A stretch of DNA of 35,769 bases. It comes from Bacteroidales bacterium (GTDB lineage Bacteria; Bacteroidota; Bacteroidia; Bacteroidales; UBA932). The stretch covers positions 1 to 35,769 of the forward strand of contig JAGCCX010000051.1 of the NCBI GenBank assembly GCA_017651465.1. The letters are read 5' to 3'. Both the position numbers and the translations under genes were made by a program. This document shows, one piece after another, positions 1-35,769 of this stretch (position 1 is its first letter; each line of letters starts with the position of its first letter). The notes beneath the pieces were generated by a model. The model had not been told where the DNA came from, made no database searches, and worked only from the letters and a program-made list of their open reading frames with translations.

Positions 1-1
1 G

Positions 2-208
2 ACGGCGCGGGAGCTGACCCGTTTCCTGAAAGAGGTTTTCAATCCCCGCTATGCGCTCAATATGGACGGAGGAGGCTCTTCGACTCTATGCGTCGAGGGT
101 CTGGGAGATCCTAAAACGCACGTGGTGAATTATCCTACAGACAACAAACGCTACGACCACGCCGGGGAGCGTCTCCTCCCCACGCATTTCTGCATTGTGC
201 GTCAGTAG
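2..208 (+). CDS. C-terminal fragment of an NAGPA-type phosphodiester glycosidase domain protein
   Basis: The reading frame is open from the left edge to a TAG at 206-208 and encodes 68 residues, so the 5' part lies outside the window. The fragment contains a DGGGSST motif (residues about 21-27) preceded by a hydrophobic/Asn-rich strand. This is the hallmark of the C-terminal half of the NAGPA family (phosphodiester glycosidase, exopolysaccharide-related proteins), in which the Asp/Gly/Ser loop contributes to the active site. Such proteins are usually secreted and act on glycan phosphodiesters. The substrate cannot be inferred from this fragment. Its stop codon overlaps the 3' end of the convergent minus-strand gene by 7 bp. 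The family is fairly sure; the role is not. Confidence 0.7.
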   Translation, partial: TARELTRFLKEVFNPRYALNMDGGGSSTLCVEGLGDPKTHVVNYPTDNKRYDHAGERLLPTHFCIVRQ

Positions 209-900
209 CCCGCTGGCGTCTCTATCCCATACAGCTGCTCGGAAGTCTCCTGGCGGCCGTCGGGGAAATAGCTGTCGTGCTTGATCATTCCGTAACCGAG
301 GGCGTACCAGGTGTAGGTAATGCGCTCACGCTTGTACAGGGGCGCGCTCTCCTTCTTGCGTTCCTTTACCACGATGCACTCGAAAGTGCCACCGGGGACA
401 GTAATTGTCTCTTTCTTCACGACCGAGCGCTCGGTGTAGTCGATGTTATACTTAATGCCGCTCCACGCCACTTCGGCGTGGATTTCTTCGAGCTTGTCGC
501 CCGGCCTTGCGTTGGCCTTGAGTATCGACGTGCCGCCGCTGGACGTGAAGTTGAAAGCGGCGAAGCGCTTTTTTGCCGCGATGGCTGCTGCCTCGGAGAT
601 GTTTACCTCGATCGTGCCGTCGGCGTGGAGATACGACTTGGTCTTTACCGCGCCCTTGACGGGCGGAGTTGCACTGCGGGGCTGGATGTGGGCACTGACG
701 GCAATCTCCAGCGACCCGTCTCCGGCCTTCTGTACATCGTTGATTGTAAGGGTGTTGGTCCACCAGTGCTTGGAATTGTCGGGGGAATATCTCTCGTAGC
801 GGAGCGACATTCCCTTGGTGGAGCAAAAGTATCCCTTGGGCTGGGCAAGCGAGCTTAAAGCCGTCGCGAGGGCGATGAGGGTCAGGAGGAATCGTTTCAT
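202..900 (-). CDS. Secreted TapB/DUF3108-like protein
   Basis: The 232-residue protein begins with a clear signal peptide (MKRFLLTLIALATALSSLAQ) and so is exported. The mature part is a beta-rich domain with the pattern of the TapB/DUF3108 family of Bacteroidetes: an early YERY segment, a central stretch in which a lipid-like or saccharide partner could bind, and the late motif block VPGGTFECIVVKE followed by an aromatic TYTWYALGYGMIK strand. Proteins of this family are periplasmic or surface beta-barrel-like domains of unknown biochemical role. The start codon overlaps the stop of the upstream transglutaminase gene (ATGA, 897-900), which implies translational coupling as the last gene of the minus-strand envelope cluster. 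The family call is moderately sure; no enzymatic residues are visible. Confidence 0.6.
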   Translation of the reverse strand: MKRFLLTLIALATALSSLAQPKGYFCSTKGMSLRYERYSPDNSKHWWTNTLTINDVQKAGDGSLEIAVSAHIQPRSATPPVKGAVKTKSYLHADGTIEVNISEAAAIAAKKRFAAFNFTSSGGTSILKANARPGDKLEEIHAEVAWSGIKYNIDYTERSVVKKETITVPGGTFECIVVKERKKESAPLYKRERITYTWYALGYGMIKHDSYFPDGRQETSEQLYGIETPAGY

Positions 901-3161
901 AATTTCTTGAATACCGAGCTTAAATCGCTCTCCAGCGACGTGTTATAACCCTTTGAAATATAGAATATACGCCCGAAGCTGTCGCACAGAGCTACGATCG
1001 GGAGTTCCTTTCCGAGTGTGCCCGCGCCGAGCCCCCTTTGGACTGCATTGCCTTTATCGCTTCCGTAAACGGCGTGCTCAAGGCCGTCCAGGCGGCTCCC
1101 GCCGAGCACCACCACAGGCTTTCCCCAGGCGTTAATGTCTTCTGCCAGGGCTTCCAACTGCCCGATTGCGTGGGTTGTGGGTTCGTGCCCTTCGCGGCCC
1201 TGGATAAACAGCAGGAACTCTCCGCGTCCGCTAAGCTCCAGCAGGGGGTCGGCGTCGAAAGAGCCGATTACCGACAGCTTGCCTTCTTGCTCTCTAAGGA
1301 CCAGGGGGATATTGTAGATGCCTGCATCGCCCAGATTGAAGAACTCCAAATGGACAAGGGCGCTGCCATCCTGCAGGCGGGTGCCGGTAGTGAGCAGGTA
1401 GTAGCCTATCTCCAACTCATAGTTAAGGCGGAAAGGGCCGTTCTCCTCGTATTCCATAAGCCGTGAGCCGCCGGGCTCGATGCGGGTAAAGGTATAACGC
1501 TTGTAGTACTCCGGCTTGGACGAAAGGGGAGTGGTAAGGTTGACCAGTGCAAGCTTGGAGACCTTACCTGGGACCTGGCTTTCAAATGTCGCGTCGATCC
1601 ACAGGTCTTTTTGGAAATACTGAACCTTGCCCGTGACCTGGTCTATGCGGGCGGGTATGCCGAGGGCTCGGCACAGGGCCACAAAGAAAATGTCACGCCC
1701 CAGTCCGTCGGCTTTACGGGCGCGCCAGACGTCGATCGGGGATGTGCGAAGGCCCTGAGGGTTACGCCCTTCCACCAGCGAAATGCTGTCGCGTACCCAC
1801 TGTACCGCCTGCTGGGGGGTATGGATGCGTTCCGCTATTCCGGAGCCCAGGACTTCTTTCCTGAAGGGCTTGAGATGCTCCAGTTCTATCCGGGGAGTGA
1901 ATACGTCGGGAATGTCGCTCAAAACAGGAATGGCATCTTCCAGGACATCCAGCGTGACGTCGCTGAAGTCTTTGTCGGAGAGGGACTGAAGAACTATGAT
2001 GCCCTCCTCTCCGTGGGCCTCTGCGAACGAGTCCCAATCGGGGTTGCGGTGGGGGTGGGAATTGCGTATGGCATCTTCGGCGGCAAGACGCAGCCTGTTG
2101 GCCTCTTCCTGCTCCGGGGTGGTGCCTGAAGGAATGGGATTCTCGGGCGGCGGTACAATGTCAACATCGGCGCTGAAGCGCTCTCCTATCTTGTGCTCAA
2201 GGCGTACCGTCACGCTTTCGGAGCTTGCCTTGGCAAAGCCGAAGCACCCGTCTTTGGAGGCCCATACGAGCATATCGCCGAGCCCGGTGTCGAGGGCTGC
2301 GGTGCCGTCTTGTCCGGTGGTGTAAGTGGCTACGGTATAGAACTCTGCGTAATTGTAGATCTTGAATTCCACGGTGGCGCCCTGTACGGGAGCCCCGTTG
2401 TGGTCAAGCACGCTCACCACCGTCCGCCGGGCGGGTACGTAGCCTCGTATTACGTTGATTTCGGTGTAGCACGGAGTGCGGGTGATAACATCTTCCGGAC
2501 CGTCGTAATTGCCATACACCTTGGTGTGCAGAAGCAAAGCGCGGGATACGGGAGCGTTGAACCAGGCGTTGTCGAGGGTGGGAGCAGGTTCGCAGGCACC
2601 CATAAAATGCCACTTTCCATCCTCGGTGTAAACTTCTACCCAGGCGTGGTTGTCGTCGGTATGCGCCCAGCGTGGCGTGTAAACCTGCCGGGCGGGAATG
2701 CCCGCGGCCCTGAGGGCGGCTACGGTAAGCACCGATTCTTCGCCGCAGCGCCCGACGCCCCGCCGTACTGTAGCCATAGGTGCGCTGGTACGGGCGTCGG
2801 AAGGTTGGTAGCAAGCCTGCTCGTGGCACCAGTGGTTGATTTCGAGCGCCGCCTCGCTCAGGCTCATACCCTTCACCCTCGCGCAGAGGGTATCGGCATA
2901 AGTGGTGCGGAAGTCGTCCAGAGTCTCGTTGTTGACCCTCAGGGGCAGCACAAAGTGGAGGAACTCCCGCTCCGGCACATCCCATTTCATTGTCTTGCGC
3001 ACCTGTAGGGTCTTCTGTACGTTGCTCTCCCAGTAGCTGCGAGGATACATCAAGCTGTCGGGGAGGGGCATCGATTCATACAGCCAGTCCACATATTTCT
3101 GCGGCCCTTCGCAGGAAGCCGAAAGGATCAAGAGCAGACAAAAAAAAGCGGCACGTTTCAT
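897..3161 (-). CDS. Transglutaminase-domain lipoprotein with a second, catalytically broken transglutaminase-like domain
   Basis: This 754-residue protein starts with a lipoprotein signal (hydrophobic segment, then LSASC with Cys17), so it is probably anchored in the envelope facing outward or into the periplasm. Residues about 85-200 form a transglutaminase-like core: GRCGEES places the nucleophile at Cys139, GIPAR follows, and DDNHAWVE gives His172; the third triad residue is not obvious. Residues about 240-320 look like an Ig-like/carboxypeptidase-regulatory beta domain. A second transglutaminase-like block (about residues 455-530) keeps the GIPAR signature, but the position matching Cys139 is Gly, so it is probably inactive. 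The C-terminal 150 residues include a thioredoxin-like strand pattern (VVVLGGS, PIVALCDSFGRIFY). It overlaps the TapB-like gene by 4 bp. Substrates are unknown; many such proteins act as peptidases rather than crosslinkers. Confidence 0.75.
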   Translation of the reverse strand: MKRAAFFCLLLILSASCEGPQKYVDWLYESMPLPDSLMYPRSYWESNVQKTLQVRKTMKWDVPEREFLHFVLPLRVNNETLDDFRTTYADTLCARVKGMSLSEAALEINHWCHEQACYQPSDARTSAPMATVRRGVGRCGEESVLTVAALRAAGIPARQVYTPRWAHTDDNHAWVEVYTEDGKWHFMGACEPAPTLDNAWFNAPVSRALLLHTKVYGNYDGPEDVITRTPCYTEINVIRGYVPARRTVVSVLDHNGAPVQGATVEFKIYNYAEFYTVATYTTGQDGTAALDTGLGDMLVWASKDGCFGFAKASSESVTVRLEHKIGERFSADVDIVPPPENPIPSGTTPEQEEANRLRLAAEDAIRNSHPHRNPDWDSFAEAHGEEGIIVLQSLSDKDFSDVTLDVLEDAIPVLSDIPDVFTPRIELEHLKPFRKEVLGSGIAERIHTPQQAVQWVRDSISLVEGRNPQGLRTSPIDVWRARKADGLGRDIFFVALCRALGIPARIDQVTGKVQYFQKDLWIDATFESQVPGKVSKLALVNLTTPLSSKPEYYKRYTFTRIEPGGSRLMEYEENGPFRLNYELEIGYYLLTTGTRLQDGSALVHLEFFNLGDAGIYNIPLVLREQEGKLSVIGSFDADPLLELSGRGEFLLFIQGREGHEPTTHAIGQLEALAEDINAWGKPVVVLGGSRLDGLEHAVYGSDKGNAVQRGLGAGTLGKELPIVALCDSFGRIFYISKGYNTSLESDLSSVFKKL

Positions 3162-3194
3162 AATGCCGCTAATTTAGTAAAAAAAACAGTGCTT

Positions 3195-4037
3195 TTACTT
3201 AAGAATCTTTTTGAACAGACCCTTGGCCAGGCCTTCGAGTCCGCCCTGGTTGGATGCCTTGGGAGTTTCCTGGCGCGGCGGAGTATCTACGTAGAAGTAG
3301 GTGCAGATCTGCCCGTCCATACAGGCGTCGGTGCGGTTCCAGCTCCAGCACACTCCGTCGATGATCTTGTAATAAGTGTCGGCATTGAGGTCCTGGGGAT
3401 TGGAGCATCCGCGGGCTATGAAACCGGCGCTGCGCAGTTTGACGGCATAGGCTTCCACCAGGAAAGGACGGCCGTCGAGGATAAGCCTGAAAGAGGGATA
3501 ACCGTTGCGGGGCGTCTCTTCTTCGAGGATGAAATTACTGCCGCCTACATCCCACTTGGGGAAAGCGGGAAGGTTCTGCTCCCAGTCGGTAAAGATGGCC
3601 GCCTCAGCCGCCGCTTTGCGGGCTTTCTCTTCCTCTTCCTCCTTCTTGGCCTGGGCGATGGCGCCGGAGAACATCATCCCGAATCCGCGCAGGGCCGCCG
3701 CCGCGCTCGCAGCCTGGGCCTTTTCTTCTTCGGTCATAGGCCGCTGTGCCGCTGCCTGGGCGGGTGCCCCTTCGGCGGGCGATCCTTCGGCAGGTGCTTC
3801 CGCTGCAGGTGCCTGTCCGGCTGCCGCTGCGTCAAGGTCTTTCTGGGCCTGGTCCATAGCGGCGTCATACTTCTCCATCGTGTCTGCCGTGCGCTGGGTA
3901 GCGTTGTCGATAGCCTCCGCCTGTTTGTTTGCGAATTTTTCGGCTGCAGGCTTTACCGCCTTCTCCACAGCTTTGCTCAGAGCGTTGCCGATACCATCGC
4001 TGATGGCACCGCCAACAATGTTTTTAAAGAATCCCAT
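3195..4037 (-). CDS. Hypothetical protein with Ala/Glu-rich low-complexity linker
   Basis: I do not recognise this 280-residue protein. It has no signal peptide. Residues 1-70 are an amphipathic, Gly/Ala-rich helical segment (MGFFKNIVGGAISDGIGNAL). Residues about 70-155 are a charged, alanine-, proline- and glutamate-rich low-complexity region likely to be coiled coil or disordered. Residues about 165-250 form a compact beta domain with four cysteines (GCSNPQ, GVCWSW, DACMDGQICTY). The C-terminus (GLEGLAKGLFKKIL) is an amphipathic helix resembling the N-terminus. Amphipathic helices at both ends suggest membrane-surface association, which is inference. It sits 5 bp downstream of the OmpA-family gene and 33 bp upstream of the transglutaminase lipoprotein gene, so it is probably co-transcribed with an envelope cluster. 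Confidence 0.6.
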   Translation of the reverse strand: MGFFKNIVGGAISDGIGNALSKAVEKAVKPAAEKFANKQAEAIDNATQRTADTMEKYDAAMDQAQKDLDAAAAGQAPAAEAPAEGSPAEGAPAQAAAQRPMTEEEKAQAASAAAALRGFGMMFSGAIAQAKKEEEEEKARKAAAEAAIFTDWEQNLPAFPKWDVGGSNFILEEETPRNGYPSFRLILDGRPFLVEAYAVKLRSAGFIARGCSNPQDLNADTYYKIIDGVCWSWNRTDACMDGQICTYFYVDTPPRQETPKASNQGGLEGLAKGLFKKILK

Positions 4038-4042
4038 ATCTG

Positions 4043-5146
4043 TTACTTTTTAACGAATTCTACGCGGCGGTTCTTGGCGCGGCCCTCGTCGGAGCTGTTG
4101 TCGGCAACGGGTACTTTGGAGCCTTTTCCAACAGCGCTCAGCCTCTCGGCGGCTACCCCCTGCGACACGAGGGCTGCGACCACGGCCTCGGCCCTCTTCT
4201 GGCTCAGGGGATCGTTGACGGCGTCGGAACCTGTATTGTCACAGTGGCCCTGGACCTCGAAATTGAGTTCGGGGTGCTCTGCCATCAGTTTGGCTATACG
4301 GGCGATTTCGGTCATCGACTCGGGCTTGAGGTCTGCCTTGCCGGTGGCGAAAGTGATGCCGTAGGAGGTAATCTTGCCGTCGCTCAGCAGGCGGTCATAC
4401 AGAGGCACGGCGCCTTTTGCTATGCGGACGTTGCTGATGCCGCTGTATTTGTAGAAGGTGCTGCTGCCAATGAAGAAATAACCCGGAGCTTTCATCGCCG
4501 GTACGTTTATTACGCGGACGCCGTTGATGTAGCCCTTGAAGGCTCTCTTGTTGAAGGAGAAGGCGAAATGGTTCCATTCTCCGGCCTTGAGCGGGTTGTC
4601 TTTTTCGTTGTAACCACCGGCATCCGGATTGAGTCCCAGTTCTTTCTCGCCTGCTGCGTGGTCGTCGGAATTCGGCTTGAGCAGGCTCCACTCCAGGCGC
4701 GCGTATCCGTCTTCCCTATAATCAATGATTACGATGCTGGGAGCGTTATAGTAGTCTGACGCCCCGCGGTCGCCGAACAGTACTTCCATCCACATAGAGG
4801 TTTCGCCATCTTCGGTGATAGGGGACAGGAACAGGTCAAATTCCAGTGTGAAGATTTCCGGCAGCCAGTTCCACTGGTCTTTCATCAGGGGCATTACCTG
4901 CCCTATGCCGTTATCCGTGAAGGCCAAGACCTTGCGGCCCTGGACCGAGGCCGTCTCGACATAGCCGTCAAGAAGGTCCCAGCGGGAGGGGAACTCTCCG
5001 AGCTTTTCACCGGCAAAGTCATCTTCGAAGAAGATTTCGTCACCGGGGACGAAGTCGGACTTGGCATAGGCGTTTTCCGTCTCCTGTGCCAGCGCCCCTG
5101 AGAATGCTGTCACAAGGGCGGCGATAGATAGTATAAGTCGTTTCAT
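4043..5146 (-). CDS. OmpA-family protein with N-terminal lectin-like domain
   Basis: The ATG at 5146 is preferred because it starts a good signal peptide (MKRLILSIAALVTAFSGALAQ); three codons upstream (5155) is possible but adds MFV before it. The product is about 367 residues. Residues about 35-225 form a concanavalin/LamG-like beta sandwich (FFEDDFAG, WNHFAFSFNKRAFKGYINGVRV), as in Bacteroidetes proteins whose fold resembles sugar-binding domains. Residues about 255-367 are an OmpA C-terminal peptidoglycan-binding domain: GITFATGKADLKPES, then EVQGHCDNTGSDAVNDPLSQKRA and the final RAKNRRVEFV. It probably links peptidoglycan to an outer-membrane or surface ligand. It lies 36 bp downstream of the tricorn protease gene and 5 bp upstream of the hypothetical gene, consistent with one transcript. 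Confidence 0.85.
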   Translation of the reverse strand: MKRLILSIAALVTAFSGALAQETENAYAKSDFVPGDEIFFEDDFAGEKLGEFPSRWDLLDGYVETASVQGRKVLAFTDNGIGQVMPLMKDQWNWLPEIFTLEFDLFLSPITEDGETSMWMEVLFGDRGASDYYNAPSIVIIDYREDGYARLEWSLLKPNSDDHAAGEKELGLNPDAGGYNEKDNPLKAGEWNHFAFSFNKRAFKGYINGVRVINVPAMKAPGYFFIGSSTFYKYSGISNVRIAKGAVPLYDRLLSDGKITSYGITFATGKADLKPESMTEIARIAKLMAEHPELNFEVQGHCDNTGSDAVNDPLSQKRAEAVVAALVSQGVAAERLSAVGKGSKVPVADNSSDEGRAKNRRVEFVKK

Positions 5147-5182
5147 AACAAACAATTGGTATTAGCAAAAATCGTGTCAATC

Positions 5183-8100
5183 TTATGGCAGCTGAGGCAA
5201 ACCCAGGTCTTTGAAGGTGCGGTCGGCCGGAATAGGCGGCAGCGGTTTCCGGTCTTTAAGCTGTTCGAGGGCAACTTGTACAGCTTTGATGAGCTGCTCG
5301 TCGGTACCTGCATATTCCTTGAGGGGATCGTTGTCGAGCAGGATATCGGGGTCCACGCCGTGATTCTCCACAATCCATTCGCCAGTGACTCTGTCGTAGT
5401 TGGTGAAGAAAGGTACGCGTACGTCGGTGCCGTCCATATAGGGCAGGGGTCCGCTGATGCCGACTATTCCTCCCCAGGTACGGGTGCCGACAACGGTACC
5501 CAGATTGTTGGCCTTGAAACTCCAGGGGAACAGGTCTCCGTCGGAGGCGGAGTATTTGTTTATCAGCAGCACCTTGGGACCGGTGTGCGTGCCGTCCGGC
5601 ACTGTGCCCGTCCTTGTGGAGTTGCGTCTCATTGTAAGGCGGTAAACCTCTCTCTTGAGGCGCTCTATGATCATAGGCGATATATTGCCGCCGCCGTTGG
5701 CGCGGTCGTCGATGATGAGGGCTTCTTTGTCCAGTTGAGGATAGTAGTAACGGGCGAATTCGCTCAGGCCTTCGGGGCCCATATCGGGAATGTAGATATA
5801 TCCGGCCTTGCCGCCCGAGAGTTCGTCCACGGTGCGTACGTTCTTCTGCACCCACTCATAGTGGTAGAGGGGATACTCGTCGGCTATGGGCTTGACTACC
5901 ACCTTCTTGCCTCCTTCTGAGGGCTTGTCGTTGACGGTGAGTTCCGTGAGTACCCCGGCCTTGCCTACGAGCTGACGGTAAATGTTGTCCACATCTTTTA
6001 GGCTCACTCCGTCGATGGCTGTTATGTACTGTCCGGCTTTTACGCCCAACCCCGGCTCGCCCAGCGGGCAGCGAAGTTTCTCGCTGTAGGGCGCACCTTC
6101 CAGTATGCGGTCGATCTTGAAGAATCCGCTCTTGTCACGGGAAATCTCGGCGCCGAGCAGGCCCATCTGGATGCGTTCCGGCTTGGGATATTCGCCCGGG
6201 CTGACGTAGGCGTGTCCGGATGCCAGCTCCGAAATCATCTCGCCGATTACGTAATTGAGGTCAAGCCTCGTGCGTACATACGGAAGCAGTACGGCGTACT
6301 TGTCTTTGATGGCTTTCCAGTCCCTTCCGTGCATATTTTCTACGTAGTATCCGTCGCGGAAAGCGCGCCATACCTCGTCGAATATCTGCGCCCACTCCTG
6401 CTGGTAATCGATGAACGAAACCGCGTCGGAGGTATTGATCTTCTCGCCGTGCATCTTGGCCCCGAACTTGGCGGCGCTCCAGGAACCCCTCTCACGTATG
6501 AGGGCCATCTTGTCTCCGGCGCGGTAAGAGACACGCCCCTTGGAGCATTCCTCGTCGCTGCCGGTGGCCAGGTCGTACACCTTGGTGCCGCCAAAGTCGC
6601 CGTGCCATATCTTCTTGCCGTCGGAGTAGAAGCCCGATCCGCCGAAGGGGAGTTTGACTATGCGTGACCATATGCCGTCGGGGTCGATCTTGACCGCTTC
6701 GGAGTCGGGTTTGCCGGCTTTTTCAGGCTTTTCGGGCTTGTCGGCTTTTTCGGGAGCGGGGGCTTCGTCCTTGGGAATGAGAGGGTTGGGGGTGTCGGAA
6801 GAGAGCAAGGCCAGGTAGGCCGAACCCATATTGCCCAGGGTGAAGTTCCATTCGATCCGGCTGTACTGCGGGTTGATGTCGCGGTCGGAACTGAATATCA
6901 GGTACTTGCCGTCGGTCGAGAATACCGGGCCGCTGCTGTTGTACCAGCGCTCGGTCACCGGGTACTCCTTGCCGCTTGCAATATTGTACACGTACACTAT
7001 GTTCATCTCGTTGCCGGCGGGACGGGTGTAGGTGAGCCATTTGCTGTCCGGCGAGAAGGATACACCCCTGAACTCGGACTCGGAATTCTGCATTATGGTG
7101 CGCTTGGCCCCGGAGGGTATGCTTACCTCCACCAGGCGGTTCTTGCGGTCGGTGTAGAGCAGGGTCTTGCTGTCCGGAGCCCACTGGAGGCTGCGTATGT
7201 AAGCGTCGGTGCCGCTGGTGAGCTGGCGAGGCTCTCCGCCCTCGGCAGTATCGTAGATGTAAATCTCAGTCTCGCCGGTGAGGTCGCCTATCCACACTAT
7301 GTACTTGCCGTCCGGGCTCCAGTCGGCGCTGCGGTCGTTGGAAGCGGGAGTGCGGCTCAGGTTGCGCGTAACTCCCTTGCCCACAGGTATGTCGAACACT
7401 TCGCCGCGGGCTGTGGCTACCATCCTGCTGCCGTCGGGCGAGAGTGCGGCTCCGCTTATGCGGTCGCCCACCGGACGCCTTTCGATGCGGGCCTGGGTGT
7501 TGTCGGAGTTAAGCACTATGGGCACTTTGACGCAGCTGCGTCCCTTGGGGTCGAAGCGGTAAATCCAGCCGCCGTTCTCAAACACTATGGTGTGTCCGTC
7601 GGTGCTTGGGAACTTGACGTCGAACTCGTTGAAATCGGTGACCTTTTCCGTCTTGCCTGTCTTGACATTGTAGCAGAACAGGTTCATAATCATATCCCTG
7701 TCGGAGGCGAAGAATATCTCGTCACCTATCCACATAGGAAAGATGTCCTGCGCGTCGTTCCGGGTTATGTTGGTGACTTTCTTGGCTTTGGGGTCCCATA
7801 TCCAGATGTCGTCCGCCATACCGCCGCGGTAGTATTTCCAGGTGCGGAATTCACGCATCACTCGGTTGTAGGCGAGCTTCTTGCCGTCCGGACTCCAGCA
7901 GCAGAAACCTCCCTCGGGGAGGGGGATTTCGGAGGGCATTCCGCCCTGGGGCGATATTGTCCACAATTTGCCGGCAAAGCCGTCGCTGATGCGGTTGCGA
8001 TAGATTATTGTCTTGCCGTCGGGGTTCCAGCCCATAACGATGTTGTTGGGTCCCATACGGTCGCCGAAATCGTCGCGGGCGTTGGTAGCCGTCCACGTGA

Positions 8101-8407
8101 GGCGCCGGGGTTCACCGCCCCGGGCCGGAATGAGATAGACTTCGCGGTTGCCGTCGTACTCGCCTGTGAAGGCCAGGCTCTTGCCGTCGGGGGAGTAGCG
8201 GGCGAAGGCTTCGAAGCCCTGGTGGGAAGTAAGGCGCTTTGCCTCTCCGCCCGCGGCGGGGACTGTCCAGAGGTCTCCGGCATAAGTGAATGCGATTTCA
8301 GTTCCGTTGGTGGCAGGAAAACGCAACAGGCGGGCATTTTCCTGGGCGGCCGCGGAAGACGAAGCGGCTGCGATGGCCAGGGCGGCCAGTATAATGTGTG
8401 CTCTCAT
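5183..8407 (-). CDS. Tricorn-type protease, S41 family, secreted
   Basis: The 1074-residue protein starts with a signal peptide ending in SSAAAQ, so unlike the archaeal cytosolic tricorn it is exported. Residues about 25-560 carry repeated WD40-like/PD40 beta-propeller units (YSPDGKSLAF, WSPDGKKLAY, WAPDSKTLLY). A Pro/Lys/Glu-rich linker follows (about 545-575), then a tricorn C1-type helical domain, a PDZ domain (about 750-840) and the S41 catalytic core. Catalytic-site matches are His732 in SGHAYV and nucleophile Ser955 in SASDGD, which correspond to His746 and Ser965 of Thermoplasma tricorn; the DDRANGGGN block is also conserved. The role is probably processive breakdown of peptides in the periplasm. 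It is the first gene of the minus-strand envelope cluster and is divergent from the acyltransferase gene. Confidence 0.9.
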   Translation of the reverse strand: MRAHIILAALAIAAASSSAAAQENARLLRFPATNGTEIAFTYAGDLWTVPAAGGEAKRLTSHQGFEAFARYSPDGKSLAFTGEYDGNREVYLIPARGGEPRRLTWTATNARDDFGDRMGPNNIVMGWNPDGKTIIYRNRISDGFAGKLWTISPQGGMPSEIPLPEGGFCCWSPDGKKLAYNRVMREFRTWKYYRGGMADDIWIWDPKAKKVTNITRNDAQDIFPMWIGDEIFFASDRDMIMNLFCYNVKTGKTEKVTDFNEFDVKFPSTDGHTIVFENGGWIYRFDPKGRSCVKVPIVLNSDNTQARIERRPVGDRISGAALSPDGSRMVATARGEVFDIPVGKGVTRNLSRTPASNDRSADWSPDGKYIVWIGDLTGETEIYIYDTAEGGEPRQLTSGTDAYIRSLQWAPDSKTLLYTDRKNRLVEVSIPSGAKRTIMQNSESEFRGVSFSPDSKWLTYTRPAGNEMNIVYVYNIASGKEYPVTERWYNSSGPVFSTDGKYLIFSSDRDINPQYSRIEWNFTLGNMGSAYLALLSSDTPNPLIPKDEAPAPEKADKPEKPEKAGKPDSEAVKIDPDGIWSRIVKLPFGGSGFYSDGKKIWHGDFGGTKVYDLATGSDEECSKGRVSYRAGDKMALIRERGSWSAAKFGAKMHGEKINTSDAVSFIDYQQEWAQIFDEVWRAFRDGYYVENMHGRDWKAIKDKYAVLLPYVRTRLDLNYVIGEMISELASGHAYVSPGEYPKPERIQMGLLGAEISRDKSGFFKIDRILEGAPYSEKLRCPLGEPGLGVKAGQYITAIDGVSLKDVDNIYRQLVGKAGVLTELTVNDKPSEGGKKVVVKPIADEYPLYHYEWVQKNVRTVDELSGGKAGYIYIPDMGPEGLSEFARYYYPQLDKEALIIDDRANGGGNISPMIIERLKREVYRLTMRRNSTRTGTVPDGTHTGPKVLLINKYSASDGDLFPWSFKANNLGTVVGTRTWGGIVGISGPLPYMDGTDVRVPFFTNYDRVTGEWIVENHGVDPDILLDNDPLKEYAGTDEQLIKAVQVALEQLKDRKPLPPIPADRTFKDLGLPQLP

Positions 8408-8435
8408 AATTGATGCTAAATATAATAATTTTTGC

Positions 8436-8443
8436 TATTTTTG
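8436..8443 (+). promoter_or_regulatory. Bacteroidales -7 box for the acyltransferase gene
   Basis: TATTTTTG matches the TAnnTTTG -7 consensus and lies 26 bp upstream of the ATG at 8470. Only a weak ATTG is found about 23 bp upstream (8409-8412) as a -33 element. The 62-bp divergent spacer must also hold the tricorn cluster promoter, for which I only see a poor TATATTTA on the minus strand (8417-8424). Confidence 0.45.
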
Positions 8444-8469
8444 ATGCGCTAAACCAATAGAATTCAATA

Positions 8470-9504
8470 ATGCGCGAACTTTGGGAGAAAGATAAACTAT
8501 ACAGTTTCCTGCGTCCCTATGTTGACTGGTGTACCCGTAGCAGTTATACAAGACTTGAAGTTGAAGGTTCAATTCCCTCCGACGGCCGGGCCGTCATAAT
8601 AGCTCCCAACCACTGCAATACGCTGATGGATGCCCTGGTGGTGCTCCAGGCCCGCCGGGAGGCCACCGTGTTCGGCGCCCGTGCCGACATTTTCAACAAG
8701 AGCGCTGCCGCCAGGGCCCTTCATTTCCTGAAAATTCTTCCCATCGCCAGGCAGAGGGACGGCTTCCACGCCGTGGCCAAGAACCTGGAGGTGATACCGC
8801 ATATTTACGACGTGCTGCACCACGGTCTGCCTTTCTGCATTTTTCCCGAAGGGCGTCACCGGACTATGCATTCGTTGCTTCCGATTCGCAAGGGCGTGGT
8901 TCGCCTGGCCGTGGGCAATGCCGAAACCCAGCCCACTGCGCTGGTGCCGGCGGGGCTTGATTACACCGACTATTTCCGCTATCGCGGCAAATGCCGTCTG
9001 CGCTTCGGGGAGCCTATAGATGTAAACGCCTATGTGGCTGAGCACTCCGGGGCCGGCAAGACAGAATTGTACGAGGGCCTGAGCGCTGAACTGAGCAAGC
9101 GTATTTCGGAACTGATAGTTTATCTGCCCGACGATGAGCATTACGAGGAGCGCCTCGAGGAGATAATGCCCCTGCGCAGGCAGCCCTGGTGGAAATATGT
9201 CCTGGCGGTGCTTACTGCGCCTTTCTTTGTGCTTTCGGCTTTGCTGACCGCTCCGATGTGGGGCGTAGCGGAGTGGATATGCCGCTTCAAGCTGGGCGAC
9301 AAGGCGTTCAGCAATTCGGTGCGCTATCTGTTGCGTTTGGTTGGAACTCCGCTGATGTTTTTGATCTGGGCTGTCCTGGGATTCGTGTTCCTGCCCTGGT
9401 GGGCTGCTGCGGGGCTGCTGGTCTATTTCCTTTTCTCCTACAGCATCTTCTACGACTGGCTGAACCTCCTTGCCCCTCACAGGACCTTACCTCCAAACAA
9501 CTAA
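8470..9504 (+). CDS. Glycerol-3-phosphate/1-acylglycerol-3-phosphate acyltransferase (PlsC-like)
   Basis: This 344-residue membrane enzyme belongs to the PlsC/LPLAT superfamily that acylates glycerol phosphates during phospholipid synthesis. Motif I is NHCNTLMDA with His48 and Asp54: five residues separate His and Asp, as in the eukaryotic Gpt2/Sct1 type, rather than the four of classical PlsC. Motif III is FPEGRHR (about 126-132), followed by the substrate pocket strand ALVPAGLDYTDYFR. Residues about 240-335 contain several hydrophobic membrane segments at the C-terminus. The start at 8470 gives the natural N-terminus and follows a -7 box. The gene stands alone between divergent and tRNA genes. 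Whether it uses glycerol-3-phosphate or lysophosphatidate cannot be told from sequence alone. Confidence 0.85.
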   Translation: MRELWEKDKLYSFLRPYVDWCTRSSYTRLEVEGSIPSDGRAVIIAPNHCNTLMDALVVLQARREATVFGARADIFNKSAAARALHFLKILPIARQRDGFHAVAKNLEVIPHIYDVLHHGLPFCIFPEGRHRTMHSLLPIRKGVVRLAVGNAETQPTALVPAGLDYTDYFRYRGKCRLRFGEPIDVNAYVAEHSGAGKTELYEGLSAELSKRISELIVYLPDDEHYEERLEEIMPLRRQPWWKYVLAVLTAPFFVLSALLTAPMWGVAEWICRFKLGDKAFSNSVRYLLRLVGTPLMFLIWAVLGFVFLPWWAAAGLLVYFLFSYSIFYDWLNLLAPHRTLPPNN

Positions 9505-9559
9505 TTTAATAGGTTAACGCAGGCACTTCGGACAGGCGCCTCGGAGCGAAGCGACCAAG

Positions 9560-9583
9560 CCCTGCCCCCGAGGGGCGGGGTTT
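9560..9583 (+). terminator. GC hairpin with short T tract downstream of the acyltransferase gene
   Basis: CCCTGCCCC (9560-9568) pairs with GGGGCGGGG (9572-9580) across a CGA loop with one T-G wobble, followed by TTTGGGG. It could end the acyltransferase transcript. The T tract is weak, and the hairpin is part of a wider G/C-rich tract (about 9525-9600) whose nature is unknown. Confidence 0.35.
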
Positions 9584-9610
9584 GGGGTGGGGGCAACGTG
9601 ACGGTACCCA

Positions 9611-9645
9611 ACTAAAATGGCGCCCAAACCAGGCGCCACTTTAGT
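9611..9645 (-). terminator. Rho-independent-type terminator of tRNA-Gln
   Basis: Arms 9611-9624 and 9632-9645 form a 14-bp inverted repeat with a single mismatch (TGGCGCC core) and a 7-nt loop. It begins at the tRNA discriminator base on the minus strand, and the 3' arm ends in a T-rich ATTTTAGT, so it fits transcription termination directly after the tRNA. Confidence 0.7.
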
Positions 9646-9715
9646 TGAGGTACCAGGATTCGAACCTGGGCAGACAGAACCAAAATCTGTAGTGCTACCA
9701 TTACACCATACCTCA
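9645..9715 (-). tRNA. tRNA-Gln (anticodon TTG)
   Basis: The minus strand reads as a full cloverleaf of 71 nt including the discriminator: acceptor TGAGGTA pairs with TACCTCA, the D-loop contains TGGTAG, the anticodon stem ACAGA/TCTGT encloses loop TTTTGGT with TTG at positions 34-36, and the T-arm contains GGTTCGAATCC. CCA is not encoded and must be added after transcription. Confidence 0.97.
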
Positions 9716-9725
9716 ATTCCGAGGG

Positions 9726-9733
9726 CAAAGATA
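9726..9733 (-). promoter_or_regulatory. -7 box of the tRNA-Gln promoter
   Basis: The minus strand reads TATCTTTG, a perfect TAnnTTTG, 10 bp before the tRNA 5' end. No good TTTG is present 19-21 bp further upstream. It lies back to back with the plus-strand promoter of the dehydrogenase gene. Confidence 0.6.
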
Positions 9734-9740
9734 CGATATT

Positions 9741-9772
9741 TTTGCAGAAAACGAGAATAATTACTAATTTTA
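9741..9772 (+). promoter_or_regulatory. Promoter of the dehydrogenase/aldolase-subunit pair
   Basis: TTTG (9741-9744) and TAATTTTA (9765-9772) are separated by exactly 20 bp, fitting the Bacteroidales TTTG-N19-21-TAnnTTTG pattern with one mismatch in the last base. The ATG follows at 9803, leaving a leader of about 25 nt. Confidence 0.6.
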
Positions 9773-9802
9773 AGGTTTGGAAAAAACAACCTAACCATAA
9801 AA

Positions 9803-11152
9803 ATGGACACACAAAAAGTTATTAAACAAGCCCTTGAAGTATCGGTGGCCACCAAGGCCCTGGAGTTCGGAGAGGACATTCTGGACAGGATTCCGGGTCT
9901 GTTCAACAAATTCTTCCCCGGAAAGAAGGCAATAGTCTTTGCAGATAAAATCACCTGGAAGGTAGCAGGCGAGAGAGTCTTCTACGAACTGGCCAAGGCC
10001 GGCGTGCCCGCCACCACCTTCCTCATCACCGACGACCGTTTCCACCCCGACTGGAAGTACGTGGAGCAGGTGGACAAAGTTATGGAGTCTGAACCCGACG
10101 GTATTTTCGTGGCCGTGGGCGCAGGCGTCATCAACGACCTTGCCAAGCTCGGTTCGTTCCGCCACGACCGTCAGTACATCTGTGTGGCCACCACGGCATC
10201 CGTCGACGGGTACACATCTTCTTCCGCCATCGTCAACGACGAGCGCGGCGCCAAGATAAACATCAAGTCCAACGCCCCTTTGGTAATCGTTGCCGACTCC
10301 AAGGTACTCGCTTCGGCGCCCTGGTTCCTTACGGCAGCAGGCTACGCCGACCTGGCGGCCAAAGTCACTTCCGGCGCGGAGTGGATGATTGCCGACCTGT
10401 TCGGGACCGAGCCCATCGACCCGCCCAGCTGGCACGTCACCCAGGATTCCCTCAAGGAGATGCTGGACGATCCCGACGGCATCAAGACCGGCAAGCCCTC
10501 CTCGGTGGAGAAGCTCTTCCTGGGCCTGAGCCTGGCCGGCATAGGTATGGAGGTGGCCGGTTCCAGCCGTCCTGCTTCCTGCGCCGAGCACCTCTACGGA
10601 CACTACTGGGATATGACCCATCATACCAACAACGGCCGTCCCGTGAGTCACGGTTTCCAGGTGGCAATAGGCGAGCTTACGCTTTGCGCCTTTTTCGACG
10701 CCCTGTTCGAGATGGACCTGAGCAAGATCGACGTCGACAAGTGCGTCGCCGCGTGGCCCAGCCTCGAAGAGGAGCAGGAGAGGGCCAAGCGCATCTATGC
10801 CGACTTCCCGGTACCTACTCTCGGATACGAGGAAATCACCAAAAAATGGCAGCCCAAAGAAGAAGTTCGCATCCAGCTCCAGAAGGTAAAAGACTGCTGG
10901 CCAGAGTTCAAGAAGAAGCTGCAGGCCCAAGTATGGCCTTTCGAAAAGATGCGCGATATGTTCCGCAGGGCCGGCGCTCCTACCACCCCCGAGGAGATAG
11001 GCGTGACCCGTGCAGAACTGCGCAAGGTTACCGATTACGTACAGCTGATGCGCTGGCGTATCAATCTTCTCGACCTTGCCAAGAGGGCGTGTTTCTACGA
11101 CGAATTAATGGATAAAGTATTTGGAAAAGGCGGAGTATGGGAAATACAGTAA
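9803..11152 (+). CDS. sn-glycerol-1-phosphate dehydrogenase-like enzyme (AraM/EgsA family)
   Basis: This 449-residue protein belongs to the iron-containing alcohol dehydrogenase superfamily, AraM/glycerol-1-phosphate dehydrogenase branch, which makes glycerol-1-phosphate from dihydroxyacetone phosphate with NAD(P)H. Visible signatures are the nucleotide loop VGAGVINDLAK (about residues 106-116), TTASVDGYTSS, the metal-ligand region GYADLAAK, SCAEHLYGHYWDM, and SHGFQVAIGE, giving the usual Asp-His-His set. It is about 50 residues longer than Bacillus AraM because of a C-terminal helical extension. Its last 16 bp overlap the start of the GatZ/KbaZ-like gene, so the two are co-translated. That partner makes another sugar-phosphate or polyol-phosphate substrate possible; the exact substrate is unproven. 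Confidence 0.8.
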   Translation: MDTQKVIKQALEVSVATKALEFGEDILDRIPGLFNKFFPGKKAIVFADKITWKVAGERVFYELAKAGVPATTFLITDDRFHPDWKYVEQVDKVMESEPDGIFVAVGAGVINDLAKLGSFRHDRQYICVATTASVDGYTSSSAIVNDERGAKINIKSNAPLVIVADSKVLASAPWFLTAAGYADLAAKVTSGAEWMIADLFGTEPIDPPSWHVTQDSLKEMLDDPDGIKTGKPSSVEKLFLGLSLAGIGMEVAGSSRPASCAEHLYGHYWDMTHHTNNGRPVSHGFQVAIGELTLCAFFDALFEMDLSKIDVDKCVAAWPSLEEEQERAKRIYADFPVPTLGYEEITKKWQPKEEVRIQLQKVKDCWPEFKKKLQAQVWPFEKMRDMFRRAGAPTTPEEIGVTRAELRKVTDYVQLMRWRINLLDLAKRACFYDELMDKVFGKGGVWEIQ

Positions 11153-12474
11153 CAAACCCTATGATGTCTATTATCAGGCATCGTCAGGAGGGGCTCAAGG
11201 CAGGCATCCCTTCGTATTGTACTGCCAATGAGATAGTAATCGAGGCCGTGCTCGAACAGGCCAAGCGCTTCGGCGACAGTGTGCTCATAGAGGCCACCAG
11301 CAATCAGGTCAACCAGTTCGGCGGCTACACCGGTATGAAGCCGGCCGATTACCGCGACTACGTATGGGGCATTGCCGACCGCATCGGCTTCGACCGCAGC
11401 AAGATTATCCTTGCCGGCGACCATCTGGGGCCCCAGCCCTTCCAGAACCAGCCCGAGGCCGAGGCTCTCGAGAACGCCAAGGAGATGGTAAGGCAGTACG
11501 CCGCAGCCGGTTACACCAAAATTCATCTGGATACCAGTATGCGCGTAGCCGACGACGACCGCAGCCAGCCCCTGAGCGACTTTACCATTGCCCGCCGCGG
11601 AGCCGAGCTGCTCAAGGTGGCCGAGGCTGCCTGGCAGGAGCTGCACAAGCAGGATCCTTCGGCCGTGCATCCCGTGTTCATCATCGGCAGCGAGGTGCCC
11701 ATCCCCGGCGGAGCCCAGGAGAAGGAAGAGATGCAGGTTACCGATCCCGAGGCCTTTGCCGCCACCGTGCGTGCATACAAGCAGGTGTTTGCCGAGTATG
11801 GCCTGTCGGAGCTCTGGAAATACATCATTGCCGTGGTGGTTCAGCCCGGAGTGGAGTTCGGCGACGCCGACGTGCATATGTACAACCGTGCCGATGCCGC
11901 CGCCCTGTGCGCCAAGCTCAAGGATTTCCCCGAGATTATGTTCGAAGGCCATTCTACCGATTACCAGAGTCCCCAGGCTCTCAAGCAGATGGTCGAGGAC
12001 GGCGTGGGCATACTCAAGGTGGGCCCGGCGCTTACCTTCGCCGCTCGTGAGGCCCTGTTTGCCCTCAGCCACATTGAGGACGAGATGATAGACGAGCCCG
12101 AAAAACGCTCGAACTATATCGCGGTTGTGGAGCAGGCTATGCTGGAGAACCCCAAGAACTGGCAGAAGTATTATCACGGCACGCCAAAGGAGCAGGCCCT
12201 CAAACGCGCCTACAGCTATTCCGACCGCAGCCGCTACTATATGCCCGATCCGCGCATTGAAGCGGCGATGGCCAAGCTGTTCGAGAATCTGCGCGGAGCC
12301 GACATCCCTATGGGACTGCTGCATCAGTATATGCCCCTGCAGTACATAGGCGTGCGCAACGGCACCCTTCCGATGGATCCGCGCGCACTGGTCAAAGACG
12401 CCGTACGCATAGTGTGTGACGACTACAACTATGCTACCCGTCCCAACTTTATGGCCGGAAGCCTGTTTATCTAG
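11137..12474 (+). CDS. Tagatose-bisphosphate aldolase non-catalytic subunit-like protein (GatZ/KbaZ)
   Basis: The 445-residue protein matches the GatZ/KbaZ family, a TIM-barrel protein known as the chaperone-like non-catalytic partner of class II D-tagatose-1,6-bisphosphate aldolase (GatY/KbaY). Recognisable stretches are GIPSYCTANEIVIEA, LIEATSNQVNQFGGYTGM, ILAGDHLGPQPF, IHLDTSM and the C-terminal MPLQYIGVRNG. The start at 11137 overlaps the upstream dehydrogenase gene by 16 bp. No GatY-like catalytic subunit is present in the window, so either it is encoded elsewhere or this protein has its own role with the dehydrogenase. Its 3' end overlaps the convergent tadA by 4 bp, leaving no room for a separate terminator. 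Confidence 0.85.
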   Translation: MGNTVTNPMMSIIRHRQEGLKAGIPSYCTANEIVIEAVLEQAKRFGDSVLIEATSNQVNQFGGYTGMKPADYRDYVWGIADRIGFDRSKIILAGDHLGPQPFQNQPEAEALENAKEMVRQYAAAGYTKIHLDTSMRVADDDRSQPLSDFTIARRGAELLKVAEAAWQELHKQDPSAVHPVFIIGSEVPIPGGAQEKEEMQVTDPEAFAATVRAYKQVFAEYGLSELWKYIIAVVVQPGVEFGDADVHMYNRADAAALCAKLKDFPEIMFEGHSTDYQSPQALKQMVEDGVGILKVGPALTFAAREALFALSHIEDEMIDEPEKRSNYIAVVEQAMLENPKNWQKYYHGTPKEQALKRAYSYSDRSRYYMPDPRIEAAMAKLFENLRGADIPMGLLHQYMPLQYIGVRNGTLPMDPRALVKDAVRIVCDDYNYATRPNFMAGSLFI

Positions 12475-12908
12475 CGCTTGTCTTTAAAGAATTCCAGCAT
12501 CAGGTTGCTGCACTCCCCGGAGAGCACGCCTGATGCTGTTTCTGTTTTGGGATGCAGCAGGGAGGGGGAGTACAGGCTGAAGCCTCTCTTGGGGTCGGGA
12601 GCTCCGTACACTATCCGGCTCACCTGCGCCCAGCAAAGGGCTGCGGCACACATAGGGCAGGGCTCCACCGTCACATATAAAGTACAGTCCGTCAGGTACT
12701 TGCCGCCCAACGACTCGGTGGCGGCGGTGAGAGCTATCATCTCGGCGTGGGCGGTGGGATCGTGCAGGCGTTCGGTCATATTGTGCCCTCTGCCTATGAT
12801 GCGGCCGCGTGCCACCACCACGGCCCCAATGGGCACTTCGCCCTCGCTCCGCGCCGCCTCCGCCTCCCTCAGCGCCTCCCTCATAAATCTTTCATCTTGC
12901 AGTTCCAT
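12471..12908 (-). CDS. tadA: tRNA-specific adenosine deaminase/nucleoside deaminase
   Basis: The 145-residue protein is a zinc-dependent cytidine/adenosine deaminase of the TadA type. The active site shows HAE (His54, Glu56 as proton shuttle) and PCPMC (Cys84, Cys87 as zinc ligands) with family-typical spacing, plus IGAVVV and the C-terminal ECSNLMLEFF helix. TadA converts A34 to inosine in tRNA-Arg(ACG). A guanine-deaminase role is a less likely alternative for this subfamily. The gene is preceded on the minus strand by the GDPD gene across a 71-bp spacer that forms a symmetric palindrome reaching into the tadA start codon. Confidence 0.85.
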   Translation of the reverse strand: MELQDERFMREALREAEAARSEGEVPIGAVVVARGRIIGRGHNMTERLHDPTAHAEMIALTAATESLGGKYLTDCTLYVTVEPCPMCAAALCWAQVSRIVYGAPDPKRGFSLYSPSLLHPKTETASGVLSGECSNLMLEFFKDKR

Positions 12909-12984
12909 TGATTATCAGTAACTTATATGTATTGACCTGGTAAAAAGTAACCAGTTCAAGATGTGTAAGTGGGTTATAATCAAT
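12907..12984. repeat. 78-bp symmetric palindrome filling the tadA/GDPD spacer
   Basis: Two 35-bp arms (12907-12941 and 12950-12984) face each other around an 8-nt centre. They match at 9/9 outer bases (ATTGATTAT), 5/5 middle bases (ACTTA) and 7/8 inner bases (GACCTGGT against GAACTGGT), with gaps of identical length, 26 of 35 overall. The outer arms include two bases of the tadA start codon and the GDPD stop codon. Confidence 0.7.
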
Positions 12985-13822
12985 AGATGACGTTGAGCCA
13001 GGGAGCGTTCTTTTCCAGCCAGGGCTTCATAGTGAACGGAATGTCGGTGCACATAGCGTCGGAGCCAAGATATGCGGCCAGCATAAAGTCTTCTATCTTG
13101 TGCGTGGGCCACAAGCTCACTATCATTCCTTCTTTGTGCGCCTTGTCCACCATTGCCCTCGTGGTGCCGTCGGTCTTGCAGCCCATCACCCAAATGTCTT
13201 CACGCTTGCAAGTCTCTATCGTCTCGTCGGTTACGCCGCTGTTGAAGATGATAAGGAGTTCCGACTGGGGCCCCTTGGATATCATCTCGGGATGGGCCTT
13301 CTTGAGGTAGCGCAGGCCGCGGATGTCGGACGAGGTGAAGCGCAGGATTGAATTCTTGGTGCGTATGCTCTTGGCTGCCTGGTACACCCTTTCGGCCACT
13401 TCCTCGACCAGCTCCTGGGGATAAAGCTCGACGGGCTTGGTCTTGAGCTCGAACTCCACATAGAGATTGTCTTTGTCTTGCAGGAACTCGATGAATTCGT
13501 CGAAACGCATCATCTTGTTGCCCTGCTTGGTGCGCAGCTGCTCTATCTCGGCCGAGGTCTTGCGCTCGAAGATGCCGCTTCCGTTGGTGGTGCGCTCCAG
13601 GGTGTGGTCGTGGGTGAGGTAGAGCACTCCGTCGGCGGTGCGGCGGATGTCGGTTTCGAATCCGGTGTAACCGGCGTCCCAACTGTCCTGGAAGGCCACT
13701 GCGGTATTCTCATCTCTCTCGAGGCGGCCTCCGCGGTGAGAGAAGGCACGGATGGTCTGGGTCTGTGCAAATGCGCCTGCTGCTAAACAAAGGGCGCAGA
13801 GAAGGGTGAATGCTTTTTTCAT
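12980..13822 (-). CDS. Secreted glycerophosphodiester phosphodiesterase
   Basis: The 280-residue protein has a signal peptide (MKKAFTLLCALCLAAGAFAQ) and a GDPD TIM barrel. Diagnostic residues are His29-Arg30 in SHRGG, Glu38-Asn39 in DENT, Glu56 and Asp58 in FETDIR, and THDHTLERTTNG with catalytic His71 or His73. The enzyme hydrolyses glycerophosphodiesters to glycerol-3-phosphate and an alcohol in the periplasm. The length is typical for the family. The start matches the signal peptide. It is divergent from polA with a 62-bp shared promoter region, and is followed by tadA on the same strand. Confidence 0.92.
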   Translation of the reverse strand: MKKAFTLLCALCLAAGAFAQTQTIRAFSHRGGRLERDENTAVAFQDSWDAGYTGFETDIRRTADGVLYLTHDHTLERTTNGSGIFERKTSAEIEQLRTKQGNKMMRFDEFIEFLQDKDNLYVEFELKTKPVELYPQELVEEVAERVYQAAKSIRTKNSILRFTSSDIRGLRYLKKAHPEMISKGPQSELLIIFNSGVTDETIETCKREDIWVMGCKTDGTTRAMVDKAHKEGMIVSLWPTHKIEDFMLAAYLGSDAMCTDIPFTMKPWLEKNAPWLNVIY

Positions 13823-13827
13823 ACAAA

Positions 13828-13835
13828 CAAATATA
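13828..13835 (-). promoter_or_regulatory. Candidate -7 box of the GDPD gene
   Basis: The minus strand reads TATATTTG, a perfect TAnnTTTG, but it lies only 5 bp upstream of the start codon and lacks a TTTG at the expected distance. If used, the message would be nearly leaderless. Confidence 0.35.
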
Positions 13836-13844
13836 CGTAAGATA

Positions 13845-13875
13845 TTTGAAACTTTCGTGAAATATCATATTTTTG
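13845..13875 (+). promoter_or_regulatory. polA promoter
   Basis: TTTG (13845-13848) and TATTTTTG (13868-13875) are separated by 19 bp, a perfect match to the Bacteroidales promoter. Only 9 bp separate the -7 box from the polA ATG at 13885, so the transcript would be leaderless or nearly so. Confidence 0.7.
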
Positions 13876-13884
13876 TGTTTCAAT

Positions 13885-16503
13885 ATGAAACTTTTCCTCG
13901 TTGACGGCCACGCGCTCGTTTTCAAAATGTATTATGCCTTCCTGGGGCGCCCTATGGTCAATTCCAAGGGTCAGGATACATCCATTCTGTTCGGTTTTAC
14001 AAAGTATCTTCTGGAACTTATCGACAGGGAGAACCCTACTCACATCGCGGTGAGTTTCGACCCTCCCGGAGGTACGTTCCGCAATCAGCTGTACCCAGCT
14101 TACAAAGCCAACCGCAGTGAAACTCCGCAGTTGGTGATCGACGCCCTCGAGCCCCTGACTTCCATCGTCAAGGCCCTGGATATTCCGGTGCTGATGATAA
14201 AGGGTTTCGAGGCGGACGATGTGATAGGCTCTATGGCCCTGCGCAGCGCAGCGGAGGGCTTTGAGGTGTATATGGTTACCCCCGACAAAGATTACGGCCA
14301 GCTGGTAGCCCCTCACATCTGGCAGTACAAGCCGGGTAAGTCCGGCGCCGACAACGAGATACTCGGGCCCGAAGACATCTGCCGGAAGTGGGGAATAGAA
14401 CGCCCCTCGCAGGTAATCGACATCCTCACGCTGTGCGGAGACTCTTCCGACAACGTGCCCGGCGTACAGGGCGTCGGCCCCGTGGGAGCCTCCAAGCTAC
14501 TGCTTAAATACGGTTCCGTCGAGGATATCTACTCCCACCTCGGCGAGCTTACCCCGCGCCAGAAGGCTCTCTTTGAGGCGGCGCGCGACCATATAGCTCT
14601 CTCTCAGGAGCTTGTAACCATCAAGACCGACGTGCCTCTGGAAGCTACGGCTGATGATATGGTACTCGACCTTGCCTGGACTCCCGACGTAGAGGCCCTT
14701 TTCAAGCAGTTCGAATTCCCTTCGCTCATACGTCTTGTCCGAAAGATATCTGACCGAATAGGCAGCCGTGCCATAGCACCCGGCCCCGCGTCCGCCCCTT
14801 ACGAACACAAGCAGCCGGGAACTCCGGTAATCAGCGTTTCTCCCGCCGCCATTACCGACAGCAGAATCGCCGTACACCTTTGTGACGGAACGCTCTATGT
14901 TGCCGATTCTCACGGCGTTGCTTCAGGTGATCCTTCCGACTTCAAGCGCCTGCTCGAATCTCCGGCCATCACCAAGGCCGGCATAGCCCTAAAATCCCAG
15001 ATAAGGGAGCTACAGCTTGCCGGCATCGAAGTCAAGGGCCGCCTGGAAGACATAGAGCTGCTGCACTACCTGCTCAATCCCGAGAGCAGCCACAAGCTGG
15101 ACATCCTAGCATTCACGTACCTCGGGGCCGAGCTAGGAGCTCCTCCCGCCGAAGGCCAGGGATCCCTTTTCGACGAGGCTCCAGCAGGGCCCGACCGCAG
15201 CAAGGAGGCCTCGCTGCTGATTCCGCTTTCCGATGCCCTCCTGGCGGAGATGGACCGTACCGATGCGCGTCTTCGCGAGCTCTACGACAAGATAGAAGAA
15301 CCTATGCTCAAGGTGCTCTCCCGTATGGAGGCGGCCGGCGTGAAAGTTGACCTGGACGCCCTGCGCACCTACGCCGACTCTCTTCGCGAGCAGGCGGCCG
15401 CCCGTGAGGCGGAGGTGAGGAGCCTTTCCGGCGAGCCCGCACTTAACATCAACTCTCCCAAGCAGATAGGAGAGGTGCTCTTCGAGAAGCTCAAACTTGA
15501 CCCCAAGGCACGTAAGCCCCGCAAGGGCAACTGGCCCACCGACGAGAAGACCCTCCAGGAGCTCGCGGACAAGAGCCCCATCATAGAGGCCATACTCGAC
15601 TACCGGGGCCTGCGCAAGCTCCTTGGAACCTACATCGAGCCGTTCCCCTCGTACGTGAGCCCCCGCGACGGCCGCGTGCATACCACTTTCAACCAAGCAC
15701 TTACGGCCACAGGGCGCCTCTCCAGCTCCAATCCCAACCTGCAGAACATCCCCATACGCTCCGAGCAGGGACGAGAGATCCGCAAGGCCTTCGTTCCCGG
15801 AGCGCCCGGCTCGGTGATAATGAGCGCCGACTATTCTCAGATCGAACTCCGCATAATGGCGCACCTGAGCGGTGACGAGCATCTGTGCGCCGCTTTCCGG
15901 CAGGGCGTGGACGTACACGCAGCTACTGCCGCCAAGATATTCCACGTGCCCGTGGAAGAAGTGTCTTCCGACCGGCGCCGTATCGCCAAGACCGCCAACT
16001 TCGGCATTATGTACGGCATATCGGCGTTTGGCCTGAGCCAGAACCTCGGATGCTCCCGCAGCGAGGCCTCCCGTCTGATCGACGACTACTTCCGTTCGTT
16101 CCCCAGCATCCGCGCCTGGATTGACGCCACCCTCGCCTCCGCCAGGGCCAACGGCTATGTGGAGACGCTCCTTGGGCGCCGGCGCTATGTTCCCGACGTC
16201 AACAGCGGCAACGCCACCGTCCGTTCCTTTGCCGAGCGCAATGCCGTCAACGCCCCCATCCAGGGCACCAGCGCCGACATCATCAAACTGGCAATGGTGG
16301 CGGTGGACCGAAAGTTGCAGGAGGAGGGCCTGGGCGCCCGGATGGTGCTGCAGATTCACGACGAACTGCTGCTGGAGGTGCCGGAGGCCGAAATAGAAAC
16401 CGTACGCACCCTGCTGACCGACATTATGCAGGGCGTAATCAAACTGAATGTTCCACTAACAGTAGAATGCAATTATGGCTCAAACTGGCTCGAAGCACAT
16501 TGA
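13885..16503 (+). CDS. polA: DNA polymerase I with degenerate 3'-5' exonuclease domain
   Basis: The ATG at 13885 begins the natural N-terminus MKLFLVDGHAL; an in-frame TTG at 13873 lies inside the promoter -7 box and is rejected. The product is 872 residues. Residues 1-290 form the 5'-nuclease domain (FEADDVIG, TPDKDYGQLV, GDSSDNVPGVQGVG). Residues about 310-450 correspond to the proofreading domain but lack its metal ligands. Residues about 470-872 are the polymerase: motif A SADYSQIELR (about 647), motif B RRIAKTANFGIMYG (about 697), motif C QIHDELL (about 822). Phe is at the O-helix position that selects against dideoxynucleotides. It fills gaps in repair and Okazaki-fragment processing. 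The 3' end overlaps the sigma/alpha-galactosidase frame by 29 bp. Confidence 0.97.
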   Translation: MKLFLVDGHALVFKMYYAFLGRPMVNSKGQDTSILFGFTKYLLELIDRENPTHIAVSFDPPGGTFRNQLYPAYKANRSETPQLVIDALEPLTSIVKALDIPVLMIKGFEADDVIGSMALRSAAEGFEVYMVTPDKDYGQLVAPHIWQYKPGKSGADNEILGPEDICRKWGIERPSQVIDILTLCGDSSDNVPGVQGVGPVGASKLLLKYGSVEDIYSHLGELTPRQKALFEAARDHIALSQELVTIKTDVPLEATADDMVLDLAWTPDVEALFKQFEFPSLIRLVRKISDRIGSRAIAPGPASAPYEHKQPGTPVISVSPAAITDSRIAVHLCDGTLYVADSHGVASGDPSDFKRLLESPAITKAGIALKSQIRELQLAGIEVKGRLEDIELLHYLLNPESSHKLDILAFTYLGAELGAPPAEGQGSLFDEAPAGPDRSKEASLLIPLSDALLAEMDRTDARLRELYDKIEEPMLKVLSRMEAAGVKVDLDALRTYADSLREQAAAREAEVRSLSGEPALNINSPKQIGEVLFEKLKLDPKARKPRKGNWPTDEKTLQELADKSPIIEAILDYRGLRKLLGTYIEPFPSYVSPRDGRVHTTFNQALTATGRLSSSNPNLQNIPIRSEQGREIRKAFVPGAPGSVIMSADYSQIELRIMAHLSGDEHLCAAFRQGVDVHAATAAKIFHVPVEEVSSDRRRIAKTANFGIMYGISAFGLSQNLGCSRSEASRLIDDYFRSFPSIRAWIDATLASARANGYVETLLGRRRYVPDVNSGNATVRSFAERNAVNAPIQGTSADIIKLAMVAVDRKLQEEGLGARMVLQIHDELLLEVPEAEIETVRTLLTDIMQGVIKLNVPLTVECNYGSNWLEAH

Positions 16504-19231
16504 CGAACTTGTGCGGCGCGCAATCATAGGAGACGGCACCGCCTTCACCGCCCTGTGGGACGCCAACATCTCCTCCGTGCGCTCCTATCTGCGCAAAACG
16601 ATGACGCAGCTGGACCACTTTTACATCGAGGATGTGTGCTCCAAGACTTTCGAGAAGGCCTTCCGCCAGATCCGCAGCTTCGACCCGTCGCTGGGCAGTT
16701 TCGAGGCCTGGCTCGGGCGTATAGCGCACAACACGGCCCTGGATGTGATCGACCAGGAAAAGAGGCGCCAGAGGGGTTACATCTCTTTCGACGACGACCC
16801 CCGCACCCTCAACGTAGTGGATTCGATGGGCGGAGTTGAGGAGGATGCCCTCGACGAAATAATCAAGACCGAGGCGCGGGAAGAAACGGAATCGATGGTG
16901 GACGGCCTGCCGGAGATATACCGCGAGATAGCCCGCAAGCGCCTCATAGAAGGAATGCAGTACAAAGAAATAGCGGAGGAGACTGGTATCGAACTGAATA
17001 CGGTACGCACCCGTATCCGCCGCGCAAAACAAATGCTGGACAAAATGAAGAACCTTGTAATTACCATTCTTGCCCTCCTGGGCATATCGCTCCAGGGCCT
17101 GGCAGCCGACTACGACTACATCTCGGTATCCACCCGCAACACCTCCCTGATTATGTCAGGCAAGGCCGGGGGAGCGCTGAACTACCGCCATTACGGAGCG
17201 TCGGTGAGCAATGCTTCAGACTTTGCCGCCTATAATGCCTACACCGATTCGCATTCGGTAGGGGACGTGCAGATCTACCCCGCAGCCGGCGGACGCTTCG
17301 TATTCGAACCCGCCCTTGCCGTCAGCTATCCGGACGGAAGTCTCAACACCGAGCTGCTGTACGAATCGTACAAGCAGGAGGCGGCAGGCGAGGGAGTGAT
17401 ACGCACCACGGTTCAGCTGCGCGACTCCAGGCAGCCCCTCGGCGTCAGGCTGGTCTTTGAAGCTTATCAGGCCGAAGATGTGATACTTGCCCACGCCGAA
17501 ATCATCAACTCCGGCAAGAAGGCGGTGGTGCTGCGCGATTACTACTCTTCGTGCATCCCGCTGTACTCTCCCAAATACACCCTTACCCATTTCAACGGCA
17601 GCTGGGCGCACGAAAACTACATCGAGACCGAGCGCCTCACCCACGGAATCAAGACCATCGAGTGCCGCGACGGAGTGCGCACCACCCAGAGGTCGAATCC
17701 CTCGTTTATGCTGAGCCTCGATTCCGACACCCTGGACGAGACTCACGGCGATGTAATCGCCGGCGCCCTGTGCTGGAGCGGCAATTACAAAATCAACTTC
17801 CAGATGGACGAGGCAGGACGGCTGTACATCCTTTCCGGAATCCATCCTTCCGGAGCCGAATATACCCTTGCCGGTGGCGCCACCTTCGTAACTCCCGATA
17901 TGGTGTGGACTTACAGCACCTGCGGCGCAGGGCAGGCCAGCCGAAACCTGCACGACTGGGCGAGGGGCCATTCGATGTACGACTCTTCGATGCACTGTCC
18001 CACCCTGCTCAACAGCTGGGAGGGAGCGTATTTCTCATTCAACACCAAGACCCTTACCGATATGATGGACGACGCAGCGTCGATGGGACTTGAGATGTTC
18101 GTGCTCGACGACGGCTGGTTCGGCGAGGGCGAGTTCGCGCGCAACAACGACGATGCCGGCCTGGGCGATTGGGAGCTCAACAAAGCCAAGATCCCCGAGG
18201 GCATAGGCTATCTTGCCGACTACGCCCACGCCAAAGGCCTTAAGTTCGGTATATGGATCGAGCCCGAGATGGTCAATCCCAAGTCGCGCCTCTATCAGAA
18301 ACATCCCGAATGGGTGGTGGTTGAAAAAGGCCGTGAGGCATATACCTCCCGCAACCAGCTGCTGCTTGACCTCAGCAACCCCAAGGTGCAGGACTTCGTG
18401 TTCGATGTGTTCGACCGCACTATGCAGCTGGGCGATGTGGACTACATCAAATGGGACTGCAACCGCCACGTATTCAATGTGGGATCCAGCTACGAGGCCA
18501 ACCAGGCCAACTTCTGGGTGGATTACATCCAGGGCTACTACAAGGTGCTCGACCGCATCAGGGCCAAGTATCCCAAGGTGCTCCTGCAGTCCTGCTCGTC
18601 CGGCGGCGGAAGGATGGACTACGGCGTGCTCCGCCGGGCCAACGAGGTGTGGACCAGCGACAATACCGATGCATTCTGCCGTGCATATATGCAGTACGGC
18701 GCAAGCCTCATCTATCCCGTCCAGATCCTGGGTTCGCATATCTCCGCCACGCCCAACCATCAGACGGGTCGTATCCTGCCCCTCAAGTTCCGCTGCGATA
18801 TGGCCGCTACTGCGCGCCTGGGTATGGAGATCCAGCCCAAGCTCCTGAGCGATACGGAAAAAGACTACGTGCGCAAGTATATCGCCGCCTACAAGAAATA
18901 CCGCGACATCGTTTTCGACGGCGACCTGTACCGTATCGGCTCGCCCTACGACGGCAGCCACTACGCGCTGATGTACGTGAGCAAAGACAAGAGCCGCGCC
19001 GTGCTGTTCGCTTTCTGCCTCCAGTACGAGGGCAGGGGACTGACTCCCGAATTCCGTGCCGGAGGCCTTGATGCCGGCGCCAGGTACAAGGTTACCGAGA
19101 TAGCTCCCGTGGTCAAGTCTTTCTGGGGTGACGGAAAGGTGTTCGGCGGCGACTACCTGATGAATCACGGAGTCAATATGAACCTCAAACAGCCCCTGAC
19201 CAGTGCTGTGCTGCTGTTTGAACGCCAATGA
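16475..19231 (+). CDS. Sigma-70 (ECF-type) factor fused in frame to a GH36 alpha-galactosidase
   Basis: One uninterrupted frame encodes 918 residues with two unrelated modules. Residues 1-190 are a complete small sigma factor: region 2 (about 25-100, SYLRKTMTQLDHFYIEDVCSKTFEKA and AWLGRIAHNTALDVID) and region 4 (about 140-188, MVDGLPEIYREIARKRLIEG, then YKEIAEETGIELNTVRTRIRRAKQML helix-turn-helix). Right after it, at residue 191, comes MKNLVITILALLGISLQGLAA, a typical signal peptide, and then a full 728-residue GH36 enzyme. A true fusion would be a type II membrane protein with the sigma domain inside and the glycosidase outside. Alternatively two genes overlap at ATGA (17045-17048): the sigma stop TGA is present in the +1 frame and a single A decides. 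It overlaps polA by 29 bp and rsmG by 4 bp. Each module is sure; expression as one chain is uncertain. Confidence 0.7.
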   Translation: MAQTGSKHIDELVRRAIIGDGTAFTALWDANISSVRSYLRKTMTQLDHFYIEDVCSKTFEKAFRQIRSFDPSLGSFEAWLGRIAHNTALDVIDQEKRRQRGYISFDDDPRTLNVVDSMGGVEEDALDEIIKTEAREETESMVDGLPEIYREIARKRLIEGMQYKEIAEETGIELNTVRTRIRRAKQMLDKMKNLVITILALLGISLQGLAADYDYISVSTRNTSLIMSGKAGGALNYRHYGASVSNASDFAAYNAYTDSHSVGDVQIYPAAGGRFVFEPALAVSYPDGSLNTELLYESYKQEAAGEGVIRTTVQLRDSRQPLGVRLVFEAYQAEDVILAHAEIINSGKKAVVLRDYYSSCIPLYSPKYTLTHFNGSWAHENYIETERLTHGIKTIECRDGVRTTQRSNPSFMLSLDSDTLDETHGDVIAGALCWSGNYKINFQMDEAGRLYILSGIHPSGAEYTLAGGATFVTPDMVWTYSTCGAGQASRNLHDWARGHSMYDSSMHCPTLLNSWEGAYFSFNTKTLTDMMDDAASMGLEMFVLDDGWFGEGEFARNNDDAGLGDWELNKAKIPEGIGYLADYAHAKGLKFGIWIEPEMVNPKSRLYQKHPEWVVVEKGREAYTSRNQLLLDLSNPKVQDFVFDVFDRTMQLGDVDYIKWDCNRHVFNVGSSYEANQANFWVDYIQGYYKVLDRIRAKYPKVLLQSCSSGGGRMDYGVLRRANEVWTSDNTDAFCRAYMQYGASLIYPVQILGSHISATPNHQTGRILPLKFRCDMAATARLGMEIQPKLLSDTEKDYVRKYIAAYKKYRDIVFDGDLYRIGSPYDGSHYALMYVSKDKSRAVLFAFCLQYEGRGLTPEFRAGGLDAGARYKVTEIAPVVKSFWGDGKVFGGDYLMNHGVNMNLKQPLTSAVLLFERQ
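17045..19231 (+). CDS. GH36 alpha-galactosidase (internal start of the fused frame)
   Basis: If translation starts at the internal ATG 17045, the product is a standard 728-residue secreted alpha-galactosidase of family GH36, which releases terminal alpha-1,6-galactose from raffinose-type or mucin glycans. The signal peptide ends near GLAA. The N-terminal beta-supersandwich domain spans about 25-330; the TIM barrel carries VLDDGWFG, nucleophile Asp471 in YIKWDCNR, CSSGGGRMDYG, and acid/base Asp539 in WTSDNTDA, with spacing like characterised GH36 enzymes. The length matches stand-alone homologues, which supports this start. The sequence before it shows no Shine-Dalgarno site, which is normal in Bacteroidales. 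The 3' end forms an ATGA overlap with rsmG. Enzyme identity is sure; start choice is less so. Confidence 0.65.
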   Translation: MKNLVITILALLGISLQGLAADYDYISVSTRNTSLIMSGKAGGALNYRHYGASVSNASDFAAYNAYTDSHSVGDVQIYPAAGGRFVFEPALAVSYPDGSLNTELLYESYKQEAAGEGVIRTTVQLRDSRQPLGVRLVFEAYQAEDVILAHAEIINSGKKAVVLRDYYSSCIPLYSPKYTLTHFNGSWAHENYIETERLTHGIKTIECRDGVRTTQRSNPSFMLSLDSDTLDETHGDVIAGALCWSGNYKINFQMDEAGRLYILSGIHPSGAEYTLAGGATFVTPDMVWTYSTCGAGQASRNLHDWARGHSMYDSSMHCPTLLNSWEGAYFSFNTKTLTDMMDDAASMGLEMFVLDDGWFGEGEFARNNDDAGLGDWELNKAKIPEGIGYLADYAHAKGLKFGIWIEPEMVNPKSRLYQKHPEWVVVEKGREAYTSRNQLLLDLSNPKVQDFVFDVFDRTMQLGDVDYIKWDCNRHVFNVGSSYEANQANFWVDYIQGYYKVLDRIRAKYPKVLLQSCSSGGGRMDYGVLRRANEVWTSDNTDAFCRAYMQYGASLIYPVQILGSHISATPNHQTGRILPLKFRCDMAATARLGMEIQPKLLSDTEKDYVRKYIAAYKKYRDIVFDGDLYRIGSPYDGSHYALMYVSKDKSRAVLFAFCLQYEGRGLTPEFRAGGLDAGARYKVTEIAPVVKSFWGDGKVFGGDYLMNHGVNMNLKQPLTSAVLLFERQ

Positions 19232-19857
19232 GAACCAGTCAAGCCGATTTTGCCCGCGCCGTAGAGCTCTACCGGGAATGGAACGAGCGCATCAACGTGG
19301 TGTCACGTAAAGACATAGACCATCTTTACGAGCATCACATCCTGCACTCCCTGGCCATCGCCCGCTACCTGGAACTGCATTACGGGAGCCAGGCGCTGGA
19401 GGGGGCGTCGGTGCTGGACCTCGGCACCGGGGGAGGATTTCCGGGCATTCCGCTTGCCTTGGAGTATCCCGGCGCTTCTTTTACGCTCTGCGACTCGATT
19501 GCAAAGAAGATAAAAGTGGCGCAGGCGGTAGCCGACGGGCTGGGCCTTGCCAACGTCCGCTGCGTCAACGCCCGCGCCGAGAGCCTGGGGGTGGACTTCG
19601 ACTGGGTGGTGACCAGGGCCGTGGCCTCGCTCGAAGACCTGTACCCTTGGGTGAAGGGGCGTTTCCGCCGCAGCATTCTGTGCCTGAAAGGGGGAGACGT
19701 GGCCTCGGAAATTGCCGTTTTGGGCCGCCGTTTCGGCGTGGATAAGGGCCGCGTGAGAGTTTGGAGCATAGAAGATTGGCTTAAAGACGATTATTTCAAA
19801 GAAAAATTTGTAATTGAAATTGGAAAATCTTACCTTTGCCCTCCCAAATCTGATTAA
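19228..19857 (+). CDS. rsmG: 16S rRNA (guanine-527-N7)-methyltransferase
   Basis: The 209-residue protein is RsmG (GidB), which methylates G527 of 16S rRNA using S-adenosylmethionine. It shows the family N-terminus (WNERINVVSRKDIDHLYEHHILHSL) and the SAM loop VLDLGTGGGFPGIPLA (about residues 60-75), then LCDSIAKKIKVA and VTRAVASLEDL. Length is normal. Its start overlaps the alpha-galactosidase stop (ATGA, 19228-19231). The rpmH promoter lies inside its last codons. Confidence 0.95.
   Translation: MRTSQADFARAVELYREWNERINVVSRKDIDHLYEHHILHSLAIARYLELHYGSQALEGASVLDLGTGGGFPGIPLALEYPGASFTLCDSIAKKIKVAQAVADGLGLANVRCVNARAESLGVDFDWVVTRAVASLEDLYPWVKGRFRRSILCLKGGDVASEIAVLGRRFGVDKGRVRVWSIEDWLKDDYFKEKFVIEIGKSYLCPPKSD
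19807..19838 (+). promoter_or_regulatory. rpmH promoter
   Basis: TTTG (19807-19810), a 20-bp spacer and TACCTTTG (19831-19838) match the Bacteroidales promoter exactly. It lies within the 3' end of rsmG, 35 bp before the rpmH ATG. Confidence 0.75.
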
Positions 19858-19873
19858 TTAAAAATATTTAGAT

Positions 19874-20026
19874 ATGAAACGTACATACCAACCCTCCAAC
19901 CGCAAGAGAGTCAACAAGCACGGCTTCCGTGAGCGCATGAGCACTCCCAACGGCCGTCGCGTACTTGCGGCACGCCGTCGTCACGGCAGGAAGAAACTCA
20001 GCGTTTCTTCCGAAGACAGGTACTAG
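19874..20026 (+). CDS. rpmH: 50S ribosomal protein L34
   Basis: This 50-residue basic protein is L34 of the large ribosomal subunit. It starts [19 protein letters not shown] and continues with [23 protein letters not shown], which is the whole family signature. Length is normal (44-53 in bacteria). It has its own promoter and terminator. The neighbourhood differs from the classical dnaA-rpmH-rnpA arrangement: here it follows rsmG and is followed by a cytidylate-kinase-like gene. Confidence 0.98.
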
Positions 20027-20044
20027 TCCCTTACCGACTAGTTT

Positions 20045-20084
20045 CCGGAAGGCTGGCCTCTTTGGCCGGCCTTCCGGCTTTTTT
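20045..20084 (+). terminator. Intrinsic terminator after rpmH
   Basis: Arms 20045-20058 and 20064-20077 form a 14-bp stem with one T-G wobble around a TCTTT loop, followed by CTTTTTT (20078-20084). This is a textbook intrinsic terminator 19 bp downstream of the rpmH stop. Confidence 0.92.
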
Positions 20085-20116
20085 GTGGGATATGTCGATA
20101 AAAAATCTTATCTTTA
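20082..20116 (+). promoter_or_regulatory. Candidate promoter of the cytidylate-kinase-like gene
   Basis: TATCTTTA (20109-20116) resembles TAnnTTTG; TTTG at 20082-20085 is 23 bp upstream, slightly too far, and belongs to the terminator T tract. The ATG is at 20143. The call is weak. Confidence 0.35.
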
Positions 20117-20142
20117 TAGCTTGAAAGAACAATCACAACCCT

Positions 20143-20793
20143 ATGAATACCAAAGAGCAATTTGTTATCACCATCAGCCGCGAAATAGGAACCGGCGGCC
20201 GTACCGTTGGACGTCTTCTTGCCGAGAAGCTCGGCGTGCGCTTCTGCGACAAAGACCTGGTCAATTCGCTGCGTGAGCGTTTCGGCCTCACCGCCTACGA
20301 AATCGAGAAGCTCAAGGGCGAGAAGAAGAACTGGCTGACGGACTTGTTCGCCAAGTTGAACCCCTCTCCGGTGGCCATTATGAACGGCGATCCGAGCGGC
20401 GCTTATTTCGACAATTTCGACAAAGAAGTTACCACCGATGAGATTTTCAAGGCCGAGTGCGAGATCCTGCGTGCCATAGCCGACGAGTCTTCGTGCGTCA
20501 TTGCCGGCCGTTCGGGCTTCTTCGTGCTTGACAATTATCCCAACAAATTCGACATCTTCCTTACTTCTTCACACCAGAACCGCATAGAGCGCGTTATGCG
20601 CAAGCAGGATCTCAACGAGAATACCGCCCGCATCATTGTTGACGAGATAGACAAGATGCGCGAGAACTATGTGAAGCGCTACACCGATAAAAGCCGTTAC
20701 GACCTTCGCAACTACGACCTCTGCCTGAATATGGACGGGGTGAGTGAAGAACAGGCGGTGAATATCATCCTCAAGGCCCTGGGCAAGGAATAA
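20143..20793 (+). CDS. Cytidylate kinase-like family protein
   Basis: The 216-residue protein belongs to the cytidylate kinase-like family (Pfam Cytidylate_kin2). It has a P-loop-like start ISREIGTGGRTVGRLLAEKLG (about residues 11-31) instead of the canonical GxxGxGKS, a DKDLV segment, CVIAGRSGFFVLD (about 121-133) and a lid-like region RIERVMRKQDL with Arg/Lys residues, followed by YVKRYTDKSRYDL. It probably phosphorylates a nucleotide or a small molecule; true CMP kinase activity is not assured because a separate Cmk is usual in Bacteroidales. It stands alone between rpmH and tRNA-Val (opposite strand). Confidence 0.8.
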   Translation: MNTKEQFVITISREIGTGGRTVGRLLAEKLGVRFCDKDLVNSLRERFGLTAYEIEKLKGEKKNWLTDLFAKLNPSPVAIMNGDPSGAYFDNFDKEVTTDEIFKAECEILRAIADESSCVIAGRSGFFVLDNYPNKFDIFLTSSHQNRIERVMRKQDLNENTARIIVDEIDKMRENYVKRYTDKSRYDLRNYDLCLNMDGVSEEQAVNIILKALGKE

Positions 20794-20814
20794 AAAAAAC
20801 TGGCTTTCGCCAGT
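20792..20814 (-). terminator. Terminator of tRNA-Val
   Basis: On the minus strand ACTGGC-GAAA-GCCAGT forms a perfect 6-bp stem with a GNRA tetraloop followed by a run of T residues (20792-20798 on the plus strand are A). It begins directly after the tRNA and may also stop the plus-strand gene weakly. Confidence 0.88.
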
Positions 20815-20819
20815 TCTTG

Positions 20820-20894
20820 TGGGAGATAACGGACTCGAACCATTGACCCCCTGCTTGTAAGGCAGGTGCTCTAAACCAGCTGAGCTAATCTCCC
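20820..20894 (-). tRNA. tRNA-Val (anticodon TAC)
   Basis: The minus strand folds as a 75-nt cloverleaf: acceptor GGGAGAT/ATCTCCC with discriminator A, D-loop GCTCAGCTGGTTTAGAGC, anticodon stem CCTGC/GCAGG with loop CTTACAA giving TAC, and T-arm GGTTCGAGTCC. CCA is not encoded. Confidence 0.97.
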
Positions 20895-20908
20895 AGGTTT
20901 GAGGACTG

Positions 20909-20939
20909 CAAAGATAGTCAAGTTTTGTTGAATTCCAAA
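20909..20939 (-). promoter_or_regulatory. tRNA-Val promoter
   Basis: On the minus strand TTTG (20936-20939), a 19-bp spacer and TATCTTTG (20909-20916) make a perfect Bacteroidales promoter 14 bp before the tRNA 5' end. It is divergent from the promoter of the downstream glycosyltransferase gene. Confidence 0.82.
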
Positions 20940-20963
20940 ATAAACTTTCACCAGAAGCGAAAA

Positions 20964-20995
20964 TTTGGAAATTGCCGCTTTTAGTCTTATCTTTG
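20964..20995 (+). promoter_or_regulatory. Promoter of the DVDEFL glycosyltransferase gene
   Basis: TTTG (20964-20967), a 20-bp spacer and TATCTTTG (20988-20995) match the consensus perfectly. The ATG at 21015 follows 19 bp later, so the leader is only about 12 nt. Confidence 0.8.
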
Positions 20996-21014
20996 AAGGA
21001 TATTTGAAACGGGA

Positions 21015-21845
21015 ATGATTGCAGCGCTGACAATGGTCAGAAATGATGATTTTTTCCTGGGCAAGTGGATCGAGTACTATGGCGGCTTGCTCGGAAAGGA
21101 TAATCTTTTTATTTACGTAGATGGAGAAGACCAGAAGGTCCCCTCTTGTGCAGATGGTTGCAACGTTACCATTATTCCCCGCGTGGGGGGCAATGTGCGC
21201 ATTTCCGACAAGCAGCGCATAGACATTCTCTCGGCCTGTGCAGCCCGGCTCCTGCAGGACTACGATATGATAGTGGGCACCGATGTGGACGAGTTCCTGG
21301 TGGTCGATCCTTCTCTCAAGATGACCCTCCCCGAGTTTCTGTACGCCCAGAATACCACCGGCCGCAATTCGCTCTCAGGCCTCGGGTGCGACATTATCTA
21401 CAACTCCGAGTATGGTACCCTCGACCGCAGCAAATCCCTGCTCGCCCAGCGCCGTGCGGCCCTGCTTTCGACCCGCTACACCAAGACTTCCGTGCTCTGC
21501 GCACCGGTGCAGTGGGGAAGCGGTTTCCACCGTACTCGCAAGGGTGATTTCCATATCTGCAAGGGCTTGTACCTCTTTCATTTCGGTTGCGCCGACCCGT
21601 CCATCATAGGTCAGAAACTCAACGACAAAGACCTTGCCTCGCGCGGCTGGGAGAGGCATCTGCGCAAGCGCCGCCGCCTCATCGACACCCTCCCGTCGCT
21701 GGAATGGCACGACTGGGACGAGTGGACCGGCAAGGCCCGTTTCATCCAGAGCATCGTGCGTCTTCCGTACACTTGGAACAAGCCGGCGATGTTCAACCTC
21801 CGCATCAAGGTGCGTGTGCCCGAGCGCTTTGCCGGCATAGTCTAG
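21015..21845 (+). CDS. Glycosyltransferase family 2-type protein
   Basis: The 276-residue protein resembles the Glyco_tranf_2_4 group (GT2/GT92-like enzymes). It begins IAALTMVRNDDFFLGKWIEYY, the typical start for this group, and carries the metal-binding DxD-type motif GTDVDEFLVV (about residues 91-100). Later segments KTSVLCAPVQWGSGFHRT and LYLFHFGCADPS fit the acceptor side of the site. No membrane segment or signal peptide is visible. It probably adds a sugar to a lipopolysaccharide or capsule precursor in the cytoplasm; donor and acceptor are unknown. It has its own promoter and its stop overlaps the convergent fimbrial gene by 4 bp. Confidence 0.8.
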   Translation: MIAALTMVRNDDFFLGKWIEYYGGLLGKDNLFIYVDGEDQKVPSCADGCNVTIIPRVGGNVRISDKQRIDILSACAARLLQDYDMIVGTDVDEFLVVDPSLKMTLPEFLYAQNTTGRNSLSGLGCDIIYNSEYGTLDRSKSLLAQRRAALLSTRYTKTSVLCAPVQWGSGFHRTRKGDFHICKGLYLFHFGCADPSIIGQKLNDKDLASRGWERHLRKRRRLIDTLPSLEWHDWDEWTGKARFIQSIVRLPYTWNKPAMFNLRIKVRVPERFAGIV

Positions 21846-22783
21846 TACACCTTGCTTTCAAATTGGCCCGGACCGTCCACGCTGATATCGACCAGCGTGG
21901 TGGTGTTGCGCCGTATTGCCGGCAGGCTGAGCTTGAACTGCCGGGTGACTCCGCTTATTTCACATTCCATCACGAACACCGTGGCAGGATTGCCTATCGT
22001 GACTTCGGGGGAGTCGTTGGGGTAGCAGTAAAGCTCGGTGCCGGGGCTTTGCGCGAATACGCCAATATCGTACGGGAGAGCCACTCTCCCCGACTCCTGA
22101 ATCACTTCGGCCGGCCTGAACCCGCCCTCGCGCAAGATTTCGGCTCCGGCGTTCACGTTCTCAAGAAAGATGCGCGGATCTTCGAGCCGTACGTAGTTCT
22201 TCATATTGTTGCTGACAATGCCCAGCTTCACCCTCGACATAAGCGGGGTAAGGGTTACAGTGCCGGAGGCTCCCGCTTGTATGACGGCGGTGCCGCTCAT
22301 CAGGGGCTGCCTGGGCGAGTCGGCCTCGAAGCGGCAGCTCAGCTGTTCGGCCCCGTCGTAGCGTGAGGGAGGGTCGTGGAACAGCTCTTCGGGATAATTG
22401 GCCACCGCTACAGCCAGCAGCTCTTCGTAGGGGCAGTAAACCAGTATGCTGTCGGGCAGGGAGCTATATACGCGTTTGGCCTTCAGGGGCTTGATTCCGT
22501 CCGCCCCATAAATGAGCACGTCCAGGCGCCTGACGGGGTGGAGCGAGTCGGCAATGGCGTCGTCCACTTTGAAACGCAGGCAAATATGGCAGCTGTCCAC
22601 AGGCACTTCTATTAGTTCGACATCCCCGCCTGCGGACAGTCTGCCACAAGAAGAGAACAAACAGGCCGGCCCCAGGGTAAGCAAGCTGAACAAGAGTATT
22701 AGTTGGAGCAGAGCGCTCCCCGGCGGCTGCCGGAAAAAGAAAGAGGAGGTACGCCGGCCTGTTTGATTCCATTTCGCTTTCAT
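21842..22783 (-). CDS. FimB/Mfa2-like fimbrial anchor lipoprotein
   Basis: The 313-residue protein has an unusually long N-region before its hydrophobic segment and then a lipobox-like LFSSC (Cys46). The mature part follows the FimB/Mfa2 pattern: a transthyretin-like beta domain with RRLDVLIYGADG, VAVANYPEE, LMSGTAVIQAG, TLTPLMSRVKLGIV, and a C-terminal strand region with TTTLVDISV. Mfa2-type proteins anchor and limit the length of type V fimbriae on Bacteroidales cells. No Mfa1/FimA-type shaft gene is present nearby, so it may be an orphan. A promoter lies 7 bp upstream of the ATG and a 12-bp inverted repeat surrounds the start. An internal start without the first residues is not available as ATG. 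Confidence 0.75.
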   Translation of the reverse strand: MKAKWNQTGRRTSSFFFRQPPGSALLQLILLFSLLTLGPACLFSSCGRLSAGGDVELIEVPVDSCHICLRFKVDDAIADSLHPVRRLDVLIYGADGIKPLKAKRVYSSLPDSILVYCPYEELLAVAVANYPEELFHDPPSRYDGAEQLSCRFEADSPRQPLMSGTAVIQAGASGTVTLTPLMSRVKLGIVSNNMKNYVRLEDPRIFLENVNAGAEILREGGFRPAEVIQESGRVALPYDIGVFAQSPGTELYCYPNDSPEVTIGNPATVFVMECEISGVTRQFKLSLPAIRRNTTTLVDISVDGPGQFESKVY

Positions 22784-22830
22784 AGTGCTGCAAAGCTATT
22801 GCGGCATTTGCGCAACTCAATGGAATCAAA
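22762..22830. repeat. 12-bp perfect inverted repeat bracketing the Mfa2-like gene start
   Basis: TTTGATTCCATT (22762-22773) and its exact reverse complement (22819-22830) flank 45 bp that contain the promoter -7 box and the start codon of the fimbrial lipoprotein gene. The left copy is inside codons 4-8; the right copy overlaps the -33 element. Confidence 0.6.
22791..22821 (-). promoter_or_regulatory. Promoter of the Mfa2-like gene
   Basis: On the minus strand ATTG (22818-22821), a 19-bp spacer and TAGCTTTG (22791-22798) fit the consensus with one mismatch in the -33 box. The -7 box ends 7 bp before the start codon. Confidence 0.6.
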
Positions 22831-22859
22831 AAAAACGTAAGCCGGATTTTGCTGATTAT

Positions 22860-23951
22860 TTAAGAAATGCCCTTGTTACCCCCGCGCGGACCACTCAGGA
22901 GCTCGGAATAGCGCTGGATAAACTGCTCCTGACCGAATGCCTTCCGGGCAATCTTGCAGCTTTCCTCTCCGGCTTTGCCGAGCGCCTCTTTGTCGAGAGA
23001 TGCCAGGCTTTGGATGGCGGAGGCTATGCTGCGGGAGTCTTTGGGGTCGAAGAGGGCGCCGTTCTGCCCTTGGTGGACGTAAAGGGCGTTGTCGCTTACG
23101 GTGCTAACCGCGGCGGGAAGGCCGCAGGCAAGGGCCTCTGCCAGAGCATTGGGAGTGCCCTCGTAAAAGCTGGGAAGGCAGAAGAGCTGCCCCTTGCGAT
23201 ATATCTTTTCGGGGCTTGTGCTGGGCGGATAGATGAAGAAGCGGTCACCGAGTTCCAGCGAGTCTATCAGGGCCCTGCAGCGGGCGGAATAGGCGCTTCC
23301 GGGATTCTCGCCGTACCATTCGAAGCGTATCCCGGGGCAGAGGGCCGCCGCCTTGATGAGCCCGATGGCGTTTTTGCGCCGGTCAAGACGGGCCACGGTA
23401 ACGACGGTGAACGGGCCTTGCTTTTCCTCCTCCGGGGCGGGGGAGAACTTTTGCAGGTCGGTGAAATTGGGTATGGTGTAAAGCCTGCCGGTGAGGGAGG
23501 GTGCGTGAGTGCGTACGAATTCGGTCTGGGCGTAGCTGTTGCATACCACCCGCCAGGCGTGGCGGCGGTACTGGGCGAAGCGGAGGCGGTCGTGAAGCCT
23601 GAGGGAGGTGTTGCAGTTGCGTTCGGATACTACCAGCTTGAGCTGCGGGCAGAGGGCCTTAACCATACAGGCCTTGATATTGGTGCCCGCCAGGAAGGAG
23701 ATGAGCACCTGACAGCCGCTCTGCTTAAGATGGGAGGCAATGTCGCGCACCAGGGTAAGTTCGCCGCTGCGTTGCTTGATGAACACGTGGGGCACTCCGG
23801 CCCGGGTGAGTTCGTTTTCGTAGAATGAGCCGTCCCTGTATGTGAGGACTTCCACTTCGTGCCCCTGGCCCCGGAGCAGCACTGCAAGTCCGGAAAGCTG
23901 CCTTTCGGCGCCTCCCAGCCTCAGTGAAGCTATCATACAGCAAATCTTCAT
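22860..23951 (-). CDS. Glycosyltransferase family 4 protein
   Basis: This 363-residue protein is a GT-B fold retaining glycosyltransferase of family GT4. The N-terminal acceptor domain starts CMIASLRLGGAERQLSGLA, with the usual GGAE loop. The donor domain shows VARLDRRKNAIGLIKA (about residues 190-205) and the E-x7-E motif in PSFYEGTPNALAEALACGLP (about 275-295), which binds the nucleotide-sugar. It probably transfers hexose in lipopolysaccharide, capsule or exopolysaccharide synthesis at the inner face of the membrane. No promoter is clear because a 99-bp palindrome lies 17 bp upstream of the start. It is followed by the Mfa2-like gene on the same strand, which has its own promoter. Confidence 0.92.
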   Translation of the reverse strand: MKICCMIASLRLGGAERQLSGLAVLLRGQGHEVEVLTYRDGSFYENELTRAGVPHVFIKQRSGELTLVRDIASHLKQSGCQVLISFLAGTNIKACMVKALCPQLKLVVSERNCNTSLRLHDRLRFAQYRRHAWRVVCNSYAQTEFVRTHAPSLTGRLYTIPNFTDLQKFSPAPEEEKQGPFTVVTVARLDRRKNAIGLIKAAALCPGIRFEWYGENPGSAYSARCRALIDSLELGDRFFIYPPSTSPEKIYRKGQLFCLPSFYEGTPNALAEALACGLPAAVSTVSDNALYVHQGQNGALFDPKDSRSIASAIQSLASLDKEALGKAGEESCKIARKAFGQEQFIQRYSELLSGPRGGNKGIS

Positions 23952-23967
23952 TCTGTTTACTTATATA

Positions 23968-24066
23968 GCATTAGATGCCACTGACTGCGGACCGTCTGCG
24001 CCCACGCAACCGTGAGTGGGAGGGATAGGCCGAAGGCCGTAGTCCGCAGTCAGTGCCATCTAATGC
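23968..24066. repeat. 99-bp intergenic palindromic element
   Basis: Arms of 25 bp (23968-23992 and 24042-24066) match as an inverted repeat at 24 of 25 positions around a 49-bp GC-rich centre. The centre contains smaller hairpins (CCCAC/GTGGG and GGCC-GAA-GGCC). On the minus strand it carries ATCCCTCCCA and CCTCCCACTCACG, words also found in the element inside the helicase gene. Confidence 0.8.
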
Positions 24067-24105
24067 AAAAAGAAGATGCACCAGAATGGAGCCCGGTGCA
24101 TCTTC
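24067..24105 (-). terminator. Intrinsic terminator of the nqr operon
   Basis: On the minus strand GAAGATGCACC (24095-24105) pairs perfectly with GGTGCATCTTC (24072-24082) over a 12-nt loop, followed by TTTTT (24067-24071). It lies 11 bp after the nqrF stop codon. Confidence 0.92.
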
Positions 24106-24115
24106 ATTACGATTA

Positions 24116-25390
24116 TCAAGCGCCAAAGTTGTCGTAGAGAATATTCTCGGGAGCAACTCCGAGCGAATCGAGCAGATCGTTCACGCACTTGGTCATCATA
24201 GGAGGACCGCACATAAAGTACTTGATATCCTCGGGAGCCTCGTGGTCCTTAAGATAAGTCTCGTACATCACGTTGTGCACGAAGCCGGCTGTGTAAGGCA
24301 CTCCTGCGGCATCTGCTGCCGGGTCGGGCCTGTCGAGGGCCAGGTGGAACTTGAAGTTCGGGAACTCCTTCTCGATCTCGGCGAAATCCTCGAGGTAGAA
24401 GGCCTCCACAAGGGCGCGGGCGCCATAGAAGAAGTGAACCTTCCGGCCGGTCTTGAGGGTCTTGAACAGCTGCATAATGTGGCTGCGCAGAGGAGCCATA
24501 CCGGCGCCGCCGCCCACGAAGATGTATTCCATATCTTCGGGATCGTTCTCCGGGAGGAGGAACTCGCCGTAAGGGCCGCTGATCCATACTTTGTCGCCGG
24601 GCTTGCGTGAGAACACGTAAGTCGATGCGATTCCCGGAGGAACGCCGGGGACGAACTTGAACACGCCCTTGGGCTGAGTCTTGTCGAACGGAGGAGTGGC
24701 TATACGCACGTTGAGCTTGATGATGTTCTTCTCGCCGGGATAGGAAGCCATCGAGTAAGCGCGGATGGTGGGCTCGGTATTCTTGTACTTAAGCGAAGTG
24801 ATACCGTATTTCTCCCAGTCGCCCATATACTCCGAATCAACTCCCATATCGGCAAAGTCGGCCTCGTACTGGGGAATGTCAATCTGGATGTACTCGCCGG
24901 ACTTGAAGTCGATGTGCTCGCCCTCGGGCAGCTTGACGGTGAACTCCTTGATGAAGGTTGCCACGTTCTTGTTGGAGATGACCTCGCATTCCAGTTTCTT
25001 GACGCTCAGGGCGCTGTCGGCAACCTGGATCTTGAGGTTGTCCTTCACCTTGACCTGGCAGCCCAGGCGCCAGCCTTCCTTGATCTGCTTGCGGTTGAAG
25101 AAGCCGGTCTCGGTGGGGAGGATCTCTCCGCCGCCCTCAAGCACCTGCACCTTGCACTGGCCGCAGTTGGCCTTGCCGCCGCAGGCGGAGGGGAGGAATA
25201 TCTTCTCTTCGGCGAGGGTGGCCATAAGGTTGCCGCCGGGAGCTACGTCAAGCTCTTTCTTGCCGTTGTTGATATTGATCTTTATGGTACCCTTGGGAGT
25301 GATCTTGGCCTTCACGAAAAGCAGGAGGGCCACAAGGATCAGCGTCACTATGACGATGATCGCAATGGATGCAATAATAGTCTGTGTCAT
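24116..25390 (-). CDS. nqrF: Na+-translocating NADH:quinone reductase subunit F
   Basis: The 424-residue NqrF is the NADH-oxidising entry subunit. Residues about 5-26 form one membrane helix. A 2Fe-2S ferredoxin domain follows with Cys70, Cys76, Cys79 and Cys111, the same positions as in the Vibrio cholerae protein. The FAD domain has RAYSMASYP (about 220-230) and the NADH domain has GGGAGMAPLRSH (about 305) and a late FMCGPPMM. Electrons pass from NADH through FAD and the cluster to the membrane subunits. It is the last gene of the operon, 6 bp after nqrE, followed by a strong terminator. Confidence 0.98.
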   Translation of the reverse strand: MTQTIIASIAIIVIVTLILVALLLFVKAKITPKGTIKININNGKKELDVAPGGNLMATLAEEKIFLPSACGGKANCGQCKVQVLEGGGEILPTETGFFNRKQIKEGWRLGCQVKVKDNLKIQVADSALSVKKLECEVISNKNVATFIKEFTVKLPEGEHIDFKSGEYIQIDIPQYEADFADMGVDSEYMGDWEKYGITSLKYKNTEPTIRAYSMASYPGEKNIIKLNVRIATPPFDKTQPKGVFKFVPGVPPGIASTYVFSRKPGDKVWISGPYGEFLLPENDPEDMEYIFVGGGAGMAPLRSHIMQLFKTLKTGRKVHFFYGARALVEAFYLEDFAEIEKEFPNFKFHLALDRPDPAADAAGVPYTAGFVHNVMYETYLKDHEAPEDIKYFMCGPPMMTKCVNDLLDSLGVAPENILYDNFGA

Positions 25391-25396
25391 AGCCGC

Positions 25397-26011
25397 TTAA
25401 AGTTGAATGCCCATAAAGATCATAAAAGCCATACCCATAAGGCCCACGGTGATGAAGGTGATGCCTATGCCCTTGAGGGGCTTGGGAACGTTGCTGTAGC
25501 TCATCTTCTCGCGGATGGCGGCAAGGGCCACGATAGCCAGGTACCAGCCGATGCCGGAGCCGAGCGCGTACACAAGCGGCTCACCGATTCCGGTGAAATC
25601 TCTCTGCTGCATAAAGAGCGAACCGCCGAGGATGGCGCAGTTCACCGCGATCAGCGGCAGATAGATGCCGAGCGAAGAATAGAGCGAGGGGAGGAACTTC
25701 TCCACGATCATCTCCACGAGCTGTACGAAAGCCGCAATGACCGCGATGAAGAGAATGAAGCTCAGGAAGCTGAGGTCAACCTCGGCGAACTGGGGACCGA
25801 GCCACTTGAGGGCGCCGGGCTGAAGCACGTAGGTGTTCAGGAGCCAGTTCAGAGGGAGCGTGCAGAGGAGCACGAAGATGACTGCCAGGCCGAGGCCGTT
25901 GGCGGTCTTGACGTTCTTCGATACTGCCAGGTATGAGCACATACCCAGGAAGTAAGCGAAGATCATATTGTCAACGAAAATTGACTTTACGAATAAGCTG
26001 ATGTATTCCAT
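25397..26011 (-). CDS. nqrE: Na+-NQR subunit E
   Basis: The 204-residue integral membrane protein has about six helices and pairs with NqrD in an inverted arrangement. The cysteines [11 protein letters not shown] (about residue 25) and AVNCAILGG (about 119) fit those known to ligate the intramembrane iron or iron-sulfur centre between NqrD and NqrE. Length is standard. It lies 12 bp after nqrD and 6 bp before nqrF. Confidence 0.97.
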
Positions 26012-26023
26012 AAGGCTGTGCTG

Positions 26024-26635
26024 TTATTTTTCCTGAAGGTCTTTGTCGATGGCCCTGTGCACCCAGATAATGCAACCCAGGAGTATGAGGGCGAAAGGAG
26101 GAAGGATGACCAGGTTGTTGGGGATGTATCCCGCAGGCAGGACCTGGAATCCAAACAGAGTGCCGCTGCCGAGGAGCTCGCGGAAGAATGCGACCACCAC
26201 CAGGATCAGGCCGTAGCCGAGTCCGTTGGCGATACCGTCGAGCAGCGAGGGGATGGGCTTGTTGCCGAGGGCGAAAGCCTCGATACGGCCCATAACGATA
26301 CAGTTGGTAATGATGAGGCCGATGTACACCGACAGTTGCTTGTCGATGGCGTACGTGGCCTCTCCGGCCTTGAGTATCTGGTCCACCAGGATCACCATCA
26401 TAGCCACTACCACAAGCTGCACGATGATACGCACGCGGTTGGGGATGGTGTTGCGCAGCAGCGAGCAGATAAGGCTCGATACGCCGGTAACCACGATCAC
26501 CGAGAGAGCCATCACCAGCGCGCCTTTGAGCTGGACGGTGACGGCCAGTGCCGAACATATACCGAGCACAAGGACGGTAATCGGATTGCCCTTGAGTATC
26601 GGATTGAGGATGGTTTCTTTAAGTTTCTTGTCCAT
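26024..26635 (-). CDS. nqrD: Na+-NQR subunit D
   Basis: The 203-residue membrane subunit has six predicted helices and the paired cysteine segments VLGICSALAVT and ITNCIVMGRIEAFA, the counterpart of those in NqrE. ALGNKP and GYGLILVVVAFFRELLG are typical of the RnfE/NqrD family. The assignment to Nqr rather than Rnf follows from the NqrA-F gene set. It follows nqrC by 3 bp. Confidence 0.96.
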   Translation of the reverse strand: MDKKLKETILNPILKGNPITVLVLGICSALAVTVQLKGALVMALSVIVVTGVSSLICSLLRNTIPNRVRIIVQLVVVAMMVILVDQILKAGEATYAIDKQLSVYIGLIITNCIVMGRIEAFALGNKPIPSLLDGIANGLGYGLILVVVAFFRELLGSGTLFGFQVLPAGYIPNNLVILPPFALILLGCIIWVHRAIDKDLQEK

Positions 26636-26638
26636 AAC

Positions 26639-27427
26639 TTATTCCTCCTCTTCGTTAGTAGTTGTTTCAATGGCGTGTTCCTCGAGAGCGTTGAAGAAAG
26701 CGCCGAGCCCGAAATGGTTCTCGTAAGCCTTGAACCACACGTTGAGCGCCTCGTTGAGGCCCTTGGAAGTCATAGTGGCTCCGGTTATGGCGTCAACTGC
26801 ATTGGAGGCTCCGGTCGCTTCGACATTCTTCTCCAGCCTGAAGGCGGGAGTCTCGCCCCATTCTACGGTCTTGCCGATGAATTTCTCGCGGAACCAGGCT
26901 TCGTCCTTGATCTTGGCACCCAGACCCGGAGTCTCGCTCTCGTGGTCGAAGAAGGCGCCTGCGATGGTGTGGCAGTCGGGCTCGAAAGCGATGTATCCCC
27001 ATACCGGGCCCCAGAGGCCGGCTCCGTAGATAGGAATTACGGCCTTGCCGCTCTTGAACACATAAACGGGGAGGGTGACATCAGCTTCTGCGAGAATGGC
27101 TTTGTGCTGGGGTTTGAGCTTGCTTACAAGATCGATCTTGTCTTTGCTCACGGAAAGCTCTCCGTTCTTCTCGCCTTTGAGGTCTATGGTGTAGGCCTCC
27201 TGGATATTGACGGCGTAGAGCTGGAGAATCTCGGCGTTCTTGGCCGCATAGAGTTCTTCTGTGGGCTTTACACCTGCGGCAGACATCATCTGGCGCAGGG
27301 TCTCGGCCTTGGCGTTGGCATCCTGGGCGGGACCCAGCTTGCCGGACACGAAGGCGAGCAGCGCAGCCACGACGATTACTATGACCGTCGTATAGATGAC
27401 TGTATAGACGTTACTGTTTGTATTCAT
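26639..27427 (-). CDS. nqrC: Na+-NQR subunit C, covalent flavoprotein
   Basis: The 262-residue NqrC has one N-terminal membrane helix (about residues 8-27) and a periplasmic FMN-binding domain. Thr218 in DAITGATMTS is the expected site for covalent FMN attachment by the flavin transferase ApbE, which is not encoded in the window. GAGLWGPVWGYIAF and ETPGLGAKI are family hallmarks. The C-terminus is an acidic tail (NEEEE), somewhat longer than usual. It lies 2 bp after nqrB. Confidence 0.97.
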   Translation of the reverse strand: MNTNSNVYTVIYTTVIVIVVAALLAFVSGKLGPAQDANAKAETLRQMMSAAGVKPTEELYAAKNAEILQLYAVNIQEAYTIDLKGEKNGELSVSKDKIDLVSKLKPQHKAILAEADVTLPVYVFKSGKAVIPIYGAGLWGPVWGYIAFEPDCHTIAGAFFDHESETPGLGAKIKDEAWFREKFIGKTVEWGETPAFRLEKNVEATGASNAVDAITGATMTSKGLNEALNVWFKAYENHFGLGAFFNALEEHAIETTTNEEEE

Positions 27428-27429
27428 GG

Positions 27430-28545
27430 CTATGCTGCGTTAAGTTTCTTTAACCTACGGGAGATATGCACGCTCGTGACGCAGTGGTCGATGAGCGGTG
27501 CGAAGGTGTTCATCAGAAGGATAGCGAGCATCATACCCTCGGCGTAGCCCGGATTGAACAGGCGCACCGTGATGCAGAGCATACCGATGAGCACGCCGTA
27601 TATCCACTTGCCGCACTCGGTCTGGCAGGAAGTCACAGGGTCGGTGGCCATAAACACAGTACCGAATGCGAAGCCGCCGTAGAGGAGCTGCATATAGAAT
27701 GGGATGTCGGTGATGCCGGCGATGTTGCCGATCCAGCCCACCAGAAGCGCACCGGCGATGCTGCCGCACATAATCTTCCAGCTGGCGATGCCGGTCCACA
27801 GGAGCAGGCAGGCGCCGAGCAGGATGGCAATCACGGAAGTCTCACCTACCGAACCGGGAACGGTTCCGATGAAGAGATCCCAGAATCCGGTGCCGTACTG
27901 TGCGGGACCGTCAAGGGCGAGGGGAGTGGCGCCGGTGAAAGCGTCGGCTACTGCGGTCTCGCCTTTCTTGAAGGCTATCCAGCACTCGGAGCCGGACATA
28001 TAGTTGGGATAGGAGAAGAAGAGGAATGCGCGGGTCAGCAGGGCAGGGTTCCAGATGTTCATACCGGTGCCGCCGAATACCTCCTTGCCGAAGATAACTG
28101 CGAATGCAACAGCCAGGGCGAGCATCCACAGGGGAATATCTACGGGAACGATGAGAGGAATGAAGAAGCCGCTCACCAGATAGCCCTCGCTAACTTCCTC
28201 GCCGCGGATCTGGCTGGAGGCGAACTCGATGCCCAGACCTACGATGTAAGATACCAGGTAGAGAGGGAGGACCTTGAGGAAACCGAACCAGAAGTACTCC
28301 AGGATGTGCACTCCGGTCTGACCCATAGCGAGTCCGTGCTGGTAGCCCACGTTCCACATACCGAAGAGAGCGGCGGGAGCGGCGGCGAAGACCACGAGGA
28401 TCAGCAGGCGCTTGAGGTCGATGGAATCACGCACGTGCGACCCTTTGAGGGTAACCGTGCCGGGGACGTGGAGGAATGTCTCAAAAGCATCGACGGTACT
28501 GTGAAGCCAGTATAGCTTGCCGCCTTTTTCAAAAATCTTGTTCAT
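27430..28545 (-). CDS. nqrB: Na+-NQR subunit B, membrane flavoprotein and ion channel
   Basis: The 371-residue NqrB has about ten membrane helices and carries riboflavin and covalent FMN; it houses the sodium path. Thr207 in DAFTGATPLA is the FMN-attachment residue. WNPALLTRAFLFFSYP and FMATDPVTSCQTECGKW are characteristic. The protein is shorter than the Vibrio homologue (about 410 residues), mainly at the N-terminus. It lies 5 bp after nqrA and 2 bp before nqrC. Confidence 0.97.
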   Translation of the reverse strand: MNKIFEKGGKLYWLHSTVDAFETFLHVPGTVTLKGSHVRDSIDLKRLLILVVFAAAPAALFGMWNVGYQHGLAMGQTGVHILEYFWFGFLKVLPLYLVSYIVGLGIEFASSQIRGEEVSEGYLVSGFFIPLIVPVDIPLWMLALAVAFAVIFGKEVFGGTGMNIWNPALLTRAFLFFSYPNYMSGSECWIAFKKGETAVADAFTGATPLALDGPAQYGTGFWDLFIGTVPGSVGETSVIAILLGACLLLWTGIASWKIMCGSIAGALLVGWIGNIAGITDIPFYMQLLYGGFAFGTVFMATDPVTSCQTECGKWIYGVLIGMLCITVRLFNPGYAEGMMLAILLMNTFAPLIDHCVTSVHISRRLKKLNAA

Positions 28546-28550
28546 ATCTT

Positions 28551-29879
28551 TTAAGCCATTTCTTTAATCATAAGGTCAATGCCCTGCGCTATCATATCCT
28601 GGATGTAGCACTTGCTCGGATCTACGAACTCGCACAGGGCAAGGTCTTCGGGAAGAACCTCGTAGATGCCGAACTTCTCCATCTTTTCGATGTCTCCGGC
28701 AAGGCAGGCCTTGGCGAGGAACACTGGATAGATGTCCATAGGGAGAACCTTGGTGTAGTAATTCTCGTTCATAAGGAAGGGACGGGGACCGCCGTGCAGG
28801 TTGGTGCTCATATCGTACTTCTTGCCGGGCAGGAGCCAGCTGAAGTAGCTGCGGTCGGAGCTGAACTGGTTGAAACGCAGGGGGCGTATCCAGCCGAGGA
28901 GCTCTTTGTCGTAACCTTCGTGGATGATGGTAAGTTGGTCGTCGTTCCAGCCCAGATAGCCGTCCAGGCCCACCGAAACGCCGCTGAGCGGGTCGCCGCT
29001 GATGATGCGCACCTCGTCGGCGGAGTTGCCGTAGAAGGGTGCGAAATCTTTGACGGGAGTGCCGGGCAGAGTCTCGACGTAAGAAGGCTGGAGAGCTGCC
29101 GGACCGCATACGGCCACCTTGCGGCGGACGTCCACGCGGCCGCTGGCCATCAGGCGTCCCACAGCGGCGAGGCCGTTAAGGGTGATGGTCCACACGGTCT
29201 CTCCTTTGAGGATGGGGCTGATGTGGCTGATCTGTACGCCCACGTTGCCGGCGGGGTGCTTGCCCTTGAAGCGGTGGATGGTGCAGCCCTTGAGGGCGGA
29301 GAAGGCGCTGTTGCTGATGGCTCCGTTGAGGCTGACGTGCACGGGAGCTATCTCCCCAAGGGCGTCGATACCTTTCTGGATGGCCTGTACCTGGTCGCCG
29401 AGAGTGAACTCCAGGTCGGCCGCGAGGGGAGCGGTGTGGAATGCGGACACAAAAATGGCCTTAGGGGTAATGGCGGGATCGGCCATTATACCGTAAGGCC
29501 TCTGGGTAAAGAGAGTCCACAAACCACTCTGAAGAAGCGCCGTCTTAACATTTGATGTGTCGATCCGGGCATATTCCTGAGTGGCGTCTGTCTCGATGAG
29601 GACCGCGAGAAGCTTGCGTTTCTCGCCTCTTACCACTTCTTTGACCGTGCCGCTCGCGGGGGCACAGAGCAGGATGTCCGGGTTTTTCTTGTCAGCAATG
29701 ACAGGGGAGCCGCAGAGCACGCGGTCTCCTTCTTTTACCAGCAGTCTGGGGAGCAGACCCTTGACGCCGTCGGGCTGGACGGCGACATACGCCGGAATCA
29801 TCGATTTGCTGACAAAAAGGCTTGCACACCCGCTGATGGGGATGTCCAAACCCTTCTTCAAAACGATGTTTTCAGACAT
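28551..29879 (-). CDS. nqrA: Na+-NQR subunit A
   Basis: The 442-residue cytoplasmic NqrA is the first gene of the operon. It begins ENIVLKKGLDIPISG, includes a barrel-sandwich/biotinyl-like lobe (VKEGDRVLCGSPV, then APASGTVKEVVRGEKRKL) and the Rossmann-like region found in the RnfC-related fold. It contributes to quinone interaction but lacks the iron-sulfur binding of RnfC. The start at 29879 matches the family N-terminus. A minus-strand -7 box lies 37 bp upstream, interleaved with the promoter of the divergent helicase gene. Confidence 0.97.
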   Translation of the reverse strand: MSENIVLKKGLDIPISGCASLFVSKSMIPAYVAVQPDGVKGLLPRLLVKEGDRVLCGSPVIADKKNPDILLCAPASGTVKEVVRGEKRKLLAVLIETDATQEYARIDTSNVKTALLQSGLWTLFTQRPYGIMADPAITPKAIFVSAFHTAPLAADLEFTLGDQVQAIQKGIDALGEIAPVHVSLNGAISNSAFSALKGCTIHRFKGKHPAGNVGVQISHISPILKGETVWTITLNGLAAVGRLMASGRVDVRRKVAVCGPAALQPSYVETLPGTPVKDFAPFYGNSADEVRIISGDPLSGVSVGLDGYLGWNDDQLTIIHEGYDKELLGWIRPLRFNQFSSDRSYFSWLLPGKKYDMSTNLHGGPRPFLMNENYYTKVLPMDIYPVFLAKACLAGDIEKMEKFGIYEVLPEDLALCEFVDPSKCYIQDMIAQGIDLMIKEMA

Positions 29880-29913
29880 TTTATAAATGGTTAAAAATAA
29901 TTACGAAATCGCG

Positions 29914-29945
29914 TTGCGAAGATACCACTTTTTTTTGTATTTTCG
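29914..29945 (+). promoter_or_regulatory. Candidate promoter of the helicase gene
   Basis: TTG (29914-29916), 21 bp, then TATTTTCG (29938-29945), close to TAnnTTTG. Only 7 bp remain before the ATG at 29953, so the message would be leaderless or nearly so. Confidence 0.5.
29917..29924 (-). promoter_or_regulatory. Candidate -7 box of the nqr operon
   Basis: The minus strand reads TATCTTCG, one mismatch from TAnnTTTG, 37 bp before the nqrA ATG. No clear -33 box is seen. It sits inside the spacer of the divergent helicase promoter, so the two could interfere. Confidence 0.45.
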
Positions 29946-29952
29946 CATCATT

Positions 29953-32367
29953 ATGGAGAACAAAGTGCGTGCTATTCTGGACTCTCTGAATGATGAGCAG
30001 GGCAAGGCGGTCCAGTGTACTGAGGGGCCTGTGTTGATTGTGGCGGGAGCCGGTTCCGGCAAGACCCGCGTACTTACCAGCCGAGTGGCGTATCTGTTGG
30101 CGCAAGGGGTTGAGCCTGACCGCGTTCTGGCGCTTACCTTCACCAAGAAGGCGGCCGGCGAAATGAAGGAGCGCATAGCCTTAATGGTGGGCGGCTACAA
30201 GGCCCGCAGGGTGGTTATGGGCACTTTCCATTCGGTGTTCGTCCGCTTCCTGCGCGACTGGGCCGGGCCCCTGGGTTACCCGCAGCAATTTACTATCTAC
30301 GACCAGAGCGATTCCACCGCTGCCGTCAAGGCCGCGATCAAGGAACTGAACCTGGACGATACGGTTTACAAGCCCCGTGACGTACTCTCCCGCATATCGT
30401 CGGCAAAGAACAACCTTATTACCGTCGGCGCCTACAGGGCCGACAGGGGAGCCATCCAGGCCGACACCTACTCCAAGAAGCCCCGGATCGTTGACGTGTA
30501 CGAGCGTTACCAGCAGAAGCTCAGGCAGTCGGGGGTGATGGATTTCGACGATATCCTGGTGAATATGAACATCCTCCTGAGGGACAATCCCCAGGCCCTG
30601 CAGAGCATAGCCTCGCGCTTCTCCTACATAATGGTCGATGAGTACCAGGACACCAACTATGCCCAGTACCTCATCATCAAAAAGCTCGCCCAGGGGCACC
30701 GGAACATCTGCGTGGTGGGAGACGATTCACAGTCGATATACGCCTTCCGCGGCGCGCAGATCCAGAACATCCTTAACTTCAAAAAGGACTATCCGGAGTG
30801 CCGGCTGTTCCGTCTGGAACGCAACTACCGCAGCACCCCCAACATTGTGGAGGCCGCCAATTCGGTCATCGAGCACAACGCCGGGCGCATCCCCAAAAAG
30901 TGCTATGCCCAGGGCGATCCCGGCGAGAAGCTGAAGCTCATACGGGCCTTCACCGAGCAGGACGAGGCTATGGAGATAGTGTCCGCCATCCAGAAGCGAA
31001 TGCGCTCGGACGGCGCTGCATATCAAGACTTTGCCATCCTGTATCGCACCAACGCACAGTCGCGCGCACTGGAAGAGCAGCTGCGCCGGCGCAACATTCC
31101 CTACGTGGTGTATTCGGGCAATTCGTTCTTCGAGCGCGCCGAGGTCAAGGATATGCTCTCGTACTTCAAGCTGGTGGTGAATCCGCTCGATGAAGAGTCT
31201 TTCAAGCGTGTGGTCAACAAACCGGCGCGCGCCATAGGAGACACTTCGGTCAAGGCGCTTATCGCAGCCGCGCTCGCCCACGGGACCAGCCTCTTCAGGG
31301 CGGCGTTCCTGGATGACCTGGAGCAGTTCGGCCTGCGGAGCGCGGCGGTGCTGAAAATCAGGGCGTTCTGCGCTATGATCGACTCTCTCCACCAGAAAGT
31401 CAGCAGCACCGGCGCCTATGACCTTGCCCGCGAGATAGCGGACAAGAGCGGGCTGTATGCCCTCTACAAAGAAGATACGTCCATCGAGGGGCAGGCGCGT
31501 TTTGCCAACGTGGAGGAGCTGGTGAATTCGGTGGCCTCTTTCGAGGAGGACTGCCGTGAGGAGGCCGAGGGTGCGGAAGATATCTTCACGCTCGACGATT
31601 TCCTTGAGAACGTGTCGCTGCTGAGCAACGTCGATATAGTTGACGAGGAAGATACCAACAACAAAGTTGCGCTTATGACGGTGCACTCGGCCAAGGGGCT
31701 GGAGTTCCCGTACGTGTTCGTTTCGGGGATGGAGGAGAATCTCTTCCCCAGCCAGAATATGCTGCTGAGCCAGAAAGATATAGAAGAAGAACGCAGGCTC
31801 TTTTACGTGGCCATTACACGCGCCGGCAAGGCAGTGTCGTTGAGTTATGCGGGCACGCGTATGCGTAACGGGCGGCACGAGAGCAATTCGCCGTCGCGTT
31901 TCCTGCGTGAGATCGATTCGCAGTATCTTGACAGGCCGTTGGAGGACGACAGTTTCGGCGTCAGCGGCGCTTTCGGCTCCGGAGGAGGGTTTGGACGGAG
32001 CGGGTTCGCACAAAGCGCTCATCCCTCCCATCGCGAGCGATGGGCCCCTCCCGCTCACGTAGCCGCGGGCGGCTACGCCCGTCCGCCCAAACCCTCCTCC
32101 GAAAGCCGGAGGCCCGAAGCTGCCAGAAGCCCGATCAGTTCCGTACCAGCCCAGTCAAAACCGGCATATACTCCTGACCCTGATTTCGAGCCGCTTCCGA
32201 TGAGCGAATTCCGCGTGGGCCAGCGCATAGAGCACAACCGCTTCGGCCCCGGTGAGATACTGGACATAACAGGCAAAATACCCGAGCTCAAGGCCCGGGT
32301 ACGCTTCGACAAACTGGGAGAAAAACTCCTCCTTCTCAAATACGCTAAGATGCGTCTGGAGAAGTAA
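29953..32367 (+). CDS. ATP-dependent DNA helicase, UvrD/PcrA family, carrying an in-frame palindromic insert
   Basis: The ATG at 29953 gives the family start MENKVRAILDSLNDEQ; the frame is open 22 codons further upstream but that part overlaps the promoter. The product is 804 residues. SF1A motifs are in order: Walker A AGAGSGKT (Lys37), TFTKKAA, Walker B DEYQDT (Asp229-Glu230), VVGDDSQSIYAFRGA, LERNYRST, MTVHSAKGLEF and EERRLFYVAITRA. It unwinds DNA in excision and replication-linked repair. Residues 677-716 are encoded by a 120-bp GC-rich palindrome and read as a Gly/Pro/Arg-rich peptide within the disordered linker. The C-terminus (VGQRIEHNRFGPGEILDI) is the conserved PcrA RNA-polymerase-interacting tail. 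The last 23 bp overlap the convergent thioesterase gene. Confidence 0.95.
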   Translation: MENKVRAILDSLNDEQGKAVQCTEGPVLIVAGAGSGKTRVLTSRVAYLLAQGVEPDRVLALTFTKKAAGEMKERIALMVGGYKARRVVMGTFHSVFVRFLRDWAGPLGYPQQFTIYDQSDSTAAVKAAIKELNLDDTVYKPRDVLSRISSAKNNLITVGAYRADRGAIQADTYSKKPRIVDVYERYQQKLRQSGVMDFDDILVNMNILLRDNPQALQSIASRFSYIMVDEYQDTNYAQYLIIKKLAQGHRNICVVGDDSQSIYAFRGAQIQNILNFKKDYPECRLFRLERNYRSTPNIVEAANSVIEHNAGRIPKKCYAQGDPGEKLKLIRAFTEQDEAMEIVSAIQKRMRSDGAAYQDFAILYRTNAQSRALEEQLRRRNIPYVVYSGNSFFERAEVKDMLSYFKLVVNPLDEESFKRVVNKPARAIGDTSVKALIAAALAHGTSLFRAAFLDDLEQFGLRSAAVLKIRAFCAMIDSLHQKVSSTGAYDLAREIADKSGLYALYKEDTSIEGQARFANVEELVNSVASFEEDCREEAEGAEDIFTLDDFLENVSLLSNVDIVDEEDTNNKVALMTVHSAKGLEFPYVFVSGMEENLFPSQNMLLSQKDIEEERRLFYVAITRAGKAVSLSYAGTRMRNGRHESNSPSRFLREIDSQYLDRPLEDDSFGVSGAFGSGGGFGRSGFAQSAHPSHRERWAPPAHVAAGGYARPPKPSSESRRPEAARSPISSVPAQSKPAYTPDPDFEPLPMSEFRVGQRIEHNRFGPGEILDITGKIPELKARVRFDKLGEKLLLLKYAKMRLEK
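31981..32100 (+). repeat. 120-bp GC-rich palindromic element inside the helicase gene
   Basis: Terminal arms GGAGGAGGGTTTGG (31981-31994) and its exact reverse complement (32087-32100) bracket two perfect hairpins: CCCATCGC-GA-GCGATGGG (32027-32044) and CGTAGCCGC-GG-GCGGCTACG (32058-32077). The arms extend inward imperfectly through CGGA and CGGG. The length is 40 codons and both ends fall on codon boundaries. Confidence 0.82.
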
Positions 32368-33103
32368 AGACTATCCTGCAGGTAAAACTCTGGATCCCCT
32401 CGCAGATTCCCTCCACATACCAGGCTCCGTCGGGGCCCTGGGTGCGTATCAGCTGCACGCTCTGGCCCAGGCGCACCTCGTGGTTGTAATTCAGTACGAA
32501 GTCGGTAACTATCTGGTTGGTAGTAATTTCTGCCGGCAGGCAGTCCATTGCCCAATGGGGATATTTTCCATTGTTGGCGTGCCTGTTATAGTCAAGGTCA
32601 GACCAGGTGACAAGGTGGCATCCCGCCTCTTCTTTTACCGCCTCGGCGGGGAAGACGATCTTAGGGGCGTCGGGCTCAAGCGCCCTTTCGGGGCACTGGG
32701 GCTCGGGCGAGAGAAGGTCGGAGATGCGTTCAGGCTTTGCGATCCTGCGGGTCTCATAATCCATTAAGGCCCAGGAACTGGTGGCGTTTATGATGGCCTT
32801 TCCGTCTGCATCGAGCATACGGTAGTCCCTGGTGCTGATGGGGCCGCGGATTCCGCTGTGCCAGCTCTGCAGGGTAACCTTCTCGGCCATCAGCGGGAGC
32901 CTCTCGTAATGAATGGCATTCCTGAGCAAAATCCAGCACATTCCGCGGGCGTTCAGTACGGGATCGGGAAGGCCGAGCTGCGTTGAGCCGCGGACGGCAA
33001 GTTCCTGTGCTATGTCAAAGAATGACGAGGCTTTAAGCCGGTGGTTGCAGTCGATAAAATATCCGGGTATGACGTATTCTTCTTGATACTTATCTGGCAT
33101 CAT
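32345..33103 (-). CDS. Acyl-ACP thioesterase
   Basis: The 252-residue protein is a FatA/FatB-type acyl-ACP thioesterase with two hotdog domains, releasing free fatty acid from acyl carrier protein in the cytoplasm. The first domain includes FFDIAQELAVRGSTQLGL and WILLRNAIHYERLP; the second begins WSDLDYNRHANNGKY (about residues 170-184), which contains the family Asn-x-His-x-Asn-Asn catalytic block. Length is normal for bacterial members. Start may be the first or second Met (33103 or 33100); both overlap the NIF3-type gene upstream by 14 or 11 bp, implying co-translation. The 3' end overlaps the helicase gene. Confidence 0.88.
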   Translation of the reverse strand: MMPDKYQEEYVIPGYFIDCNHRLKASSFFDIAQELAVRGSTQLGLPDPVLNARGMCWILLRNAIHYERLPLMAEKVTLQSWHSGIRGPISTRDYRMLDADGKAIINATSSWALMDYETRRIAKPERISDLLSPEPQCPERALEPDAPKIVFPAEAVKEEAGCHLVTWSDLDYNRHANNGKYPHWAMDCLPAEITTNQIVTDFVLNYNHEVRLGQSVQLIRTQGPDGAWYVEGICEGIQSFTCRIVFTSPDAS

Positions 33104-33872
33104 AGCAAATCGGGTTGGTGTTTAGGGAAGTTTTTATGACGGTGAGCCCGGGGCACCCGGAGGAAATCAGCCCGGCGAGAAGTTCCACGGTGAATTTCTC
33201 GCTCTGGTAATGACCCAGTTCGGCGAGCAGCATCCCGTCGTTTTCAAAGTAATCGTGATAGTGGAATTCGCCTGAGATAAAGCAGTCGGCTCCTTTGCGT
33301 GCGGCTTCTTTCATAAGGAATGCTCCCGCCCCGCCGCACAGGGCCACGGTCTTGATTGCCCGGCCGCTGCATTCGGAGTGGCGCAGGCACTCAACTCCAA
33401 AAATCTGCTTTATGCGCAGCAAAAAGTCGGTGTCCCGCTCCGGCTCCGGCAGGGTGCCCGTGAGCCCCGAGCCAGCATCCTCGCCAGCTTTGGGCAGCAG
33501 CCAGCTAAGCTCCTGTAAGCCAATGAGTTCCGCTATCTTGTAATTCACTCCTCCGGGAGCGTTGTCGAGGCTGGTGTGGGCGGAATAAATGGCAATGCCT
33601 GCGGCAAGGGCCTTGACTACGCAGCGCTGCTGGTAAGTAGAGTCGCTGACCTCCCTGAGAGCCTTGAACAGCAGGGGATGGTGCGACACTATCATCTGGC
33701 AGCCAAGCCGGGCGGCCTCATCCACCACTGCCTCGGTAACGTCCAGGCACACAAGGACCTTGCTCACCGCCGATGCGGTAAAGCCCACCTGCAGCCCGGA
33801 ATTGTCCCACTCGTCCTGAAGCCTTAGCGGAGCTGTGCGCTCAACGGCTGCAATAATGTCTTTAACTTTCAT
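33090..33872 (-). CDS. NIF3/DUF34 dinuclear metal-center protein
   Basis: The 260-residue protein belongs to the NIF3 (GTP cyclohydrolase 1 type 2 homologue, YbgI) family that forms a hexamer with a two-metal site. Candidate ligands are visible: His-His in VSHHPLLFK (about residues 62-68), SAHTSLDNAPGGVN with His and Asp (about 97-110), GEFHYHD (about 205), and GHYQSEKF near the end. It is the short form without the inserted PII-like domain. The physiological substrate of the family is unresolved; metal handling and cofactor repair have been suggested. It is followed by the thioesterase gene with overlapping ends and preceded by the flavodoxin gene across 17 bp. Confidence 0.92.
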   Translation of the reverse strand: MKVKDIIAAVERTAPLRLQDEWDNSGLQVGFTASAVSKVLVCLDVTEAVVDEAARLGCQMIVSHHPLLFKALREVSDSTYQQRCVVKALAAGIAIYSAHTSLDNAPGGVNYKIAELIGLQELSWLLPKAGEDAGSGLTGTLPEPERDTDFLLRIKQIFGVECLRHSECSGRAIKTVALCGGAGAFLMKEAARKGADCFISGEFHYHDYFENDGMLLAELGHYQSEKFTVELLAGLISSGCPGLTVIKTSLNTNPICYDAR

Positions 33873-33889
33873 CAGTTGTGAATAGTAGC

Positions 33890-34729
33890 TTATCTTACAA
33901 CCTGGGTGAACTCGGGAGCCTGGCCCTCGAGGGCGTTGACGTACACCGTAAACTCTGCTCCGGGCTGCTGGGGCACGCCCTCCCTGGGAAGGGCCTCTGC
34001 CGTAAACTTATACTCGGTACCGCCGGGAATCGGGCGGGAACTCACCTCCGATGCCTTGGCGTGGATCATAGGATAATCTCCCACGGCGGCATCGAAAATG
34101 GCAGCTTCTTCCTCGCTCACTGCGTGCTGTGCGGGGAACTCCTCAAGCGGCTCGCACTCTCCTTCGACAAAGCCGCCTGCCTTGAGGAAACGATCGATTT
34201 CCTGCGGGGCGGCCTCAATCCTGGCGGCGCGGACACCATAACCGGGCAGAATCTCCGCGTCCGGGAATTTGGCGGCCAGGTCCTTGATGCTTGAAACGAG
34301 TCCGCCGCTGCCGAAGGTGCAGAAGGGGACTATCTTCTTGCCGTTCAGGTCGATGTCCTCCAGGGCGGATGCCATCGGCAGGGCATAGGTGCCGAACCAG
34401 ACGGGGTAGCCCAGGAAGATGATATCGTACGAAGAGAGCTCGCTGCTTATTGGATTAACCTTGGGAAGGACGCCGAGCTCCCGCTCCTCGCGGCTGCACT
34501 CGATGACTTCCTGATAGGTGCTTCCGTAGGGCTCCACCGGAACGATCTCCTCGATATCGGCACCCAGACGGGTTGCAAACTCCTGTGCAACCGCCTTGGT
34601 ATTGGAAGAGTGGGAATAATACAGAACCAGCACCTTGGGCGCCTTTGCGTTGTTGCCGCACGAGACCGCGGCGAGAAGGACTGCCGCAAGCGGCAGCATC
34701 CATCTGAAAGCCTTTGCTAATCTGCTCAT
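33890..34729 (-). CDS. Flavodoxin-domain lipoprotein
   Basis: The 279-residue protein begins with a lipoprotein signal ending LLAAVSC (Cys24), so its flavodoxin domain lies outside the cytoplasm, unlike ordinary flavodoxins. The FMN phosphate loop is YYSHSSNTKAVA (about residues 38-49); later FMN-site strands are FLGYPVWFGTYALPM and PFCTFGSGGLVSS. Residues about 190-279 form an extra C-terminal beta domain (GGTEYKFTAEALPREG, FTVYVNALEG) of unknown role. It may pass electrons to exported reductases or take part in envelope redox repair; this is inference. A -7 box lies 28 bp upstream. Confidence 0.85.
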   Translation of the reverse strand: MSRLAKAFRWMLPLAAVLLAAVSCGNNAKAPKVLVLYYSHSSNTKAVAQEFATRLGADIEEIVPVEPYGSTYQEVIECSREERELGVLPKVNPISSELSSYDIIFLGYPVWFGTYALPMASALEDIDLNGKKIVPFCTFGSGGLVSSIKDLAAKFPDAEILPGYGVRAARIEAAPQEIDRFLKAGGFVEGECEPLEEFPAQHAVSEEEAAIFDAAVGDYPMIHAKASEVSSRPIPGGTEYKFTAEALPREGVPQQPGAEFTVYVNALEGQAPEFTQVVR

Positions 34730-34738
34730 AATAATTAC

Positions 34739-34759
34739 TGCTGAATCAATTGTTCAGCA
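34739..34759. repeat. 7-bp inverted repeat in the flavodoxin gene leader
   Basis: TGCTGAA (34739-34745) and TTCAGCA (34753-34759) flank a 7-bp AT-rich centre. The repeat lies between the -7 box and the start codon, so it could be an operator or a leader hairpin; it could also be chance. Confidence 0.35.
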
Positions 34760-34765
34760 AAGATA
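34758..34765 (-). promoter_or_regulatory. -7 box of the flavodoxin lipoprotein gene
   Basis: The minus strand reads TATCTTTG, a perfect TAnnTTTG, 28 bp upstream of the start codon. No TTTG is found 19-21 bp further upstream, which may point to an activator-dependent promoter. Confidence 0.5.
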
Positions 34766-34843
34766 AACAATGCTGACAAATAATCGTACCCCAAGTATCA
34801 CTTTCCTCCATCTTGCGGCCGGCAAAGGAAGAGGCGTGGGGAA

Positions 34844-34879
34844 AGACAAACGGGGCCAACCCTTTCCGGGCCGGCCCCG
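34844..34879 (-). terminator. Terminator of pckA
   Basis: On the minus strand CGGGGCC (34873-34879) pairs with GGCCCCG (34851-34857) over a 15-nt loop and is followed by TTTGTCTTT. It lies 38 bp beyond the pckA stop codon. Confidence 0.65.
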
Positions 34880-34917
34880 CCGTCATAGGGGGTAAGTCGG
34901 GAGACTAAAGCTGGGGA

Positions 34918-35769
<852 letters not shown>

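Follow-up and report, generated by a model that had tools for sequence, protein, structure and literature searches.

The window, that is the whole stretch of 35,769 nucleotides analysed here, carries on its forward strand a single stop-free open reading frame at 16475-19231, which begins with ATG and runs for 918 codons (918 amino acids). The frame comprises, in order, an ECF-type sigma factor (codons 1-190), a signal-peptide-like stretch (191-210) and a complete GH36 alpha-galactosidase extending to codon 918. The end of polA and the start of the sigma factor share 29 nt, and 4 nt are common to the stop of the fused frame and rsmG. Pfam matches, all over the cut-off, were obtained for Sigma70_r2 (residues 28-97), Sigma70_r4_2 (136-188), GH36N (234-466), Melibiase (470-814) and GH36C (830-915). 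These matches and the uninterrupted frame confirm the first-pass annotation, which had described a sigma factor and a GH36 enzyme in one stop-free frame with a signal-peptide-like stretch from codon 191. The features of the locus are as follows.

13885-16503, forward strand: polA (DNA polymerase I), upstream neighbour, overlapping the sigma start
16475-17044, forward strand: ECF-type sigma factor part (regions 2 and 4), codons 1-190, without a stop codon
16949-17032, forward strand: third-position-A stretch, codons 159-186, A kept in fused and mostly absent in unfused loci
17045-17047, forward strand: codon 191 ATG, predicted internal start of GH36
17045-17104, forward strand: signal-peptide-like stretch, residues 191-210, assigned from hydropathy and motif
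17105-19228, forward strand: mature GH36 alpha-galactosidase, residues 211-918, if cut at 210/211
18455-18457, forward strand: codon for D661, aligned with AgaA Asp478, invariant in 13 of 13 fused loci
18659-18661, forward strand: codon for D729, aligned with AgaA Asp548, invariant in 13 of 13 fused loci
19228-19857, forward strand: rsmG, downstream neighbour, overlapping the stop of the fused frame

The sigma part was assigned to the ECF type, with regions 2 and 4 only, from the sigma70-ECF model TIGR02937 of NCBIfam (E 9.3e-24, residues 23-190) and from the two Pfam domains given above. Its alignment with E. coli sigma E extends to residue 189, and the hydrophobic run begins about four residues further on, so that only three residues (MKN) lie between region 4 and the hydrophobic core. 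Nine Pfam families were matched, and no zinc-finger anti-sigma domain was among them.

The signal peptide was assigned from hydropathy and motif rather than by a dedicated predictor. The stretch 191-210 contains one Lys followed by an uncharged hydrophobic core at 194-206; the core is 13 residues long in 11 of 13 fused loci and 12 and 18 residues long in the remaining two. A small-x-small motif of the signal peptidase I type is present at 208-210 in all 13 (strict AxA in six), and suggests ordinary signal peptidase cleavage at about 210/211. The enzyme belongs to GH36 by matches over the cut-off to its N, catalytic and C domains (PF16875, PF02065 and PF16874, respectively). D661 and D729 align with D478 and D548 of AgaA, the structure of which has been solved, and both are invariant in the 13 fused proteins. 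Asp478 and Asp548 of AgaA are presumably the nucleophile and the acid/base, respectively. The GH36 catalytic residues are thus intact in the alignment, as in a predicted alpha-galactosidase.

Related genomes were searched for the same arrangement, conservation in relatives being the test that had been named beforehand. The full-length fusion was present in 11 of 400 genomes of the genus (own genome included), in open frames of 921-930 codons, and a scan of genome contigs gave 21 loci, 11 of them fused. Removal of identical loci left 13 distinct fused genomes from differently named isolates. The junction was the same in all 13: zero-gap and in frame, with 190 sigma codons and GH36 from codon 191. 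The stop between the modules that the first-pass annotation had named as evidence against a fusion was found in none of them. Both parts were recognisable over their lengths, and rsmG overlapped the end of the fused frame by 4 nt in every case. The sigma factor was matched at E 1e-45 or better in 155 of the 400 genomes; among the matches listed, the longest frames (921-930 codons) were those of the 11 GH36 fusions, followed by one of 257 codons. A family survey (249 genomes from 25 genera, own genus included) covered matches to the full fusion or to GH36. Ten genomes matched at E 1e-250; the sigma part was covered in the own genome only, and the other nine matches were GH36 alone. The relatives' records are metagenome-assembled or uncultured genomes. 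Rumen or omasum is named in three of the record titles of the 11 fused loci, and the RUG names of others presumably denote rumen genomes.

In seven close unfused relatives there is no GH36 at the locus: the sigma gene stops after 191-195 residues, and the next gene is rsmG, which overlaps it by 4 nt in five and is separated from it by 1 nt in two. The unfused sigma factor ends in DKMKN or DKMKS plus two residues in four of these seven (e.g., DKMKNEQ followed by a stop), and so ATG 191 is an ordinary sigma codon there and the start of GH36 in the fused loci.

An open frame alone means little. As a control, seven further GH36 genes that are preceded by long open frames (L128-L134) were inspected, and the translations of those frames looked non-coding by eye. 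A further long frame (656 codons, locus L147 of genome G057) contains a weaker, different sigma factor that ends normally; the extra frame lies upstream and is antisense to a neighbouring gene, and this candidate was rejected as another sigma fusion. A chance open frame was likewise rejected for the locus in the window, since both coding parts are conserved. The fused frame is confirmed as real, as more than chance and as conserved in relatives.

Constraint on the coding parts was estimated in seven pairs of fused loci, where dN/dS was 0.019-0.098 for the sigma part (0.019-0.038 in six of the pairs), 0.046-0.099 for GH36 and 0.071-0.102 for polA; many dS values exceeded 1, and the estimates are hence rough. 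Three unfused pairs gave 0.023, 0.049 and 0.098 for the sigma factor. The sigma part is under purifying selection and in use in fused and unfused genomes alike, and the GH36 part was likewise shown to be under purifying selection. No close second copy of the sigma factor was found in the own genome, where the other matches to the sigma part had 22-38% identity. Because no stop codon follows the sigma part, translation from the sigma start can yield no reading-frame product but the fused chain. With the sigma part constrained and this sole product carrying the enzyme, the sigma-signal-enzyme product must either work as such or be processed.

Two loci stood apart. In L120 (4838-7591, genome G295) the sigma part is unusually diverged, with 76% identity to that of the window as compared with 81% for polA, and its dN/dS in the pair with L110 (0.098) is higher than in the other fused pairs; replacement by recombination or relaxed constraint is possible. 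Genome G327 (7% contamination) has two copies of the sigma orthologue with equal scores, on contigs C39 and C75, likely a duplicate or a mixed bin.

The bases before ATG 17045 were compared between 13 fused and 13 unfused loci. Shine-Dalgarno sequences are naturally absent in Bacteroidetes, and initiation in Flavobacterium johnsoniae is favoured by A at -3, -6, -12 and -13 (PMC6847099). A was found at -13 in 13 of 13 fused loci versus none of the unfused, at -12 in 13 versus seven and at -16 in 13 versus five, while -6 was G in all 26 loci and -3 was A in 13 fused and 12 unfused loci. Codon 186 supplies the A at -13 as CAA (11 fused loci) or ATA (two), and CAG is the commoner glutamine codon in the fused frames (21-28 versus 3-6 CAA per frame). 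When ranked by the fused-minus-unfused difference against the seven close unfused loci, codon 186 came first of 186 sigma codons.

Third-position A was then scanned over 607 eligible codons, codons 1-12 and 915-918 being left out because they overlap or adjoin the neighbouring genes. It was present in at least 12 of 13 rows at seven of the 607 codons (159, 162, 165, 166, 173, 185 and 186) and in at least 10 rows at ten codons, every one of which lies within 159-190. The corresponding hypergeometric p is 2.7e-10, a value that is indicative only, since the region was picked after looking and the sites share ancestry. The stretch 159-186 includes bases 17029 (-16) and 17032 (-13) of the internal start. 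The block of A at codons 159-173 (16949-16993, or -94 to -52) lies beyond the usual start region and might be a standby site or a cis element of another kind. Between -110 and -20 the mRNA was not consistently more open than its synonymous shuffles (fraction at or below 0.05 in three of 13 fused loci, mean 0.31).

Around ATG 191 itself, the mean fraction of synonymous shuffles at least as open as the native mRNA was 0.07 in fused and 0.33 in unfused loci, and the fraction was at or below 0.05 in 10 of 13 versus one of seven. Start-site bases together with open mRNA at codon 191 were thus specific to the fused loci, with three of the 13 (L110, L113 and L115) not reaching the 0.05 level for openness. 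As a positive control served the sigma start within polA, before which third-base A was raised at -20 to -8 (16, 9, 12, 12 and 20 of 20 loci). By contrast, only one such codon precedes the rsmG start (A at -6, 10 of 13), and in the 37 codons before it third-base A was present in 0-6 of 13 loci. The rsmG start can be reached by termination and restart, coupled through the overlap; an in-frame internal start is not fed by upstream termination and needs signals of its own, as seen here.

The amino-acid-corrected synonymous diversity was mildly low, at 0.79 of the expected value for codons 178-187 and 0.70 for codons 159-168, against a whole-frame standard deviation of 0.16 and with eight non-overlapping windows elsewhere lower still. 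On the tree, the fused/unfused contrasts number two on supported branches and four in all, and an independent-pairs test of the -13 trait, with its two supported contrasts, cannot reach significance. The A pattern could in part have been inherited with the insert; conservation of A beside variable synonymous sites argues against mere inheritance. Judged from these start-site signals, GH36 is probably also made alone from codon 191. The caution of the first-pass annotation that two overlapping genes were plausible was well placed, in that codon 191 appears to function as a separate start.

The history of the insert was examined in trees. In a tree of 32 rows the GH36 parts of the 13 fused loci form one clade (support 100/100), and the stand-alone GH36 enzymes of the genus (19 loci read) fall outside it, with 54-61% identity. 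A single clade of fused loci was rejected by the polA tree (AU p 0.0007) and by the sigma tree (AU p 0.0026), and was not rejected by the rsmG tree (p 0.38). In the polA tree, the unfused loci L112, L116, L117 and L118 group with the fused L111 and L119. The insert may have been gained once and lost at least once, or it may have spread by recombination; the pattern fits both. The nesting of unfused among fused genomes, which fits at least one loss, means that the fusion is not indispensable.

Other genes occupy the slot between sigma and rsmG in some relatives. In L124 (2955-6258) and L126 (6075-9384) the slot holds about 3.3 kb with glpABC-like genes by eye, and in L139 (1880-4190) transporter-like and HAD-like genes by eye; the first gene of these inserts overlaps a normal sigma stop by 4 nt. 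The slot in the polA-sigma-rsmG row is, as read from these gene orders, an apparent site of repeated insertion. Distant members of the genus (L141, L142 and L143, sigma identity 35-36%) still have the overlap between polA and sigma, with rsmG nearby. The pairing of this ECF sigma factor with DNA polymerase I is, by its gene order, apparently an old partnership.

Taken together, these observations were assembled into a proposal in which one stop-free frame would give two products, sigma-GH36 and GH36 alone, with signal peptidase cleavage followed by S2P-type release of the sigma factor; we put the chances of this scheme at about even. Ribosomes starting at 16475 would make the whole 918-residue chain, with the ECF sigma factor in the cytoplasm, the Sec signal peptide acting as an internal signal (N-in, C-out) and GH36 outside, whereas those starting at the internal ATG 17045 would produce GH36 preceded by an ordinary signal peptide at its N terminus. 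Signal peptidase I would cut at about 210/211 and GH36 would pass to the periplasm. The sigma factor would remain as a protein of about 210 residues anchored through the former signal peptide, its region 4 about four residues from the membrane; there it would probably bind promoters poorly until freed. To become active, the tethered sigma factor would first need cutting within the membrane (S2P/RseP type) or trimming of another kind, and its release would depend on export of the enzyme. Genes for signal peptidase (PF10502) and S2P (PF02163), the site-1 and site-2 proteases, respectively, that such a scheme needs, are both present in the own genome; the same genes are near-universal in the control genomes (S2P in 14 of 14, S26 in 12 of 14), so that their presence supports the scheme weakly. 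Precedents for both steps appear in two reports, one in which RseP cuts leftover signal peptides after loss of the mature part (PMC10470546) and one in which the site-1 protease of an anti-sigma factor is signal peptidase (PMC8844934).

A more specific version of the proposal is offered tentatively, and we consider it rather unlikely as a whole. In this version the sigma factor would be produced solely at the cytoplasmic end of a secreted enzyme. Its release by S2P would be licensed by successful export of the enzyme through Sec and by signal peptidase cleavage, perhaps together with substrate, and the nested start would set how much reporter is made relative to plain enzyme. If this is true, the sigma factor would act as a transcription factor that signals the secretion of the passenger it carries. 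Should the fused chain be produced, the sigma factor would be tethered by a former signal peptide, with no anti-sigma domain, and its freedom would depend on processing of the enzyme. The locus would then be a simple and testable example of a soluble regulator made membrane-linked by the insertion of a gene into a slot of its operon. Marks at synonymous sites, such as those of this in-frame start, might also be used to locate nested starts within fused genes of Bacteroidetes.

The best surviving alternative, which we regard as possible and on the doubtful side, is that the two genes are simply nested and the fusion is tolerated: GH36 would be made mainly from codon 191, the insert would have landed in frame, and the sigma factor would work tailed or trimmed, with no use in signalling. 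It draws on the same evidence for the internal start, on the other genes that the slot has taken in relatives, where sigma has its stop and the overlap is 4 nt, and on the unfused genomes nested among fused ones in the polA tree, which fit at least one loss. Against it, a single base change, for example in codon 190 (AAA in 11 of 13), would create a stop at the cost of few residues and is absent from all 13 loci, and the sigma part is still constrained even though its sole reading-frame product carries the enzyme.

The one-protein glycan-sensing switch put forward in the first-pass annotation is also possible, and we judge it improbable. Here the anchored GH36 would sense alpha-galactosides and substrate-triggered cleavage would free the sigma factor. 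The real fused frame upholds the first part of that proposal and the topology fits; there are also parallels in the outer carbohydrate-binding domain proposed to control the ECF52 protein SCO4117 and in the RsgI sensor domains that control SigI. The 13-residue core (11 of 13) and the small-x-small motif (13 of 13), however, resemble a cleavable signal peptide and point to ordinary signal peptidase cleavage; the intact catalytic residues mean that a role as an enzyme suffices, and an internal start would also yield enzyme without any sensor function.

A programmed +1 slip at AAA-ATG-A, giving a TGA stop and free sigma factor beside the fusion, was rejected as very improbable: AAAATGA occurs in 11 of 13 fused loci, but the run is broken in L109 (AAG ATG) and L111 (AAT ATG), and ATGA follows anyway from the start codon and Lys192. 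An assembly or base-calling error joining two genes, for which the metagenomic or uncultured origin of the relatives' genomes might speak, is refuted for practical purposes by an identical junction, free of indels, in 13 distinct genomes.

The arrangement was compared with known systems. In the searched literature, most subscription journals being outside its scope, no sigma-glycosidase or sigma-GH36 fusion was found described apart from one statement on ECF52 and ECF53. The earlier remark that no such fusion had been described has to be amended accordingly: a review reports glycosyl hydrolase domains in some ECF52 and ECF53 proteins, predicted computationally and without experimental validation (PMC10766802). 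Actinobacterial ECF52 proteins combine a zinc-finger domain with membrane helices and a carbohydrate-binding part, and ECF53 proteins are expected to be alike (PMC8999054, PMC10766802, PMC5826349). Like these proteins (e.g., SCO4117), the fusion would combine an N-terminal ECF sigma factor, a membrane segment and a carbohydrate-related outer domain in one chain, and release by proteolysis has been proposed for them. The hydrophobic core and GH36 may correspond to their transmembrane segment and outer domain, with the reservation that the segment is perhaps cut as a signal peptide. Unlike the fusion, ECF52 and ECF53 proteins possess an anti-sigma domain of the zinc-finger type, and reports of ECF52 are confined to Actinobacteria. 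The fusion has instead an MKN link, a cleavable-looking signal peptide, a complete GH36, a predicted internal start and a Bacteroidales host.

Likenesses to other systems concern single features. In SigI/RsgI of Clostridium thermocellum the sigma response is tied to an outer CBM or GH10 domain, and autocleavage, RseP and ClpXP are involved (PMC12203970). The outer domain is there carried by the anti-sigma factor and not by the sigma factor. The bearer of the GH10 domain we take to be RsgI6. In IutY (ECF243) of Pseudomonas putida the sigma factor carries a membrane extension from which Prc/RseP proteolysis releases it, the extension differing in being an anti-sigma domain for siderophore signalling with no enzyme (PMC8999054). 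In RsiP-type activation, signal peptidase acts as the site-1 protease in sigma activation, its substrate there being the anti-sigma factor (PMC8844934). The stand-alone GH36 enzymes of Bacteroidales (the 19 loci above) are the same enzyme with, by eye, a mostly signal-peptide-like N terminus, and differ in being without the sigma part. By layout, the nearest known kind would be the actinobacterial ECF52/53 sigma factors, the fusion apparently combining the same order of parts with the anti-sigma feature missing.
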